Source of the DNA: Roseiflexus sp. RS-1
GTDB lineage: Bacteria; Chloroflexota; Chloroflexia; Chloroflexales; Roseiflexaceae
Length of the DNA: 64,000 nt
Assembly: GCF_000016665.1 (NCBI RefSeq)
Contig: NC_009523.1
Coordinates: 2,728,001 to 2,792,000, forward strand
Reading direction: 5' to 3'
A program made the translations under genes and the position numbers. Below are positions 1-64,000 of the stretch, piece after piece. How positions within the stretch are numbered: the first letter of the stretch is position 1; every line of letters starts with the position of its first letter. Below the pieces are notes generated by a model. That model did no database searches, was not told the DNA's origin, and saw nothing but the letters and a program-made list of their open reading frames with translations.

Positions 1-2
1 GG

Positions 3-1067
3 CAGAACCCGGCAGCGCCACTCCAGGGGGTTGAAGGCACAATTGACACCGGCGACTTAGACGCGCCGCTCTCGATTGATGTGATGACGGAGAGAGCGGC
101 AATGGTTATTGCAACGATCCTCGACATCGGTGAGCGACAGGGAATGACCCGCAGCGTGGTCACATTCGGCGAAGCGTCCATCGATCACCGACGTGCACGG
201 GTGCATCTGATGATCGACGCTCATCCTGGTGAAACCGAACTGCTTGCAGCGTTGCCCGAAAGGGTGAAGACCGCGTTGCCGGGAGCGCAGGCGCAGTGGC
301 GGCAGACCTCCCATGCCCAGGCAGTGCTGACATGCGTGATCCCCGGCAACCTTCCAACGACGCAAAGCGGGCGACTTCTCCTGCCGGTTGGGCAGCACGA
401 ACCCGTCTCGCGTCTCCCGACGATTCACCGCGGCGCGCCGGCAATCTCGTTCCTGCCATTGCGCACCTGGCGACACATCGGATTCTACGGCGGCAAAGCC
501 ATCGATACCGCCAGTTCCGCGCTGGTGAACCTGTTATACGCCGAGGCGCCAGCGGCGCTGGCAGTGACGATTATCGACCAGGGGCAGATCAGCGCATATT
601 ACAAAGGCGCGCCACACCTTGTTCCAATGCCCGGTTCTGCGACGGAGTCGCTGATCGCTCTTGGTCGTGCAATGCGGCATGTTGCTGAATCGGATGGCGC
701 CATTCGACCATTGCTGATCGTGCTTGTCGAACCAGATGCACCAACGTTTGCGGCGTATGACGACCTTATCGCCCGCCTGGCGTGGTATCCTGCTGCGCCT
801 GTCTACACGCTTCTGGTGCAGCGCCGTCTGCCGGAAACCAATCGATGGCGATCTGCGAGTGTCATTACGCACGATGGCGACCCGCAGCGCACGGCAGGCG
901 GCAGAAGGTCATCATCAGAAATGCTGCGCATCGTTGCACCACACCTGCGCATCGAACGGCGAGCCTGCGCCTGTGATGCAACATTCCTGACAGTCATGAC
1001 AGCATCGTTGCGCGGCATCTCAGGTGCACAGGGGAAGCCTTCGGCATGGAACCTGGTCAGGGTGTGA
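3..1067 (+). CDS. FtsK/SpoIIIE-like ATPase-fold protein, C-terminal part, 5' end outside window
   Basis: The reading frame is open from the first bases of the window, so the GTG/ATG codons at 81-86 are probably internal and the true start lies upstream. The part from about 474 resembles the motor domain of FtsK/SpoIIIE translocases. A strand reading HIGFYGGKA sits where the Walker A segment (HLLIAGxTGSGKS) is expected. It is followed by VTIIDQGQISAYYKGAPHL, which matches the FtsK pattern LIDPKRVELxxYxxIPHL, and then by LIALGRAM and LLIVLVEPD. The glycine-lysine-serine of Walker A is absent, so this copy or repeat is unlikely to bind ATP. It could be the inactive last ATPase repeat of an EccC-like multi-domain protein. 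Family assignment is by eye and moderately secure. Confidence 0.55.
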   Translation, partial: QNPAAPLQGVEGTIDTGDLDAPLSIDVMTERAAMVIATILDIGERQGMTRSVVTFGEASIDHRRARVHLMIDAHPGETELLAALPERVKTALPGAQAQWRQTSHAQAVLTCVIPGNLPTTQSGRLLLPVGQHEPVSRLPTIHRGAPAISFLPLRTWRHIGFYGGKAIDTASSALVNLLYAEAPAALAVTIIDQGQISAYYKGAPHLVPMPGSATESLIALGRAMRHVAESDGAIRPLLIVLVEPDAPTFAAYDDLIARLAWYPAAPVYTLLVQRRLPETNRWRSASVITHDGDPQRTAGGRRSSSEMLRIVAPHLRIERRACACDATFLTVMTASLRGISGAQGKPSAWNLVRV

Positions 1068-1121
1068 CGTAAGACAGCCAGAAGTAGAACGGGGCGGCTT
1101 TCGCTGTTCCAGTGCAATCCA

Positions 1122-1150
1122 GAAGATGCAATCGCCCTGGTTGCATCTTC
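1122..1150. repeat. Perfect inverted repeat, 10-bp arms, between FtsK-like gene and serC
   Basis: Arms at 1122-1131 and 1141-1150 (GAAGATGCAA / TTGCATCTTC) are exactly complementary around a 9-nt loop. It starts 54 bp after the stop of the upstream gene and ends 63 bp before the serC ATG. No T-run follows, so it is not a classical intrinsic terminator. It could be a factor-dependent terminator, an mRNA-end stabiliser or an operator for serC. Confidence 0.6.
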
Positions 1151-1213
1151 GCGCACAAACGAAGCGACTGCTGTGCTACACTGTGATCTGTTCAGCAGAA
1201 GAGGAGGCGCTTT

Positions 1214-2299
1214 ATGAGCACCATCTACAATTTCAACGCCGGTCCGGCAATCCTTCCCGCATCCGTGTTGGAGCAGGCGCAGCATGAATTGCGCGACTAC
1301 CAGGGGCGCGGGATGTCCATCCTGGAGATGAGTCATCGCTCGCCGGAGTACGAGGCGATCAACGCTGAGGCGGCTGAGCGTCTGAAACGTCTGCTCGGTG
1401 TCGGCGACGAGTACCATGTGCTCTTCTTGCAGGGCGGCGCCAGTTTGCAGTTTGCCATGCTGCCGCTCAATTTTCTGCCACCGGGTGCGTCGGCGGATTA
1501 TCTCGTCACCGGTGCATGGGCGGAAAAGGCATACGAAGAAGCGTTACGCGTCGGTCAGGCGCGAGAGGCTGCCAGCTCCGCTGCAAACGGCTACCGCAGC
1601 GTGCCATCGCAGGCGGACATTGCACTTGATCCAGGCGCAGCATACGTCCACATCACCAGTAACGAAACGATTCAAGGCGTCCAGTGGCATACCTGGCCCG
1701 ACGTCGGCGATCGACCGCTGGTTGCCGACATGAGCAGCGATATTCTTTCCCGTCCGCTTGAGACGCAGCGTTTTGCGCTGATCTACGCCGGTGCTCAGAA
1801 GAACCTCGGTCCTGCCGGGGTGACTGTGGTGGTCATCCGCGATTCGTTCTTGCAGAGCGCATCGTCGAACCTGCCGACAATGCTGCGCTATGCGACGCAT
1901 GTGAAGAACCGATCACTCTACAATACGCCGCCGGTGTTTGCTGTGTATATGGTGAATCTGGTGTTGGGCTGGATCGAAGAACAGGGCGGACTTGTCGCGA
2001 TTGCGGAGCGCAATCAACGCAAGGCGGCGACATTGTACCGGGTGATTGATACAAGCGACGGGTTCTATCAAGGGCACGCCGAACCGGATCATCGCTCATT
2101 GATGAATGTGACCTTCCGCCTGCCGGATGAGGCGCTGGAGAAGCGGTTCGTTGCCGAGGCGTCAGCGCGGGGGATGGTCGGTCTGGCAGGGCATCGCTCC
2201 GTCGGCGGCATCCGCGCATCGATCTACAATGCGATGGATCAGGAAGGGTGCGATGCGCTGGCTGAATTCATGATCGATTTCATGCGCCGGAACGGGTAG
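1214..2299 (+). CDS. serC: Phosphoserine aminotransferase
   Basis: This 361-aa protein has the usual SerC length and begins with the typical FNAGPAILP motif. The enzyme converts 3-phosphohydroxypyruvate and glutamate to phosphoserine and 2-oxoglutarate in cytoplasmic serine synthesis, using PLP. Visible family features are MSILEMSHRSPEY (residues 34-46), the phosphate-cup segment LFLQGGASLQF (70-80), TSNETIQGVQW (148-158), and the PLP-binding lysine in YAGAQKNLGPAG (K196). An AGAGGAGG-like ribosome site at about 1199-1207 sits just before the ATG. The next gene begins 15 bp after the stop and may be co-transcribed, although its function looks unrelated. Confidence 0.95.
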   Translation: MSTIYNFNAGPAILPASVLEQAQHELRDYQGRGMSILEMSHRSPEYEAINAEAAERLKRLLGVGDEYHVLFLQGGASLQFAMLPLNFLPPGASADYLVTGAWAEKAYEEALRVGQAREAASSAANGYRSVPSQADIALDPGAAYVHITSNETIQGVQWHTWPDVGDRPLVADMSSDILSRPLETQRFALIYAGAQKNLGPAGVTVVVIRDSFLQSASSNLPTMLRYATHVKNRSLYNTPPVFAVYMVNLVLGWIEEQGGLVAIAERNQRKAATLYRVIDTSDGFYQGHAEPDHRSLMNVTFRLPDEALEKRFVAEASARGMVGLAGHRSVGGIRASIYNAMDQEGCDALAEFMIDFMRRNG

Positions 2300-2314
2300 A
2301 TAGGGTTCAGAGCG

Positions 2315-4435
2315 ATGCCGTTGCCTGCCGATTATATCGAACGTGTCTACGCTGGCGTTCTTGGGAAGATCATCGGTGTCTATCTGGGGCGTCCATTCGA
2401 GGGTTGGACATATGACCGGATTTTTGCGGAACTGGGTGAGGTCTGGTACTACGTTCATGAGAAGCGTGGCGTGCCGCTGGTGGTGACCGATGATGACATT
2501 TCCGGTACGTTTACATTTGTGCGCGCTCTACCGGACTATGGGAACACGCGCGAACTCTCTCCAGCGCAGATCGGGCAGACCTGGCTGAACTATATTATCG
2601 AGAACCGCGCGATTCTCTGGTGGGGCGGTATGGGTCGTTCAACCGAACACACCGCCTTTCTGCGCTTGAAGCGCGGTATTCCTGCGCCGCGCAGCGGATC
2701 GGCTGCGCTGAATGGGCGTGTTGTGGCGGAGCAGATTGGCGCCCAGATTTTTATCGATGGCTGGGCAATGGTCGCGCCTGGCGACCCGGAACTGGCTGCT
2801 GATCTGGCGCGTCGCGCTGCGTCGGTGAGCCATGATGGCGAGGCGATCTATGGTGCGCAGGTGCTGGCAGCCATGGAGTCGCTGGCGTTTGTCGAGCGCG
2901 ATCTGGGTACGCTGCTCGATACTGCGACGACGTTCATTCCGCGCGACTCGGTCATTTTTCGCCTGATTACCGATCTGCGCGAGTGGCGTGCCCGGTTCGC
3001 CGACTGGCGCGTTGCGCATAAGCGGATTGTTGCACATTACGGCTATGATCGCTACGGCGGCGGTTGTCATATCATTCCTAATCACGCCCTGATCCACCTG
3101 GGTTTGCTGTACGGCGAGGATGATTTTCAGCGGTCGCTGATGGTGACGGTGACTGCTGGCTGGGATACGGATTGCAATGCAGGCAATGTAGGGTGCCTGC
3201 TGGGGATCAAGAATGGATTGGCAGGCATCGATGCCGGTCCTGACTGGCGCGGTCCGGTTGCGGATCGTCTCTATCTGCCGACTGCCGACGGGGGGCGTGC
3301 TGTGACCGATGCAGTGCGTGAGACATACGCCATCGTCAATGTCGGGCGGGCGCTTGCGGGTGAAGCGCCGCTTGCACCCAAGCAGGGCGCGCGTTTTCAT
3401 TTTGAGTTGCCAGGAAGTGTGCAGGGCTTCTTCGCCGATGAAAGCGCCGACTCCCGGGATACCCTGCGTCTTGAGAACGTACCCGGTCACAGTGTACACG
3501 GAAGTCGGAGCCTGGCGCTGCGGTACCGTCATCTCGCGCCGGGGCGTGCTGCGCGTGCGGCGACAGCAACATTCCTCCTTCCCGAAATGTCTCATATGCC
3601 CGGTTACACCATCCTTGCCTCGCCGACCCTGTTTGCGGGTCAACTCCTCAGTGCGCGGATCTGTGCGGATGAAACCAATCCTGCACCGGTGCAGTGTCGT
3701 TTGTATCTGCTGGTCTACGATGCTAACGACGCGCCTGTGCGAGTGTACGGTACGGCGGCAACGTTAGCGCCAGGCGGCGATCACACATTTGCGTGGCGCA
3801 TACCGGATACCGGTGGTCAACCAATTGCTGCGGTCGGTGTCGAAGTGTGCGGGCGGGGGTGTGGAACTGTCTACCTGGATTATCTGACGTGGGAAGGCGC
3901 ACCGGAGACGTCGCTGTGCCGACCGATTGGCGGCGGAACAATGTGGCGCCGCGCATGGGTCGATGGTGTCAGCATTCACGAGCAGGGCGCACACGAACCA
4001 TACCGCCTGATCCAGAATGAAGGCACAGGGTTGCTGATCCAGGGTTCGCGCGAATGGCGCGATTATCGTGTCAGCGCAACCTTGACGCCGCATCTGGCAG
4101 CAGCCTGTGGTGTGGGGGTGCGTGTTCAGGGGATGCGCCGCTACTACGCACTTCTTCTGACTTTCACAGCGCACGGTATTGGCATTGTGCAACTGGTGCG
4201 CGTTCTCGATGGTGCGACCCTGCTTGCCGAAGCGCCTTTTGCCTGGAAGTACGACCAGAGGTATGTTTTCGATCTGAGCATCGTGGGGAATGATCTGCGT
4301 GGTATTGTTCAAATGCCCGACGGTAATAGCGTGTCATTGGATGCCCGTGATGATATGCTGGAAGGCGGCGGAGTGGCGCTGATCGTGGCAGAAGGCGCTA
4401 TCGAAGCCGGTGAAGTGACAGTGCGACCTGTCTGA
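2315..4435 (+). CDS. ADP-ribosylglycohydrolase family protein with C-terminal beta-rich extension
   Basis: This 706-aa protein has two parts. Residues 1 to about 345 match the ADP-ribosylglycohydrolase (DraG/ARH) fold, which removes ADP-ribose from proteins or small molecules with a two-metal centre. An acidic cluster TDDD lies at 58-61, and WDTDCNAGNVG at about 283-293 matches the second metal motif. The first motif reads DDDIS rather than the common DDT. The remaining ~350 residues look like one or two beta-sandwich modules (for example YRVSATLTP, GVGVRVQGMRRYYALLLTF, a concanavalin-like pattern often seen in extracellular carbohydrate proteins). No signal peptide is visible. Substrate unknown. 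It closely follows serC. Confidence 0.8.
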   Translation: MPLPADYIERVYAGVLGKIIGVYLGRPFEGWTYDRIFAELGEVWYYVHEKRGVPLVVTDDDISGTFTFVRALPDYGNTRELSPAQIGQTWLNYIIENRAILWWGGMGRSTEHTAFLRLKRGIPAPRSGSAALNGRVVAEQIGAQIFIDGWAMVAPGDPELAADLARRAASVSHDGEAIYGAQVLAAMESLAFVERDLGTLLDTATTFIPRDSVIFRLITDLREWRARFADWRVAHKRIVAHYGYDRYGGGCHIIPNHALIHLGLLYGEDDFQRSLMVTVTAGWDTDCNAGNVGCLLGIKNGLAGIDAGPDWRGPVADRLYLPTADGGRAVTDAVRETYAIVNVGRALAGEAPLAPKQGARFHFELPGSVQGFFADESADSRDTLRLENVPGHSVHGSRSLALRYRHLAPGRAARAATATFLLPEMSHMPGYTILASPTLFAGQLLSARICADETNPAPVQCRLYLLVYDANDAPVRVYGTAATLAPGGDHTFAWRIPDTGGQPIAAVGVEVCGRGCGTVYLDYLTWEGAPETSLCRPIGGGTMWRRAWVDGVSIHEQGAHEPYRLIQNEGTGLLIQGSREWRDYRVSATLTPHLAAACGVGVRVQGMRRYYALLLTFTAHGIGIVQLVRVLDGATLLAEAPFAWKYDQRYVFDLSIVGNDLRGIVQMPDGNSVSLDARDDMLEGGGVALIVAEGAIEAGEVTVRPV

Positions 4436-4441
4436 CCGTCG

Positions 4442-5146
4442 CTAGTGAATGGGGCGTCTGGCGGGAACGCCGACGGCGCGAGGATAGGCGGCGAGGGTTG
4501 GCGCAACCTTGGCGATGACCACCAGGGTTCGCGGTTCGACGCCGGGGATGGTAACCGGTTCCACATCGATCACCCGCCCGCCGAGTCGTTCGATTGCAGT
4601 GCGCGCCCGCGCTACCTCATCAGCGATGTCGCTCCCTTTTGGCGCCAGTACACGCCCATGAACTCGACATAACGGTAAACAATACTCTGCAAGCGTCGCC
4701 AGTTCTGCCACAGCGCGGGCGGTCACAACATCGTACTGCTCACGGTGCTGCGGGTCGCGCCCAACCGTTTCAGCGCGAGCGGTCAACACCGTCACATCCC
4801 GCAGGTCCAGCACAGTAATCATATGTCGCAGAAATGCGGCTTTCTTGCCAACGCTCTCCACAAGGGCGACCCTCAGTTCTGGGCGCAGGATCTTCAACGG
4901 CAATCCTGGAAAGCCCGCTCCGCTGCCGATGTCGATCAGACTCGACGGTGCATCTCCCCAGCTCAACGCACAGCGCAACGAGTCAAGGAAATGGCGCGCC
5001 ACAATTCCTTCCTCGTCGGTGATTGCTGTCAGGTTGACGCGCGTATTCCAGGCGCGAAGTTCAGCGCTGTAACGGGCAAACTGTTCAATCTGCCGCTGAT
5101 CGAGGCGTAATCCCCACGCACGTGCGGTGTTCAGGAGCATATCCAT
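4442..5146 (-). CDS. rsmG: 16S rRNA (guanine-527-N7)-methyltransferase
   Basis: This 234-aa protein is the normal RsmG (GidB) size. The enzyme uses S-adenosylmethionine to methylate N7 of G527 in 16S rRNA; loss of it gives low-level streptomycin resistance in several bacteria. Visible motifs are WNTRVNLTAITDEEGIVARHFLDSL (33-57), the SAM-binding loop LIDIGSGAGFPGLPLKI (70-86) and the downstream VTARAVAEL. It is the last gene of a leftward cluster and starts 3 bp after nadD, so the two are probably translationally coupled. Its stop lies 6 bp from that of the convergent ADP-ribosylglycohydrolase gene, leaving no room for a separate terminator. Confidence 0.95.
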   Translation of the reverse strand: MDMLLNTARAWGLRLDQRQIEQFARYSAELRAWNTRVNLTAITDEEGIVARHFLDSLRCALSWGDAPSSLIDIGSGAGFPGLPLKILRPELRVALVESVGKKAAFLRHMITVLDLRDVTVLTARAETVGRDPQHREQYDVVTARAVAELATLAEYCLPLCRVHGRVLAPKGSDIADEVARARTAIERLGGRVIDVEPVTIPGVEPRTLVVIAKVAPTLAAYPRAVGVPARRPIH

Positions 5147-5149
5147 CGT

Positions 5150-5749
5150 CTACCGGTACAATCCATGCGCCTCGATATACGCAACGACCGCGTCGGGCGT
5201 CTGATAGCGAATGGGGCGCCCCTGTGCGACACGCTGACGCAGATCGGTGCTGGAAATATCCAGACGCGGACCTTCGATCAGGATCAGGCGTTCCGGCAAC
5301 GCTGGAAACATCTCAGCCAGAGCAGGCAGATCGATGGCTGCGCCGGGGCGCGACACGACTACGATCCGTGCCAGCGTCAGGATACGTGGCGTTTCGCGCC
5401 AGCGCGGCAGATCCGCCAGCGCATCGGCGCCAAGGATGAGATACAGGTTTTCAAGACCCTGATCGTGGAGGAGTTGCAGGGTCACATGGGTATACGACGG
5501 TCCGGGACGGTCAATCTCGATGCTCGACACCTCAAAGAACGGATTATCAGCGCACGCCAGGCGCGCCATTGCCAGGCGGTGCTCAGGAGGCGCCATGTGC
5601 TTACCGATCTTCAGAGGTTGTTCACCAGCCGGGATGATGAGAACGCGGTCGAGGCGCAGCGCGACGCGCACCTCTTCGGCGATGGCGAGGTGCCCATAGT
5701 GGATCGGATCGAACGTACCGCCGAGAATGCCGATGGGGGCGCTACTCAT
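5150..5749 (-). CDS. nadD: Nicotinate-nucleotide adenylyltransferase
   Basis: This 199-aa protein joins nicotinate mononucleotide and ATP to give deamido-NAD+ in NAD synthesis. The nucleotidyltransferase signature GGTFDPIHYGH is at residues 10-20, with the catalytic HxGH histidines. ISSTDLRQRV near residue 165 is the second conserved motif (usually ISST.IR). Its start overlaps the end of the preceding 86-aa ORF by 4 bp, and rsmG follows at once. All belong to one leftward operon that starts with a lipoprotein gene at 7567. Confidence 0.93.
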   Translation of the reverse strand: MSSAPIGILGGTFDPIHYGHLAIAEEVRVALRLDRVLIIPAGEQPLKIGKHMAPPEHRLAMARLACADNPFFEVSSIEIDRPGPSYTHVTLQLLHDQGLENLYLILGADALADLPRWRETPRILTLARIVVVSRPGAAIDLPALAEMFPALPERLILIEGPRLDISSTDLRQRVAQGRPIRYQTPDAVVAYIEAHGLYR

Positions 5750-6006
5750 GCCTGATCGATCTCATACTCGATTTCAGCACCTTCCTGAAGCAGATTCCAT
5801 ACCAGCCAGGAAAGCGCACGCCGGTCGCGGCGGTCGAGATCAGTGATGTACGGATAGATCAACTCACTGATATCCTGCCGGCTCAGCAGATAGCAGCGAC
5901 GACCAAGGTCCTGATAGAGCCGCAATGCCAGGAGATCGGCGAACTCATACAACTCCTGATCGGAGAGTGTTGCTTCAGGATCGTCGGAGCGCAGCATAGC
6001 GGTCAC
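5746..6006 (-). CDS. Conserved small protein of unknown function
   Basis: This is an 86-aa acidic, soluble-looking protein with no signal peptide or membrane segment. It overlaps the membrane-protein gene upstream (6003-6006) and nadD downstream (5746-5749), each by 4 bp. Such overlaps indicate translational coupling and argue that it is a real gene. I recognise no domain. The pattern of helices (LSDQELYEFADLLALRLYQ) suggests a small alpha-helical protein. Whether it works with the membrane protein is unknown. Confidence 0.7.
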   Translation of the reverse strand: MTAMLRSDDPEATLSDQELYEFADLLALRLYQDLGRRCYLLSRQDISELIYPYITDLDRRDRRALSWLVWNLLQEGAEIEYEIDQA

Positions 6007-6956
6007 TCATCGTCCTCTTCGTCGCGCCGGAGGCGTCTGGTTCGATGACGGCTCTGATAGTAGCCAGCTTCGCGTGGATCGGTCTGAGGCGTGGGTCGGC
6101 GCGTTTCGCGCGTCGGCTGCGAAGCCTGGAGCGCCGCCTGTTCCGGCTTTGCCTCCTGCGCCTCGCTTATCGACGTGTTGACCAGTGTATCGCCAATATA
6201 CTCCAGCACATCGCGAATATCCTCATTATCGTCGAGGATGCTATCGAACGGCAGCGCCACGCCGGAGACGGTCTTCACCGTCTGCCCGATCTCCTTCAGC
6301 GTGCGGTCGATCCCGCTCACCAGCGACTGCATCACCGCCGCCAGCTCCTCGCGCTCCTGCACCGTCAGATTGGCGAACCCGATCAGCGCCTTCTCCTGCG
6401 CCCGCAGCAGCGTCGCGCGCAGGATCGCAATATCCGCCTGCGTCTGCAACTCATAGCGCTTCACCAGATGCGCCTGCCGCACCTGCTCGACCAGTTCGTC
6501 CGACGAGACCGGCGTCCACAGCAGGGCGGGAATGATGATGAAGCCGATCATGCCGATCAGCACCTGCTGGTAGACCAGGTTGGTCTCGGCGACGACCGGT
6601 TGCGCCGCCCACCAGGCCCACTGGAGCTGAAAGGCGTAGTAGAGGAGGTAGAGCGCGCAACCGATGATGACCGGAAACGCCCAGGTGCGGGCGTTGACTT
6701 TCTGGAGCAGCATCCCGGCAGGCGACCAGGGGATGAGGAACGAGACGAGGCTCGGTGGCGCGAGGACCAGAATGGCGGTGAAGGCGACGGCGACGATCCG
6801 GTTGTCGGTGAGTTGCGATTGCACCCCCCACCAGTACGCTGCAGAACCTGCCATTGCCACGAATGCCAGAATGGCCAGCAAGGTGCGGGCAGTGATCTGA
6901 AACCCACTGGAACGACGACGCTGCCCACGGAGCATGTTTAAGTAGTTACTACTCAC
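6003..6956 (-). CDS. Four-helix membrane protein with cytoplasmic helical tail, unknown function
   Basis: This 317-aa protein has four hydrophobic stretches at about residues 24-45, 55-75, 91-113 and 130-148. A long charged helical region follows (about 155-235, possible coiled coil), then an acidic, disordered tail ending RRDEEDDE. No enzymatic motif is visible. It starts 20 bp after the lipoprotein gene and overlaps the next ORF by 4 bp, so it is in the middle of a leftward operon. The pairing of a lipoprotein and a membrane protein suggests a cell-envelope task, but this is inference only. Confidence 0.72.
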   Translation of the reverse strand: MSSNYLNMLRGQRRRSSGFQITARTLLAILAFVAMAGSAAYWWGVQSQLTDNRIVAVAFTAILVLAPPSLVSFLIPWSPAGMLLQKVNARTWAFPVIIGCALYLLYYAFQLQWAWWAAQPVVAETNLVYQQVLIGMIGFIIIPALLWTPVSSDELVEQVRQAHLVKRYELQTQADIAILRATLLRAQEKALIGFANLTVQEREELAAVMQSLVSGIDRTLKEIGQTVKTVSGVALPFDSILDDNEDIRDVLEYIGDTLVNTSISEAQEAKPEQAALQASQPTRETRRPTPQTDPREAGYYQSRHRTRRLRRDEEDDE

Positions 6957-6976
6957 AGCCGATCTCCAACGACGTA

Positions 6977-7567
6977 CTACGGTGCCTGGACGGCGTCGGA
7001 TTCCAATAAAAATGCTTCGACGCTCACCGTATATCCGGCCGCTTCCATTCGTGATCGCACAGCCTCGGATATAGCGGTCAGCCCGAAGTCGTTATTGATA
7101 CGGTATGGCACTTCGAGCGCAGCCTGACCGGTCGAGCGCAGGCGAAACCGCGCCTGAACCGGAACGTCGCCGCGCAGTGTGCCGATTTCGAGTATCTGAC
7201 CTGTCATCGGATCGTACCAGAACAATGTTGCCTGGCTGGTCACCCGGTAGAGTTGTGGCGGATCGAGAACCTGTCGATCAATCTGCTGAGCGCGCCAGCG
7301 TGCTTCACTCGTTTGCGGCTCAGGCGTGGCTGGAATGATCTGAACCGTTGGCAGGTGCACGACGGTTGGCGAAGGCGCCTGGATTGGTGTTTGCGTTGTT
7401 CGCGGCGTCGCCAGCACAGCCGTAGCACGCTCAGGCGTACTCGTAAGCGTGGCAGATGGGGCGAGAAGCGGTGTGCGCGTTCGCCGTGCAGCATCAAGTT
7501 GCAGGGGCTGTCCACATCCAGCAAGCGCCAGCAGCATAACGGCAAACCACAGAATACGTTGTATCAC
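6977..7567 (-). CDS. Putative lipoprotein, first gene of a leftward operon
   Basis: This 196-aa protein starts with GTG and has a lipoprotein signal peptide ending in the lipobox LAGC, with the lipidated cysteine at residue 18. A Pro/Thr/Ser-rich linker (about 25-80) follows, as is common in lipoproteins that span a wall-like layer. A small mixed domain (about 90-196) with LFWYDPMTGQILEIGTL comes next, and I do not recognise it. It heads the operon lipoprotein, membrane protein, 86-aa ORF, nadD, rsmG. Upstream are two near-consensus promoters and a palindrome resembling a LexA (SOS) box, so its expression may be induced by DNA damage. Confidence 0.75.
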   Translation of the reverse strand: MIQRILWFAVMLLALAGCGQPLQLDAARRTRTPLLAPSATLTSTPERATAVLATPRTTQTPIQAPSPTVVHLPTVQIIPATPEPQTSEARWRAQQIDRQVLDPPQLYRVTSQATLFWYDPMTGQILEIGTLRGDVPVQARFRLRSTGQAALEVPYRINNDFGLTAISEAVRSRMEAAGYTVSVEAFLLESDAVQAP

Positions 7568-7582
7568 TCTCTCTATTGTTTG

Positions 7583-7596
7583 CGAACATTTGTTCG
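7583..7596. promoter_or_regulatory. LexA-like palindromic operator (CGAAC-N4-GTTCG)
   Basis: The 14-bp site consists of CGAAC and GTTCG around four bases. This is the half-site and spacing known for the Bacillus-type LexA/DinR SOS box (CGAACRNRYGTTYC). It lies 16-29 bp upstream of the lipoprotein start codon and 15 bp downstream of the -10 box at 7612-7617, about +9 to +22 of the predicted transcript. A bound repressor there would block transcription. No lexA gene is in the window. Confidence 0.55.
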
Positions 7597-7611
7597 TTTA
7601 TTGTCTGGATG

Positions 7612-7640
7612 ATTATAATGCATAAATAGACGCGCGTCAA
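7612..7640 (-). promoter_or_regulatory. Proximal sigma-70 promoter of the lipoprotein-nadD-rsmG operon
   Basis: Reading the minus strand, TTGACG (7640-7635), 17 bp, then TATAAT (7617-7612). A 10-bp palindrome GACGCGCGTC (7629-7638) overlaps the -35 box. The expected transcript start is about 7605, which places the LexA-like box within the first ~20 transcribed bases. Confidence 0.65.
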
Positions 7641-7669
7641 ACCAGGCTTGCGAGCGACACGCTTTACGT

Positions 7670-7698
7670 ATTGTAAACTTTTGCGAGCGTACTGTCAA
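7670..7698 (-). promoter_or_regulatory. Distal sigma-70 promoter of the same operon
   Basis: On the minus strand, TTGACA (7698-7693), 17 bp, then TACAAT (7675-7670). It lies 58 bp upstream of the proximal promoter in the same direction, giving a tandem arrangement. The otherwise gene-free stretch 7568-7808 is explained by these two promoters. Confidence 0.6.
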
Positions 7699-7808
7699 GC
7701 ATTTTCTGACGCTTGCGGCGTTGCAATGCCTCGCCCCGCCATTGACGCATCGACACGACCACGACCGGGGCGCACAGGACCCTCGATCGTGGTTGTGGGC
7801 ATGTCTCG

Positions 7809-8741
7809 CTATCTTACGTGCTGTGCCGGTTGACGGTCTTCGGCAGGGGTCGCTGCCATCATTTGCTGAAGGAGCGGGCGGGCAGGCGGGATCAGTGTCA
7901 CTCTGGCGCGACCCTCGATAATGTTTTGCAGTTCGAGGATCTCGAACAGTGCAGCCGACACCTCCGGATCGGCTGCGATCTTGTTGAGCGCTGTGCCGAC
8001 GATCTGCGGACGGATCGCCTGCGCTCTGGCAAATTCGATAGCAGCCTGGCGTTCTGCCGAATTGGTGATAATGCTCACCTGGTTGGCGCCATCCTGTTTG
8101 ATAGCGGCGGTCACCTGGCGCAGACGGTTGACAACCTTCTCTTCGATCTGCCGGATCATGCCGATGTCGCGGAAGTGCACCTTACGGATGTAGACCGAAC
8201 CAAGCTGGTAGCCCCATTCCGCCGACTTCGGCGACACCTCATCGCGCACTGTGCGGCTCATGGCGTGGCGGTTCTCCAGCATATCGGCGAGCGGCAGATT
8301 GCTCAGCGTGCGCACCACGGCGTTGCTCACATTCGCCGCCAGCGAACCGTCGGGGTCGGCGTTCTTGAACAGATAGGCAATCGGGTCGCTGATCTTATAT
8401 TCATACCAGATACCCACCCCCATCGGCGCTCCTTCCTCGGAGTTGACCGGCTGGCTGCGCAGGTACTTCTGGTCGAGGCGCATATCGAGCACGTGGCGGC
8501 GTCCGAGCCAGTTGACCACGAATGCCGCCAGACCCAGTTGCACGGGCAGGAAATACAACCCCGGCTCGCGCAAAATGCCGACGACATTCCCAAACAGCAC
8601 GTACACGTGACAGGTTCCCTCTTCTACGATCGCATACAGACCAAAGGCGCGCAGCAATCCAAGAATGGTCGGCACTGCGATCAGGCAGAAGATGAAGGTC
8701 GCAATGGCGGCAGTGGCGAACTCGATCATATACTCGATCAT
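7809..8741 (-). CDS. SPFH/band 7 (prohibitin-like) membrane protein, second of a pair
   Basis: This 310-aa protein has an N-terminal membrane segment (about residues 5-33), an SPFH/PHB domain (about 35-230) and a helical C-terminus. SPFH proteins form large membrane-anchored ring or microdomain assemblies, often regulating proteases such as FtsH. Features seen include the membrane-distal segment VEEGTCHVYVLFGNVVG and the helical ERQAAIEFARAQAIRPQIV. It overlaps the upstream SPFH gene by 4 bp, so the two are coupled and may form a hetero-oligomer as HflK and HflC do. It is too divergent to name hflC. Confidence 0.82.
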   Translation of the reverse strand: MIEYMIEFATAAIATFIFCLIAVPTILGLLRAFGLYAIVEEGTCHVYVLFGNVVGILREPGLYFLPVQLGLAAFVVNWLGRRHVLDMRLDQKYLRSQPVNSEEGAPMGVGIWYEYKISDPIAYLFKNADPDGSLAANVSNAVVRTLSNLPLADMLENRHAMSRTVRDEVSPKSAEWGYQLGSVYIRKVHFRDIGMIRQIEEKVVNRLRQVTAAIKQDGANQVSIITNSAERQAAIEFARAQAIRPQIVGTALNKIAADPEVSAALFEILELQNIIEGRARVTLIPPARPLLQQMMAATPAEDRQPAQHVR

Positions 8742-9727
8742 ATCTGTTCCTCCAGTATGACACGCTCAGCCTGGTTGTAGAGCTTCAGACGGACGTTGCG
8801 CAGGTATGCCCGGAGCGCTTGCGGTCCACCAATGCGCTTCAGGTCGCCCAGTTGCTTTGCCAGCGCCATCAGCGGCTCAACTTCCGCCTGAGCTTTCAGG
8901 GTTTCGATCTCAACGGCACGCTTCGACTGTACGATCTTCTGGTCGGCTGACGCCTGCGCCAGGCTGATGTCCGACGAAACCTGGTTGTACGCTGTGTTGA
9001 TCGCCGCAAGCGCCGACTCGACCTCTGGCGGCGCGTCAATGCTGGTGATCAGCGAGGCGTCGAATTGAATGCCGTAACGCGCCGCTGCCGAGAGACACTC
9101 ACGGTCCATCAACTCGTTCAGGTCGCGCAGGTTCTTGCGCAGATCGTTGATCGAGACGCTGGCGACCATGTTGCCTTCCATTGGCGCCGTCTCTGTCGTT
9201 ATTGCGCGTTGCGGCGCCTCGAAGTTGGCGATTCGCTCGCGTAGAATGGAAATGAAGTATCCCATCACGTGGACGATCGGGTTTTTGACGCCCCACAGGT
9301 AGGCGTACAGGTTGCGCTCGTAGACGCGGTAGCGGATTTGTCCCTCCAGCGCGATGTTCAACTGGTCTTTCGTCACTGCTTCGAGTTTGGTGCCGCCCTG
9401 GTTCGCCATCGGGTTTTCCAGGTCGAGCGCCATGTTCATGGTTTGGGTTGCAACCGAAACTTTGTAGATCCGCTCCCAGGGCCACTTGAAGTACGGTCCG
9501 CCGGGCGGTATGACGACCACCTGGGGGTAGCGGTACCGTTCGCGTTCTTCCGGGCGCAGATATTCGGCGTAAGGATCATCGATGGCGGCGTCGGTCAGAC
9601 GCTCGGCGCGCCCGAAGATGGTTTTCACCGCACGTTCGTTCTGATCGACGGTGTAGATGCCGGCGACGAGGTAGCACATCAGGAACCACACGATGAAGCC
9701 GAAGACGATGCCTGCCACTACTGACAT
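8738..9727 (-). CDS. SPFH/band 7 (prohibitin-like) membrane protein, first of a pair
   Basis: This 329-aa protein has one N-terminal transmembrane helix (about 4-27), then the PHB opening VDQNERAVKTIFGRAE. The SPFH domain continues to about 240, and a charged helical region (about 245-290, ADQKIVQSKRAVEIETLKAQAEVE) is typical for oligomerisation. A strong ribosome site, AAAGGAGGT (9739-9731), precedes the ATG. It is coupled by a 4-bp overlap to the second SPFH gene. The two-gene design resembles HflKC. Role not known here; FtsH partners are not in the window. Confidence 0.85.
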   Translation of the reverse strand: MSVVAGIVFGFIVWFLMCYLVAGIYTVDQNERAVKTIFGRAERLTDAAIDDPYAEYLRPEERERYRYPQVVVIPPGGPYFKWPWERIYKVSVATQTMNMALDLENPMANQGGTKLEAVTKDQLNIALEGQIRYRVYERNLYAYLWGVKNPIVHVMGYFISILRERIANFEAPQRAITTETAPMEGNMVASVSINDLRKNLRDLNELMDRECLSAAARYGIQFDASLITSIDAPPEVESALAAINTAYNQVSSDISLAQASADQKIVQSKRAVEIETLKAQAEVEPLMALAKQLGDLKRIGGPQALRAYLRNVRLKLYNQAERVILEEQI

Positions 9728-9867
9728 GGGACCTCCTTTGAGTGAGGGGGCTTATTCCTTATCCGGATCTACGCGCTATGCTGCGGCAACGTTGCAGAAG
9801 TTATAGTACACCAGTTTCAGGGAATGTGGTAGCATGCCATGCAGGTCTGGAACATGGGGAGGCTGCG

Positions 9868-10605
9868 ATGAGCGTAGCGGAGGCGACAACGACGGGCGCC
9901 ATCGTGTATCCCGAAAGCGATGGGCAGCCGATGGCGGAGAATACGCTTCAGTTTCGCTGGATTGTGACGCTGCAGGGGAACCTGGCGGCGCTGTTCGCCG
10001 AGCGGGCGGACGTGTTCGTGGCGGGGGACCTGCTGTGGTACCCGGTCGAGGGGCGCCCCGACATCCGGCGGGCGCCGGACGTGCTGGTGGCGATCGGGCG
10101 ACCGAAGGGGGATCGCGGGGCGTATTTGCAGTGGGAGGAAGGGGGGCAGGCGCCGCAAGTGGTGTTCGAGGTGCTGTCGCCGGGGAACACGCTGAGCGAG
10201 ATGGCGCGCAAGTTCGAGTTCTACGACCAGTACGGGGTGGAGGAATACTATTTGATCGACCCGGAGCGGGGGGATGCGAGCGGTTGGGTGCGACGGGCGG
10301 GGCGGCTGGCGGTGATCGCGGATATGAACGGGTGGGTGAGTCCGGCGTTAGGGGTGCGGTTTACGGTGGAGAGTGGGGAGGTGCGGTTGTTCTACCCGGA
10401 CGGACGCCCGTTTCTGACGTTCGAGGAGTTGGCGCGGGCGAAGGCGGAGGCGGAGGCGCGGGCGGAGGCGGAAGCGCGGGCGCGCGCAGAGGCGGAAGCG
10501 CGGGCGCGCGCAGAGGCGGAAGCGCGGGCGGAGGCGGAAGCGCGGGCGGCGCGTCTAGCGGAGCGCCTGCGGGCGCTGGGGATTGAGCCGGATGATCGTG
10601 TGTGA
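9868..10605 (+). CDS. Uma2 family (DUF820) putative nuclease-fold protein with Ala/Arg/Glu-rich tail
   Basis: I place the start at ATG 9868, because GGGGAGG lies just before it and the upstream in-frame stretch has no such site. The 245-aa product has the Uma2/DUF820 core, a PD-(D/E)XK-like fold of uncertain activity. Seen are RRAPDVLVAIG, VVFEVLSPGNTLSEMARKFEFYDQYGVEEYYLIDPE and the closing RFTVESGEVRLFYPDGRPFLTFEEL. The tail is a repetitive series of ARAEAEARARAEAE units, probably a coiled coil, encoded by a GC-rich imperfect tandem repeat. A UvrD-like helicase starts 2 bp after its stop. Two more Uma2 genes are in the window. Confidence 0.85.
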   Translation: MSVAEATTTGAIVYPESDGQPMAENTLQFRWIVTLQGNLAALFAERADVFVAGDLLWYPVEGRPDIRRAPDVLVAIGRPKGDRGAYLQWEEGGQAPQVVFEVLSPGNTLSEMARKFEFYDQYGVEEYYLIDPERGDASGWVRRAGRLAVIADMNGWVSPALGVRFTVESGEVRLFYPDGRPFLTFEELARAKAEAEARAEAEARARAEAEARARAEAEARAEAEARAARLAERLRALGIEPDDRV

Positions 10606-10606
10606 T

Positions 10607-12571
10607 ATGCGTCTCTTCGCTTCACTGAATCCCGAACAACGCACTGCGGTTGCCGCTCCGCCGGGTCCCATTCTGGTGCGTGCTGGCGCTGGCAGCGGCA
10701 AGACCCGCGTTCTCACTCTTCGGATTGCATATCTGATCGTGGAACACGGTGTGTCGCCATCGAATATTCTGGCGCTGACGTTCACCAACAAAGCAGCGCG
10801 TGAAATGCGCCAGCGCCTGCGTGATATGCCCGGCGTCTCGATCCGTGGTCTGACTGCTGGCACCTTCCACTCAGTATGCGCTTCGGTGCTGCGCGAACAT
10901 ATCGCCGGGCGAATCGGCAGTTATACCGCCGATTTCACGATCTACGCAGAAGATGAGCAGGTGCACCTGGCGTCTGCGGCGCTTGACGCAGCACGGGAGC
11001 GTCCGCCTGCACTTCTTGAACCAGAGGAGTTGCTGCGTCATATCTCGCGCGCCAAGAGCCGTTTGCTCACGCCGCGCCTGGCAGCGCGTTTCGCGCGTGA
11101 TGACCTGGCGCGCTTCGTTGCCGGGTGTTATCAACGCTACCAGCGCAGCCTTGAGCGCGCCAATGCGCTCGATTTTGACGATCTCATCCTGTTGACCCAT
11201 CGACTCTTCAGTGAACATCCCGATGTGCTGGACGCCTGTCAATCGCGCTGGCGACACGTGTTGATCGATGAGTATCAGGATACCGACCCGGCGCAGCATG
11301 CATTGGTGGAGTTGCTGACACGTCCATCACCGGCGAACGGCGGTGTTCGATCATTGTTCGCCGTTGGTGATGGCATGCAGGCGATCTATGGCTTCCGCAA
11401 TGCCGATCACACAATCATTTCGCGCTTCGAACGAGATTTCCCCGATGCACGGGTAATCGAACTGGCAACCAACTATCGCAGCCGTCAACCGATACTTGAT
11501 GCTGCTTATGCGGTCATTCGTCACAGTCGAACCGTTCAGCCAATGGCGCTGCGTGCAACGAAGCCGGAAACTCCCCGTGGCGTCGGGTATACGTCGCCGC
11601 TCCAGATTGTCGATGCAAAAGATGCGCGCGATGAAGCCGAACGGGTGGCGCGCAGCATTGCCGATCTCCTGCGGCAGGGTCGTCGTCCGCAGGAGATTGC
11701 AGTGCTCTACCGTTCGCGCCACATGAGCCGCGCTTTTGAGTCGGCGTTGCGCCATGCGCGTATTCCATATGCGCTGCGCGGCGCGACTGGATTCTTTGAT
11801 CGTGCTGTGGTGCGTGATGCGCTGGCATACCTGCGTGTCATCAATAACCCCGCCGATACCCTGAGTCTCAACCGGATTGCCAATGTGCCGCCGCGTGGGT
11901 TGGGTGCGAATTCGCTGGTAACACTCTCCGCCTTTGCCGGGCAGCGCGGTTTGACCCTTGCCGATGCCCTGATTCACCCCGAAGCGCTCGCACTGCTGCC
12001 ATCGAAAGCCGCAGAAGGGGCGCGTCAACTGGCTGCGCTTCTCACCCGCTGGCGTCGTCTGGCGGAGAGCGCACTGTCGCCCGACCACCTGCTCGCCGAT
12101 GTGCTGGAACGCACCGGCTACCAGGCATGGCTGGAACAGCGTCTCGAACCGGAGAACGTGCCGGATGCGCGCGCGCATCTCCAGGAGTTGGCGAATGCCG
12201 CCGCCGATCATACGGCGCTCAACGCCTTTCTGCAAGAGGTTGCCCTGCTCACCAGCGCCGATGACAACGACGAGGAGCGTGACCGGGTGCAGTTGTCCAC
12301 CATCCACGCGGCGAAAGGTCTGGAGTGGCCGATTGTGTTCGTTGTGGGGCTGGAGGAAGGCGTGCTGCCGCATGAACACAGTCTGGTCACGCCGGAAGGG
12401 GTCGATGAAGAACGTCGGCTCTGCTATGTGGCGCTGACCCGCGCAGGAGAGCAACTCTATCTGTCGTGGGCGGCGAGCCGTGTGCGTGGCAAACTGGCGA
12501 AACCGTCGCGGTTTCTCAACGACATCGAGGCGTATGGACGTGAGCGCGCAAGGGTGAAGGTTGAACGTTGA
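10607..12571 (+). CDS. UvrD/PcrA-family ATP-dependent DNA helicase
   Basis: This is an SF1A helicase of about 654 aa when started at ATG 10607, 2 bp after the Uma2 stop; a TTG at 10583 is also possible. It unwinds DNA 3'-5' in repair and replication restart. Motifs seen are Walker A AGAGSGKT (26-33), NKAAREMRQRL, DEYQDTDPAQHALV (motif II), GDGMQAIYGFRNAD (III), NYRSRQPIL (IV), STIHAAKGLEWPIVFVVGL (V) and LCYVALTRAGEQLYL (VI). It is somewhat shorter than PcrA, whose C-terminal tail is missing. The last codons VKVER-stop come from a heptad repeat (GGTGAAGGTTGAACGTTGA) that recurs at other gene ends. Confidence 0.92.
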   Translation: MRLFASLNPEQRTAVAAPPGPILVRAGAGSGKTRVLTLRIAYLIVEHGVSPSNILALTFTNKAAREMRQRLRDMPGVSIRGLTAGTFHSVCASVLREHIAGRIGSYTADFTIYAEDEQVHLASAALDAARERPPALLEPEELLRHISRAKSRLLTPRLAARFARDDLARFVAGCYQRYQRSLERANALDFDDLILLTHRLFSEHPDVLDACQSRWRHVLIDEYQDTDPAQHALVELLTRPSPANGGVRSLFAVGDGMQAIYGFRNADHTIISRFERDFPDARVIELATNYRSRQPILDAAYAVIRHSRTVQPMALRATKPETPRGVGYTSPLQIVDAKDARDEAERVARSIADLLRQGRRPQEIAVLYRSRHMSRAFESALRHARIPYALRGATGFFDRAVVRDALAYLRVINNPADTLSLNRIANVPPRGLGANSLVTLSAFAGQRGLTLADALIHPEALALLPSKAAEGARQLAALLTRWRRLAESALSPDHLLADVLERTGYQAWLEQRLEPENVPDARAHLQELANAAADHTALNAFLQEVALLTSADDNDEERDRVQLSTIHAAKGLEWPIVFVVGLEEGVLPHEHSLVTPEGVDEERRLCYVALTRAGEQLYLSWAASRVRGKLAKPSRFLNDIEAYGRERARVKVER

Positions 12572-12616
12572 ACATGCGTGGCGTCCTGCGTTCTGGAGGT
12601 TCAGGAGTTCTCACCA

Positions 12617-13438
12617 ATGCCCAGGCTAAGCGTCAACGGAGCGACGATCCACTACGAGGAACACGGAACCGGTCCTGAAACGATTGTCTTTGCGCACGGT
12701 CTCCTGTGGAGCGGTCGGATGTTCGACCGGCAGGTCGATGCACTCAAGGATCGGCGCCGCTGCATCACCTTCGATTTTCGTGGACAGGGGCAGAGCGAAG
12801 TGACTGCAACGGGATACGACATGGACACCCTTGCTGCGGATGCTGCTGCGCTCATCGAGTCGCTGCGCTGCGCGCCGTGTCACTTCGTCGGTCTCTCAAT
12901 GGGGGGCTTTGTCGGCATGCGCCTGGCGATTCACCGCCCAGAACTGATCAGGTCACTCATTCTGATGGAGACCTCGGCTGACCCGGAGCCGCGCGAGAAT
13001 GTGGGGCGATACCGCATGCTCAATTTCATTGCGCGCTGGCTGGGGTTGCGGCTCGTCGCCGATCAGGTGATGCCGATTATGTTCGGCGTGAAGTTTCTGA
13101 ACGATCCGACCCGCGCACAGGAGCGGGCAATATGGCGCGAACGGATGATCGCCAACCATCGGATCGGTATTTCCCGCGCCGTTCAGGGAGTCATCGACCG
13201 TCAGGGGGTGTATGACCAGATCGACCGGATCACCGCGCCGACGCTCATCATCGTTGGCGATCAGGACGTCGCAACGCCGCCAGACAAATCCAGGCGCATT
13301 CATGCGCGCATTCGCAACTCGACGCTGGTTGTCATCCCCGGTGCGGGACACACATCCACCGTCGAAGAGCCTGACGCTGTGAACGCGGCGCTGAGACGGT
13401 TTCTTGACGCGCTTGCGGGCGACGACGCGCAATCCTGA
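12617..13438 (+). CDS. Alpha/beta-fold hydrolase
   Basis: Translation most likely starts at ATG 12617, with AGGAG at 12603-12607, giving 273 aa. The fold is clear: HG oxyanion motif FAHGLLW (25-31), nucleophile elbow GLSMGG with Ser94, acid in IIVGDQD (Asp215 or Asp217) and the catalytic His245 in GAGHTSTVEEP. It belongs to the large family of esterases, lipases and 3-oxoadipate enol-lactonase-like enzymes. The substrate cannot be read from the sequence. It stands between the helicase and a lipoprotein gene with its own promoter. Confidence 0.88.
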   Translation: MPRLSVNGATIHYEEHGTGPETIVFAHGLLWSGRMFDRQVDALKDRRRCITFDFRGQGQSEVTATGYDMDTLAADAAALIESLRCAPCHFVGLSMGGFVGMRLAIHRPELIRSLILMETSADPEPRENVGRYRMLNFIARWLGLRLVADQVMPIMFGVKFLNDPTRAQERAIWRERMIANHRIGISRAVQGVIDRQGVYDQIDRITAPTLIIVGDQDVATPPDKSRRIHARIRNSTLVVIPGAGHTSTVEEPDAVNAALRRFLDALAGDDAQS

Positions 13439-13449
13439 GACCGGTATGG

Positions 13450-13455
13450 TATACT
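13450..13455 (+). promoter_or_regulatory. Candidate extended -10 promoter of lipoprotein gene
   Basis: TATACT is preceded by TGG, giving the extended -10 pattern TGnTATACT 43 bp before the start codon at 13498. No good -35 is seen. It overlaps the region just after the hydrolase stop. Confidence 0.4.
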
Positions 13456-13497
13456 TCTCCTCCGTTACACAGTCAGGTTATTACGAGGATCAATGCT

Positions 13498-13935
13498 ATG
13501 CGCAGCATCCGAATCATGGCGATAGTCATTCTCGCGCTCTTTGCCCTTGCCGCCTGTGGCGGGGGCGATGTGACCGTCCCGCCGCCGCCGAATGCGCAAC
13601 CGTTCGAGAGCAGCGGCAGTCCGAAGGTTGACCAGATCATTGCTTCATGGCGGAGCGTCGCAATCGAAGAAATGAAGAAGGACGCCGTCAAGGAGGAGAC
13701 GCTGGTCGAGGAGATTTTTATCATCGACAATGGTTCGCTGGCGGACGTGCAGAACCACTACATGGCGCTGACCCAGAATGGTTGGTGGCACGTGCGGCGG
13801 ATGCCCGGTTTGCAGGGCGATGTGCTGCTCGACGGGTACGAGCACGGCACGACGGCGTTGGTTATCGGCGCTATCGATGCGTCGAAGTTCAACGGCAAGG
13901 GAATTGTGGTGTATACCCTGCGGGGAACGAAGTAA
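13498..13935 (+). CDS. Small putative lipoprotein
   Basis: This 145-aa protein has a hydrophobic signal sequence ending LAACGGG, with the lipidated Cys at residue 20. A Pro-rich spacer (VTVPPPPNAQP) and a small alpha/beta domain (about 40-145) follow. The domain carries segments such as VDQIIASWRSVAIEEMKKDAVKEETLVEEIFII and NHYMALTQNGWWHVRRMPGLQGD. I do not recognise the domain. The protein is probably tethered outside the membrane. It lies just upstream of the restriction-modification remnant but is not obviously related to it. Confidence 0.75.
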   Translation: MRSIRIMAIVILALFALAACGGGDVTVPPPPNAQPFESSGSPKVDQIIASWRSVAIEEMKKDAVKEETLVEEIFIIDNGSLADVQNHYMALTQNGWWHVRRMPGLQGDVLLDGYEHGTTALVIGAIDASKFNGKGIVVYTLRGTK

Positions 13936-14092
13936 GGTTTGATCAATGGCCACAAGACCGTCTGAGCTATTACTCGACTGTTGCGTGGGTTATTCTGTTG
14001 GCTATCCATTGTCGCTCGTTCCAGTCTGGCAAGGTATGTCGTCCGTTGCACCCACACGCGCTCGCAGGCGCGTCAGCAACCGGAGCGCACGT

Positions 14093-15580
14093 ATGACCAT
14101 CATCCGCACGAGCAATAAACCAATCGGGCAAAGAAACCGGGAGTCATTGGGGCAGTTCTTCACACCGTCACACGTCGCGGATCTCATGGCATCATGGGTT
14201 GATCCGTTGCCGGAGCGGATCACGTTGCTTGATGCTGGCGCCGGAACCGGCACGTTAATCGCTGCACTTGTTCGTCGTATCTGTCGTATGCCCGGCGTAA
14301 CGAAACAGCTTCGGGTAACCGCCTTTGAGATCGATCCGTCGCTTGCCCAACCACTGGCGGTCTGTATGGCATCTTGCCAACGGATGTGCGAATCGTCCGG
14401 CATCAGTTTCAGCGCCGACATTCGCCAGGTTGACTTCATTGCGACAGCAGCGCCGATCGCACGTGGCGACCTCTTCGCCGAATCGCTCCCGTCGTTCAAC
14501 GTCGCGCTGGTTAATCCGCCATACCGCAAAATCCGCAGCGACTCCGCTGAACGGCTTCACTTGCGTTCAGCCGGTATCGAAACGAGTAATCTATATGCTG
14601 GATTTCTTGCGCTCATTATCCGTTTACTTGCTCCCGGCGGTCAACTTGTCTCAATCACGCCGCGGAGCTTCTGCAATGGCCCCTATTTCCGTCCATTTCG
14701 CGACGATCTGCTCGATAGGATGGCAATCCGACGCATCCATGTCTTCGATTCCCGCTCGGCAGTGTTTGAACAGGACGATGTATTGCAAGAGACGATCATC
14801 ATGGATGCGGTCAAATCTGCCGAACCATGTGCGACCATTCGTATTTCGAGCAGCACTGGGGCGCCTGAGAGTGCAGTACATGAGCGGAAGCTGCCGCATA
14901 ACGCAATCATTCGGTCAACCGGCGCCGATCGATTCATCCACATTCCTGCCGACGATGCCGACCTCCTGGCTCGGGAATGGATGGGACGTCTGCCAGCAAC
15001 GCTGCACGATCTTGGATTGGTTGTGTCAACCGGACGAGTCGTTGACTTTCGAGCGCGTCCGTTCTTGCGTGATGAACCAACGAACGGAACTGTCCCGCTG
15101 ATTTATCCGCATCACATCCGAAGGGCAATGATTGATTGGCCGAGAGATGGTATGCGGAAACCGCAAGCAATTGTGCGTTGCAGGGAAACTGCCGACCTTC
15201 TTATTCCCTCTGGCGTGTATGTGCTGGTAAAGCGATTTACCGCGAAAGAAGAACGGCGCCGGCTCGTGGCAGCCCTCTATGATCCAACACGGATACCATA
15301 CCAGGAGATAGGATTTGAAAATCATCTGAATTACATCCATGCGCATGGTCGCGGTCTGCCGCCTGCCCTTGCACGCGGACTGACGCTCTTTTTCAATTCA
15401 ACATGGGCCGATCATTGCTTTCGCGCGTTTAGTGGGCATACCCAGGTCAACGCTGCTGATCTGCGTGCGTTTCGTTATCCAGACCGTGAAGCCCTCGAAC
15501 GTATTGGTCGTGCTGCGTCTATGGGTGAACTCTCTCAGGTTGAGATTGATGCAATTGTGATGGAAATAGCGAATGAGTGA
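14093..15580 (+). CDS. DNA adenine methyltransferase of the BsuBI/PstI type (modification half of a decayed R-M system)
   Basis: The likely start is ATG 14093, as the longer frame from 13946 adds a segment unlike the family. The 495-aa product has FFTPSHVADLMASWV (motif X), the SAM-binding LDAGAGTGTL (46-55) and the catalytic NPPY (141-144) of N6-adenine methylases. The C-terminal half contains FENHLNYIHAHGRGLPPALARGL and FSGHTQVNAADLRAFRYP. These match methylases such as M.PstI and M.BsuBI, which protect CTGCAG. It is followed at once by a broken gene for the matching nuclease, so it now probably acts as an orphan methylase. CTGCAG specificity is inferred from the family. Confidence 0.82.
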   Translation: MTIIRTSNKPIGQRNRESLGQFFTPSHVADLMASWVDPLPERITLLDAGAGTGTLIAALVRRICRMPGVTKQLRVTAFEIDPSLAQPLAVCMASCQRMCESSGISFSADIRQVDFIATAAPIARGDLFAESLPSFNVALVNPPYRKIRSDSAERLHLRSAGIETSNLYAGFLALIIRLLAPGGQLVSITPRSFCNGPYFRPFRDDLLDRMAIRRIHVFDSRSAVFEQDDVLQETIIMDAVKSAEPCATIRISSSTGAPESAVHERKLPHNAIIRSTGADRFIHIPADDADLLAREWMGRLPATLHDLGLVVSTGRVVDFRARPFLRDEPTNGTVPLIYPHHIRRAMIDWPRDGMRKPQAIVRCRETADLLIPSGVYVLVKRFTAKEERRRLVAALYDPTRIPYQEIGFENHLNYIHAHGRGLPPALARGLTLFFNSTWADHCFRAFSGHTQVNAADLRAFRYPDREALERIGRAASMGELSQVEIDAIVMEIANE

Positions 15581-15900
15581 CCATTGAACCTGATCAGAAA
15601 ATGCCCGATGTCTTAGTGTACGACCCGGGACGTGATTGGCTATTCGTCATCGAAGCCGTTACCAGCTCTGGATAGATCGATGGTAAACGGCGCAAAGAGT
15701 TGAAAGAATTGTTTCAGTGTTACAAAGCGAGTCTCATTTTTGTCACCGCCTTCGAGAATCGTAAAAAAATGCGCCGATTTCTCGATCAGATTTCTTGGGA
15801 TACTGAGGTCTGGATTGCCAGTGATCCTGATCATCTGATTCACTTTGACGGAGAACGTTTCTTAATGCCCTATCCTGATACAAATCCCGGTAATAGCTGA
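15577..15900 (+). pseudogene. Remnant of BsuBI/PstI-type restriction endonuclease
   Basis: Translating the frame through 15577-15900 gives the C-terminal ~100 residues of a BsuBI/PstI endonuclease. It runs PDVLVYDPGRDWLFVIEAVTSSG, an in-frame TAG (15673-15675), then IDGKRRKELKELF, WDTEVWIASDPDHLIHFDGERFL. The catalytic-type segments PDVLVYD and LFVIEAV are still readable. Intact relatives are about 300 residues or longer. The N-terminal ~200 residues are missing here, because the remnant begins immediately after the methylase stop. Both a deletion and a nonsense mutation therefore separate it from a working enzyme. Readthrough cannot be fully excluded but would not restore the N-terminus. Confidence 0.85.
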
Positions 15901-16270
15901 TGTGCTGATGTAGAACCGGTATTCAAAACCGTTTCGCGGTAGCGCAGTCCTGCCTGGTGACTGATGGTTGTTGAGCAATTGCTCTGCTCTGGCTAGCGCT
16001 GTGTGGCCGCTTCTCGCGACACTTTAAGGGTGACGGGTGTGTGCTATTTTCGGTAACCCTATTTTGCCAGATTTTACCCTATCCAAAAATGTCTCTTGAA
16101 TTTGCAACAGTCACAGTCATCGACCTGGACGACCGGTTTGGCAGTATGTTTTGCGCGTATCGATGAAGATGCCCCGAGCAGCCTGATCGATGCACACCGC
16201 AGCAACGCTCGACGCCGTTAGCCCGAGGCGCGGGGGGCAGACCCTTCACGATGTTCGGAAGGAGGAACCG
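15901..16270. other. Gene-free stretch between R-M remnant and kinase gene
   Basis: I see no convincing ORF, tRNA or terminator here. Two similar segments containing TAACCCTATTTTG and TTTTACCCTATCC near 16054-16083 form a loose direct repeat. The kinase promoter is presumably here, but I cannot place a good -35/-10 pair. The region may include scar sequence from the deletion that damaged the restriction gene. Confidence 0.4.
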
Positions 16271-17773
16271 ATGCTCCCGCCGATGATCGGGCGTTACCAG
16301 ATCCGTGGCGAACTGGGTCGTGGCGGTATGGCTGTGGTATACCGGGCATACGATCCAGAGGCTGATCGTGAGGTCGCAGTAAAGGCGCTTCCCCGCGAGT
16401 TGTTGCACGACCCTGCCTTTCACGCCCGTTTCCGGCGCGAGGTCGAAGCAGTTGCAGCTCTCGAACACCCGGCGATTGTGCCGCTCTACGACGCTGGCGA
16501 GCACGAAGGTCAACCGTTCATGGTTATGCGCCTGATGACCGGCGGCTCGCTGGCATCTCGCCTTCAGCGCGGACCTCTGTCTCTCCCTCAGGCAGCACAG
16601 ATTATCGGTCGGATTGCTCAGGCGCTCGATGCGGCTCACGCTGCCGGGTTGATCCACCGCGACGTGAAACCTGATAACGTGCTCTTTGATCATACCAACC
16701 AGCCGTACCTGGCTGATTTCGGGATCGTCAGTCTGGTCGAACCAGCAACCATTCTGACCCGCAGCGGTGTGGTTGGCACGCCCGACTATATGGCGCCTGA
16801 ATTGACCAGACCCGGCGGTCTCTCACCGCTGGTTGATGTGTATGCAATGGGCGCAATGCTTTTCGAGATGCTCACCGGACGCCCCCCTTACCGCGCCGAT
16901 ACGCCTGTTGGCGTTTTGGTGGCGCATGTAACCGAGCCGATCCCTCGTGTGCGCATGCTGCAACCCGCGCTTCCCGATGCGGTTCAGAAGGTGCTGGATC
17001 GGGCGCTGGCGAAGAACCCCCGTGAACGCTACCAGTCGGCGACTGAACTGGCGGCAGACCTGGCAGCCGTGGCGGAGGAACATACCTTGCCGACGACCAG
17101 GCTGCATGCGTCAGCGCCTGCGAAAACAATCTTCAAGTCCACAGAACCGGTCGTTGAGCGAAGGTTCCCGAAACCCGAATCGGACGTGCGATGGCTGGTG
17201 CGCGCGTTTTTCATCCTTTTCGGTGTGTCACTGCTGTCCGGATGGATTTACGACGCTCTCTTTAGAATGCAGCATTCGCTGATCTATCCGACCCCCACTC
17301 TGGCTATTACGTTATACCCAACCTTCACCCCGTTTCTGCCGTTCAGATCACCGCCTGCTGTGGAATATCCGCTTTTGCCTGCACCCACCGATCCGCCTCT
17401 AGACGTCCGTTCGGTGATCCGGATCCACCAGATGGCGTCGGTCTCAGTGGCAGAGCCTGGGATGATGTTCAGTTACTATATCGGCGTCTTTGCTGATGAC
17501 AATGCTGCCCATCCTCTAACAGTGGTTGATAGCATCAGTTCCGATCTGGAGATATTGAAGGTCAGTCCAACGGTGGGCGAGTGCAGTGAAGGTCCTGTCG
17601 TGCGCTGCACCGTGATCACCAGTAAAGCCTATCCTGCCGCTATTTTGATCGATGTGCGCGTGCGCGATACGGTCGCTCCCGGCACGATCATCACCAATGT
17701 CGTCGAGAGCGGCATCCTGCGTTCTGAGGTCGTAGAAGTTCCTGTAGCAGAGAAGTCGCCCTTCAGCCCGTGA
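16271..17773 (+). CDS. Membrane-anchored Ser/Thr protein kinase (Hanks type, PknB-like)
   Basis: I start the gene at ATG 16271, directly after GGAGGA, giving 500 aa. The kinase domain (about 8-270) is complete: glycine loop GELGRGGMAVVY (13-24), catalytic Lys38 (VAVKAL), HRDVKPDN (129-136), DFG (149-151), GTPDYMAPE (169-177). One transmembrane helix lies at about 307-326, followed by an exported region. That region has a proline-rich stretch and a domain (about 390-495) resembling the DUF11/CARDB-type beta-sandwich (VAEPGMMFSYYIGVF...LIDVRVRDTVAPGTIITNVVES). It is probably a receptor kinase with an extracellular sensor. No partner phosphatase is nearby. Confidence 0.93.
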   Translation: MLPPMIGRYQIRGELGRGGMAVVYRAYDPEADREVAVKALPRELLHDPAFHARFRREVEAVAALEHPAIVPLYDAGEHEGQPFMVMRLMTGGSLASRLQRGPLSLPQAAQIIGRIAQALDAAHAAGLIHRDVKPDNVLFDHTNQPYLADFGIVSLVEPATILTRSGVVGTPDYMAPELTRPGGLSPLVDVYAMGAMLFEMLTGRPPYRADTPVGVLVAHVTEPIPRVRMLQPALPDAVQKVLDRALAKNPRERYQSATELAADLAAVAEEHTLPTTRLHASAPAKTIFKSTEPVVERRFPKPESDVRWLVRAFFILFGVSLLSGWIYDALFRMQHSLIYPTPTLAITLYPTFTPFLPFRSPPAVEYPLLPAPTDPPLDVRSVIRIHQMASVSVAEPGMMFSYYIGVFADDNAAHPLTVVDSISSDLEILKVSPTVGECSEGPVVRCTVITSKAYPAAILIDVRVRDTVAPGTIITNVVESGILRSEVVEVPVAEKSPFSP

Positions 17774-17969
17774 AGCGTTTCGTCGTCAGATGGAACAACG
17801 GCGCAACAGAGGCTTGACGTATGGCTGTGGAGGCGAACATCACCACGGATAACTTCACTGCAAAAATGCACTGCCAGGGCGCTCAGACCGCAGCGTTTGC
17901 GTGATCATAATCTCTGCGTGCGCTGCGACTCAGCGGTGAGGCGACCTTTGTACAGGAGACTCACGGAAG

Positions 17970-19466
17970 TTACGGTTGAACGCTTCCCGCAGCAGCAAGC
18001 GTCACGCGCTGCACCAGATCAATTGCCGGAGTCGGCAGGAATCCCAGCAGCAGCACGCCTGCGGTTGCCAGAACCAGCCCTGCGCGCAAGGCGTGATCCA
18101 TCGGCAGGGGAGTGTCGCGCACCGGTTCAGCCATAAACATCTGCGCCACGATGCGGAGATAGTAGAATGCCGCAATGGCGGCAATAATGACGCCAATGAC
18201 GGTAATCCAGCCAATGCCCGCCAGCCATGCAGCGGTGAACACGTAGAACTTCCCCCAGAATCCGCCTGTCGGCGGAACGCCAGCCAGTGACAGCATACAC
18301 ACCGCCATAGCGACCGCCAGCCAGGGGCGTCGGTTCCACAACCCCGCCAGGTCGCTCATGTCCCACGCGGCTTCACCGCGATGCTCGAGCGCAATCAGAA
18401 CGCCGAATGCGCCAAGGTTCGTGAAGGTGTATGCCATCAGATACAACAGTACTCCTTCAATGCCGCGCTGCCCCGCAATGCCTCCCGGTGCGCCAGCAGC
18501 AATCACGCCGAACAGGATGTATCCGGCGTGCCCAATGCTCGAATACGCCAGCATGCGCTTGACATTGCGCTGTGTCAGCGCTCCGATGTTCCCTACTGCC
18601 AGCGTCGCAATCGCCAGCGCCGCCAGCACCGGCGCCCAGATCTGCCATTCGCCCGCCAGCGCCTCGACCAGGAAGCGCAGCAGCGCCGCAAATCCGGCAG
18701 CCTTGCTGCCGACCGAAAGCAGCCCGGCAATTGGAGTCGGCGCGCCTTCGTACACATCCGGCGCCCACATATGGAATGGCGCCATTGCAACCTTATACCC
18801 AAAACCAACGAGAACGAGCGCCGACCCTGCCAGCATGTAGGTTCGCTCTTCGAGCGTCATTGTCTGGCGTGTGAGCGTTTCGCCAATGACCCGCAGATTC
18901 ATGCTGCCGGTTGCACCGTACAGCAACGCAATGCCGAAAACGACAAAGCCGCCGGCAAACGCGCCGATCAACAGGTATTTCATGCCTGCTTCTTCCGACG
19001 CATTGCGCGGGTATGCGAAACCGGTCAGCACATACAGCACAATCGACAGCATTTCCAGCCCCAGGAACAGGATAATCAGGTCTGTCCCCTGCGCCAGGAG
19101 CATCATGCCGCCGGTTGCGAACAGCACCAGAATGTAGTACTCACTCCGTTCGATCCCCTGTCGCGGCAGGTAGTCAAGCGATACCACGATCGTGATTGCC
19201 GCAGCGGCCAGAAAGAGCCAGTTCAACGTCAGACTGTACGCATCCAGGCGCAGCATGCCACTGAATGTCTCAGCATTGACGCCCCACAGCGGGATGCCAG
19301 CGCCAGCTGCGACGAGTGCCCCGACAATCGCCAGGTATCCAACGATTCGTGTGCGCGAACGCGGTATGAACAGGGCAACGATCAGCAGCACCGATGCCCA
19401 ACCGAAGACAATGCTGAGTTGCGCTGCCACGCGCCAGTCAATTGGCGGAATGATGATCTCTGTCAT
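17970..19466 (-). CDS. nuoN: NADH-quinone oxidoreductase subunit N
   Basis: This antiporter-like membrane subunit of complex I is about 498 aa, or 504 if the GTG at 19484 is used. It has some 14 hydrophobic helices and the family motif KVAMAPFHMWAPDVYEGAPTPIAGLLSVGSKAAGF, which carries the lysine used in proton movement. NVKRMLAYSSIGHAGY is also typical. It is the last gene of the leftward nuoF-to-nuoN operon. No clear terminator is seen in the 196 bp to the convergent kinase gene. Confidence 0.95.
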   Translation of the reverse strand: MTEIIIPPIDWRVAAQLSIVFGWASVLLIVALFIPRSRTRIVGYLAIVGALVAAGAGIPLWGVNAETFSGMLRLDAYSLTLNWLFLAAAAITIVVSLDYLPRQGIERSEYYILVLFATGGMMLLAQGTDLIILFLGLEMLSIVLYVLTGFAYPRNASEEAGMKYLLIGAFAGGFVVFGIALLYGATGSMNLRVIGETLTRQTMTLEERTYMLAGSALVLVGFGYKVAMAPFHMWAPDVYEGAPTPIAGLLSVGSKAAGFAALLRFLVEALAGEWQIWAPVLAALAIATLAVGNIGALTQRNVKRMLAYSSIGHAGYILFGVIAAGAPGGIAGQRGIEGVLLYLMAYTFTNLGAFGVLIALEHRGEAAWDMSDLAGLWNRRPWLAVAMAVCMLSLAGVPPTGGFWGKFYVFTAAWLAGIGWITVIGVIIAAIAAFYYLRIVAQMFMAEPVRDTPLPMDHALRAGLVLATAGVLLLGFLPTPAIDLVQRVTLAAAGSVQP

Positions 19467-19522
19467 TGGTGTGTCGTATTCCACATCAAACGTTCAGCCC
19501 TGTGCAGATTCAGGGCTGCCGT

Positions 19523-21046
19523 TCAACGACTCGCCAGATACTGCAACGTTCCCCCGGCAATCTGTGTCGCCGACTGCTGCATGGGTCCAAACAGCAGATT
19601 GGGGTATAACCCAAACAGGACGACTGGCGTCGCCATAATGACCAGCAGCGCCAGTTCACGCGGTCGAACGTCGGGCGCCTGCGCCAGTTCCGGCGGCGCA
19701 TCGCCCATAAACGCCATCCGGTACATGTGCAGCAGATAAACCGCTGCCAGCACCGCTCCCAGGAGCGCAGGCAGCGCATAACGCCATCCGAGACCGGGAG
19801 AACGCCACGCACCTTGCAGCACTGCAAATTCGCTGACAAAGCCGTTCAAGCCGGGAAGGCCGATCGAGCCGAGCACCAGTATCAATGTCAAACTGCCGAG
19901 CACCGGCGTTGATTTCCACAACCCGCCATACGACTTCAATTCGCGTGAACCGCGTCGTGCAACGAGCATGCCGACGACCAGGAACAGTGCGCCGGTTGTC
20001 AGGGCGCTATTGACCATATGCGCCACCGACCCGGCGATCCCCTGCGGGTTCAGGGCAAACATGCCGAGCACGATCAATCCCAGGTGACTGACCGACGCAT
20101 ATGCCAGCAAACGTTTCATATCGGTCTGCTGGTAGGCAATCCACGCAGCGTACAGAATGCCAATCACCGCCAGCACGCTGATTGCTGGCGCCGCCCAGGC
20201 AGCAGTTGCCGGGAAGAGCTGGATAGTGTAGCGGATCAGACCATACGCGCCGATCTTGATCAGCAGCCCGACGATATCGATTGCGCCTGACGAAGGCGCT
20301 TCGGCGTGAGCAGTCGTCATCCAGGTGTGGAAGGGCCAGATCGGGGTTTTGACCGCGAAGCCGATGAAGAACAACCCAAACATGAGCCTTTCAGCAGCCG
20401 GGTTCAATTGCAACGTACCGAGTTGCAGGCTCGCCAGGATCGTCGCAATATCGAAGGTGTAGACGCCCGTCGCCTGACCGTGCAGCAGATACAGGCCAAT
20501 AATTCCCAGCAACAGAAAGACCGAACCGGTGAATGTGTAGGCGAAGAACTTGATCGCCGCATACCGACGTTCTACACCGCCCCAGATGCCGATCAGCAGC
20601 GCAGTGGGAACCAGCGTGAACTCGAAGAACACGTAGAACAGCAGCATGTCCTGCGCCGTAAAGACGCCGAACAGCCCGCTTGCCAGCAACAGAACCAGCG
20701 CATGAAACGCGCGCTCCTGCCGTTCGATTGTTCCCCAACTCGCCGCCAGCGCAACCGGCGTCAGAAACGCAGTCAACACCACCAGCCAGAGACTGATGCC
20801 ATCGACCGAAACGGTGTAACTGATGCCCCACGATGGGATCCACGCGACGCTTTCGACCAGTTGAAACCCTGCGCGCGCAGGATCAAAGAAGAAGACGACC
20901 CCCAGCGCGGCGGCAAGCGCCAGCAGCGCAGCGCTCATCGACACACTGCGTTGCGCCGCGACACGCTCACGCGGCAATGTCAGCACCACCAGCGCGCCCA
21001 GCGCTGGCAACCAGATCATGAGGGAAAGAAGCGGTGCAACGTTCAT
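19523..21046 (-). CDS. nuoM: NADH-quinone oxidoreductase subunit M
   Basis: This 507-aa polytopic protein has the complex I antiporter signature. VKTPIWPFHTWMTTAHAEAPSSGAIDIVGLLIKIGAYG contains the conserved lysine and histidine positions, and DMKRLLAYASVSHLG follows. It forms one of the three proton-pumping channels with NuoL and NuoN. It lies between nuoL (5 bp upstream) and nuoN in the standard L-M-N order. Confidence 0.96.
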   Translation of the reverse strand: MNVAPLLSLMIWLPALGALVVLTLPRERVAAQRSVSMSAALLALAAALGVVFFFDPARAGFQLVESVAWIPSWGISYTVSVDGISLWLVVLTAFLTPVALAASWGTIERQERAFHALVLLLASGLFGVFTAQDMLLFYVFFEFTLVPTALLIGIWGGVERRYAAIKFFAYTFTGSVFLLLGIIGLYLLHGQATGVYTFDIATILASLQLGTLQLNPAAERLMFGLFFIGFAVKTPIWPFHTWMTTAHAEAPSSGAIDIVGLLIKIGAYGLIRYTIQLFPATAAWAAPAISVLAVIGILYAAWIAYQQTDMKRLLAYASVSHLGLIVLGMFALNPQGIAGSVAHMVNSALTTGALFLVVGMLVARRGSRELKSYGGLWKSTPVLGSLTLILVLGSIGLPGLNGFVSEFAVLQGAWRSPGLGWRYALPALLGAVLAAVYLLHMYRMAFMGDAPPELAQAPDVRPRELALLVIMATPVVLFGLYPNLLFGPMQQSATQIAGGTLQYLASR

Positions 21047-21051
21047 AAGTC

Positions 21052-23016
21052 CTAACCGCGTAAGGCGAAGAATGCGACAACCAGAATGACGCCGAACAGG
21101 AACATGAGCGCATACGTGCGAATATACCCGGTTTGCAATGCGCGCAACCCGTGCGCCAGTCGCGCCAATCCACGCGCCGTGCCATCGACCAGCACCTGAT
21201 CGATGGCTTCACGATCAACCACGTCGCTGAGAAAGACCGATGCCGCGCGGTAGGGGCGGACAAACACCCGCTGGTAAAGCCAGTCGAGACCCCAACCGAT
21301 CTCCATGCCGCGCCACAGATCGCCCAGGTAACGAAACATGGGGTCTTCCTTCCCAATCCGGATGCGCGGCTCCAGATCGCGGGCATAGGTTTTCCAGCCC
21401 AGATAACCGGCGCCAGCGCTCAGCAGGGTTGTGATCGTGGCAAGAATGCCCATCCCGACCGTGTAGATCACTTCCGGTTCCTGCAGCACCGGACGCAGAT
21501 AACTGTTCAGCCAGTGCAATCCCGGAAGATTGATCAGACCGCCGACAACGGCGCCGCCAGCCAGCGCCACCATAGTCCAGCGCATTGCGGCGCCGCTCTC
21601 GTGCCCGTGGATTGTCGGGTCGCGCGGTCGCCCGAAGAACACCATGCCGATCTGACGCCCCATGTAGAACGCAGTGACTGCTGAGGTCAGGATCAGCATA
21701 ATGGCTGCCAGCGGACTCCGCGCGTCAAACCAGGCGTGGGCAATGATCTCGTCCTTGCTCCAGAATCCCGCGAGCGGGAAGATGCCGCTCAACGCAAGCG
21801 CGCCGATGACATACAGGCGAAAGGTCGTCGGCAGCGCATTGCGCAACCCGCCCATCCGCCGCATATCCTGGTGATCGCCGATGCCGTGGATGACCGAACC
21901 GGCGGCCAGGAAGAGGAGCGCCTTGAACAATCCATGGGTCAGCAGATGGTACATACCGGCGACATACGCGCCCATCCCCACAGCAGCAACCATATACCCG
22001 AGTTGCGAGACGGTCGAGTACGCCAGCACCCGCTTGATATCAAGTTGCGCCACAGCCGCAGTCGCACCGATGAACGCCGTCATCACGCCGATCACCAGCA
22101 CCCACGGCGCTGCCGACGCCGGTTGATCGAACAGGGTATGGTTGCGCACAATCAGGTACACGCCAGACGTCACCATTGTCGCCGCGTGGATCAGCGCCGA
22201 CACCGGCGTTGGACCGGCCATTGCATCGGGCAACCAGGTATAGAGCGGGAATTGCGCCGATTTTCCAGCAACGGCGACCAGCATGAGCAGTGTGATGCCA
22301 GTCATCAACGGTAACTGCCCGAATGCGCCAAGATCAACCGTTTCGCCAGCGACAACAATCGCCTGATCGAGGTAGCCGCTGATACTGAGTTGCGGATTGT
22401 CGTAGAACGACAGCGTGCCGAAGTTGGTAAAGATTGCGAACAGCGCCGCCAGCATCGCTGCATCGCCGACACGATTGACCACAAAGGCTTTCACGGCGGC
22501 CTCGGAGGGATTGATGCCCGGCGGCACGGAGCGACGGTCGAAGTAGTGCCCGATCAGCAGGAACGAGCATAACCCCACCCCTTCCCATCCAAGGAACAGC
22601 AGCAGTAGATTATCCGCCATCACCAGCATCAGCATGGCGAAGACGAACAGGTTCATAAAAGCGAAGAAGCGTACCGGACGAACATCGCCGTGCATGTAGC
22701 CAATCGAGTAGATATGGATCAACCCGCCGACGCCAGTGATCAACAGCGCCATCACCGCCGTAAGCGGGTCGAACAGCAACCCGAACGCCACGCGAAAATC
22801 GGCAATCCCGATCCACTCCCACAACGTCCAGGTCAATCGTTTTGCCCCGGATGGCGCGCCTTCGAGCACGACCATCGCTGCAATCGTTGCTGCGAACGAC
22901 AACCCGACCATCACCGAGGCGAGGATGCCAGCTGCGCGCTCACGGCGCACAACCAGCGCATTGAGCAGAAAGCCGATCAAAGGAAAAGCAGGTATCAGCC
23001 AGATGATCCAGTTCAT
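21052..23016 (-). CDS. nuoL: NADH-quinone oxidoreductase subunit L
   Basis: This 654-aa protein is the largest antiporter-like complex I subunit. Typical segments are HGDVRPVRFFAFMNLFVFAMLMLVMADNLLLLFLGWEGVG and AGKSAQFPLYTWLPDAMAGPTPVSALIHAATMVTSGVYLI, then DIKRVLAYSTVSQLGYM. The C-terminal part has the extra helices and the long lateral-helix region expected for NuoL. It is followed by nuoM after 5 bp. Confidence 0.96.
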   Translation of the reverse strand: MNWIIWLIPAFPLIGFLLNALVVRRERAAGILASVMVGLSFAATIAAMVVLEGAPSGAKRLTWTLWEWIGIADFRVAFGLLFDPLTAVMALLITGVGGLIHIYSIGYMHGDVRPVRFFAFMNLFVFAMLMLVMADNLLLLFLGWEGVGLCSFLLIGHYFDRRSVPPGINPSEAAVKAFVVNRVGDAAMLAALFAIFTNFGTLSFYDNPQLSISGYLDQAIVVAGETVDLGAFGQLPLMTGITLLMLVAVAGKSAQFPLYTWLPDAMAGPTPVSALIHAATMVTSGVYLIVRNHTLFDQPASAAPWVLVIGVMTAFIGATAAVAQLDIKRVLAYSTVSQLGYMVAAVGMGAYVAGMYHLLTHGLFKALLFLAAGSVIHGIGDHQDMRRMGGLRNALPTTFRLYVIGALALSGIFPLAGFWSKDEIIAHAWFDARSPLAAIMLILTSAVTAFYMGRQIGMVFFGRPRDPTIHGHESGAAMRWTMVALAGGAVVGGLINLPGLHWLNSYLRPVLQEPEVIYTVGMGILATITTLLSAGAGYLGWKTYARDLEPRIRIGKEDPMFRYLGDLWRGMEIGWGLDWLYQRVFVRPYRAASVFLSDVVDREAIDQVLVDGTARGLARLAHGLRALQTGYIRTYALMFLFGVILVVAFFALRG

Positions 23017-23087
23017 CGTGGAACGTGTCCTGTCAGATGAGAGGCAAACAGTGGAACAGAAGCATTGTGCGCTCGCTTCGCCAGCAT

Positions 23088-23390
23088 TCAGCCTTTCAAT
23101 GAATGAATCTCATCCACATCGGTCGTTTGTTTGGTTCGGAAGATCGCCACCAGCAGCGCCAGACCGACGGCGACTTCAGCAGCGGCGACGACGATGACGA
23201 AGAAGACGACGATCTGCCCGGCGATATCTTGCCGCGCCATTGCGAATGTCACCAGCGCCAGGTTTGCCGAGTTCAGCATCAACTCGACCGACATGAACAG
23301 AACCAGCGCATTGCGCCGTATCAGAACACCCGCAACACCCAGGGTGAACAGCAATGCGCTGAGCAAAATGTAGTAACTCGTTGGCACCAT
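23088..23390 (-). CDS. nuoK: NADH-quinone oxidoreductase subunit K
   Basis: This 100-aa, three-helix subunit has normal NuoK length. It carries the conserved membrane glutamates in [16 protein letters not shown] and [14 protein letters not shown], which are part of the proton path. It is separated from nuoJ by a 7-bp tandem repeat tract, an unusual insertion inside an operon whose J-K genes usually nearly touch. Confidence 0.95.
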
Positions 23391-23393
23391 AGT

Positions 23394-23502
23394 TCTGGTT
23401 CTCGGTTCTCGGTTCTCAGTTCTCAGTTCTCGGTTCTCAGTTCTCGGTTCTCGGTTCTTAGTTCCTGGTTCTCAGTTCTCGGTTCTCAGTTCCTGGTTCT
23501 CG
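23394..23502. repeat. 7-bp tandem repeat tract between nuoJ and nuoK
   Basis: About 15 to 16 imperfect copies of a 7-mer, mostly TCTCGGT or TCTCAGT on the + strand, fill the space between nuoK and nuoJ. They run into the nuoJ end: its last residues (ARTRN) and its stop codon (23486-23488) are repeat sequence. Related 7-mer tracts (GGTTGAA) occur at other gene ends in the window. Confidence 0.9.
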
Positions 23503-23995
23503 CCCCCCCCGCCATATGCAGCACAACAACGCCGACGATCGCTGCAAGCAGCAAGAATGCCGTAATCTCGAAGGGGAGCAGGTAGGTCGTGAACAGCGCT
23601 TCGGCGATACGTTCCGGCGCTGCAAAGTGCTGGTCGGCGACTGTAGCCCCGGCGGATGGATTGCGCAGCGCAAGATATCCGAGCAGACCCAACAGGATCG
23701 CTGCCAGGCTCACTCCCAGCGGGCGCTGCCAGGCGAACCGTTCGCGCGTGTCTTCAGCCCGTTCTGCACCGAGCAGCATCACCACAAAGAGAAAGAGGAC
23801 GATGATTGCGCCAGCATAAACGATCAACTGAATAACGAACAGGAATGGGGCATACAGCAACACATAGAGCACCGAAATCGCAACAAAGTTGATCAGCAGA
23901 AAGATCGCGCTGTGGATCGCATTCGGGCTGAGCAGCATCGCCACTGCCCCTGCGATTGCCACCACCGCCGTGATCAGGAAAATAACAAGTTCCAT
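23486..23995 (-). CDS. nuoJ: NADH-quinone oxidoreductase subunit J
   Basis: This 169-aa, five-helix membrane subunit of complex I has typical segments such as LSPNAIHSAIFLLINFVAISVLYVLLYAPFLFVIQLIVYAGAIIVLFLFVVMLLG, with the glycine-containing hinge of helix 3. The C-terminal tail after VVLHMAGG reads ARTRN and is encoded by the intergenic 7-bp repeat, which also supplies the stop. The natural C-terminus may have been changed by the repeat. Confidence 0.94.
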   Translation of the reverse strand: MELVIFLITAVVAIAGAVAMLLSPNAIHSAIFLLINFVAISVLYVLLYAPFLFVIQLIVYAGAIIVLFLFVVMLLGAERAEDTRERFAWQRPLGVSLAAILLGLLGYLALRNPSAGATVADQHFAAPERIAEALFTTYLLPFEITAFLLLAAIVGVVVLHMAGGARTRN

Positions 23996-24008
23996 TGCGG
24001 CCTCGTCG

Positions 24009-24506
24009 CTACAGGTCGATCTGCGCTGGCGGACTGGGGCGGCGATTCAGTTGTTCCAGGATAGGCGGAACCTCACCGTGCCCCTTGTCGGGCGGGACCA
24101 GGAGATCATCCTTGGTCAGAATCGAACTCCGTCGGTCGTAGAACGAAAGTTCATACTGATGCTCAAGAACAATCGCATTGGTTGGACAGGCGTCTTCGCA
24201 GTAGCCGCAGAAAATGCAGCGCAGCATGTTGATCTCGTAGCGCTCCGCATACCGTTCACCCGGCGAATGCGGCGCAGCCGGATCATTCTCCGCTGGTACA
24301 ACCAGAATAGCATCAGCCGGACATGCTGCCGCACACAGTGAGCAACCGATGCAGCGCTCCATGCCATTGGCGAATCGCTTCAGTTGATGCCGACCGCGGA
24401 ACCGTTCGCGTACCGGTCGTTTAACTTCCGGGTACTCGACGGTGACCGGCTTGCGAAACAGATATTTGAGCGTTGTTCCCAGACCTTTGAAAAGTGCGCC
24501 GATCAT
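24009..24506 (-). CDS. nuoI: NADH-quinone oxidoreductase subunit I (2x[4Fe-4S])
   Basis: This 165-aa peripheral subunit carries two [4Fe-4S] ferredoxin motifs. They are [16 protein letters not shown] and [16 protein letters not shown], matching clusters N6a and N6b that pass electrons toward quinone. The N-terminal amphipathic stretch ([34 protein letters not shown]) is typical. It sits between nuoH and nuoJ as expected. Confidence 0.96.
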
Positions 24507-24579
24507 ACACGTCTCTCACTTTGTTATATGCGACTGCATTTCAGGGGCTGCGTGTCGGGCGAAGAGCGCAACCGGTTGG

Positions 24580-25751
<1,172 letters not shown>

Positions 25752-25755
<4 letters not shown>

Positions 25756-28514
25756 CGCATTTCCACCGGTTCACTGATATGCAGCGTGATAGCGACGCGC
25801 GTCAACGGACCGGTTTGCACGGCGCTAAGTGGTGCGCCGTTGACGTCCGGCATCAGCGCCAGTCCGCGCGGCAGGTGACGGTCGATCTGTACCGGCAGCA
25901 CCGCCTGCCCGGCATCGGAGGCGATCCGCACCGGCGCGCCGGGCGTCACCTCCAGCGCAGCAGCATCTGCCGCGCTCAGAATGAGATGCGGCGTGACCAT
26001 CCGCGGCAGCAGTTTCGAGTCGCGCGCCCACGCCCGACCATCATAGGCGCGCGGCGCCGCCAGCAGGATGTATGGATGGGCATCATCCGCCGGCATCGGC
26101 GATGGCACACGCGCCTGGAGCGTAAACACGGCTTTTGGATTGTCGGCTTCAGCCGCGATCTGCACCCCGACCCCTTCCGTGTTTTCGTAGGAGGTGCCAT
26201 CGTAGAAGATCGCCTCGTTTGGTTGACGCCCCCACTGCGGCTTGCGCGTCAATCCCAGGCTTTCATAGGTTGTATCGGCGTACCCGCGTACCGTTGCCGC
26301 AATTTCGTCCGCCACGTCGCTGGCAACCACGTAGTCCCATGCGCCGGTTCCGGTTTGTGCAGATGGGCGCTGTACAGTCCGCCCATCGGTCGAGTCGGTG
26401 GGTGTGATCGCTTTGCCATTGCCGGACAGCAGGGCGCGCGCGATGCGCTGAGCGACATCCCAACCAGCCGGCGTGTTGTATTCAGGAATACGCGCCTGGC
26501 GGAAACGTTGCACCCGTCGTTCGGCGTTGGTGAATGTTCCCTCGCGACCGGCGATTGAGGCGGTTGGCAGAACGACATCGGCATATTGCGCCGTTTCGGT
26601 GAGAAAAATATCCTGCACGACCAGAAACTCGAGCGCATCGAGCGCCGCTGCAACCGCCGGATTGTCGCGCGCCGGATCCATGCCAGCGATGAACATTCCG
26701 CGCAGACGACCTTCGCGCGCTGCCGTCCACATCTCGCGCGCGTTCAAGCCGCGCTTCTTTCCGGCTCCTGGACGCACGCCCATATCGAGCGCACCGCGCG
26801 CATTCGCGCCGGGAATGAGCGGAATGAAGCCACTGTTCGGCTTACCGATGTGACCGGTTAGCAGCGCCAGGTCGGCAAGTGCATTGAGCAGATCGGCGCC
26901 GATGGTCAGCGCTACCCGTCCATACAGAATGATGCCATGTTCCGCCTGGGCGAAAGCGCGCGCCGCAGCGCGAACCGTATCTTCCGCAACCCCTGCGGCA
27001 TCGCAGAGTGACGCAACACTGTGTTCGCGCAGACGCGCCTTCAGATCGTCAAAACCCTGAACTCGTCGCGTCACAACCTCGTCAGCGACCAATCCTTCGT
27101 CGATCACTGCCTTGATCAGCGCCAGTGCGACGAACGCCTCAGCGCCGACGCGCGGACGGATGATGCGCGCCGGGGTGCGATCCAGTTTCGTGGGATACGG
27201 ATTGATCACCGTCAGGTCGCCGCCGCGCGCCACAATTCCGCGCAGACGCAGCACATAGAGCGGCGCTTCTTCCTCCGGGTCGGCGCCGACCACCAGCACT
27301 GCTGTCCCTGTTCCCAGGCTCGCCAGATTTGTCCCTTTGCCAACGCCGAGCGCCGATCCGAGATCGATGATATCCGGTTCTCCCGGAGCGCCGGTGCAGC
27401 AATCGATGTTTGGCGAACCCAGCACCTGGCGGAACAACTTCTGGAACAGGTACAGGTCTTCGTTCGGCAGGTCAGGACTCGCCAGACCGCCCAACGCCGC
27501 CGCACCTGCGTGGGTGCGAATGGTGCGCAACTTTTCGGCGACCAGAGCGATCGCTTCGTCCCACGTCGCCGGGGTTAATGTATCACCCTTGCGGATCAGC
27601 GGATGCCGCAGACGCTCCGGACTTTCGATGAAGCGCATGCCGAAGCGTCCCTTGTCGCAGATCCAGATTTCATTGACATACTCATTCTCGCGCGGCATCA
27701 CCCGCATCAACCGGTCATAGCGCATATCGAGCGAGATATTGCACCCGACTGGACAGTGCGGGCAGATGCTGGGGGTTGGGCGTAGTTCCCACACGCGCGC
27801 CTTGAAGCGGAAATCGGCGGTGGTCAACGCGCCGACCGGACAGATATCGGTGGTATTGCCGGAAAACTTCGAGTCGAACGGCGGATCTGATTTCGAGATA
27901 ATTTCCCAGGCGCGACCACGGTTATCGAAACCGAGCACCGGATCGCCGGCGATATCGTCCTGAAAGCGCACACACCGCGAGCAGAGAATGCAGCGCTCCC
28001 GATCAAGATAGATCAGATCGCCCAAAGGGATGGGTTTCTCAAAATGGATCTTGTCGGCATAGTCGAAGCGCGATGTGCTGGGACCGAACTGCATTGTCAG
28101 GTTTTGTAGCGGGCACTCGCCTCCCTTATCGCACACCGGGCAGTCGAGCGGGTGCGACGTCAGCAAGAACTCCAGTTGCCCCTTCTGCGCAAACCGTACC
28201 TGCGGCGTTGTCGTGCGCACCTCCATGCCCTCACTGACCGGCGTTACGCATCCGGGTTGCAGTTTCCCCATCATCAATGCCATGACCGGCTTCCCATCCT
28301 CACCGATCACCACCTGGCGGGTCGCCGGATCGATCTTTGGCGTCCATACTTCGACCAGACACATCCGACACATGCCGACCGGCTTGAGTTTGGGATGGTA
28401 GCAGAACACCGGTATTGCGATGCCAGCCATACGGGCTGCATCGACGAGATTGGTTCCGGCTGGCACGGTCACCGTCTGTCCATCGATGACCAGGGTTACA
28501 TCGGGCATATGCAC
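25752..28514 (-). CDS. nuoG: NADH-quinone oxidoreductase subunit G
   Basis: This 920-aa iron-sulfur subunit has an N-terminal [2Fe-2S] domain with CYHPKLKPVGMCRMC. Next come CPVCDKGGECPLQN, a [4Fe-4S] ferredoxin set (RCILCSRC) and CPHCPVGCN plus a later Cys (WICDKG), fitting an N7-type cluster. The molybdopterin oxidoreductase-like body continues to a C-terminal dinucleotide-binding-like domain (from about 830). It is longer than many homologues. It shuttles electrons from NuoF to NuoI. It overlaps nuoH by 4 bp and is separated from nuoF by a small ORF. Confidence 0.95.
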
Positions 28515-28546
28515 ACCTCTAGCGCCGCGTTGCGGCGGGTGGGATA

Positions 28547-28774
28547 TTATATCGCACAGAAGCGTTCAATCTCACAGAAAGAGCCGGGGATCAACGGCGA
28601 CATGCGGCCATCGCCGGGTTGCAGCATCGCAACGTATCGCAGCGCCTCCTCGTGGTGGCGGAAGACATTGGCGGTCATCGGCTGCCATTCTCCGTCGATC
28701 ATCGCCTCCCGTCCGCCTTCCAGTCGCGGCAGCGTCTTGACGATCTCGACTGTCCAGCGTGTGACAATGGTCAT
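28547..28774 (-). CDS. Small conserved-looking protein between nuoF and nuoG, unknown function
   Basis: This 75-aa ORF starts 10 bp after the nuoF stop and ends 32 bp before nuoG, so it fills the gap in the operon exactly. It is soluble, with WTVEIVKTLPRLEGGREAMIDGEWQPMTANVFRHHEEALRYVAMLQPGDG. No cysteine motif or membrane segment is seen. Placement makes a complex I-related or co-expressed role possible, but this is inference. Confidence 0.6.
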   Translation of the reverse strand: MTIVTRWTVEIVKTLPRLEGGREAMIDGEWQPMTANVFRHHEEALRYVAMLQPGDGRMSPLIPGSFCEIERFCAI

Positions 28775-28784
28775 GTGGAGTGCC

Positions 28785-30086
28785 TCAGTGAACCGACATC
28801 ATCTTCAGATCGCGGCGTCCATTGCCAGCCTGCGCAATCGCCTGTTCGAACTCGTGCGGGAAGAGGCGCAGTGCGCTGCGGATCGGCACGACGGCGCTTT
28901 CGCCGAGCAGACAGAAGCAATTGCCAGCCATCTGATGATAAACATCGTGCAGTAATGGAATGTCTTCCTTGCGTCCATGACCGTGCGTGATCCGGTGCAG
29001 CACTTTCACCAGAAAGTATGTTCCCTCACGGCAGGGTGTACATTTGCCGCACGACTCATGCTTGAAGAACTCGTCCATCTTATAGGCGACCTCGACCGCG
29101 CTGACACTCTCGTCGAGGACGATCACGCCGCCGGAGCCGAGCATGCTCCCCTTCGCCGCCAGCGCCTCATAGTCCATCGTCACATCAAGATCGTCCGCCG
29201 TGAGCCAGCCGGCAGACGCACCGCCGGGCACCACAATTTTGACATTGCGGTCGCTCCGCATTCCCTGACAATAATCGGGCGAAAAGATCAACTCGCGCAG
29301 CGGTATGCCGAACGGCGCCTCATAATTGCCGGGACGTTTCACGTGACCGGAGATCGAGAAGACTTTGGTGCCAGGGCTTTTTTCGGTGCCGAACTGACGG
29401 TACCAGGCAGCGCCGTGGCGGACGATCATCGGCACATTCGTCAACGTCTCGACATTGTTGATGATCGTTGGTTTGCCGTACAGACCAGCGACTGCCGGGA
29501 AGGGTGGGCGCAGGCGCGGTTGACCGATCTTCCCTTCGAGCGACTCCATGAGCGCCGTTTCTTCGCCGCAGATATACGCGCCTGCGCCACGGTGCACATA
29601 GATGTCGAGATCGTACCCTTTGCCGAATATATTCCTGCCGAGGAAACCGCGCTCATACGCCTGCGCGATCGCGCGTTCCAGGCGCCGTGCGGCTGCCGCG
29701 AACTCGCCGCGAATATAGATATATGCCGTGTGCGCCTCAATTGCGTAGGCGGAGATCGCAATCCCTTCGATCAACTGATGCGGATTGCGATCAATAATCT
29801 GATGGTTGTTGAAGGTACCGGGTTCGCTTTCGTCGCAGTTGCACAGCAGGTAGCGCGGATAGACCCCTTTCGGCAGAAACCCCCACTTGACCCCCGTCGG
29901 AAACCCGGCGCCGCCACGCCCGCGCAGTCCCGAATCCTTCACCGTCTGAACAATGTCGGCGGGAGTGCGTTCGGTCACGGCGATGCGCAGCGCCTCATAA
30001 CCGCCATGGCGCAGATAGACCTCGAAATCCGCAATATCTTCGATGTCCAGGTCGCGGAGAACAATATGCCTGGCGAGCGGAGACAT
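28785..30086 (-). CDS. nuoF: NADH-quinone oxidoreductase subunit F (NADH-binding, FMN)
   Basis: This protein is about 433 aa if started at MSPLARHIV (30086); an upstream ATG at 30134 would add 16 unlikely residues. Seen are the FMN/NADH glycine-rich loop GLRGRGGAGFPTGVKW, the nucleotide motif GAYICGEETALMESLEGKIGQPRLRPPFPA and the N3 cluster motif ESCGKCTPCREGTYFL. It takes electrons from NADH. It is the first gene of the nuo operon in this window; nuoA-E are not here and must lie elsewhere. A promoter with a Rex-like site lies about 70-105 bp upstream. Confidence 0.96.
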   Translation of the reverse strand: MSPLARHIVLRDLDIEDIADFEVYLRHGGYEALRIAVTERTPADIVQTVKDSGLRGRGGAGFPTGVKWGFLPKGVYPRYLLCNCDESEPGTFNNHQIIDRNPHQLIEGIAISAYAIEAHTAYIYIRGEFAAAARRLERAIAQAYERGFLGRNIFGKGYDLDIYVHRGAGAYICGEETALMESLEGKIGQPRLRPPFPAVAGLYGKPTIINNVETLTNVPMIVRHGAAWYRQFGTEKSPGTKVFSISGHVKRPGNYEAPFGIPLRELIFSPDYCQGMRSDRNVKIVVPGGASAGWLTADDLDVTMDYEALAAKGSMLGSGGVIVLDESVSAVEVAYKMDEFFKHESCGKCTPCREGTYFLVKVLHRITHGHGRKEDIPLLHDVYHQMAGNCFCLLGESAVVPIRSALRLFPHEFEQAIAQAGNGRRDLKMMSVH

Positions 30087-30152
30087 AGGCTGATAACTCG
30101 CTTTCCAGCGTTGACACCGCCATACGCCCAACATGGCGCATGTCTCACGCTT

Positions 30153-30181
30153 ACTCTACCACTACGAAGGCTTTGTGTCAA
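30153..30181 (-). promoter_or_regulatory. Sigma-70 promoter of the nuoF-N operon
   Basis: On the minus strand, a perfect TTGACA (30181-30176), 17 bp, then TAGAGT (30158-30153). Transcription would start near 30146, giving a leader of about 60 nt to nuoF. The -35 box lies inside the Rex-like palindrome. Confidence 0.6.
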
Positions 30182-30192
30182 ATGGCACAAAG
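30171..30192. promoter_or_regulatory. Rex-like operator overlapping the nuo promoter
   Basis: The 22-bp imperfect palindrome has exact outer arms CTTTGTG and CACAAAG. It contains TTGTG-N8-CACAA, the half-site and spacing of the Rex redox repressor box (TTGTGAAN4TTCACAA). Rex releases DNA when NADH is high and controls respiratory genes in many bacteria. The site covers the -35 box of the nuo promoter, a sensible repressor position. The inner bases (TC..GG) differ from the usual AA..TT. Confidence 0.6.
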
Positions 30193-30391
30193 TTTGAGCC
30201 GGAAAGATCTATACTGTCAGGTAACAGCGTATACTATGAGGGGTTCGGCGGCGTTCCATGGGGACGAGCACAGCAGGATCTGCGCCTGTGCGTTCAGACC
30301 CATCGGCGCCGGAGAGACCTGCGCACGCCTGTCGGAAATGTCTTGCAGCAATCATCGTGTGCGTCGATGACCGAGGAGATCGGACCGATCC

Positions 30392-31612
30392 ATGAAAATC
30401 GCGCTTATTTCCGAGTCGCCATCGGTAGCGACCGGATTTGGCATCCATGCGCGCCATCTGACGCGCATGCTCGCCGATATGGGGCACGAAACCGTGGTGT
30501 TTGGAGTATGCGCCGACGGACAGCCATTCGACCCGACGCGCTACCCGTGCCGTATTGTGCCAATGCCGCGTGACCAGAAGGAAGCGTTGCCGCTTTTGCC
30601 CGACTTCCTGACCGCCGAGCAACCGGAATTGGTTTTCGTCCACTACGATCTCGGTGCCGTTGCCCGCTTTGCCGCCGCCATTCGTTCTGCGGGATGGACC
30701 GGACCCATGATCTGTCACTTCGTGATCGACACGATTCCGTTCGACCGCGATCTGATGCAGGTGTTGCGCGATTTTCGCGCAGCAATGACCCCCACCTATG
30801 TAGCGGCGAACTACTGCGCATCGCTCGGCATTCCCAATGTGATTGCTGCGCCGCATCCGGTCGATGCCGGTCTGTTTCGTCCGTTGCCGTACCGTGACGC
30901 GCTGCGCCGCGCCGCAGGTCTCGACGGACGCTTTGTTATCGGCGTCTTCGGGCGCAACACCGAGCGCAAGCAGCAACCGCGCGTGATGATGGCGCTGCAG
31001 CAGTTGCGGGCGCGCGGTCAGGCAGACGACATTATCGCCTATTTCCACTGCCAACCGACGAACGAAGACCCCTGGCTCAGCAGCTGGAACCTGCTCCACG
31101 TCGCCGATCATCTTGGTGTCGCCGATCTGGTTTTGTTTCCACAGAGCGATTTCCGGCAACTGGCAGGCATTCCCTACGACGCCAACACGCCGCCGACCGA
31201 CAGACCGCCTCCTGGACGACCTGCGATTCCGCCGGGCTGCACCTATGTCGAGCGGTTGAACCTGTGTGATCTGGTAGTGAACGTGCCTCACTCTGGCGCA
31301 TTCGAACTGGCGCCGCTCGAAGCGGCGCTGTGTGGCGTTCCGGCAGCGGTGACGAACGATCGCAGCGCGATGGCGGAGGTCGTCGGCGATGGCGCCTATC
31401 TTCTCGAACCGATCGACAGCGCCATCCACAGTTCAGGGGGATGGCAGCACTTCGTCGGCGCATGCACGATCGCCGAGGCGATCCTGGAGATCAAGGAGAA
31501 TGCTGCGCTGCGCGCAGAACTGATCCGACGCGGGCGCGCCAACGCGCTGCGCTACACCGAGGAGCCGCTGCGCCGCGGGTTGCAGCAGGCGCTTGAACTG
31601 GCAGGCGGATAA
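30392..31612 (+). CDS. Glycosyltransferase-like protein (GT-B fold)
   Basis: This 406-aa protein starts MKIALISESPSVATGFGIHARHLTRMLADMGHETVVFG, the N-terminal pattern of GT4-type glycosyltransferases. The C-terminal half has FVIGVFGRNTERKQQPRVMMALQQL and VNVPHSGAFELAPLEAALCGVPAAVTNDRSAMAEVV, which resembles the donor-sugar region (E-x7-E type). GAGGAG at 30373-30378 precedes the ATG. It is divergent from the nuo operon. The sugar donor and acceptor are unknown. Confidence 0.78.
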   Translation: MKIALISESPSVATGFGIHARHLTRMLADMGHETVVFGVCADGQPFDPTRYPCRIVPMPRDQKEALPLLPDFLTAEQPELVFVHYDLGAVARFAAAIRSAGWTGPMICHFVIDTIPFDRDLMQVLRDFRAAMTPTYVAANYCASLGIPNVIAAPHPVDAGLFRPLPYRDALRRAAGLDGRFVIGVFGRNTERKQQPRVMMALQQLRARGQADDIIAYFHCQPTNEDPWLSSWNLLHVADHLGVADLVLFPQSDFRQLAGIPYDANTPPTDRPPPGRPAIPPGCTYVERLNLCDLVVNVPHSGAFELAPLEAALCGVPAAVTNDRSAMAEVVGDGAYLLEPIDSAIHSSGGWQHFVGACTIAEAILEIKENAALRAELIRRGRANALRYTEEPLRRGLQQALELAGG

Positions 31613-31674
31613 GGAGGGTGCATATGAGGCTGGCAGCGTCCGCCGCCCGATTGCGCGCTTCGATCCAGGGCAAG

Positions 31675-33540
31675 TCAGAGGAGCGGACGTAGAGCTTCGC
31701 ACAGATCGCTCCAGGTGGGAGGGTCGCTCATGCCAGCGGTTGACGCCCCGACGAGCGCCAGGGTTGCCGCTGCTTCTGCGCGACTGAGCGGTTGATGATC
31801 GAACGCCGGATCGATCACCGGTTCAGATGGCGATCCGGCGGCGCGCAGCAACGCGCGGAGCACGGCAGGCGCGTCGGCGCGGTCGATAGGGGTGTTGGGG
31901 GCGATGTCGAGCGACGCAGCGCGTGGTCCATTCCCCTCCAGCGCGCCTTCCAGCAGCAGCATTTGGGTGGGGATAAAGTGCGGATGTTCGGGCGGAACAT
32001 CCACTGTCCACGCCAGTGGTATGCCCTGTTCGAGCAAATGGCGCTGAAACATGCGCAACTCCCGACCTTCCCACACCTCCCGCGGTTGCATCGCGTGCGT
32101 CAGGCAGAACGCCGCCAGCGCGCCCGCCGCCTCGCCGATATTCCACTCGACCGGGTGGAGCCGGTACGAACCATTCGACAGATGGGTCGTGCCGATATTC
32201 TTGCATGCCGCCAGCAGATTTGTCGGGCGCTGCGGGATCAGCGCTCCGAGCGGTATCTGGAACGGCAGCGTCGGCGCGAACATGCTGCGCGGGTTCCCCA
32301 CTGCCGGGTGCAGGTCCATAAAATACCATCCAACGCCGCACGAATCGGGGAAGTGCGCCGCGCGGGCAGTCGTGCGTCCGGCTGCCAGAATGTCATTGGC
32401 GGTCACACGCCGCAGTGCCTGGATGCGCCGTGACTCACGAATGTAGGGCGCTTTTGATAGCCCGTCCTTCGTTCCCATCACATCGGGGAGCAGACGCAGA
32501 CCGGGATAGCCGTAGCCGCTGCCATCGTCACGTGGAACCTCGGTTTGCAGCCAGTACAGGAATGAGAGCGAAAGGCGGCGGGCTTCATCCAGAATATGTG
32601 TGCGTTCCTCTGGCGTTGCGCCAATCAGATCGGCATGGTGATAATCATTGGCGTTCCAGTTAATCATCGCCACATCGCGCAGCGTACCCGACGGGTCGAG
32701 CAGACGTCCTGCCAGCAGGCGGCGGTACGTCCAGAATGGCGGCAGACCGGTCGGACCGGTCTCGAAGACGCGGAAGGGACGTGGCGCGCCGTCGGCAGCG
32801 GTCAGGGTCAGAGTGAACGGTTGCGAGTCGCGTAGACGCTCATACCCTTCCGGTTTTGGGATCGTATGGTCTTCGCCGGGACGATATTCGACCGCAAAGC
32901 AGAAGGTGAACCCCTGCACCTCGCCGGGGCGCGCCTCTTCTGGTGCGTCAACCTCGCCGGTATCGCTCCGCGCCTCCGCACCCGTCACCCATGGAGCGCC
33001 CGTCAGCGGCAGCAGGTCGCCGAGATCAGTAGCGTCGAGAAAGAAACGCGCCGCAATCGTCACATCGCCATCCGCGCCTGTCACTGTGACACTGGTGATC
33101 GCGTCACCCGGCACAATGGCGGAGATGGGGGCATAGTTGCGCAGGATCGTCAACCGACCGGCTGTAACATGGGGCGCCAGCATCGTCTCGATCACCGATA
33201 CGCCAACCCGCGGCTCGAAGCAGAGCGCCGAAACCCAGGCGTCGCCGGGGTTGAGCGGCGACCCATCGGGCATGGTAGCGATCCCGTAGCGACGGCGATA
33301 ATGATCGCGGATCGCCTCGCGGAACGCGGCATACCTGCGGGTTGCACCGAAGGTCTCGATGTAGCGATGCTCATCGAGCGCGCTGACGCCCTGACTGGTC
33401 GCCTGACCGCCGAGCCAGTCGGTCGCTTCGGTAAGAACGACCGACGCGCCAGCGTCACAGGCGGCGAGCGCTGCTGCCACACCGCCCAGTCCGCCGCCGA
33501 TGATGGCAATGTCGCATGAAAGGGTTCTGTTTGTGACCAT
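31675..33540 (-). CDS. FAD-dependent oxidoreductase
   Basis: This 621-aa protein begins with a Rossmann dinucleotide fold, DIAIIGGGLGGVAAALAACDAGASVVLTEATDWLGGQ (residues 9-45). It continues in the style of the FAD_oxidored family (RFFLDATDLGDLLPLTGAP; SCGVGWYFMDLHP; ACKNIGTTHLSNGSYRLHPVEWNIGEAAG). Such proteins are poorly characterised flavoenzymes. No signal peptide is obvious. Its end is convergent with the glycosyltransferase gene. The substrate is not known. Confidence 0.85.
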   Translation of the reverse strand: MVTNRTLSCDIAIIGGGLGGVAAALAACDAGASVVLTEATDWLGGQATSQGVSALDEHRYIETFGATRRYAAFREAIRDHYRRRYGIATMPDGSPLNPGDAWVSALCFEPRVGVSVIETMLAPHVTAGRLTILRNYAPISAIVPGDAITSVTVTGADGDVTIAARFFLDATDLGDLLPLTGAPWVTGAEARSDTGEVDAPEEARPGEVQGFTFCFAVEYRPGEDHTIPKPEGYERLRDSQPFTLTLTAADGAPRPFRVFETGPTGLPPFWTYRRLLAGRLLDPSGTLRDVAMINWNANDYHHADLIGATPEERTHILDEARRLSLSFLYWLQTEVPRDDGSGYGYPGLRLLPDVMGTKDGLSKAPYIRESRRIQALRRVTANDILAAGRTTARAAHFPDSCGVGWYFMDLHPAVGNPRSMFAPTLPFQIPLGALIPQRPTNLLAACKNIGTTHLSNGSYRLHPVEWNIGEAAGALAAFCLTHAMQPREVWEGRELRMFQRHLLEQGIPLAWTVDVPPEHPHFIPTQMLLLEGALEGNGPRAASLDIAPNTPIDRADAPAVLRALLRAAGSPSEPVIDPAFDHQPLSRAEAAATLALVGASTAGMSDPPTWSDLCEALRPLL

Positions 33541-33609
33541 GATAGAGATTGCAGGTTGTTCAGGAGAGCGTCCCGTCGTAGAAGCCGACGGGAGTGACAG
33601 TTCGCACCA

Positions 33610-34647
33610 CTATGCATCACCGCGCAAACGGCGCAGTTCTTGCTCCAGTTCGCGCAGACGCGCCTCGGCTTCAGCGCGAGCGCGGGATTCGACTTCGCGC
33701 GCCTGCGCTTCCTGCCGCGCTCGCTCCTCTGCCTCCATTCGCGCCGCCGCTTCCTGTCGTGCGCGCTCTTCCGCCTCGGCGCGCGCGACCGCTTCCTGTC
33801 GTGCGCGCTCTTCCGCCTCGGCGCGCGCTGCCGCTTCCTGTCGTGCGCGCTCTTCCGCCTCGGCGCGCGCGACCGCTTCCTGCCGCGCCCGTGCTGCCGC
33901 TTCTTTCGCTCGCGTTGCCGCCTGCTTCGCCCGTGCCTCCGCCTTCGCCGCCTGCCGCACCACCGTCACATAGTCCCCGATCTCCCGCCCCGCCGCATCA
34001 TAGCAGACCACGTGGTCGCGCCGTATGCCCAGCCATACGTCCGCAATCGCCAGGTGCACCCGCCCCTCCGCGTCCGGTTCCTGCAACCGGTATGCTGTAC
34101 CTTCCAGACGGTAGTCGAGCAACCGCAACCGCCGTACCCCGCCGCGCCCCGTATCATCCACAATCACGTACTGCGCCACTCCCGCCCGCGCGTACTGCTC
34201 CACCTTGATCACCACATCGTTCTCACGCGCATCCAGCGAGACGATCTCAATGATCAGCGCCGGGCGCGCCCGTTCGACCGCCACCTCAAACGTGCTCCAG
34301 TTGCGCCGTTTGCGCACGCCGGGGATGACCATCACGTCCGGTCCGTGCGCGCGCAGGTCGGGAAGGTCCCACGCGATGCGCACGTCGCTGAGCACAATCG
34401 CCCGACGGGAGGGCTCCAGGCGTGCGCGCAGCACAGCGGTGAGATACATCCGGTCGGTCTCGTGGCGATCGCTGTGCACAATGAAGTCTCCCACTTCAGG
34501 ATGGAGCACGTCGTCGAGGGTGAGCGGAATCTGTTCGAGGTGATAGGGATTATCGGGGGTGGGACGCGGCACGAGGCGCCACCCGTAGCGGAACGGGTCG
34601 GCGTCGGCGTCGGTAGTGGGGGATGGTCTGGTCGTTGCAGTCGTCAT
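33610..34647 (-). CDS. Uma2 family (DUF820) protein with long coiled-coil repeat tail
   Basis: This 345-aa protein has a Uma2 core in residues ~20-215. Seen are LRAHGPDVMVIPGVRKRRNWSTFEV, PALIIEIVSLDARENDVVIKVEQYARAGVAQYVIVDD and VHLAIADVWLGIRRDHVVCYDAAGREI. The last ~120 residues are a run of ARAEAEERARQEA-type 14-residue units, a probable coiled coil. A -10-like TGCTATAAT ends only 6 bp before the ATG, so the mRNA may be leaderless. It shares its architecture with the Uma2 gene at 9868 but is divergent in sequence. Confidence 0.85.
   Translation of the reverse strand: MTTATTRPSPTTDADADPFRYGWRLVPRPTPDNPYHLEQIPLTLDDVLHPEVGDFIVHSDRHETDRMYLTAVLRARLEPSRRAIVLSDVRIAWDLPDLRAHGPDVMVIPGVRKRRNWSTFEVAVERARPALIIEIVSLDARENDVVIKVEQYARAGVAQYVIVDDTGRGGVRRLRLLDYRLEGTAYRLQEPDAEGRVHLAIADVWLGIRRDHVVCYDAAGREIGDYVTVVRQAAKAEARAKQAATRAKEAAARARQEAVARAEAEERARQEAAARAEAEERARQEAVARAEAEERARQEAAARMEAEERARQEAQAREVESRARAEAEARLRELEQELRRLRGDA
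33710..33890. repeat. 42-bp tandem repeats inside Uma2 gene
   Basis: About four near-identical 42-bp units encode the 14-residue ARAEAEERARQEA(V/A) repeats of the Uma2 protein on the minus strand. Neighbouring units differ mainly in alternating gcgcgcgacc and gcgcgctgcc segments, which suggests expansion of an 84-bp pair. Confidence 0.8.
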
Positions 34648-34653
34648 GGCTTC

Positions 34654-34662
34654 ATTATAGCA
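34654..34662 (-). promoter_or_regulatory. Extended -10 (TGCTATAAT) just before Uma2 start
   Basis: On the minus strand the TGnTATAAT motif ends 6 bp before the ATG at 34647, so transcription would begin at or next to the start codon. No clear ribosome site is present. This fits a leaderless transcript. Confidence 0.5.
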
Positions 34663-34812
34663 AAAAGAGGAATGGTGTATTCGATAGACCTGTGTTTATC
34701 ATTCGCCGTGCACTGCCGCGTGAGAGCCGTTCATTCTGCTTCCTGTCAATACCCGGCGTGTGTTCAATGTGGATGAGGGTGCGCTCACGCGACTCATCAC
34801 CCTGGAAGAGCC

Positions 34813-34821
34813 TGTTATAAT
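34813..34821 (+). promoter_or_regulatory. Extended -10 promoter of MFS transporter gene
   Basis: TGTTATAAT matches the extended -10 pattern, 42 bp upstream of the MFS ATG at 34864. The -35 region is weak, as often with extended -10 promoters. Confidence 0.55.
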
Positions 34822-34863
34822 GGCACAGGAGACGTTCCGCCGCCCCCATGATACGAGGTTGCA

Positions 34864-36162
34864 ATGATGCGAACACCCCGTTCAGGTTACCGCTGGTTCG
34901 TGATCGCGGTCTTTTTCTGCTTTATGCTGCTCCATCAGTCGGACAAACTCCTGATCGGTCCACTCACCCCGGCTATCATGGACGAGTTCGGTATCAGTAT
35001 GACCCAGATGGGGGCAGTGACGACCGGTGCGCTGGTAGTGGCATCGATCCTCTATCCGATCTGGGGGTACCTGTACGACCGGTTTTCCCGTGCGCGTCTG
35101 CTGGCGCTGGCATCGTTCATCTGGGGGTCGACGACCTGGTTGAGCGCGGTGGCGCGCACCTACCCGACCTTTCTGATGGCGCGCGCTTCGACCGGGATTG
35201 ATGACTCGTCGTACCCTGGTATGTACGCCCTGGTCGCCGACTATTTCGGTCCGAATCTGCGCGGCAAAGTCTACGGTCTACTGCAACTGGCGCAACCGAT
35301 CGGCTATCTGGTCGGTATGGTGCTGGCACTGATGCTGGCGCCGCAGATCGGCTGGCGCACGATCTTTTTCCTGACCGGCGGACTGGGCATTGTGGTTGCG
35401 GTTGTCATTCTGTTCGGCGTTCGCGAAATGCCGCGTGGTAAAGCGGAGCCAGAGTTTGAAGGCATGACCGAGATGGCGCGGTTCCGCTTCTCGTGGGCGG
35501 AAATGCGTGCTGTGCTGGGGAAGCGCACCATGTGGTTCGTCTTCCTGCAAGGGTTCGCAGGCGTCTTTCCGTGGAATGTGATCACCTACTGGTTCTTCAC
35601 CTATCTGGCGCGCGAGCGCGGCTACGACGAAGGAAGCATTCTGCTGACGGTCGCGCCGGTTATTCTGATCCTGGCGAGCGGCAGTTTTATTGGCGGCGTT
35701 CTGGGTGATTGGGCATTCAAGCGCACGACGCGCGGGCGCATTCTGGTCTCCAGCGCGGGGGTCCTGATGGGGGCGATCTTTCTCTACCTGGCGATGCAAA
35801 CGCCGGTGGAGGAGCGTACCACCTTCTTTGTACTGATGTGTGTGACGGCGCTCTTTATGCCGCTGTCGTCACCAAATGTCATTGCAACGGTGTACGATGT
35901 AACGGTGCCGGAAGTGCTCAGCACGGCGCAGGCATTCGAGTATTTCATCGAAAACAGCGGCGCGGCGCTTGCCCCGCTGCTCGCTGGCATCATCGCCGAC
36001 ATGTACGACCTGCAAACCGCGATTACGTGGATCTGCGTCACTGCCTGGATGCTCTGTTTTGTGTTCTACCTGGGTGCGTTGCGCTATATCGAACGCGATC
36101 ACCATGCCCTGCGCGATGAGATGGCGCGTCGCGCGGCATCCTTCCGTCGGGCGTCGGCGTAG
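34864..36162 (+). CDS. Major facilitator superfamily transporter
   Basis: This 432-aa protein has 12 predicted helices and the MFS loop 2-3 motif variant GYLYDRFSRARLLALASFIWG (about 65-85). STGIDDSSYPGMYALVADYFGPNLRGKVYG is typical of the anion:cation symporter and other metabolite families. It is a membrane importer or exporter whose substrate I cannot tell. A 7-bp repeat tract separates it from a MATE exporter gene 78 bp downstream. Confidence 0.9.
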   Translation: MMRTPRSGYRWFVIAVFFCFMLLHQSDKLLIGPLTPAIMDEFGISMTQMGAVTTGALVVASILYPIWGYLYDRFSRARLLALASFIWGSTTWLSAVARTYPTFLMARASTGIDDSSYPGMYALVADYFGPNLRGKVYGLLQLAQPIGYLVGMVLALMLAPQIGWRTIFFLTGGLGIVVAVVILFGVREMPRGKAEPEFEGMTEMARFRFSWAEMRAVLGKRTMWFVFLQGFAGVFPWNVITYWFFTYLARERGYDEGSILLTVAPVILILASGSFIGGVLGDWAFKRTTRGRILVSSAGVLMGAIFLYLAMQTPVEERTTFFVLMCVTALFMPLSSPNVIATVYDVTVPEVLSTAQAFEYFIENSGAALAPLLAGIIADMYDLQTAITWICVTAWMLCFVFYLGALRYIERDHHALRDEMARRAASFRRASA

Positions 36163-36163
36163 G

Positions 36164-36222
36164 GGTTGAAGGTTGGAAGGTTGAAGGTTGAGGGTTGAAG
36201 GTTGAAGGTTGAACGTTCAACC
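36164..36222. repeat. GGTTGAA 7-bp tandem repeats ending in a palindrome
   Basis: Immediately after the MFS stop there are about eight copies of the 7-mer GGTTGAA (with variants), ending at 36207-36222 in the perfect palindrome GGTTGAACGTTCAACC. The palindrome could form a hairpin and act as a weak terminator. Confidence 0.85.
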
Positions 36223-36239
36223 AGAACGATAACACCAGT

Positions 36240-37646
36240 ATGGAGAAGTGTGTGACCATTCCCGACATCGTCCCATCAACTGCCGAAGCGGTGGCGCCTG
36301 CGGTGCAATCGGCGGGAACAGGCAGTGCAACCATTGACCGACCAGCGCTGCGTCGTCGGGTGATGGGTCTGGCGTTGCCCGCCATCGGCGAAAACCTCCT
36401 CCACACAGCGCTTGGCATTGCCGACACCATTCTGGTCGCCGGAATTGGCGTCGTTGCGCTGGCAGGCGTCGGCGCGGCGCTGAATGTGCTGTTCATCGTC
36501 ATGGCAGCGCTGAGTTCGCTATCAGTCGGCGCGTCGGTGCTGGTAGCGCAGGCAATTGGTGCAGGCAATTCCTCGCGGGCGAGTCACGTCGCCGGTCAGG
36601 CGCTGCTGTGGGGAATTGTGCTATCGCTGCCGATCACCCTCGCCGGGTTGATCTTTGCGACACCAGTCGTGGCGCTGTACGGCATGGCGCCCGATGCCAC
36701 TGCCGTTGCGGCGGAGTATCTGACGATCAGCGCGGCGAGCATCCCGGCACTGGCGCTCATGCTGATCGGCGGGAGCGTGTTGCGCGGCGCGGGTGACAGC
36801 CGCACACCCATGCTGGTGACAGCACTGGCAAATGTGCTGAACCTGATCGCCTCATGGGGGTTGATCTACGGGCATCTCGGCATGCCGGCGCTCGGTGTGG
36901 CTGGTAGCGCCTGGGGCACGCTGATCGCGCGCGTCGCAGGCGCTGCACTTTTCCTGGTGATCCTGCTGCGCACGAGCACCCGCTTGCGCGTTGGCGGTCC
37001 CGGAACCTGGCGACCGCGCTGGCGCACCGCGCGCGAGGTGCTCTGGCTTGGCGCGCCTGCGGCGCTGGAAGAGATCATCATCATCACATCGTTTGCCGCA
37101 CTGACGCCGATTGTCGTCGGGTTGGGCACCGTGGCGCTTGCCGCACATCGCGTGGCGCTGAATGTCCTCTCGCTCTCGTTCATGCCGGGGATCGGGTTCA
37201 GCCTGGCGACGACTGCGCTGGTCGGGCAGGCGGTCGGCGCCGGGCGGATCGACGAAGCGCGCGCGGTGACAAATGTGGCGACGCGCTGGGCGATCATCTG
37301 GATGGGCGGGTTGGGGGTGCTGTTCATCCTGTTTGCGCCGCAGATGGTCGGCATATTCAGCGGCGACCCGCAGTTGATCGCCATTGGCGCTGCGGCAGTG
37401 CAGGTCGTCGCGCTGGCGCAGCCGTTGTGGGCGGGCACATTCGTTATTGGCGGCGCGCTACGCGGCATCGGCGACACCCGCACACCAATGGTCGTCTCTG
37501 GTATTCTGGGATGGGCAGCGGTCGGCATCGCGCTGCTGCTCGTGTATGTCTGGCCCGCGCTCTGGGCGGTATGGCTGGCGTACATCTTTACCGGTCCGCC
37601 GGAGATCGGAGTGTTGTGGCGCCTGTGGCGTCGTAAGGTGCGTTGA
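36240..37646 (+). CDS. MATE family efflux transporter
   Basis: This 468-aa protein has two bundles of six helices. MATE-type segments include GLALPAIGENLLHTALGIADTILVAGIG, LVAQAIGAGN, PALALMLIGGSVLRGAGDSRTPMLVTALANVLNLIASWGLI and its second-half equivalent GGALRGIGDTRTPMVVSG. MATE proteins export drugs or metabolites with Na+ or H+. It sits between two GGTTGAA repeat tracts and may be co-transcribed with the MFS gene. Confidence 0.93.
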   Translation: MEKCVTIPDIVPSTAEAVAPAVQSAGTGSATIDRPALRRRVMGLALPAIGENLLHTALGIADTILVAGIGVVALAGVGAALNVLFIVMAALSSLSVGASVLVAQAIGAGNSSRASHVAGQALLWGIVLSLPITLAGLIFATPVVALYGMAPDATAVAAEYLTISAASIPALALMLIGGSVLRGAGDSRTPMLVTALANVLNLIASWGLIYGHLGMPALGVAGSAWGTLIARVAGAALFLVILLRTSTRLRVGGPGTWRPRWRTAREVLWLGAPAALEEIIIITSFAALTPIVVGLGTVALAAHRVALNVLSLSFMPGIGFSLATTALVGQAVGAGRIDEARAVTNVATRWAIIWMGGLGVLFILFAPQMVGIFSGDPQLIAIGAAAVQVVALAQPLWAGTFVIGGALRGIGDTRTPMVVSGILGWAAVGIALLLVYVWPALWAVWLAYIFTGPPEIGVLWRLWRRKVR

Positions 37647-37651
37647 GGCGA

Positions 37652-37702
37652 AGGTTGAAGGTTGAAGGTTGAAGGTTGAAGGTTGAAGGTTGAACGTTCA
37701 AC
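37652..37702. repeat. GGTTGAA 7-bp tandem repeats after MATE gene
   Basis: Six to seven copies of GGTTGAA begin 6 bp after the MATE stop and end in GTTGAACGTTCAAC (37689-37702), the same palindrome as after the MFS gene. Confidence 0.88.
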
Positions 37703-37756
37703 GTTGGACGTTATCTATTCGATTTCTGCCTTCATAGTTGTTATACAAAAAAACAT

Positions 37757-38497
37757 ATGTCATCTTTTCCTCCATACGTTCGCTGCATTGTTGCAAACGC
37801 CGACCCCATTGCCTGGCCCGTCGGCGGGCAGGGGTTTAACGAGTGCAGTTTCACTTCGCTCGCCAACGCACTCAACCTGTTGCATGGCGAGCCACGATTC
37901 ACGAAGGATGAATTCATTCGTGAAGCAGGTCTGCTGTTTCAGCCAAAATTCGGCGGAACCCTGCCGCCGCTCAAGGCGCTGCAGCTGCGGCGACGCGGCT
38001 ATGGCGCGCATTTCGGCAACCTTTCCCATACTGATGGCGAGCGCGTGTTGCGCGACCTGATCGACCGGGGCGTGCCGGTGATCGTCGATATCTATCCGGC
38101 GCTTCAGATGGGAAGATTACGCCTGTGGGGACAACACGCGACGGTGTTGGTGGGGTACAGCCTGCCATACCGGGATGCGTCTGGGGCGTTGCGGGAGGAG
38201 TACTATCTGGTGGATGCGCAGTGGCCCGATCTGGGACGCTTTGATCTGACGACGAATGATGTCGATCGGGACGGAGATAGCATCCCTGAACGCTATCCGG
38301 GCAACCGCACCCTCGAACGGCACGAGTTCATGCGCTTGTGGACCTCACGCAACTACTGCCCGGTCTTCCGCACCCCCGCCGAACATGATGCCTGGTACCG
38401 CGAAACGATGCGTCGTGCATCAGGGCTGCCGGTCATCGGTTGGATTGGTCAGCGCCTGTTGTTCGGCAGCGACGACCGCGTGAAAGAAGAGGCATAA
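37757..38497 (+). CDS. C39-like / papain-like cysteine peptidase-fold protein
   Basis: This 246-aa protein has the order of catalytic residues of C39-type peptidases: Gln25 and Cys30 in GGQGFNECSFTSLANALNLL, His127 in LWGQHATVLVGY, and Asp153 in YYLVDAQWPD. Many such proteins are peptidases or inactive relatives. No signal peptide or membrane helix is seen, and no bacteriocin-type transporter is adjacent. TATACA ends 9 bp before the ATG, so the mRNA leader is very short. The substrate is unknown. Confidence 0.7.
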   Translation: MSSFPPYVRCIVANADPIAWPVGGQGFNECSFTSLANALNLLHGEPRFTKDEFIREAGLLFQPKFGGTLPPLKALQLRRRGYGAHFGNLSHTDGERVLRDLIDRGVPVIVDIYPALQMGRLRLWGQHATVLVGYSLPYRDASGALREEYYLVDAQWPDLGRFDLTTNDVDRDGDSIPERYPGNRTLERHEFMRLWTSRNYCPVFRTPAEHDAWYRETMRRASGLPVIGWIGQRLLFGSDDRVKEEA

Positions 38498-38610
38498 CGG
38501 GAATTCGGGGGAGAGCGAAAATATGACCCGCACATTGCCCGTTCGCGTGGTAAGATAAAACGGGTGGCATCATCCGATGTTGTCTGCTGATTGGCAAGAG
38601 AAGAGGGCGA

Positions 38611-38952
38611 GTGGCAACGCACATGCCTGCAGAAGTTTCGGTTCCGCTCACAACCACCATTCCGACGACGGAATATGTCGTCGTCACCGAAGACGAACTG
38701 GAACGTCCATACCGCGTCATCATCGAAAATGACGATGTGACGCCGATGGACTTTGTGGTGCTGATATTGCTGACCATCTTCGAACTGGGCTTCGAGCAAT
38801 CAGTTGCCATTATGCTCGAAGCGCACCACAACGGACGAGCGCACGTTGTGACGCTGCCCTATGAAGAAGCGCAGCGTCGCGTCTACGAGGCGCACCACGC
38901 AGCGCGCGAAGCTGGCTATCCGCTGAGTTTCTACCTGGAGCCGGATGTGTGA
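38611..38952 (+). CDS. clpS: ATP-dependent Clp protease adaptor ClpS
   Basis: This 113-aa protein starts at GTG 38611, preceded by AGAGGG. The core (about 32-112) matches ClpS: YRVIIENDDVTPMDFVVLILLTIF, MLEAHHNGRAHVVTLPYEEAQRRVYEAHHAAREAGYPLSFYLEPD. The N-end-binding pocket residues (ENDD and HHNG) are present. ClpS delivers proteins with bulky N-terminal residues to ClpA/ClpC-ClpP. The N-terminal 30 residues are a flexible extension. clpA and clpC are not nearby. Confidence 0.9.
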   Translation: MATHMPAEVSVPLTTTIPTTEYVVVTEDELERPYRVIIENDDVTPMDFVVLILLTIFELGFEQSVAIMLEAHHNGRAHVVTLPYEEAQRRVYEAHHAAREAGYPLSFYLEPDV

Positions 38953-38954
38953 CC

Positions 38955-40037
38955 TCACTTCAGCGCTGCACCGCATTCGATACAGAACTTTGCCCCCGGT
39001 GTCACAGCGTGACCGCACTGCGGGCACGCGGCAGGGCGCAGCGACGCGCCACATTCGCTGCAAAACTTGGCGTTCTCCGGCACGCTGACGCCACAGCGCG
39101 GACAGGCTTTCATCGCTGCTGACTGCGCTGCTGGCGCCGCCGCTGGTTGCACTGCCGGTTGTGGCGGCGGTTGCGGCGACGGCGTTTGCTGCTGGAGCGC
39201 CTGACCCATCAGCGCTCCCAGGTTCATGCCTGCACCCAGTCCGATACCGGCGCCAACGGCGCTATCACCACCAGCGCGCGCTGCGTCCTGCAACGCCTCA
39301 GCCGCCTTGAAGCGCGTATAGTCGCCCAGACCGCCGAATGCCGCCACCCCGCCGACCTGATCGAGTCGCCGTTCCAGTTCTTCAGGCACACTGATCGTGT
39401 TGATGTAGAAGCGGGTCAACTGCAAGCCGAGTGCGGCAAAATCATCTTTCAACACCTCATACGCCATCTCGGAGAGTTCATCGTACTCGGTCGCCAGGTC
39501 GAGCACTGAGAGTTTGCGCTCACGCATCCGCTCGGCAATCACATCGGCGACGCGGGCAATGATTGAACTGCGCAGCTGCTCCTCGACATCCTGCACCGTC
39601 AGGCGTCCACGGGTGCCGACCACTGCGGTCAGCAGTCGGCGTGGTTCCGCCACCTGGATGATGAAGGTTCCAAACGCCCGCAAACGCACCATGCCGAACT
39701 GTGCGTCGCGCATCGGGATCGGTTGCGGCGTACCCCACTTCAGATCGGTGTGTTGATGCAGACTGACGAAGTAGACGTCGGCGCGAAACGGGCTTTTGCT
39801 GCCAAAAGGAAGTTTGATGAAGTCGATCAGCAGCGGAATGTTGTTACTCGTCAATGTATGCCGACCTGGAATGAGCATATCGAGGAAGCGCCCATCGCGT
39901 GCGAAGAAGGCAAGTTGCCCCTCACGCACAATACACTGCGATCCGAGGCGCAGTTCACCGTTGCCATCCGGCGGCACGCGCGCCACCAGCGTTTTGCCTG
40001 TGGGATCGACGAATTCAACAATGTCGAGCAGTGGCAT
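38955..40037 (-). CDS. SPFH domain protein with C-terminal double zinc ribbon
   Basis: In this 360-aa protein residues ~1-240 are an SPFH-type domain (KTLVARVPPDGNGELRLGSQCIVREGQLAFFARDGRFLDMLIPGRHTLTSNNIPLL). A glycine/proline/alanine linker (about 250-305) and two zinc ribbons, CPRCGVSVPENAKFCSECG and CPQCGHAVTPGAKFCIECG, follow. This matches the group named virion core protein/YdjI-like, cytosolic SPFH proteins linked with membrane stress and phage-shock contexts. AGGAGACC precedes the start. Its end lies 2 bp from that of clpS, on the other strand. Confidence 0.88.
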   Translation of the reverse strand: MPLLDIVEFVDPTGKTLVARVPPDGNGELRLGSQCIVREGQLAFFARDGRFLDMLIPGRHTLTSNNIPLLIDFIKLPFGSKSPFRADVYFVSLHQHTDLKWGTPQPIPMRDAQFGMVRLRAFGTFIIQVAEPRRLLTAVVGTRGRLTVQDVEEQLRSSIIARVADVIAERMRERKLSVLDLATEYDELSEMAYEVLKDDFAALGLQLTRFYINTISVPEELERRLDQVGGVAAFGGLGDYTRFKAAEALQDAARAGGDSAVGAGIGLGAGMNLGALMGQALQQQTPSPQPPPQPAVQPAAAPAAQSAAMKACPRCGVSVPENAKFCSECGASLRPAACPQCGHAVTPGAKFCIECGAALK

Positions 40038-40209
40038 AGGTGGTCTCCTGTTGCAAAGGTTGATGTATTGTTCATCGCCATGTACGTGCGTGGCGCCGTA
40101 CCGTTGCGAATTATCTCATGATAATCTTACCCCAGAATGGAGAGTGTGAAGTGTGCAATTTAATGGCAATCGCGCAACCGTTCCTGCCTCGCCTGTCTCT
40201 TGCCTCTCG

Positions 40210-40256
40210 CAACCTTCAACCTTCAACCCGCAACCTTCAACCTTCAACCTTCACCC
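40210..40256. repeat. GGTTGAA-type 7-bp repeats (minus strand) at IPK gene end
   Basis: Six or so CAACCTT units (GGTTGAA-type on the minus strand) run into the stop codon of the isopentenyl phosphate kinase gene; the TGA at 40251-40253 is part of a GGGTGAAGG repeat unit. Confidence 0.85.
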
Positions 40257-41060
40257 TCCCACGATCACCGTTCCCTCGACCGTATCATCGCCGAGCAACG
40301 CCCGCTTCAGCGACCCCGGCTTCGGACCAATCAGGTAAACCTGAAGCCCAGGAACTGTTTGCACCAGTTGCCACATGAGTTCGACTTTGCTGCGCATGCC
40401 GCCGGTGACATCCACACCGTGCGATCCACCGGCGCCCGCCAGCACGTTGGCGATGTTGCGCCGATCGATCCGCGCAATCCGCTCCGCCTGCGGGTTGATG
40501 CGCGGGTCGGCGGTGTACACCCCCGCCTCGCCGACCAGAACGATGCGCGCAGGGCGAAGGGTGGGCAGTGTCGCCAGATGCGCCAGCAGTTGCTCGGTTG
40601 AAATAATTGCGCTCCCCTGAACGTCGTCGAACGCAACATCACCATGAATGACAGGAACCATCCGGCGTTCCAGCGCACGCTCCAGAGAACCGGTTTCCCA
40701 GTGAACCAATCGCCCGCCACGCGCCAGCAGCGTTGTCGAGGGTTGCAACGCCAGCGCCGGAATGCCCGCCGCGAGCAGTTCGTCCACCACAATCCGGTTC
40801 AGGCGCAGTGCTGCGCCAGAGGTCAGCGCGAACCCCATCCAATCGTCGTCGGGCGCCAGACCGCGGTGGATGCCATACCGCTGCGCGTAGACGTGCCCGA
40901 ACGAACCGCTGCCGTGCCCCACAATGACGCACAGATCACGCGCGGCGTCCAACGCCTGCCGCAGTTCCTCCGCCAACTGGCGAATAGTATCAATATCGGC
41001 GCGTTCCTGCTGTTGCTTGTCGGTGATGACCGAGCCGCCGAATTTAATGAAGACAATCAT
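40251..41060 (-). CDS. Isopentenyl phosphate kinase
   Basis: This 269-aa amino-acid-kinase-family protein has FIKFGGSVITDK (Lys6, phosphate binding) and GHGSGSFGHVYAQRYGIHRG with the His (H56) that isopentenyl phosphate kinases use to hold isopentenyl phosphate. The nucleotide-binding end has DVTGGMRSKVELM. The enzyme makes isopentenyl diphosphate from isopentenyl phosphate, the last step of the alternative mevalonate pathway known in archaea and in Roseiflexus. It is not a carbamate or UMP kinase, judging by the HGSGSFGH signature. The UbiA-family gene downstream of its promoter fits isoprenoid metabolism. Confidence 0.88.
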   Translation of the reverse strand: MIVFIKFGGSVITDKQQQERADIDTIRQLAEELRQALDAARDLCVIVGHGSGSFGHVYAQRYGIHRGLAPDDDWMGFALTSGAALRLNRIVVDELLAAGIPALALQPSTTLLARGGRLVHWETGSLERALERRMVPVIHGDVAFDDVQGSAIISTEQLLAHLATLPTLRPARIVLVGEAGVYTADPRINPQAERIARIDRRNIANVLAGAGGSHGVDVTGGMRSKVELMWQLVQTVPGLQVYLIGPKPGSLKRALLGDDTVEGTVIVGG

Positions 41061-41153
41061 ACGAACTGAGAAATGGTCAGGGGTTAAGGGTTAGAATGTT
41101 CCTTGCCTTTACCCTTCCCACCTTGCAACATGCAACCTTCAAACATGTCGCGG

Positions 41154-42137
41154 TCACAACGAAAACATCGCCAGGATCGCGACCGACGTCAGCCCCCACA
41201 GCACAATGCATGACGCCAGCGGGGTGTCTTTCAACACCAGATCGGCAGGACTGCCGCCGCCATCCTGCTTGTAGATCAGATAGAGATAGCGGAAAATGGC
41301 ATAGACCACAAATGGAACCGTGATCATCATCACCGGGAATGGTTCATGCGGCAGGGTTTCAGCGGTCGCCGTAAAGAGGGTATAGGCGATGATCGTTGCC
41401 GACGTCACGATCGACATCATCTGGTCGAGGAGCGGCAACGAATATTCATCGAGGATTCTCCGGTGGGCGCCGGCGCCATTCTCCAGCAGCACGATCTCGG
41501 CGCGGCGTTTTGCCAATCCCAGAAAGAGCGCCAGCAACCCCATACAGATCAGCAACCACGGCGTAATGTTAATGTCGAGCACCATTGCGCCTGCCACAGC
41601 CCGGAGCACAAAGCCGGCGGCGATGGTGAAGATATCCATAATCACCACATGCTTGAAATAGAACGAATACGCCACGCCCTGCACCAGCGCATAGACCAGC
41701 AGCACTGCCGGGAAGTCGTAGTTATGACCGAACCACGCGACACTCCCGCCCGGCGGCGTGTAGGTGAGATCGAGCCACACGCTCAGCGGCGTCGCAACGA
41801 TCACCAGCGCCGCTGCCGTGACTGCCGCTATCTGCGGACTCAGTCGCCCCGATGCGAGCGGTCGGTTGCGCTTCTTCGGGTGCGCCCGATCCTTCTCCAT
41901 GTCAACCAGGTCGTTGAGCAGGTAAATGGCGCTGGCGACCATACAGAACAGAATGAACGCAGCGATAACCGTCAGCACTGCATCCGCCTGCATCCACAAT
42001 CGTTGCTGCGAGAACACAATCGCCGCAAAGACGAACGTATTCTTGATCCATTCCTTGGGGCGCATTGCACGCAGCAACTCGATCAGCATCGAGAAGCCGC
42101 GTGCCTGCACCATTTCGACATCAACCATGCGCGACAT
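41154..42137 (-). CDS. UbiA family prenyltransferase, decaprenyl-phosphate phosphoribosyltransferase-like
   Basis: This 327-aa membrane protein has about eight to nine helices. The metal-diphosphate motif NDLVDMEKDRAHPKKRNRPLASG starts at residue 75 (NDxxDxxxD). The first helix region RAMRPKEWIKNTFVFAAIVFSQQ resembles mycobacterial DPPR synthase (Rv3806c) more than quinone or chlorophyll prenyltransferases. Such enzymes attach phosphoribose from PRPP to a polyprenyl phosphate. A promoter 37 bp upstream supports the first ATG. Donor and acceptor are inferred. It shares a divergent promoter region with rdgB. Confidence 0.82.
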   Translation of the reverse strand: MSRMVDVEMVQARGFSMLIELLRAMRPKEWIKNTFVFAAIVFSQQRLWMQADAVLTVIAAFILFCMVASAIYLLNDLVDMEKDRAHPKKRNRPLASGRLSPQIAAVTAAALVIVATPLSVWLDLTYTPPGGSVAWFGHNYDFPAVLLVYALVQGVAYSFYFKHVVIMDIFTIAAGFVLRAVAGAMVLDINITPWLLICMGLLALFLGLAKRRAEIVLLENGAGAHRRILDEYSLPLLDQMMSIVTSATIIAYTLFTATAETLPHEPFPVMMITVPFVVYAIFRYLYLIYKQDGGGSPADLVLKDTPLASCIVLWGLTSVAILAMFSL

Positions 42138-42173
42138 AACGTCTATTCCTTGTCTACGCGAACAACCCTGGCT

Positions 42174-42202
42174 ATTCTAGTTGAGCGCGCATTCTACGTC
42201 AA
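42174..42202 (-). promoter_or_regulatory. Promoter of UbiA-family gene
   Basis: On the minus strand, TTGACG (42202-42197), 17 bp, TAGAAT (42179-42174). Its -35 lies 4 bp from the -35 of the divergent rdgB promoter. Confidence 0.6.
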
Positions 42203-42206
42203 ACCC

Positions 42207-42235
42207 TTGACATATCGCCGTTGTGCGGCTACGCT
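42207..42235 (+). promoter_or_regulatory. Promoter of rdgB
   Basis: TTGACA (42207-42212), 17 bp, TACGCT (42230-42235). Transcription would start about 25 bp before the rdgB ATG. It is back-to-back with the UbiA promoter. Confidence 0.55.
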
Positions 42236-42267
42236 GCAACAAGACGGATCAATGATCAGGAATGGCT

Positions 42268-42882
42268 ATGCCTCGTCTGTTGATAGCGACCACCAATCCG
42301 GGCAAGCTGCGGGAGTACGCAGCAATCTTCGCCGATCTGCCGCTTGATCTGTACACGCTGTCAGACCTGCATATCGAGGACGATGTTGAGGAGACAGGCG
42401 CAACCTTTGCCGAAAATGCGCGCATCAAAGCCGAATACTATGCGCGTCGCAGCGGGATGCCAACCCTTGCTGACGATTCGGGGCTGGAAGTGGCGGCGCT
42501 CGGCGGCGAACCCGGTGTGTATTCGGCGCGCTATGCCGGTCCTGAAGCGACCGATGCCGAGCGGAACGCATTGCTGCTGCGCAAACTCGAAGGGGTGCCG
42601 TTCCATGCGCGCCTGGCGCGTTTCGTGTGTGTCATCGCCCTGGCGCTGCCCAACGGTTCAATCGAGTTCGTCGAGGGCGTTCTCTCCGGCGTTATTGAAT
42701 TCGAGCCGAAAGGACACTACGGCTTCGGGTACGATCCGATCTTCTACGTTCTCGACGAGGACGCAACGCTGGCGGAACTCCCGCCTGAGCGGAAGAATCA
42801 GATCAGTCATCGCGCACACGCTGCCCGCGCTGCCCGTGAGGTGTTGCAACGCTGGCTCGCTGAGGGAAAGCTTGATCGGTGA
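42268..42882 (+). CDS. rdgB: Non-canonical purine NTP pyrophosphatase (RdgB/HAM1)
   Basis: This protein is 204 aa from ATG 42268, chosen because CAGGA lies 6 bp before it; an ATG at 42262 is also possible. Seen are IATTNPGKLREYAAIF, the substrate-binding SGLEVAALGGEPGVYSARYAG, GHYGFGYDPIFYV and SHRAHAARA. It hydrolyses dITP, XTP and ITP to monophosphates and keeps deaminated purines out of DNA and RNA. The stop codon lies in one copy of a 25-bp direct repeat, whose other copy is the start of the next gene. Confidence 0.95.
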   Translation: MPRLLIATTNPGKLREYAAIFADLPLDLYTLSDLHIEDDVEETGATFAENARIKAEYYARRSGMPTLADDSGLEVAALGGEPGVYSARYAGPEATDAERNALLLRKLEGVPFHARLARFVCVIALALPNGSIEFVEGVLSGVIEFEPKGHYGFGYDPIFYVLDEDATLAELPPERKNQISHRAHAARAAREVLQRWLAEGKLDR

Positions 42883-42982
42883 CATCACCGGTTGACATTG
42901 ATCGCGGAGACGGGGACGTGAAGGTTTTGCCCATACGCCTTCCGGGATGCTGAACCTGTGACATCATTGGTTGAAATTGATC
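42879..42982 (+). repeat. Imperfect 25-bp direct repeat spanning rdgB end and DUF2357 gene start
   Basis: Copies at 42879-42903 and 42958-42982 share 22 of 25 bases. Both begin GTGACATCA. The second is the actual start (GTG at 42958) of the next gene. They are 79 bp apart, so not in the same frame. This suggests a local duplication or a footprint of insertion next to the island boundary. Confidence 0.75.
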
Positions 42983-44568
42983 TCTCGCCGGAAGTGGAAG
43001 GTGATCCGCCCACCCTGACCGAATACCAGGCGGTTGAGTTCGTCTCCCTTCCAGGCAACGCTGAGGCGCTGGAACTGTCCATCGATGGCGTTGTGCTGTC
43101 GCCGTTTCTCCGTCCAGGCGATCCACGCTGGCGCTGGACGTGGAATCCAGGAGCGGCTGTCGGCGTCCATACACTGCGCCTTGCTGCCTGCCGGGGAACA
43201 CGTGTCGAACGGGTGTGGCGATTGAACGTCGCGCCGCGCAAGATCGACCGCGCGCGCTATCTCGCCCTGATCGAAGATGTCGAGCGTGTCGCCATCGGTC
43301 TGGTACGCTCGCTGGCAGGCGCCGTTGTCGAGGCGCATCTGGCTGCGAGTGAAGGCGCATCCCGCTCGTGGCTCGATGATGCTGATATGCTGTTTGGATC
43401 ATTCTTCGACCGATTCGAGCAGGCAGCGCACCGTATTCTGGCGCATCCCCGCAGCACCATGCAGCGCGATGAGCGTCAGATGCTGTTGGGGCAGGCGACG
43501 GATGTTTCAGTTACGGCGCTGCATCGCGCCATTCAGGGTGACCTGGAGGTTGCGCCTCCCGACGTGGCGACCCATGTGCAGCGGGCATTGCGCCCAGAAG
43601 GCGGATTTCTGCCGCGCACCACAGTGCAGCAGCGCAGCAGCGTCACGTTCGATACTGCTGAGCACCGTCTGCTGAAACACACCCTGGAAACCCTGCGCGG
43701 GCGCGCGCGGCGGTGTGCAGATTGGGCTCAGCGCGAAGTTACTCGTCTCGATACTGTGGCTCCGGGTTCTTCCCGCGCCGCGCGCGCCCGCGCTATTGCA
43801 TCGCGCTGCGACCAGTGCGCTCGTAGGATCGCCGGTCTGCTTGCCACGCCGTTCTTCGACCAGGTGACAGCGCTGCGCCATGTCCCTGCGGTCACGCCGC
43901 TGATCCGGCGCGACCCGTCGTACCGCCAGATCTACCGTATGTGGCGGGCGCTGCGCCAGCGGCTGGTCGTCGATCCCGGCGCGCCGTTCGATCTTTCAGT
44001 CGTCGATCTGCCGCTCCTGTACGAACGCTGGTGCGTATTGCGCGCCGTTTGGTCGCTCCTCGACCTGGGTGTGGATGTGCATTCCCATAACCTCCTGATA
44101 ACCCCACCTGGTGAAACCGATGCCTGGGCGATCAATCTGCCAAGCGATGCCCCCTTGCTGATTGCCGGGTATAAAGGATGGGACCTGACGGTGCGCTATC
44201 AGCCGCGCTATCCTCCGGCAGTAAGTGCCCAGAGTGGCGACACATTCGTGTCACTGGATCGCCACACCCGCATCCCCGATCTTGCGATCGAAGCCACGCG
44301 ACCAGGGCATCCGCCGCGCATCATTGTGCTGGACGCCAAATATCGCCTGGATGCCGATGAACGCGCCGTTCCCGCCGACGCGCTGGCGGAGGCGTATGCG
44401 TATGCGGGCGCAATTGGAGCGGCAGACCCTCCATCTGTGGTTGCCGCGCTGATCCTCTACCCCGGTACAGGCGCTGCCGAACGCTATCCCGGCGGCGCTG
44501 GCGCCATCCCGTTGCTTCCCGGCGCCGTCGATGCGCTGGATGCGGCGCTGACGCGGGAGTTGGGGTGA
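42958..44568 (+). CDS. DUF2357-type protein with PD-(D/E)XK nuclease domain
   Basis: This 536-aa protein starts at GTG. The N-terminal ~100 residues look beta-rich, and a helical middle part follows. A segment LPLLYERWCVLRAVWSL (from residue 351) is the signature of the DUF2357 family, some of whose members pair with McrB-like GTPases. The C-terminus has a PD-(D/E)XK pattern: IPD441 in RIPDLAIEAT and LD459AK461 in IIVLDAKYRLD. A DNA-cleaving or McrC-like role is likely by family. No McrB is adjacent. It comes right after rdgB and 119 bp before the methylase, which has its own promoter. Its base composition resembles the chromosome backbone more than the island genes. Confidence 0.72.
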   Translation: MTSLVEIDLSPEVEGDPPTLTEYQAVEFVSLPGNAEALELSIDGVVLSPFLRPGDPRWRWTWNPGAAVGVHTLRLAACRGTRVERVWRLNVAPRKIDRARYLALIEDVERVAIGLVRSLAGAVVEAHLAASEGASRSWLDDADMLFGSFFDRFEQAAHRILAHPRSTMQRDERQMLLGQATDVSVTALHRAIQGDLEVAPPDVATHVQRALRPEGGFLPRTTVQQRSSVTFDTAEHRLLKHTLETLRGRARRCADWAQREVTRLDTVAPGSSRAARARAIASRCDQCARRIAGLLATPFFDQVTALRHVPAVTPLIRRDPSYRQIYRMWRALRQRLVVDPGAPFDLSVVDLPLLYERWCVLRAVWSLLDLGVDVHSHNLLITPPGETDAWAINLPSDAPLLIAGYKGWDLTVRYQPRYPPAVSAQSGDTFVSLDRHTRIPDLAIEATRPGHPPRIIVLDAKYRLDADERAVPADALAEAYAYAGAIGAADPPSVVAALILYPGTGAAERYPGGAGAIPLLPGAVDALDAALTRELG

Positions 44569-44627
44569 TGAGGAAATCCATAAACGCATTGCAATCGATC
44601 TGTATTCGAGATGTTTATCTTTTCCAC

Positions 44628-44656
44628 TAGACATTTTTAGCGCTTAACGCTAGAAT
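44628..44656 (+). promoter_or_regulatory. Promoter of the island operon
   Basis: TAGACA (44628-44633), 17 bp, TAGAAT (44651-44656), each one mismatch from consensus. Transcription would start near 44663, 25 bp before the methylase ATG. It is the only clear promoter I find for the eight-gene cluster. Confidence 0.6.
44638..44652. promoter_or_regulatory. Operator-like inverted repeat in the island promoter
   Basis: The perfect inverted repeat TAGCG-CTTAA-CGCTA lies inside the spacer of the promoter at 44628-44656 and touches the -10 box. A regulator bound there would shut the operon; the small HTH-like protein or a sigma factor of the island could be involved. Confidence 0.5.
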
Positions 44657-44687
44657 TCTGCAAGAAATAGCGCGTCGATGAGGACAT

Positions 44688-45869
44688 ATGAAACCTCCCC
44701 GGCCCATTCATCCCTTTCCAGCACGCATGGCGCCTCATATTGCTCTGAAAGCAATAGAAGCGCTCACACCCGGATCGACGGTCCTTGATCCGATGATGGG
44801 GTCTGGGACAGTCGTGCGAGTGGCTGCAGAAGCAGGTCATCGTGCCATTGGTCGAGACGTCGATCCACTGGCGGTCTTGATGACCAGAGTATGGACAGCG
44901 CCGATCAATCCGCAGCAATTACGTGTCGCAGCACGTGAACTGGTCAATGAAGCGTGTGAGTTGTCCCCTGAACGGATCAAGCTACCCTGGATCGACGATG
45001 ATGCTGAGACAGCAGCATTCAGCGTCTACTGGTTCGCAGAAGAGCAACGACAACATTTGCGTCAATTGAGCTCATGTCTTCGCTGGCGCAATGACGTGAT
45101 TGGTGACGCGCTGCGTATCGCTCTCAGTCGGATCATTATCACCAAGGATCGCGGCGCTTCACTGGCGCACGATGTTTCCCATAGTCGACCGCACAAAGTC
45201 GCTCAGACGAATACCTACCGCGTCTTTGAAGGATTTCTCGAGTCAGTTCATCGATTGGCGCGTCGTCTGGAAGAAGAGCCGCCACGTGGTTGGGTCGATG
45301 TGGCACACGGTGATGCGCGTGCGACTGGCATTGATGCTCAAACCGTCGATGCGGTGATTACGTCGCCACCATATCTGAATGCAATCGATTATATCCGCGG
45401 TCATCGACTGGCTCTCATCTGGTTTGGCTACCGGCTGCGCGATCTCCGCGCCATCCGGCGGTGCAGCATTGGTGCGGAGCGAGCGCCTGAGCATATTTCT
45501 GATCCGGAATTACTCGACGAGATCTTCCGTATCCTGAAGATACCGCCTGATTTTCCACAGCGTGAACGCCGTATTCTTGCACGCTACGTGACAGACCTTG
45601 ACGCTATGCTGCGCGAAGTGCATCGAGTGCTGAAGTGCGGCGGTATCGCCGTGTTTGTTATTGGCAATTCATCCATCAAAGGCTCTTTTGTGCGTAATTC
45701 ACGTATCATCGCGCACATTCTCCGGCGACTCGGATTCAACCATGTCTCTCACTTTTCGCGTCCGATTCTCCCCTCGCGTCGTTATCTGCCACCGCCAGCA
45801 CAGGCCGGAATGAGCAACCTCGAACATCGGATGCGTCGTGAAGTGGTTCTTACATATGTGCGACTTTAG
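44688..45869 (+). CDS. DNA methyltransferase (SPPY type, likely N4-cytosine or N6-adenine)
   Basis: This 393-aa protein has HPFPARMAPHIALKAI (motif X-like, residues 8-23), the SAM-binding VLDPMMGSG (32-40) and the catalytic TSPPYLNAIDYIR (S226-Y229). Motif order is X-I, then ~180 residues, then IV, with a closing GGIAVFVIGNSSIKG. SPPY is common in N4-cytosine enzymes but is not decisive. No matching restriction nuclease is recognisable next to it, although nucleases of the island (NurA-like, DUF2357) could use its mark. It is the first gene of the cluster. Confidence 0.88.
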   Translation: MKPPRPIHPFPARMAPHIALKAIEALTPGSTVLDPMMGSGTVVRVAAEAGHRAIGRDVDPLAVLMTRVWTAPINPQQLRVAARELVNEACELSPERIKLPWIDDDAETAAFSVYWFAEEQRQHLRQLSSCLRWRNDVIGDALRIALSRIIITKDRGASLAHDVSHSRPHKVAQTNTYRVFEGFLESVHRLARRLEEEPPRGWVDVAHGDARATGIDAQTVDAVITSPPYLNAIDYIRGHRLALIWFGYRLRDLRAIRRCSIGAERAPEHISDPELLDEIFRILKIPPDFPQRERRILARYVTDLDAMLREVHRVLKCGGIAVFVIGNSSIKGSFVRNSRIIAHILRRLGFNHVSHFSRPILPSRRYLPPPAQAGMSNLEHRMRREVVLTYVRL

Positions 45870-45896
45870 CTTTCCTGTGTTGTAGTTGGCACGTCG

Positions 45897-46535
45897 ATGG
45901 CGCCACGCAATCGTCCTGATGAAAAAGATCTTCTTGTAGTCTATCGACGACTTATCAGCGGTGAACCAGATGCGCCGTCCGATTTCGCCGAGTTGTGCCT
46001 CGATCCACTGATACGTACCTTGCAACTCCGGTATCCAGCGCTTCCTGATCCAGAGTGGGCAAGAGATATTGCGACTGATACGCTTCTTTCATTTGTACAA
46101 GAACCATCCCGCTACATCCCTGAACGTGGACCTCTCTGGTCATACCTTATCCTCGATGCGTCGCGCAACCTTCAGAACCTGATTCAGAAGGAGGAGCGTC
46201 GTTGGAGACGTCTTGTCCCTCTAGAATCTGTCGATCTTGTTGCTTCAGGTGGGAATAGTAATGTAGAGGAAGAAGTGCTTGATCGTCTGGCGCCAACGTT
46301 GTTCGCCGGACAGTACGATGTTAACCAGATCTACGAACAACTGCGACGCGAAATCACCGATCCGCGCGACTGGCAGGTGTTGCGACTACTCTCCGAAGGT
46401 GAGCGGCGCACGCATGCATTTGCGGAAGTGCTCGGCATTGCACATTTACCTGCCGATGAGCAGCGGAAACAGGTTAAGCGCGTCAAAGATCGCCTTCGCA
46501 TCCGCCTGAAACGTCTCGGAGGGCGACAAAAGTGA
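45897..46535 (+). CDS. ECF-type RNA polymerase sigma factor
   Basis: This 212-aa protein has a region 2 pattern (ARDIATDTLLSFVQEPSRYIPERGPLWSYLILDASRNLQNLIQKEERR) and a region 4-like end (DPRDWQVLRLLSEGERRTHAFAEVLGIAHLPADEQRKQVKRVKDRLRIRLKRLG). It is close to ECF group size. Its GTGA overlap with the next gene (46532-46535) shows tight coupling. No anti-sigma factor with membrane helices follows; the ImmA/IrrE-type peptidase downstream could take that regulatory role. It probably directs RNA polymerase to island or response genes. Confidence 0.8.
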   Translation: MAPRNRPDEKDLLVVYRRLISGEPDAPSDFAELCLDPLIRTLQLRYPALPDPEWARDIATDTLLSFVQEPSRYIPERGPLWSYLILDASRNLQNLIQKEERRWRRLVPLESVDLVASGGNSNVEEEVLDRLAPTLFAGQYDVNQIYEQLRREITDPRDWQVLRLLSEGERRTHAFAEVLGIAHLPADEQRKQVKRVKDRLRIRLKRLGGRQK

Positions 46536-46930
46536 GCCGACCTTTATCATCATCAGTTATCCGGGCTGCTGAGCGTGCACGTGAGCGCCCTTTTTTCCTG
46601 GCGAGCGTCCTGGAAGCGTACCGCCAGATGAACGACATGAGTTCTGAAGAGTTTGCAAGGTTTCTGGGATGTTCACAGGAAGATGTCGTGCGATTAGCGC
46701 TCTGTCGCCGTCCCATCGCCCACTCGCCAACATTCCTCAGCGATATTGATCATCTGGCGCGTCGTTTCGCCTTTCCAGGTGAACGGTTGATACAGATCAT
46801 CCGTGAAGTCGATGCGATACAGGCGCTACGGGATCATTTCAACGCAGTGCAGGAGAAGAAACATTTGCTCATGGCAGCGCGTGATCGGGAAGATGATGCG
46901 AGTGATGATGAGATGTGTGACCATGAGTGA
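46532..46930 (+). CDS. Small protein with HTH-like segment
   Basis: This 132-aa protein starts at GTG overlapping the sigma gene stop. The segment SSEEFARFLGCSQEDVVRLALCRRPI (about residues 37-62) looks like a helix-turn-helix. The rest is helical and charged, with an acidic tail. In many operons an Xre-type HTH protein precedes an ImmA/IrrE peptidase that cleaves it. The order here, HTH-like protein then metallopeptidase with an 8-bp overlap, fits that arrangement. The domain match is weak. Confidence 0.65.
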   Translation: MSRPLSSSVIRAAERARERPFFLASVLEAYRQMNDMSSEEFARFLGCSQEDVVRLALCRRPIAHSPTFLSDIDHLARRFAFPGERLIQIIREVDAIQALRDHFNAVQEKKHLLMAARDREDDASDDEMCDHE

Positions 46931-47660
46931 AGGATGGGTTGTGCGTGCTGCTGAAACGTTCTGGCGACAGGTTGGTGGAACTCTGCCGTACCCGCGTGAT
47001 CTGTCTTACGTCGTTGATCGTTTCTTTCCACTCGCTGTTGTGTCACTTCCCGCACTGAGTACACACAGGATCGAGCAATGGTTTGCTCGAAGAGACATAC
47101 CGTATCGTTTTGCACGTTATGATCGTTCTTTGCATGGATGTATTGTTGCTGTGCGCGGGCAGGGAGTCTTGTTTGTCAATGCCGATGATGATGTCTGTGA
47201 GCGACGGTTTACTGTTGCTCACGAAACCGCACATTTTCTGCTTGACTACCTGGAACCCCGGCAGAGAGCACTGCAATTGTTTGGACCTTCGATCTTGCCA
47301 GTGCTGGATGGCGAGCGCTCACCAACGATAGAAGAACGTATCCACGCCGTACTGGCCGATGTTTCGTTCGGTGTTTTTGTCGATCTGATGGTGCGCAATC
47401 CTCATGGAGATATCGATCAGCCTGTCACCGTTCAATCTGAGGATCACGCTGATCGTCTGGCATTGGAATTGCTCGTTCCCGCGGAAGAGGCGCTTGCCAG
47501 CATTCCTGATGACGTTGTCGCTCCGTTAGAAAAAGTGCGCTGCCTTGTTTCTTATCTTGTTGATAGATATGGTCTGCCACGCCGTGTTGCACAGATGTAT
47601 GCAGCTGTTTTGTTGCGAACTCAAGTTTCAGGTTCGATGGCGCAATGGTTGGGGTTGTGA
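46923..47660 (+). CDS. ImmA/IrrE-type zinc metallopeptidase
   Basis: Translation most likely starts at ATG 46923 (MSEGWVV), overlapping the preceding gene by 8 bp; longer frames are out of character. The 245-aa product has a clear HEXXH motif: RFTVAHETAHFLLDYLEP with H100-E101-H104. The later ADRLALELLVPAEEAL is the third-ligand region of ImmA/IrrE proteins. IrrE controls DNA damage response in Deinococcus and ImmA cleaves phage-like repressors. Here it may cleave the HTH-like protein or a sigma factor. The assignment rests on the motif and on gene neighbourhood. Confidence 0.85.
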   Translation: MSEGWVVRAAETFWRQVGGTLPYPRDLSYVVDRFFPLAVVSLPALSTHRIEQWFARRDIPYRFARYDRSLHGCIVAVRGQGVLFVNADDDVCERRFTVAHETAHFLLDYLEPRQRALQLFGPSILPVLDGERSPTIEERIHAVLADVSFGVFVDLMVRNPHGDIDQPVTVQSEDHADRLALELLVPAEEALASIPDDVVAPLEKVRCLVSYLVDRYGLPRRVAQMYAAVLLRTQVSGSMAQWLGL

Positions 47661-47729
47661 GTCGCACTTTTCAGAGGAACGCGGAATAGAACAGTAGAAG
47701 CGCCGATAATGTGGTGATGGGAGGATGCT

Positions 47730-48932
47730 ATGAGCGGAGCGGTGGGATCACCACAATCAATCAATGAGAATGAGTCGCTCATCAGTGCGGACACGTTTTC
47801 TGTTGCCTATGGTGAACCGCTCGATAGGACGCTCGATATCGACTCCTGGCAGACAGGAGGCGATCTGGAAGGATTGTACGAGCGTCTCGAGCGGGAGGTG
47901 CGTGCTGCGGTTGAGATCGAAAATACCCAACGCGAGACCATCCGGCACGAGATCTTCCCACGCCTTCGCAATCGCCCTGGCGCCCCGCGCGGCGCTGGTT
48001 GCTACCGTGTTACGACCAGCGACCTGCGGCGGGTGCACCAGGCATTGCTGTTCAATGGCGCGGTCGAGGCATGCGATGGCACAAGCGTCGAACACGATAC
48101 GCTTCCGGTGACTATCACCCAGATCGGTATCTGCCTCGTTTCGTATCGAGGTGATCAGGGGTCCTGGTCGCAACGCCTCTTTCGTCGTGATCTGCGGGCA
48201 AGCACTGGCAGTGCACTCGACGATCTGCTGGCATTGCTCGATAATCGCGCCGCGCGCGGCAGCGTCGACGCTGATGAGCGAGGTCGGCTGAGCGATCTGG
48301 CGCGGCGCGGCATTATGACGTATGCCGAACGAGCTATCCTCGCACGCAAGTCAACCGGCGTATGGCGCGTCGGTCACGGAAATCCTGCGCCCTATGAACT
48401 ATTGACTGGTTCAGGGAGCATGGATCTTCTGGACCGTGCTATGGAAATCATTCGTGAACTGGTGTTGAACCATCGCAAGTTTCTGTTCGTACCAAGCGCG
48501 CCGTCTGATCGCCGCTGGTTGACTCTCGGTCAGGCGCTTTATCCGCTCGAATTTGCCATCCTCGAAACTATCACTGATCGCATGCTGGCGATTGTCAATC
48601 GAGGACATTACAACAGGCAGTATCGTGCCAAGGCGGAGAACTTTTGCCGCGAAATAGGACCAAACGTCGTCCTCGGCGTCTATCGCGCTTCTGCCGCCGC
48701 TCCAGCGTATCTCTTCTTCAGTCATATTGACCATGCCTGCGAAGCGGCTCTGATCGCAATGGCTGACAGCGTTCTTCAAGAACATCGCGGTTTTCCGATG
48801 CTTATTGATCTGGCGGATGCGATCTGCCGCACAACGTTTGGCAATGATATTTTCAGCAATGCCGTCCAGATGGCGTATGCCCATGCAGGTGAGCCGTTTC
48901 GCTTCCTGAATGAGCGTCAGACACGCGCCTGA
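47730..48932 (+). CDS. NurA-domain-like nuclease, partner of HerA
   Basis: This 400-aa protein starts at ATG 47730 after GGGAGGATG. EACDGTSVEHDTLPVTITQIGICLVSY (D116) resembles the first NurA nuclease motif, D-G-S plus beta strands. The C-terminal RGFPMLIDLADAICRTTFGNDIF sits where the NurA Y..H motif is found, but the histidine position is not obvious. The strongest support is the neighbour: it is coupled by TGATG to a HerA ATPase, the usual NurA partner in DNA-end resection. The family is assigned by position and weak motifs, so it remains a candidate. Alternatives are another nuclease used with HerA. Confidence 0.55.
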   Translation: MSGAVGSPQSINENESLISADTFSVAYGEPLDRTLDIDSWQTGGDLEGLYERLEREVRAAVEIENTQRETIRHEIFPRLRNRPGAPRGAGCYRVTTSDLRRVHQALLFNGAVEACDGTSVEHDTLPVTITQIGICLVSYRGDQGSWSQRLFRRDLRASTGSALDDLLALLDNRAARGSVDADERGRLSDLARRGIMTYAERAILARKSTGVWRVGHGNPAPYELLTGSGSMDLLDRAMEIIRELVLNHRKFLFVPSAPSDRRWLTLGQALYPLEFAILETITDRMLAIVNRGHYNRQYRAKAENFCREIGPNVVLGVYRASAAAPAYLFFSHIDHACEAALIAMADSVLQEHRGFPMLIDLADAICRTTFGNDIFSNAVQMAYAHAGEPFRFLNERQTRA

Positions 48933-48946
48933 TGAGGAGTGCAGCG

Positions 48947-50902
48947 ATGGGAAAACAGCAGAGATCAATTGGCAATCAGTATCAGTTTCGCCTGGAGGGG
49001 TTTGAAGAGGAGGAAGAAATGGCGGTCGAAAAAAATGTACGTAACATTGACCCAACGTTGGATGATGGATTTGCACCGGTGTCTCAAGAAGTTTTCCAGA
49101 GCATTGATGCCGATGCCGAAAAAGCAGGTGGGGCCTGGGAAGAGCCAGAGGAGTACGTCGGCTCGATTGGGCGCACAATGTTTGATACGCCATCAAGCAA
49201 GGACAATAGTCTAACAGTGCTCTTGCCGCGTGAAAGTATGGAAAAGGCGCCGTCACAGTCGCTGGTGCGCATCAAGAGCCGGGATGGCCGATCCTATCTG
49301 GGTGTCGTTATCGAAGGACCGTTTGCTGAGCCTGACGGTATTCGTGGCGATTCGCCAATTGTGGTGACGACGACAGTCAAGGGCGGTATTTTCATGCCCA
49401 AGTTTCACGGCCGAGTGCAGGTTGAAATTCTGGGTGAGGAGGACGAAAGCGGTATGCTCGTTCCGCCGCGCTTTCGTCCTTTGCCGAATAGCCCGGTGTT
49501 TGCCCTTAATAGTTGCGAGACCGCGAATGTATTGAAACTGGAAGGCGATATTCGATTGGGATTAGCAGTAGGACACGAAAACCTGGAGGTGCGCATTCCT
49601 TCTGATCGCAAATCGGTCCTGCCGCGCCATGTGGGTATCCTCGGTACCACCGGCGGTGGTAAATCAACAACTGTGTCTGGATTGATCTACAGTCTACAGA
49701 AGGCCGGGATCGCTACGGTGTTGATCGACACTGAAGGCGAGTACACCATGATCAACGAACAGACCACCGATCGCACGATGATCGCAGCGCTTGATCGTCG
49801 TGGATTGAAACCGGATGGCGTTCAAAATACTCATATCTATCATCTTGTCGGTCGTGAAACAACCAACCCTGGTCATCATCCGAAGACCAGCTTCTGTATA
49901 AAATTCGATAAACTCTCGCCTTATCTCGTAATGGAATTGCTGGAACTCAACGAACCACAGGAAACACGCTACCTGAAAGCGTATGATATTACGAGGCGCG
50001 TCTTGCAAGATCTTAGGATTTCGCCGCAGGCGGGAGAGGATCCATCACGTTTCTTCGAGTTGGATGAGATGGAAGAGGGATACCCGCAAATGACGCTGGA
50101 ACAGATATACGATATCATTACAGCGTGTGCTCAAATCATCGACAAAGCGGAGGATGGTATAGAATTCCACTCGAAGGAGTTTCGCAACCGCAAAGATGAT
50201 GTCATCGCAGCGATTAAGAGGGCTATCAATGCTGATAGTAGTAAGAAGTCCGAGGGTTCGCTTCCCGGCGTCGTTAGCAGTTGGCGCGCGCTGCAAGGGA
50301 AGATTGGCCGTATTCGTCGCCTGAAGATTTTCGACAATCCAGATGCAAAGCCTCTCAACTATCGTGATCTGACCAGACCGGGTCAGGTATCGATTATCGA
50401 TCTCAGTGACACTGACTCACCGCGGATCAACAACCTTGTCATCGCAGAGATTCTTCGCGGAATTCAGGAGCAGCAAGACAGGAACTATGTCGAAGCAGAG
50501 AAAGCAGGTAGACAGCCAAATCGTACCATTGTAGTTATTGAAGAAGCGCACGAGTTTCTTTCTGCAGAGCGTATCAAACAAATGCCGGTGCTCTTTCAGC
50601 AGGTCGCGCGTATCGCCCGCCGTGGCCGCAAACGCTGGCTTGGGCTTGTCTTTGTGACGCAACTTCCGCAGCATCTGCCTGATGAAGTGCTTGGCTTGAT
50701 CAACAACTTCATTCTGCACAAAATCGCTGACGCTGGCGTTATCAATCGTCTCAAACGCTCAGTTAGCGGAATCGACGAAAGTCTGTGGTCGCGCCTGCCG
50801 GGTCTTGCACCGGGACAGGCAATCGTGTCGATGGCTGGTATGACACGCCCGTTGCTTGTTGCAATCGATCCCACTCCTTGTAAATTGCGGATGGTCGATT
50901 GA
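48947..50902 (+). CDS. HerA-type ATPase (DNA translocase)
   Basis: The likely start is ATG 48947, since GAGGAG (48935-48940) precedes it; an ATG at 48932 overlaps the previous stop. The ~651-aa product has an N-terminal beta-barrel-like part. Its RecA-like ATPase has Walker A GTTGGGKS (233-240) in RHVGILGTTGGGKSTTVSGLIYSLQ and Walker B IVVIEEAHEF (E532/E533). The C-terminus has NNFILHKIADAGVINRLKRSVSG and a final SMAGMTRPLLVAIDP. HerA hexamers drive DNA through NurA or other nucleases. It sits directly after the NurA-like gene and before a sigma factor. Confidence 0.9.
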   Translation: MGKQQRSIGNQYQFRLEGFEEEEEMAVEKNVRNIDPTLDDGFAPVSQEVFQSIDADAEKAGGAWEEPEEYVGSIGRTMFDTPSSKDNSLTVLLPRESMEKAPSQSLVRIKSRDGRSYLGVVIEGPFAEPDGIRGDSPIVVTTTVKGGIFMPKFHGRVQVEILGEEDESGMLVPPRFRPLPNSPVFALNSCETANVLKLEGDIRLGLAVGHENLEVRIPSDRKSVLPRHVGILGTTGGGKSTTVSGLIYSLQKAGIATVLIDTEGEYTMINEQTTDRTMIAALDRRGLKPDGVQNTHIYHLVGRETTNPGHHPKTSFCIKFDKLSPYLVMELLELNEPQETRYLKAYDITRRVLQDLRISPQAGEDPSRFFELDEMEEGYPQMTLEQIYDIITACAQIIDKAEDGIEFHSKEFRNRKDDVIAAIKRAINADSSKKSEGSLPGVVSSWRALQGKIGRIRRLKIFDNPDAKPLNYRDLTRPGQVSIIDLSDTDSPRINNLVIAEILRGIQEQQDRNYVEAEKAGRQPNRTIVVIEEAHEFLSAERIKQMPVLFQQVARIARRGRKRWLGLVFVTQLPQHLPDEVLGLINNFILHKIADAGVINRLKRSVSGIDESLWSRLPGLAPGQAIVSMAGMTRPLLVAIDPTPCKLRMVD

Positions 50903-51010
50903 TCTCGTCGCATTTGTTATGGTCATCTTTGGTAGGCTTATTGCCAGGAGGAGATCGCGGGTCTTTGCGCTGTCAGCTTCTCAAGACCTGCGAGTATATC
51001 AGGTGCAGTG

Positions 51011-52207
51011 ATGTCTCAACATTTTTGCCACCAGGCGGGATATGCACAGAATGACGCATGGCTGACCCGCGCGCTTGATGAGGTGCTCCAGAAACTCGAT
51101 CCTGCGCCAGGAAAGGCGATCACCTATCGCCAGATCGATGTTGTGCTCGATGATGCTGGCATAGAGCCGGATCTCGCAACCCAACTCTATGAACGCATCC
51201 TGCGAACGCTTGAAGAATGCCAGGTTCAGGTGGTTGAGGCGGAAGAAAGCGATCTCGGAAACGACGATTTTGCGACAGAAATTGCTGATGAAGTCTTCGA
51301 GATGCTCGCGGAAATGATGGGACGAGCCGGTGAATTTGATCACGAGTTGCTGAGTGCTGCCGATGAACGGCGCCTGCTCGAGATTTATCACGACGGATTG
51401 CGTGCCAAACGCGAATTGCAGAGCGGCCTCAGTTCAGTGCAGCAATATGCCGCCGAGCGAAGGATCAAGGCGTCGGAAGAGGCGATCGATACATTGATGC
51501 GCTGCAACCTGCGCCTGGTTGCGAAGATAGCCACGCGTTATATGCCGTATGCCCGACACCTAACCTTCGATGATCTGCTGCAGGAAGGGCGGATTGGCTT
51601 GCTCAAAGCCATCGAGAGGTTCGACCAGAATTGTCGGGGGCGATTATCAACATATGCCGTCTATTGGATTCGGCAGTCGATACAGCGAGCGCTCGCAGAT
51701 CAGGATCGTATGGTTCGCCTGCCGGTTCATATTGTGGAGCAACTTCATCGTTTGCGTAAGACGTGCGAGCAGTTCCGCTGCATTCACGGTCGTGAGCCAG
51801 GTGATGCTGAGTTGGCAAATGCACTTGGCGTTTCTCTCGCTAAAGTCCGATCTCTGTGGCGTGTTGCGCAGCACCACACATCTATCGATCGACCGGTTGG
51901 TGCAGATACCAATACTTTCCTGGGGGAATTGATCGCAGATGATCGCGAGGAGGGTCCAGATTTCATTTGTGAGCAACAGTTGCTTCATGCAGTGCTGAGA
52001 GAGGTATTGGGTCACCTCTCTAGCCGTGAGCGTGACATCCTTGAGCGGCGTTATGGTTTGATCGATGGTCAAACGCATACTTTGGAGGAAATAGGTCAGA
52101 TTTTTGGTCTTACACGGGAGAGAATTCGTCAAATCGAGCGAAAAGCGCTCAAACGTCTTAATAGAGGTGAATATCGACGAATATTACAACCTTTTCTTTA
52201 CCAATGA
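51011..52207 (+). CDS. Sigma-70 family RNA polymerase sigma factor (group 2-like)
   Basis: This protein is 398 aa from ATG 51011; a GTG at 51008 is adjacent. Residues ~20-80 look like region 1.1 (GKAITYRQIDVVLDDAGI...LEECQVQVVE). Regions 1.2 and 2 follow (LLSAADERRLLEIY; NLRLVAKIATRYM...LTFDDLLQEGRIGLLKAIERFD...LSTYAVYWIRQSIQRALADQ), with region 3 and region 4.2 (HTLEEIGQIFGLTRERIRQIERKALKRL). It is close in build to RpoD/SigA. Its place in an operon with HerA and a helicase is unusual, as primary-like sigma genes usually stand alone or near primase. It overlaps the next ORF's longer frame. Confidence 0.93.
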   Translation: MSQHFCHQAGYAQNDAWLTRALDEVLQKLDPAPGKAITYRQIDVVLDDAGIEPDLATQLYERILRTLEECQVQVVEAEESDLGNDDFATEIADEVFEMLAEMMGRAGEFDHELLSAADERRLLEIYHDGLRAKRELQSGLSSVQQYAAERRIKASEEAIDTLMRCNLRLVAKIATRYMPYARHLTFDDLLQEGRIGLLKAIERFDQNCRGRLSTYAVYWIRQSIQRALADQDRMVRLPVHIVEQLHRLRKTCEQFRCIHGREPGDAELANALGVSLAKVRSLWRVAQHHTSIDRPVGADTNTFLGELIADDREEGPDFICEQQLLHAVLREVLGHLSSRERDILERRYGLIDGQTHTLEEIGQIFGLTRERIRQIERKALKRLNRGEYRRILQPFLYQ

Positions 52208-52218
52208 GGAGGATGAAG

Positions 52219-54906
52219 ATGAATATTATCGCTATACGCTGTCGCAGGCATAATCGGGGAGAAAATCCCAAGTCATTCCGCTTATTGCAAATCGCGCTTG
52301 ACCAGGGACAAAAAAGAGCGATGCGCTATTTAACGGAAAAGGATGGTAATATTGTTAAAGGAGCTTGGTCATATACCTCTCGTCCGTTCGCCCCTGGTTT
52401 ATACTGCTTCCATTGTCTTAATGAAGGCATCCGCGAAATGATACCTGTTGATCTTGAAGACCTTCGTGATCTGGGTCTTTCAGATCTGCCACTTGTGTTT
52501 CAGTCAGCGGAGTCCTTTCAGGCGGTAACGCTTGTTAACTCCATGATTAACAGGTATCAGGACGCGATTCGTAATATTCAGGAATTTCCTGCACGTTCAG
52601 CCTCTTTTGATGATAATAGAATAATTAATGGTCTGAATCCAGAACTTCAGCACGTTTTGCAGAAGAAGGTGTTGCCCAAAGGTGGAAAACTTTATTCGTT
52701 TCAGGCTAAGGCTATTGAGGTGGCGCTTAATGGTCACGATATCATCATTACAACCCCTACCGCAAGTGGTAAATCATTAGCGTATATACTACCGGTGTTA
52801 GAGGCTACATTATGCTCTTCTGATGCTACCGCGCTCTATATTTCGCCATTAGTGGCTCTGACTGAAGATCAGTTTGAAGCGCTTACGATTTTTGATGAGA
52901 GCGGTACAGATTGGATCAGGAAGGGTGAACGTTTTTCTATTCATCGTGTATGCCGGACGCTTGTGATAGGCTCTCGAAGAGTCACTATCGCACGTTATGA
53001 CGGTTCTGTGCTGCCTGGTGATCGGGAGGAAATACGTCGGCGCCGTCCGCAGTATGTTCTGACAACCCCTGATATGCTCCATATGGCTATGCTCAGAGGT
53101 GCGTTTGATGATCGACATTGGCGTTATCTTCTGGCAGGGTTGCGCTACATCGTAATCGACGAAATGCACATCTATCGGGGTATTCTTGGTGCCTCCTTCG
53201 CCAACCTGATACGGCGGCTTCAACGTTTGTGTCGGTTGCATGGGACCAATCCGCAATTCTTATGCGCGTCTGCGACCATGGTTGATCCGATTGGAACCGT
53301 AGAGCGTTTCATTGGTCGGCGTCCAGTCGGAGTTGATGGATCTGAGGATGGCGTTCCCCAACATAAGCGTATGGTGGTGATCTGGAGCAGCAGTGTCGAT
53401 GATGGTCAGGTGTATGCAACATCGACTCATGCTAAAAATGTGCTACTGCACCTTATAAGCGAACGTGTCCGCCATATCGCATTCGCGCGATCAATTGGAG
53501 AAATTAACGATATTTATCGCTTTACTTCTGCTGAGTTACGCGAACAAGGCATTGACACGCCGCTTATCAAGCCATTTATGCGTGAACTGCGGCCAGACGA
53601 GAAACGCGCCATCATTCGAGATCTTAAGGATGGCCGCCTTCATAGTGTTATCTCAACAACCGCTCTCTCGATGGGTATTGATATCGGTAGTCTTTCGGCA
53701 GCCGTCATTATCGGTTTTCCGGGATCGATCGCACAATTCTGGCAGCAGGCTGGTCGTGCTGGACGTGCTGGCGAAGGTGTGATCATCTTGATTGCTGATC
53801 GAAATCCACTGGACCAATTTTTTGTCCAGCACCCAGAGGTCTTATTCGATCTGAATGCAGAGCCAGTCTATTGCAATCCTGACAATCCATATATCGTGCG
53901 GAGCCATTTGTTGACAGCAGCGCGCGAATTTCCACTGAGTGACGAAGATTTCCATTTGTTCGGAAAAGCTGCACTGGATCAAATACAGACGTTGACCGCC
54001 GAGGGATTGATGACTTCTGATGGCATGGGTCGATATGAATTGACGGAATCTGCTAAAAATTTGGCTGATACGCCTTTTCGCAGTCTCACGTTCGCTGTTC
54101 CGGTGAAGGATCAGGAAAAGCGTCTGATTGTCGAAGTTGATGCAGCAAGAGCGCAGCGGGCTTTGCATCGCCATGCACATTATCAGCATATTGATCGCTA
54201 TTATCGTGTTATTTCCTGTGATCTGGATTGGAGTCGAGGGCGTGGCGAAGTTGTCGTTCAGGAGTTAGAACATCCCGAATATACGACAGCTGCGCATGTT
54301 GAGATAGATATCTCGATCATTGACTGTCAGATCCAGCGTGATGATGAACATTACGTCGTAGGGTACGGCATTGTCAAGTGTCATACCCGGGTTGATGGAT
54401 ACTACGAAGTTCCGCTGTTTTCTCGTAATGAGCCCTTCAAGTATCGACCGCTCGGTCGCGCAGCACCTCCACCGCTCGAATATCAGACGCAGGCATTCTG
54501 GCTGTTGCTTTCTCCGAAAGTATTGGATGCAATCTCGCCTGATGAACGAGAAGCCGCGATGTACTCACTGGCAGGCGCGTTACGGTTAGCGACGTCTATA
54601 GAAGAATTGTGCGACCTTTCAGACGTCGAAGGCGTCGGAATGCTACACTTTCAGGATGTCCTTCGCCCCATGGTGATGGTGTATGACACGGTTCCTGGAG
54701 GTGTTGGCATTACAGAGGCAGCGTTCAGACGTCTTGACCGAATATTGCTTCGAGCAGTGCAGATCCTCGAGGAGTGTCCATATTGCTCGAAACATCCAGA
54801 GAGTCGTGGTTGCCCTTATTGCGTTACCGCAAGGTATGGCGATGAAAAAACGATCAACCGTTTGGCTGCGCTGGAAATCATTCGTAACTTTCAGTCTTCA
54901 AGTTGA
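52219..54906 (+). CDS. DEAD/DEAH-box helicase with C-terminal DUF1998-like zinc domain
   Basis: It starts best at ATG 52219, 6 bp after GAGGAGG, giving ~895 aa. SF2 motifs are clear: TTPTASGKS (K185), DEMH (314-317), SAT, and GRAGRAG. The C-terminal DUF1998-type part has VYDTVPGGVGITEAAF and CPYC-x8-CPYC (C853, C856, C865, C868), as in MrfA/YprA and the DISARM/DrmB-type DUF1998 proteins. An extra N-terminal ~170 residues with CFHC come before the helicase. Such helicases act in DNA repair or defence. The gene looks more AT-rich than the chromosome around it, which suggests transfer. It ends the cluster, and the next gene is convergent. Confidence 0.9.
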   Translation: MNIIAIRCRRHNRGENPKSFRLLQIALDQGQKRAMRYLTEKDGNIVKGAWSYTSRPFAPGLYCFHCLNEGIREMIPVDLEDLRDLGLSDLPLVFQSAESFQAVTLVNSMINRYQDAIRNIQEFPARSASFDDNRIINGLNPELQHVLQKKVLPKGGKLYSFQAKAIEVALNGHDIIITTPTASGKSLAYILPVLEATLCSSDATALYISPLVALTEDQFEALTIFDESGTDWIRKGERFSIHRVCRTLVIGSRRVTIARYDGSVLPGDREEIRRRRPQYVLTTPDMLHMAMLRGAFDDRHWRYLLAGLRYIVIDEMHIYRGILGASFANLIRRLQRLCRLHGTNPQFLCASATMVDPIGTVERFIGRRPVGVDGSEDGVPQHKRMVVIWSSSVDDGQVYATSTHAKNVLLHLISERVRHIAFARSIGEINDIYRFTSAELREQGIDTPLIKPFMRELRPDEKRAIIRDLKDGRLHSVISTTALSMGIDIGSLSAAVIIGFPGSIAQFWQQAGRAGRAGEGVIILIADRNPLDQFFVQHPEVLFDLNAEPVYCNPDNPYIVRSHLLTAAREFPLSDEDFHLFGKAALDQIQTLTAEGLMTSDGMGRYELTESAKNLADTPFRSLTFAVPVKDQEKRLIVEVDAARAQRALHRHAHYQHIDRYYRVISCDLDWSRGRGEVVVQELEHPEYTTAAHVEIDISIIDCQIQRDDEHYVVGYGIVKCHTRVDGYYEVPLFSRNEPFKYRPLGRAAPPPLEYQTQAFWLLLSPKVLDAISPDEREAAMYSLAGALRLATSIEELCDLSDVEGVGMLHFQDVLRPMVMVYDTVPGGVGITEAAFRRLDRILLRAVQILEECPYCSKHPESRGCPYCVTARYGDEKTINRLAALEIIRNFQSSS

Positions 54907-55053
54907 CAATATATCTTGTTCGTATTCTTGAATTTTTCTTCCCGTCGACGGCGAGTGAAGAGCGCATGTCTGGAGCCGATACCTTTCAAGTAAGGAAGCA
55001 CAAGCCTGCGTGTCTTTTTGGCTTTGTGCACGCTTATTTGAAAGATCTTGCGA

Positions 55054-57186
55054 CTAGACGAGGATGGGGATTTCCTCAGGCTCCGAACTCTCCCTCCGCC
55101 ACACTGGCGGTTGCAACGGTGCAAGGAACGGCGACGGCGCCGCGCGCGATCCGCAGACCAGCAGCGCCCGCATGGCGCGCGAGCACCCGACGAAGAAGAG
55201 ACGGCGTTGCTCGTCTTCCTGCACCTGCGCCTCCTCGACCGGCAAGTCCTCGTTGATCCGCGGCAGGCGTCCTTCGTCCAGACCAACAATTGCCACAAAG
55301 GGAAATTCCAGCCCCTTGGCGGAGTGCAGCGTCAGCACTTTGACCAGGGGGACGGTAATGTCAAGCTCTCTGCCGGATTGGAACACTGCTGGCATACCCA
55401 GCTTGCTGAGACGTTCGGCAAGTTCCCTGCCTTCCCGGTTGCTGGTGCAAAACACAGCGCCGCTGTGGGTTGGCAGACGGTAGTAGCGCGCTGCTTCCAG
55501 GAAGAAATCACGGATCGTTTCAGCGGCGCGCGTATCGCTGCTGACCAGCCAGATGAGTGGCGGATCCCCCTGATGCGTCGATGGGAGTTGCTGGATGCTC
55601 TCTTCTTCGCCTGCCTGGCTCCCTGCCAGAATGCTGGCGCAGGCCGCCAGAATCTGCGCCGTATTGCGAAAGTTCTGCTTCAGCAGTATCGTCCGACCGG
55701 TGAAGGCAAGGTCGTGGTGCACCTGCTTCCAGCTGAAACCGCGCTGGTAGATCGACTGCGACGCATCGGCGGTCAGATAGACATGCTCTGGCGTTTCCAC
55801 CAGGTTCAATAGCAACCGCAACGCCACCGGCGAAAGGTCCTGCGCTTCGTCGATGACCAGCGCCTGATATGGTTTTGGGTCGATGTGTGCGGTGTATTCC
55901 ATTGCACCGCGCCGCACCTGCTCGTGCAGAACGAGACCATTGGCGCGCATCAGATCACGCCAGTATTCATAGACCGCCCACAGCGCTTCGCGGATCGCCG
56001 GTTTGAGCGGCGTGCGTCGTCCGTGACGCTCAATGACCAGGTATTCTTCCTGACTGCTGATATTCCGCGCTTCGATAATGTGCAGAAACTCCTGAAGCAG
56101 ATACTCCTGTCCGAGGTGCTCCAATGCCGCGAGGCGCGTCTGACGGTCTGCCTCGTTTGCTGCGGGTATCTCCGCTTCGCGCAGCGACATGGCGAGCAGA
56201 GCAAGTGCCTGTCCTTCAGTTGCGAATGTGGGTTTTCCCCACCCTCTGGCAAAATAATGGTATGCCAGACTATCAACCGTGGTCACCTTGACCCCCCATG
56301 CGTCTGGCGGTGCGCCGAGCAGTCTGGTCAACAGTTGCTCCGAATAGGTGACCAGGGCATTGGTATAGGTGGTGAAGAGCACCGATGTGACACCCTGTTC
56401 CAGCAGACGCTGCACCCGATAGAGCGCCAGCGTGGATTTGCCGGTTCCCGGACCGCCCCGCACCAGGATCGGACCGCGGCGATCCTGATTGATCAGGCGC
56501 TCCTGTTCTGGCGTCAGACGCAGCAAAAAACTGCTCAGGTCTTCTTCGGCAAAACGCTCGACATCCGCAGGCGTGGAAAGGACGAATTCGGGCTGCGCTG
56601 CAATCGCATCGAGCGAACGGGGGAACAGGTTGTCAAGGATGCGATTGAGATCGCGTTCCGGGATCGGCAGGTTGAGCAGATCGTCCTCGGTGCGCGCAGT
56701 GAGGATCTCTGAATGATACTGGGCGGGTATGCGCCAGCGCTCCAGCATGTCGTTTGTTATCATGAACGGCAGCGGGCGACCTGGCGGCAGTGTACGCGAT
56801 GGCGGCATAATATCGAGCGTTGGCGCGCTGAGCGTGAACTCTTCTTCAATAACGCCACGCGCTTTCGGTGTGAGTGTGGACGGATCGGGCAACGTTGCTG
56901 GCGGAACAATATCGGGTAGATCGTCTTCATACGTGCGCTCGTTGCGCTTGCGCACGCTCAGCAGTTTGACCCATCCCCTGCCGATGCAGTAGCAAATACG
57001 GTAGTCGCCAACCCGCACCCGATAGACATTGTCGTACCCCTTGAGTTTCTTTGCATCGCCGCGAGCTGAATAGGGATCACTGGCAAGGATCTCCAGCTTT
57101 TTGGTGATCGCCTTGCTCACGTGGCGTGGGAGGTCGAGCGATTCGTAGTAGAAGGTGGGGGTGAAGGAGAGTTCAAATGCTGGCAT
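55054..57186 (-). CDS. RelE-like domain fused to UvrD-like superfamily 1 helicase
   Basis: It starts at ATG 57186 (MPAFELSF), with GGAG 8 bp upstream, and encodes 710 aa. Residues 1-88 fit the RelE/ParE toxin fold: SKAITKKLEILASDPYSARGDAKKLKGYDNVYRVRVGDYRICYCI...VKLLSVRKRNERTYED. After a linker comes a UvrD-type helicase with Walker A GGPGTGKS (244-251), IDEAQDLSPVA, TADASQSIYQRGFSW, LHSAKGLEFPFVAIVGLDEGRLP and LFFVGCSRAMRALLV. The C-terminal domain is short. The fusion may target helicase activity to ribosomes or RNA, or the toxin domain may be a regulator. No antitoxin gene is next to it. Confidence 0.88.
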   Translation of the reverse strand: MPAFELSFTPTFYYESLDLPRHVSKAITKKLEILASDPYSARGDAKKLKGYDNVYRVRVGDYRICYCIGRGWVKLLSVRKRNERTYEDDLPDIVPPATLPDPSTLTPKARGVIEEEFTLSAPTLDIMPPSRTLPPGRPLPFMITNDMLERWRIPAQYHSEILTARTEDDLLNLPIPERDLNRILDNLFPRSLDAIAAQPEFVLSTPADVERFAEEDLSSFLLRLTPEQERLINQDRRGPILVRGGPGTGKSTLALYRVQRLLEQGVTSVLFTTYTNALVTYSEQLLTRLLGAPPDAWGVKVTTVDSLAYHYFARGWGKPTFATEGQALALLAMSLREAEIPAANEADRQTRLAALEHLGQEYLLQEFLHIIEARNISSQEEYLVIERHGRRTPLKPAIREALWAVYEYWRDLMRANGLVLHEQVRRGAMEYTAHIDPKPYQALVIDEAQDLSPVALRLLLNLVETPEHVYLTADASQSIYQRGFSWKQVHHDLAFTGRTILLKQNFRNTAQILAACASILAGSQAGEEESIQQLPSTHQGDPPLIWLVSSDTRAAETIRDFFLEAARYYRLPTHSGAVFCTSNREGRELAERLSKLGMPAVFQSGRELDITVPLVKVLTLHSAKGLEFPFVAIVGLDEGRLPRINEDLPVEEAQVQEDEQRRLFFVGCSRAMRALLVCGSRAAPSPFLAPLQPPVWRRESSEPEEIPILV

Positions 57187-57425
57187 AATCATTTCTCCGG
57201 AGGATTCTGTCTGACGAGCGCGATAGTGCACGTGGCGTCATCGCCGTCCTTAACCATTCTATCACCAAATGCGTACAAATGGACTCCAGTATGGGAAGGC
57301 GATAGTAGCGAATTGCTACCGACCCTCGGTGGCAGGCATATCCTGGTTTTCAGAGTGCGCCCCCGCTATGCCTGGATTCACGGTATAATGCCCGCCAGAC
57401 GGTTCACGCTACGGAGGGTTATGGT

Positions 57426-58049
57426 ATGCTCCCTGAGAACGCCACCGTCGCGCCGCTGCTGGTCGACCACGCCGTGCCGGGACCGCCCCACGGTCGCTGG
57501 ACGGTCGCGGCGTGGGAAGGTCTGCCAGACGATGGCAACCGCTACGAAATACTTGAAGGGGTCCTCTGGATGACGACCGCGCCCAGCGCATTTCATCAGT
57601 GGATTGTCGGCAGGTGCATCGAGTTGTTGGGTGTGCCGGCGCGTCAGCGTGGGTTGGGTATCTGGTTCACAGCGCCGATTGGCGTCATCCTGTCGCTGCA
57701 CGACGCGGTGCAGCCCGACTTTCTCTTCATCCGCGCCGAACGGGTCGCCGCGCTGGTGCGCGAGCGGCGCATTCATGGCGCGCCCGACCTGATCATCGAA
57801 GTTCTCTCGCCGGGCAACAGCACCGAAGCGATGGCGCAGAAGCGAGCGCTGTACGCGCACTGCGGCGTGCCCGAATATGTGGAAATCGACCCGGCGCAGT
57901 GCTGCGCGCGGGTGTACCGGCTGGAAGGCGACGCCTACCGTGCGCCGGTCATTTGCAATGACACGCAGACACTGCACCTGACCTGCCTGCCCGACCTGCC
58001 GGTGGCGGTAGCGGCGTTGTTCGCCGACGCCCCGGATACGACGCTGTAA
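57426..58049 (+). CDS. Uma2 family (DUF820) protein
   Basis: This 207-aa protein shows the clean Uma2 pattern: GNRYEILEGVLWMTTAPSAFHQWIVGRCIELL, DAVQPDFLFIRAERV, GAPDLIIEVLSPGNSTEAMAQKRALYAHCGVPEYVEIDPAQ. The aspartate and E-x-L residues of the PD-(D/E)XK-like core are present. It lacks the repetitive tail of the two other Uma2 proteins in this window. TATAAT at 57386-57391 lies about 35 bp upstream of the start. Function is unproven. Confidence 0.87.
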   Translation: MLPENATVAPLLVDHAVPGPPHGRWTVAAWEGLPDDGNRYEILEGVLWMTTAPSAFHQWIVGRCIELLGVPARQRGLGIWFTAPIGVILSLHDAVQPDFLFIRAERVAALVRERRIHGAPDLIIEVLSPGNSTEAMAQKRALYAHCGVPEYVEIDPAQCCARVYRLEGDAYRAPVICNDTQTLHLTCLPDLPVAVAALFADAPDTTL

Positions 58050-58066
58050 CGCTGTAACGTTATTCT

Positions 58067-58095
58067 TGCAATCGCCTCACGCTCGTGATACACTA
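58067..58095 (+). promoter_or_regulatory. Promoter of zinc-ribbon gene
   Basis: TTGCAA (58067-58072), 17 bp, TACACT (58090-58095). It would give a leader of about 130 nt before the ATG at 58232, long enough for the hairpins listed next. Confidence 0.5.
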
Positions 58096-58152
58096 TATAC
58101 GGTTTGGTTCCACGTGGCGCCCTGGATTCCTGCCTCTGCAGTCAGATCCCAT

Positions 58153-58213
58153 AGCCCATTGTCTGCCAGACCCCGGTTAATCAGTCCCAAGGAATGGGCT
58201 TACGTTCAAGCCC
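58153..58213 (+). promoter_or_regulatory. Leader with mutually exclusive hairpins before zinc-ribbon gene
   Basis: Segment A AGCCCATT (58153-58160) is complementary to B AATGGGCT (58193-58200). B's GGGCTT (58196-58201) is also complementary to C AAGCCC (58208-58213), directly before the ribosome site AAAGGAG (58214-58220). A:B and B:C cannot form together. This is the layout of an attenuator or riboswitch-like leader. Confidence 0.45.
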
Positions 58214-58231
58214 AAAGGAGCGAAGCGAGCG

Positions 58232-58621
58232 ATGAGCTACGCCGACAAAACATTGACGTGTCGCGACTGCGGCGCACAGTTCGTATTTACTGCAGGTGAG
58301 CAGGAGTTCTACGCACAGAAGGGATTCACGAACGAGCCATCGCGCTGCCCGAGTTGTCGGCAGGCGCGCAAAGCGTCGGGCAGTAGCGGGTACAGCAATC
58401 GCAGCGGCGGTGGGTACGGTGAACGGAGCGGCGGGTATAGCGAACGAAGCAGCGGGTACAGCGAACGAGGCGGCGGGACGCGTTCATCGGGCGCGCGCGA
58501 GATGTACACCGCCATTTGCGCGAATTGCGGGCGTGAGGCGAAGGTGCCGTTTGTTCCAAGCGGTCGTAAACCGGTTCTGTGTGATGATTGCTTCCAGGAG
58601 CAGCGTCGCAATCGGATGTAG
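58232..58621 (+). CDS. Small double zinc-ribbon protein with Gly/Ser/Tyr/Arg-rich centre
   Basis: This 129-aa protein has an N-terminal zinc ribbon (LTCRDCGAQFVFTAGEQEFYAQKGFTNEPSRCPSCR, CxxC...CxxC). The centre is low-complexity and rich in Gly, Ser, Tyr and Arg (SGYSERSSG-type repeats). A second CxxC...CxxC pair follows (AICANCGREAKVPFVPSGRKPVLCDDC). Proteins of this type are common in Chloroflexota and other phyla. The RGG-like centre suggests nucleic acid binding. AAAGGAG lies 11 bp before the ATG. Function is unknown. Confidence 0.82.
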   Translation: MSYADKTLTCRDCGAQFVFTAGEQEFYAQKGFTNEPSRCPSCRQARKASGSSGYSNRSGGGYGERSGGYSERSSGYSERGGGTRSSGAREMYTAICANCGREAKVPFVPSGRKPVLCDDCFQEQRRNRM

Positions 58622-58739
58622 TGCGGAACAACTACAACGTACCCTGTTTCCGACGGGTGGGTCTCCGACTCATCCGTTTTGTCTGGAAAAAATGGGGCGA
58701 TCCCGTCGGATCGCCCCTCCCCGATGTATCGGTTGCACA

Positions 58740-61079
58740 CTACACGCCCCTGGCAGTTGTCGCAGGCGCTGTCGTTTCAGCCGTCATCGACGGCGCTTCG
58801 CGTTTGCTCTGCCAGATCGCCCACGCCAGCGCAACCGCGCAGATCACCATCGCAAAAATGACTCCCGGACTGCCGCTGGGGATCGTCACAACAATCGGCG
58901 CAATAATCAGCGCCACCAGGTTGATCACCTTGATCATCGGGTTCAGCGCGGGTCCTGCCGTATCCTTCAGCGGGTCGCCGACCGTATCGCCGACCACAGC
59001 GGCTTTATGCGGCTCCGAGTGCTTCCCGCCGAAGTTCCCTTCTTCGATGTACTTCTTCGCATTATCCCACGCACCGCCAGCATTCGCCTGGAACACCGCC
59101 ATCAACTGACCGGAGAGAATGATGCCCGCCAGGAAACCGCCGAGCGCCTCGACGCCGAGCAGGAACCCGACCAGGATCGGCACCATCACCGCGATCAGAC
59201 CCAGGCTGATCAATTCCTTCTGCGCAGCCACGGTGGAGATACTCACCGCCCGCGCATAGTCAGGCGTCACCGTGCCCTCCATAATGCCTGGGATCTTGAA
59301 CTGACGACGCACCTCGTTCACGATCTGCGACGCAGCGCGCTGCACCGCGCGGATCGTTAGCGACGAGAACAGAAACGGCACCGCACCGCCGATCAGCAAC
59401 CCGATGAAAACCGTCGGCATCGCAACATTGATGCCGATGGTGCGCAACTGCTCCGCCAGCGGAACGCCGATCTGCTCCTGCACCTTCGATACGTCCGCCA
59501 GGTACGAACCGTACAGCGCCACTGCCGCGATCACTGCCGAGCCGATAGCGATGCCTTTGGTGACCGCCTTGGTCGTGTTGCCGACCGCGTCCAGGTCGTC
59601 CATCACATTGCGCGCATTCTTGTCCAACCCCGCCATCTCGCCGATACCGTTCGCATTGTCCGAAATCGGACCGAACGAGTCCATCGAAATCGTGTTCCCG
59701 GTCAGCGTCAGCATACCGATACCGGTCAGCGACACGCCATACAGCACTGCGGTGAGCGTCACTGCCGGATCGGTCGAGTACCCGGCGAAGATAGCGATTG
59801 ACGTCAGGATCGACGCACAGATCACCAGGATCGCCCAGACGCTCGATTCCATGCCGAGCGCCAGACCGGCAAGAATATTGGTGGCTGCGCCCGTCTTCGA
59901 CGCCTTGCTCGTTTCCTTCACCGGGTTGAAGTGCGTCGATGTGAAGTATTCCGTCAGTTTATCGAGCGCCACAGCCAGCGCCAGACCGGCAATGGTCGCC
60001 AGGAACGGACGCCAGTCAATAGCGCCGGTTGTCGGATCGACCATATAGACTGCGGTAAACGCTGCAAACCCGACAAGGCAGAGAAAAGCGGCGACGTAGA
60101 ACCCGCGATTCATCGCCGCCATCGCATTGCGGCGCTTCTCGTCGGTGCTGACCACCGAGTTGCCGACAACCGACGCGATCACGCCAATGGCGCGCAGCAC
60201 CAGTGGGAAAACAATGAATCGCAGATCATACTGCCCATCCCCCAGCGTGCCGACCACTGCATCACCCAGCACCAGACCGAGGATCAACGCCGACACCAGC
60301 GTCACCTCGAAACTCTCAAACACGTCGGCAGCCATACCGGCGCAGTCACCAACATTGTCGCCCACCAGGTCGGCGATCACTGCTGCATTGCGCGGATCGT
60401 CTTCAGGAATACCGGCTTCCACCTTCCCCACCAGGTCGGCGCCGACATCGGCAGCCTTGGTGTAGATGCCGCCGCCGACGCGCATGAAGAGCGCGATCAG
60501 CGAGCCGCCGAAGCCGAAGCCGAGCAGCGCGTCCGGCGCAGCGATGCCGTAGACCATAAAGATCAACGTACCGCCTAGCAACCCAAGCCCCACCGTCAGC
60601 ATCCCGGTCACCGACCCGGACTTGTAGGCGACCTGCAACGCAGGGTTGTACCCCTTGCGCGATGCAGCGGCAACACGAACATTGCCTTCAACCGCAACAT
60701 TCATCCCAACGAAGCCGACCGCATACGAGAACAACGACCCCATCAGGAACGCGACTGCGCGCCCAATCGCCACCCATAGCGTCGCTGTCTCCTCACTGCC
60801 GAAGTGCTCGACGGCTTCGCGTGTCGGCGGAATGATGAACACACTGGCAGCAAGCACAAACGTCAGAACGCCGATCAGGATGGCAATCGTGCGGAATTGA
60901 CGGCTCAGATAGGCATTGGCGCCGTCTTTGATGAATCCCCACACCTCTTGCATGCGGGCAGTGCCTTTATCCTGCGCCAGGATCTGTGCACGAAGCACGA
61001 ATGCGTATGCGATGCCGAAAATCGCAACGCCAAGCACTGCCCATACGGCTGCCTGTTCGAAACTGCTGAGTTCTTGCAT
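58740..61079 (-). CDS. hppA: Membrane-bound pyrophosphatase, K+-independent H+-pumping type
   Basis: This 779-aa protein has about 16 membrane helices. It couples hydrolysis of pyrophosphate to ion pumping. Seen are the substrate site GGIYTKAADVGADLVGKVEAGIPEDDPRNAAVIADLVGDNVGDCAGMAADVFESFEV, NANGIGEMAGL and GDTVGDPLKDTAGPALNPMIK. Position GNTTKA has Lys504, where K+-dependent enzymes carry Ala. This is the family marker for K+-independent, normally H+-pumping enzymes. It has a promoter at 61282-61310 and a leader of nearly 200 nt. It is divergent from the cytochrome oxidase genes. Confidence 0.95.
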   Translation of the reverse strand: MQELSSFEQAAVWAVLGVAIFGIAYAFVLRAQILAQDKGTARMQEVWGFIKDGANAYLSRQFRTIAILIGVLTFVLAASVFIIPPTREAVEHFGSEETATLWVAIGRAVAFLMGSLFSYAVGFVGMNVAVEGNVRVAAASRKGYNPALQVAYKSGSVTGMLTVGLGLLGGTLIFMVYGIAAPDALLGFGFGGSLIALFMRVGGGIYTKAADVGADLVGKVEAGIPEDDPRNAAVIADLVGDNVGDCAGMAADVFESFEVTLVSALILGLVLGDAVVGTLGDGQYDLRFIVFPLVLRAIGVIASVVGNSVVSTDEKRRNAMAAMNRGFYVAAFLCLVGFAAFTAVYMVDPTTGAIDWRPFLATIAGLALAVALDKLTEYFTSTHFNPVKETSKASKTGAATNILAGLALGMESSVWAILVICASILTSIAIFAGYSTDPAVTLTAVLYGVSLTGIGMLTLTGNTISMDSFGPISDNANGIGEMAGLDKNARNVMDDLDAVGNTTKAVTKGIAIGSAVIAAVALYGSYLADVSKVQEQIGVPLAEQLRTIGINVAMPTVFIGLLIGGAVPFLFSSLTIRAVQRAASQIVNEVRRQFKIPGIMEGTVTPDYARAVSISTVAAQKELISLGLIAVMVPILVGFLLGVEALGGFLAGIILSGQLMAVFQANAGGAWDNAKKYIEEGNFGGKHSEPHKAAVVGDTVGDPLKDTAGPALNPMIKVINLVALIIAPIVVTIPSGSPGVIFAMVICAVALAWAIWQSKREAPSMTAETTAPATTARGV

Positions 61080-61281
61080 CGACTCTCTCCTTGATAGCGT
61101 GCGGATAGCACCATTGCTTTGAACACCTGATTAAGGAAGAACTACTCTGTTTCGCCTGTTGAACACCGGCTGCATTGCCGGCTCCAGTCGGACGACGCAA
61201 AGGAAAGAGTATACCGACCTGTCAGGCTTCCGGTGCAACTCCTTTCGATCCAGTTTGAACCACGAGGGGAAGTGACGCTCG

Positions 61282-61310
61282 ATTGTAGCATAGCCAGGCG
61301 CGTCATGCAA
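61282..61310 (-). promoter_or_regulatory. Promoter of hppA
   Basis: On the minus strand, TTGCAT (61310-61305), 17 bp, TACAAT (61287-61282). The start would be about 195 nt upstream of the hppA ATG. Confidence 0.5.
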
Positions 61311-61388
61311 AATGAGGATGACACGCAACAGGTTAAGACATGACAACATCTGGCGGTATTAATCATATGACTCGAGCTGCGCAATGCG

Positions 61389-61406
61389 CCTCTCCAAAGG
61401 GAGAGG
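61389..61406. repeat. Perfect hairpin between hppA and coxB promoters
   Basis: CCTCTCC-AAAG-GGAGAGG makes a 7-bp stem with a 4-nt loop, in the gap between the divergent promoters. No T-run on either side. A regulatory or insulating role is possible. Confidence 0.6.
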
Positions 61407-61451
61407 TTCTGCATCCCGATACCTCTTCAAAAGAAGGATGATAACAGTGGA

Positions 61452-61479
61452 TTGACACTCTCCAACTTTCGGGTATAAT
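61452..61479 (+). promoter_or_regulatory. Consensus sigma-70 promoter of the cox operon
   Basis: Perfect TTGACA (61452-61457), 16 bp, perfect TATAAT (61474-61479). This is the strongest-looking promoter in the window. The leader to coxB would be about 138 nt. Confidence 0.7.
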
Positions 61480-61623
61480 AGCCATCGAAACATCGTGCAA
61501 CTTTTCACGTATTATCCGGGCAGGCACGAAACAACAATCAGATTGCATTGCGTCGGGCAGCGTGACGATACCATCGTTTCAGCGCCTGTATGCCGGGCGC
61601 AGTCCCCTGGAGAGGAACCTTCT

Positions 61624-62727
61624 ATGCGGATACTTCCTCGCACATTATTGAGAGCCGCGATCCTGATCGCACTCCTGGTCGTTCTCACCGCGTGCAGCGC
61701 CGGTCCGGGCGACACCTACGATCCCTACGGCGACAATGCACGTCGCATTTATGAACTGCTCATCCCGATCTGGTGGATGGCGCTCGGCGTGTTTGTCGTC
61801 GTCGAGGGGTTGCTCATCTACGCCATCTGGCGTTTCCGTCGCCGCCCCGGCAGCACGGCGATGCCGGCGCAGGTTCATGGGAACACGCAGGTCGAAATTC
61901 TGTGGACGATTGCCCCTGCCATCATTGTGCTGGTGATTGCGGTGTTGACGTTCCGCACGCAGGCTGCGAATGCGGTGATGCCTGAAGATGCGCTGCGGAT
62001 CAAGGCCATCGGGCATCAGTGGTGGTTCGAGTTCCAGTATCCCGACCTCGGCGCTGAAGGCAAGCCGCTGGTGACAGCCTCCGATATGTATATTCCGGTT
62101 GGGCGCCCGGTGACAGTGGTGCTGGAGTCGCAGGATGTCATCCATAATTTCTGGGTGCCGAAACTTGCCGGGAAAACGTACATGATCCCTGGCAAGACGA
62201 ATTTCCTGACGTTTACCGCCGACCAACCTGGTATTTATCGCGCCGTCTGCGCCGAATTTTGCGGCGAGGCGCACGCCTTGATGCGTTTCCGCGTCATTGC
62301 TGTCGATGAAGCCGAATTCGCGCGCTGGATCGATCAGAAGAAGTCGCCGCCCGCCGCTCCTGCCGGAACACTGACGGTCAACGGTCTGACCGGTGATGCG
62401 GCGCGTGGTCAGGCGATCTTCCTCGATGCGCGAAAACAGTGCATCGCCTGTCATGCGGTTGAGGGTACGAATGCACGTGGCTTGATAGGACCGAACCTGA
62501 CCTACTACGGCAGTCGCCAGACGATTGCTGCTGGTATTCTTCCCTACTCGCCGGAAAACCTTGCGCGCTGGCTGCGTGAGGCGCCAAAGTTGAAACCCGG
62601 CAACTTGATGAGCCGCGCGTTAACACCACAGTGGATCAAAGCCAATCTGAGCGATCAGGAGATCGCCGATCTGGTAGCGTATCTCGATAGTATGAAGGTG
62701 TCGGTCGCACTGCCGCCAGAACGCTAG
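61624..62727 (+). CDS. coxB: Cytochrome c oxidase subunit II with fused cytochrome c domain
   Basis: I start it at ATG 61624, which follows GGAGAGG, giving 367 aa. It has a lipoprotein signal with LTAC (Cys24), two membrane helices (about 46-68 and 92-111) and a cupredoxin domain. The CuA ligands are seen: H174 and C209, E211, C213, H217, M220 in AVCAEFCGEAHALM. A C-terminal heme c motif CIACH (273-277) with a later Met (LMSRALTPQW) shows a caa3-type subunit, which can accept electrons directly from a cytochrome c or a copper protein. coxA begins 18 bp downstream after GGAGG. Confidence 0.95.
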   Translation: MRILPRTLLRAAILIALLVVLTACSAGPGDTYDPYGDNARRIYELLIPIWWMALGVFVVVEGLLIYAIWRFRRRPGSTAMPAQVHGNTQVEILWTIAPAIIVLVIAVLTFRTQAANAVMPEDALRIKAIGHQWWFEFQYPDLGAEGKPLVTASDMYIPVGRPVTVVLESQDVIHNFWVPKLAGKTYMIPGKTNFLTFTADQPGIYRAVCAEFCGEAHALMRFRVIAVDEAEFARWIDQKKSPPAAPAGTLTVNGLTGDAARGQAIFLDARKQCIACHAVEGTNARGLIGPNLTYYGSRQTIAAGILPYSPENLARWLREAPKLKPGNLMSRALTPQWIKANLSDQEIADLVAYLDSMKVSVALPPER

Positions 62728-62745
62728 ATTCGGAGGTTTCGATCT

Positions 62746-64000
62746 ATGGCTATCGCCGAACGTACCGCTGGAACCGTCAGTATACCCGTCGTCAATGTGC
62801 GCCCCGGTTGGGCGGGGTGGCTCAGTACGACCGATCATAAGCGCATTGGGATCATGTATCTGGTTAGCGCGTTCGTCTTTTTCCTGATCGGGGGGATCGA
62901 GGCGCTGCTCATGCGCATTCAACTCGGTGTGCCGGATAACACGTTCCTGACGCCCGATGTCTATAATCAGATGTTCACCATGCACGGCACAACGATGATC
63001 TTCCTCGGTCTGATGCCGCTGAACGTCGGGCTGGGCAACTATATGGTGCCGCTGATGATCGGCGCGCGCGATATGGCATTTCCGCGTCTCAACGCGCTCA
63101 GTATCTGGCTGTTCATCTTCGGCGGCTTGATGCTGTACGTCAGTTTCTTTGTCGGGGGCGCGCCGAATGTCGGCTGGTTCGCCTATGCGCCCCTGACGCA
63201 GAAACAGTTTGCACCGACTGCTGGTGTCGATTACTGGATCGTCGGTATTGGTCTGACCGGCGTGGCATCGATTGCGGGTGCGTTGAACTTTATCGTCACC
63301 ATCCTCAATATGCGCGCGCCCGGTATGACCCTCAACCGGATGCCGCTGTTCGTCTGGATGCAGCTGGTGGTTGCGTTCATTCTGATCTTCGCCTTCCCCG
63401 TGTTGACGGTGGCGACCATCCAGTTGCTGTTCGACCGGCACTTCGGTACGCGCTTCTTCCTGCCGAACCTGGGTGGTGATGCGGTGCTCTGGCAGCACCT
63501 CTTCTGGTTCTTCGGTCACCCCGAAGTCTACATTCTCATCCTGCCAACGATGGGCATCATTTCGGAAGTGTTGCCGACCTTTTCACGCAAGCCGATCTTC
63601 GGGTATGCGTTTGTGGCATACTCTGGGGTGGCAATTGGCTTCCTCGGCTTTCTGGTCTGGGCGCACCATATGTTCGCCGTGGGTCTCGGTCCGCTGGCGA
63701 ATGCGTTCTTCGGCGCCGCCAGCTTTCTGATCGCAGTCCCGACCGGCGTGAAGATCTTCAACTGGCTGGCGACGATGTGGCAGGGTTCGCTGAACCTGAC
63801 CACGTCGATGCTCTATGCCATCGGCTTTATCAGTATGTTCATTATCGGCGGTATCAGTGGCGTTACCCTGGCTTCGCCACCGATCAATGTGCAGCAGACC
63901 GACTCCTACTACGTTGTCGCCCATATGCACTATGTGCTGTTTGGCGGTGCGATCCAGGGCATTTTCGCGGGAATCTTTTACTGGTTCCCGAAGATGACCG
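62746..64000 (+). CDS. coxA: Cytochrome c oxidase subunit I, 3' end beyond window
   Basis: It starts at ATG 62746 with GGAGG at 62732-62736. The 418 residues present include the heme-copper oxidase opening WLSTTDHKRIGIMYL and FTMHGTTMIFL with the heme ligand His. The CuB/cross-linked Tyr region WFFGHPEVYILILP, VWAHHMFAVG and the heme-ligand HMHYVLFGGAIQGI are also seen. It reduces oxygen to water and pumps protons. The window ends before the C-terminal helices, so the rest of the operon (coxC and others) is not seen. It is downstream of coxB in the same operon. Confidence 0.96.
   Translation, partial: MAIAERTAGTVSIPVVNVRPGWAGWLSTTDHKRIGIMYLVSAFVFFLIGGIEALLMRIQLGVPDNTFLTPDVYNQMFTMHGTTMIFLGLMPLNVGLGNYMVPLMIGARDMAFPRLNALSIWLFIFGGLMLYVSFFVGGAPNVGWFAYAPLTQKQFAPTAGVDYWIVGIGLTGVASIAGALNFIVTILNMRAPGMTLNRMPLFVWMQLVVAFILIFAFPVLTVATIQLLFDRHFGTRFFLPNLGGDAVLWQHLFWFFGHPEVYILILPTMGIISEVLPTFSRKPIFGYAFVAYSGVAIGFLGFLVWAHHMFAVGLGPLANAFFGAASFLIAVPTGVKIFNWLATMWQGSLNLTTSMLYAIGFISMFIIGGISGVTLASPPINVQQTDSYYVVAHMHYVLFGGAIQGIFAGIFYWFPKMT

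Follow-up and report, generated by a model that had tools for sequence, protein, structure and literature searches.

A conserved sigma factor–HTH–peptidase–NurA–HerA core with exchangeable cargo: a putative switchable anti-invader unit in Roseiflexus

Introduction

What brings a DNA methylase, two sigma factors, a small helix-turn-helix (HTH) protein, a metallopeptidase, a nuclease–translocase pair and a DEAD helicase together on one strand of the Roseiflexus sp. RS-1 genome, and do the eight genes act as one system? NurA and HerA are known end-resection enzymes of archaea and Deinococcus, and TdpAB, which combines a HerA-like with a NurA-like protein, is tied to phosphorothioation. An earlier note, made from the DNA sequence alone, proposed that the eight genes form a single undescribed module acting in defence or repair. 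Here we describe the locus, its relatives in other genomes, and the likenesses of its proteins to known systems.

Results

An inserted block of eight genes

The window analysed (64,000 nucleotides of contig NC_009523.1) is otherwise devoted for the most part to ordinary metabolism. Eight rightward open reading frames (ORFs) lie where the earlier note had placed them, with successive gaps or overlaps of 27, −4, about −8 (reading the metallopeptidase gene from the ATG at 46923), 69, −1, 105 and −4 bp, the 105-bp gap standing ahead of the sigma-70 gene. Their low GC content (48–57%, vs. 59–64% in three flanking genes) fits acquisition, and the block is an insertion: in genome G1047, the flanking DUF2357 and RelE-UvrD genes lie about 0.8 kb apart. 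Neither the upstream DUF2357-PDDEXK gene nor the downstream RelE-UvrD gene was retained as a member, because congeners that lack the eight genes have both at this place. The layout of the RelE-UvrD gene resembles that of ArmD of ARMADA, yet this gene is native at the locus.

The intergenic leader (44569–44687, + strand) had been credited with one visible promoter, shared by all eight genes, and an operator-like repeat. A best promoter match is indeed present (TAGACA-17-TAGAAT at 44628–44656, 10/12 positions), but promoter-like sites overall occur at chance number (8 observed vs. 9.2). The palindrome TAGCG-N5-CGCTA (44638–44652) is rejected as an operator: 45% of shuffles yield as many, it was not found in the nearest leader, which precedes the methylase (93% identical) of a congener, and no matching palindrome lies upstream of other cores. 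Comparison of seven leaders revealed no conserved upstream motif, promoter or operator.

A conserved core

Co-occurrence across genomes, the check proposed in the earlier note, identified 25 loci, that of Roseiflexus among them, in which sigX, HTH, M78, NurA and HerA follow one another in this order and on a single strand (in 2 of the 25, HerA is truncated by a contig end). These loci belong mostly to Chloroflexota, with others on Planctomycetota, Thermodesulfobacteriota, Pseudomonadota and Bacillota contigs (at least five phyla), although the phylum labels may be wrong because most relatives are metagenome bins. The same order is found in unrelated genomes, where it persists despite about 50% protein divergence and across several phyla; the lack of clustering that would have refuted the earlier proposal was not observed. 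These five genes, usually with a methylase in front, are a real conserved unit. The unit is sparsely distributed: HerA is matched in 18 of 301 Chloroflexota genomes (two or three of these partial), the seed genome alone was matched among 294 and 398 genomes outside Chloroflexota, and the NurA-like gene occurs in 1/6 genomes of the genus and 3/82 of the order. The NurA-like protein matched one IMG/VR contig and nothing in plasmid or phage records.

The methylase (44688–45869, +; 393 aa), with DPMMGSG and SPPY motifs, matches the N6_N4 DNA methylase family (N6_N4_Mtase, Pfam E 1e-12), and SPPY is present in 14/14 methylases. Usually the first gene of the core, it varies in placement (upstream, divergent, downstream), and none was recognised over at least 4.8 kb upstream of three well-covered loci (L024, L038, L040). 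Its most likely role is to label self or to restrain attack on the host, but it is not obligatory.

The sigX gene (45897–46535, +) encodes a putative ECF-like sigma factor, which precedes the HTH-M78 pair in every complete locus. By itself its Sigma70_r2 match (E 2e-4) falls under Pfam's cut-off; this region is matched in 14 of 19 family members, a PDB profile search matches ECF sigmas (best E 0.002), and a region-4-like C-terminus can be discerned by eye in the alignment only. The HTH protein (46532–46930, +) combines an XRE-like helix-turn-helix, a weak domain match, with a long helix. Fold matches are weak as well (VIA Z below 4; CapH domain Z 3.5), the CapH and ImmR DNA-binding domains being tied with many HTH proteins. 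Its C-terminal AARD motif (residues 115–118) is near-invariant among relatives, and is perhaps a candidate site for cleavage by the M78 protein.

This ImmA/IrrE/CapP-like metallopeptidase (46923–47660, +), whose start we set at the ATG overlapping the HTH stop (the ORF as listed begins at 46803), matches Peptidase_M78 (Pfam E 8e-9, with HETAH) and PADLOC capP (E 2e-8), while phmmer against PDB gave chance-level matches only. HExxH is kept in 21/21 M78 proteins.

The NurA-like protein (47730–48932, +) has no match in Pfam (E up to 1), PADLOC, NCBIfam or a PDB profile search. Its predicted structure nevertheless adopts an RNase H-like fold, and NurA structures, HerA-NurA complexes among them, top both structure searches (Foldseek E 4e-5; VIA Z 17.7 over 287 residues), endonuclease V and Argonaute scoring well below (Z about 10). 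The model bears out the earlier identification and, through fold only, makes the protein a distant NurA relative. Residues D116, E200 and D346, candidate catalytic carboxylates, are invariant or almost so in 21 relatives. Its neighbour HerA, a hexameric DNA translocase (48932–50902, +), matches HerA/DUF87 (E 2e-20) with Walker A and B motifs, Walker A being present in 25 of 26 HerA proteins (the sole exception is a partial gene). TdpAB structure 8wfd is among the structural matches of the NurA-like model (Z 14.3), and HerA in turn resembles TdpA (E 2e-8). The earlier domain assignments hold for the methylase, sigX region 2, M78 and HerA, as for the two genes described next, the HTH assignment remaining weak.

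Exchangeable cargo behind herA

The last two genes encode an RpoD-like sigma-70 factor (51008–52207, +; regions 2, 3 and 4), which shares 39–43% identity with sigma paralogues of the same genome, and a YprA/MrfA-family DEAD helicase (52204–54906, +) with WHD_HRQ1 and MZB (former DUF1998) domains, nearest to MrfA/YprA structure 6znp (E 1.6e-97) and to TIGR03817; a second YprA paralogue lies elsewhere in the genome. The proposal that all eight genes form one system is not supported, as this pair is a separable two-gene cassette: it occurs without the core in two other genomes, at unrelated places, with the sigma-70 gene partnering a YprA helicase in all three occurrences, and no other core locus seen contains it. 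The two sigma factors are therefore a local combination rather than a hallmark, and the eight genes constitute two modules, a core and a sigma70-YprA cargo.

Other cores carry other cargo. Among the 20 loci that no contig end truncates, 14 have cargo directly after herA on the same strand, most first cargo genes beginning within 150 bp of the herA end. CRISPR-Cas is the cargo at eight of these 14 (arrays were found at five of the eight); elsewhere we identified PsyrTA (PsyrT E 1.5e-290, PsyrA E 1.4e-129), TmtA (E 7e-70), Mre11/Rad50-like genes at one core (L021) and UvrD/nuclease (exonuclease) genes at some cores. No recognisable cargo follows herA at six loci (L032–L035, L041, L048), so core-cargo co-regulation is not obligatory. 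No two of the three nearest cores (Roseiflexus, L029 and L049; clade support 99/97) share a cargo. The adjoining CRISPR-Cas, PsyrTA and TmtA genes support an immune setting, although defence-island neighbours can reflect guilt by association.

Discussion

Relation to known systems

We found no paper on this gene set among open-access papers, and could find no named system that it matches, in keeping with the earlier view that HerA systems, DISARM and MrfAB share single parts only. As in the NurA-HerA complex and TdpAB, a NurA-like fold adjoins a HerA translocase; unlike either, the Roseiflexus nuclease lacks NurA sequence similarity (Pfam, PADLOC, NCBIfam), and the pair sits among sigma, HTH and M78 genes. 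The modification gene of Tdp is not seen, the methylase presumably occupying the place that phosphorothioation has there.

The controller genes recall CapP, which cleaves CapH on single-stranded DNA (ssDNA) and regulates the immune operons next to it (PMC13373217), and PprI, which on ssDNA cuts DdrO within a loop that contains an essential arginine (PMC10904395). With CapH + CapP (PMC13373217) the core shares a small HTH protein and an M78-type peptidase upstream of varied immune operons; it differs in the ECF-like sigma ahead of the pair, in the NurA-HerA genes between controller and cargo, and in an HTH protein whose fold resembles CapH only weakly. In HerA/FtsK and BREX-related capture systems (PMC10853773, PMC12839542), too, HerA belongs to accessory defence operons and is combined with components for DNA binding and nuclease action; its partners there are ORC/Cdc6 AAA+, REase or PglZ proteins, and none of these was found among the eight. 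Neither paper mentions NurA.

YprA/MrfA-like helicases with an MZB/DUF1998 region are found in DISARM, Dpd, Druantia, ARMADA, BRIGADE and TALON (preprint PMC12458937, which mentions neither HerA nor sigma factors). Here, by contrast, the helicase partner is a sigma-70 factor, and PglX-like methylase, BrxHII/RapA helicase and DrmB are absent; the eight proteins lack the second SF2 helicase that ARMADA/DISARM membership would require, and the exonuclease (MrfB) expected of MrfAB stands beside the helicase in none of its three occurrences. PADLOC likenesses to MADS (HerA to Mad8, E 1e-21; methylase to Mad2, E 3e-13) and MZA (sigma-70 to MzaA, E 6e-42) are general family resemblances, the remaining proteins of both systems being absent.

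Proposed mechanism and alternatives

On balance, we lean towards reading the locus as an inducible operon against invaders, gained by horizontal transfer and built of two modules, a core and a swappable cargo. SigX, HTH and M78 would form a three-protein switch. In unchallenged cells, the HTH protein would hold expression low, as a promoter repressor or as an anti-sigma factor acting on sigX; ssDNA arising upon invasion or damage would trigger its cleavage by M78, perhaps at the AARD tail, whereupon sigX-holoenzyme could transcribe the core and whatever follows herA. The NurA-HerA complex would pump and degrade DNA offering ends, and the second module, right downstream, would supply exchangeable cargo (in Roseiflexus, the sigma-70 factor and YprA-type helicase). 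A bolder version, which we hold tentatively, is that the core is a portable, protease-released, sigma-driven controller-plus-nuclease chassis into which CRISPR-Cas and other systems plug, with NurA-HerA co-induced; the Roseiflexus cargo sigma might then make a two-step sigma cascade.

The same parts could instead belong to a stress-induced DNA-repair operon without immunity, in which NurA-HerA resects ends and the MrfA-like helicase removes lesions. The closest structural relatives of the nuclease are repair complexes of known resection function, the helicase is closest to MrfA/YprA, one IrrE-type peptidase acts as a DNA-damage switch, and Mre11/Rad50-like and UvrD/exonuclease cargo occurs at some cores. 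We nonetheless consider this unlikely, given the patchy, accessory distribution within genus and order, the low-GC insertion, the other YprA paralogue kept elsewhere in the genome, and the CRISPR-Cas, PsyrTA or TmtA genes that make up most cargo. Less probable again is a restriction-modification-like arrangement, comparable to Tdp or DndFGH, in which methylation would label host sites and leave unmarked DNA open to attack by NurA-HerA: the mostly leading methylase and the TdpAB and TdpA matches agree with it, but the methylase varies in position and went unrecognised at three loci, and no target-recognition partner is seen. As for type II restriction-modification proper, the eight proteins contain no REase-type domain (Pfam, PADLOC, NCBIfam).

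That the genes are merely independent parts, gathered because defence islands accumulate systems, would suit the six cargo-free cores and the sigma70-YprA pair standing alone elsewhere. It accords poorly with a five-gene order that outlasts such divergence and with first cargo genes that share the strand and mostly lie so close to herA, and we regard it as very improbable.

Significance

The eight-gene system of the earlier note splits into two separately mobile modules, and on sequence evidence core and cargo together look like an undescribed, switchable anti-invader unit. If this is true, sigma factors would join the known controllers of immune operons, and the bacterial NurA-HerA pair would gain a role beyond repair. 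The locus would then be a natural case of one conserved core joined to interchangeable immune systems, CRISPR-Cas included, raising a directly testable question: are innate nucleases and adaptive immunity deliberately co-induced?

Results

The eight rightward genes claimed in an earlier note are present (44688-54906), with a GC content of 48-57% versus 59-64% for three flanking genes; ordinary metabolism accounts for most of the remaining window. Pfam, PADLOC and NCBIfam identify the first as a DNA methylase, the fourth as an M78 peptidase, the sixth as HerA, the seventh as a complete RpoD-like sigma-70 factor and the eighth as a DEAD helicase that also carries an MZB domain, and give weak matches to sigma region 2 for the second (sigX) and to an HTH for the third; the fifth (47730-48932) has no match in these databases. 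The best start for the M78 frame, ATG 46923, overlaps the stop of the HTH gene.

Sequence profile searches likewise do not recognise the fifth protein as NurA. A structure model built from an alignment of 21 relatives (mean pLDDT 77) recovers NurA in all ten of its ten best Foldseek matches (E 4e-5 downward), and VIA-align pairs it with NurA of a Thermococcus HerA-NurA complex (Z 17.7 over 287 residues) and with TdpAB (Z 14.3), well above endonuclease V and Argonaute (Z ∼10). The predicted fold thus bears out the earlier label ‘NurA-like’; D116, E200 and D346 are invariant or nearly so among the 21 relatives, and the protein may be an active nuclease.

The order sigX-HTH-M78-NurA-HerA is conserved on one strand in 25 loci, counting the window and two loci in which HerA is cut or removed by a contig end. 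Searching with HerA gave matches in 18 of 301 Chloroflexota genomes, of which two or three are partial; the NurA-like protein, used as a query, revealed nine further related loci, several on contigs labelled Planctomycetota, Syntrophaceae, Gammaproteobacteria or Fermentithermobacillaceae, plus a marginal tenth match (L028); outside Chloroflexota the unit is rare. Locus L041 retains only NurA-HerA, L042 is cut, and L043 (1078-11425) is a distant variant (NurA-like 26%, HerA 33%) with an unrecognised ORF at the HTH position. A methylase usually precedes the core, which might be read as a strict restriction-modification system; arguing against this, the methylase runs divergently at four loci, lies downstream of the core at another, and was not found within at least 4.8 kb upstream of L024, L038 and L040. 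L048 is an IMG/VR contig classed as viral, and may represent a mobile element or a stretch of chromosome that was wrongly classified; its core has the methylase downstream in convergent orientation.

The genes that immediately follow herA in the same orientation (cargo) comprise type I CRISPR-Cas genes (Cas6, Cas1, Cas3, Cas8a, Cas7) at L019, L024, L037, L038 and L039, Cas4-Cas1 at L030 and L031, and a type III-B set at L040, with CRISPR arrays at five of these CRISPR loci; PsyrTA (L029); TmtA, UvrD and PD-(D/E)XK genes (L049); Mre11/Rad50-like genes (L021); a UvrD-nuclease, an exonuclease and a second methylase (L027); and, behind the distant core of L043, an exonuclease and a ResT/TelK-like telomere resolvase protein. 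L032-L035 have no cargo there. The HerA tree groups the window with L029 and L049 (support 99/97), yet these three carry sigma70-YprA, PsyrTA and TmtA-UvrD, respectively; the core is thus constant while its cargo is exchanged.

The last two of the eight genes (51008-54906) are a separate cassette. The helicase, nearest by sequence to YprA/MrfA (6znp, E 1.6e-97), belongs to a common family (some member in 180 of 350 Chloroflexota genomes), in which only two genomes reach 60% identity, the remainder being at most 42%; in those two, the helicase gene overlaps or directly adjoins one for a sigma-70 factor (44-47% identical). These two stand-alone pairs, at L104:7871-11796 and L105:8720-12557, have no core nearby and no defence genes among the examined neighbours; the pair is possibly a small two-gene system of its own. 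No sigma-70 paralogue elsewhere in the genome exceeds 43% identity to the window copy, which is therefore a distinct factor. Of the single eight-gene system proposed earlier, the first six genes recur as a core, whereas sigma-70 and helicase also occur alone in two other genomes.

The block was inserted between resident genes, since in the congener G1047 the flanking DUF2357-nuclease and RelE-UvrD genes are ∼0.8 kb apart; only one of six genomes in the genus, Roseiflexus sp. RS-1, has the NurA-like gene. In another congener, G1045, the corresponding position next to DUF2357 is occupied by a 93%-identical methylase where a contig ends (L109:3-1019), but the genome has no NurA-like gene; this may be a remnant, a variant or an assembly gap. 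The DUF2357 and PD-(D/E)XK nuclease gene (42958-44568, + strand) is a resident gene of the genus, flanked by an ITPase gene on one side and the insertion site on the other; it has no adjoining McrB-like partner. The RelE-domain and UvrD helicase fusion (55054-57231, - strand), which resembles ArmD of ARMADA, keeps its place in congeners lacking the block.

The leader contains one sigma-70-type promoter match (10/12, 44628-44656). An operator-like repeat proposed there, TAGCG-N5-CGCTA (44638-44652), does not hold up: as many repeats arise in 45% of shuffles, and it is absent from the G1045 leader. The small HTH protein (46532-46930) is variable across its family (mean column identity 31%) except for a near-invariant AARD near the C-terminus (residues 115-118). 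The model places this motif where a long helix ends, with high confidence over the first part of that helix. AARD is a candidate contact site for peptidase or sigma factor and, as a guess, a cut site; given its position directly after sigX, the protein may be either a repressor or an anti-sigma factor.

Discussion

None of the kinds of part described here is new, and both HerA defence systems and controllers that act on neighbouring immune operons have precedents; the open-access literature searched describes neither this gene combination nor a core that contains a sigma factor and has CRISPR-Cas among its exchangeable cargo. The proposed switch, in which the M78 peptidase would cleave the HTH protein, is supported in its logic by CapP, a controller of neighbouring immune operons that cuts CapH on ssDNA (PMC13373217), and by PprI, which cuts DdrO within a loop needing an arginine (PMC10904395). 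The core might instead serve repair, but the types of cargo and the patchy distribution lead us to rate defence above it. In such a defence, ssDNA would trigger induction, sigX would act at a promoter, and NurA-HerA would act on invader DNA, with immunity as the likely outcome.
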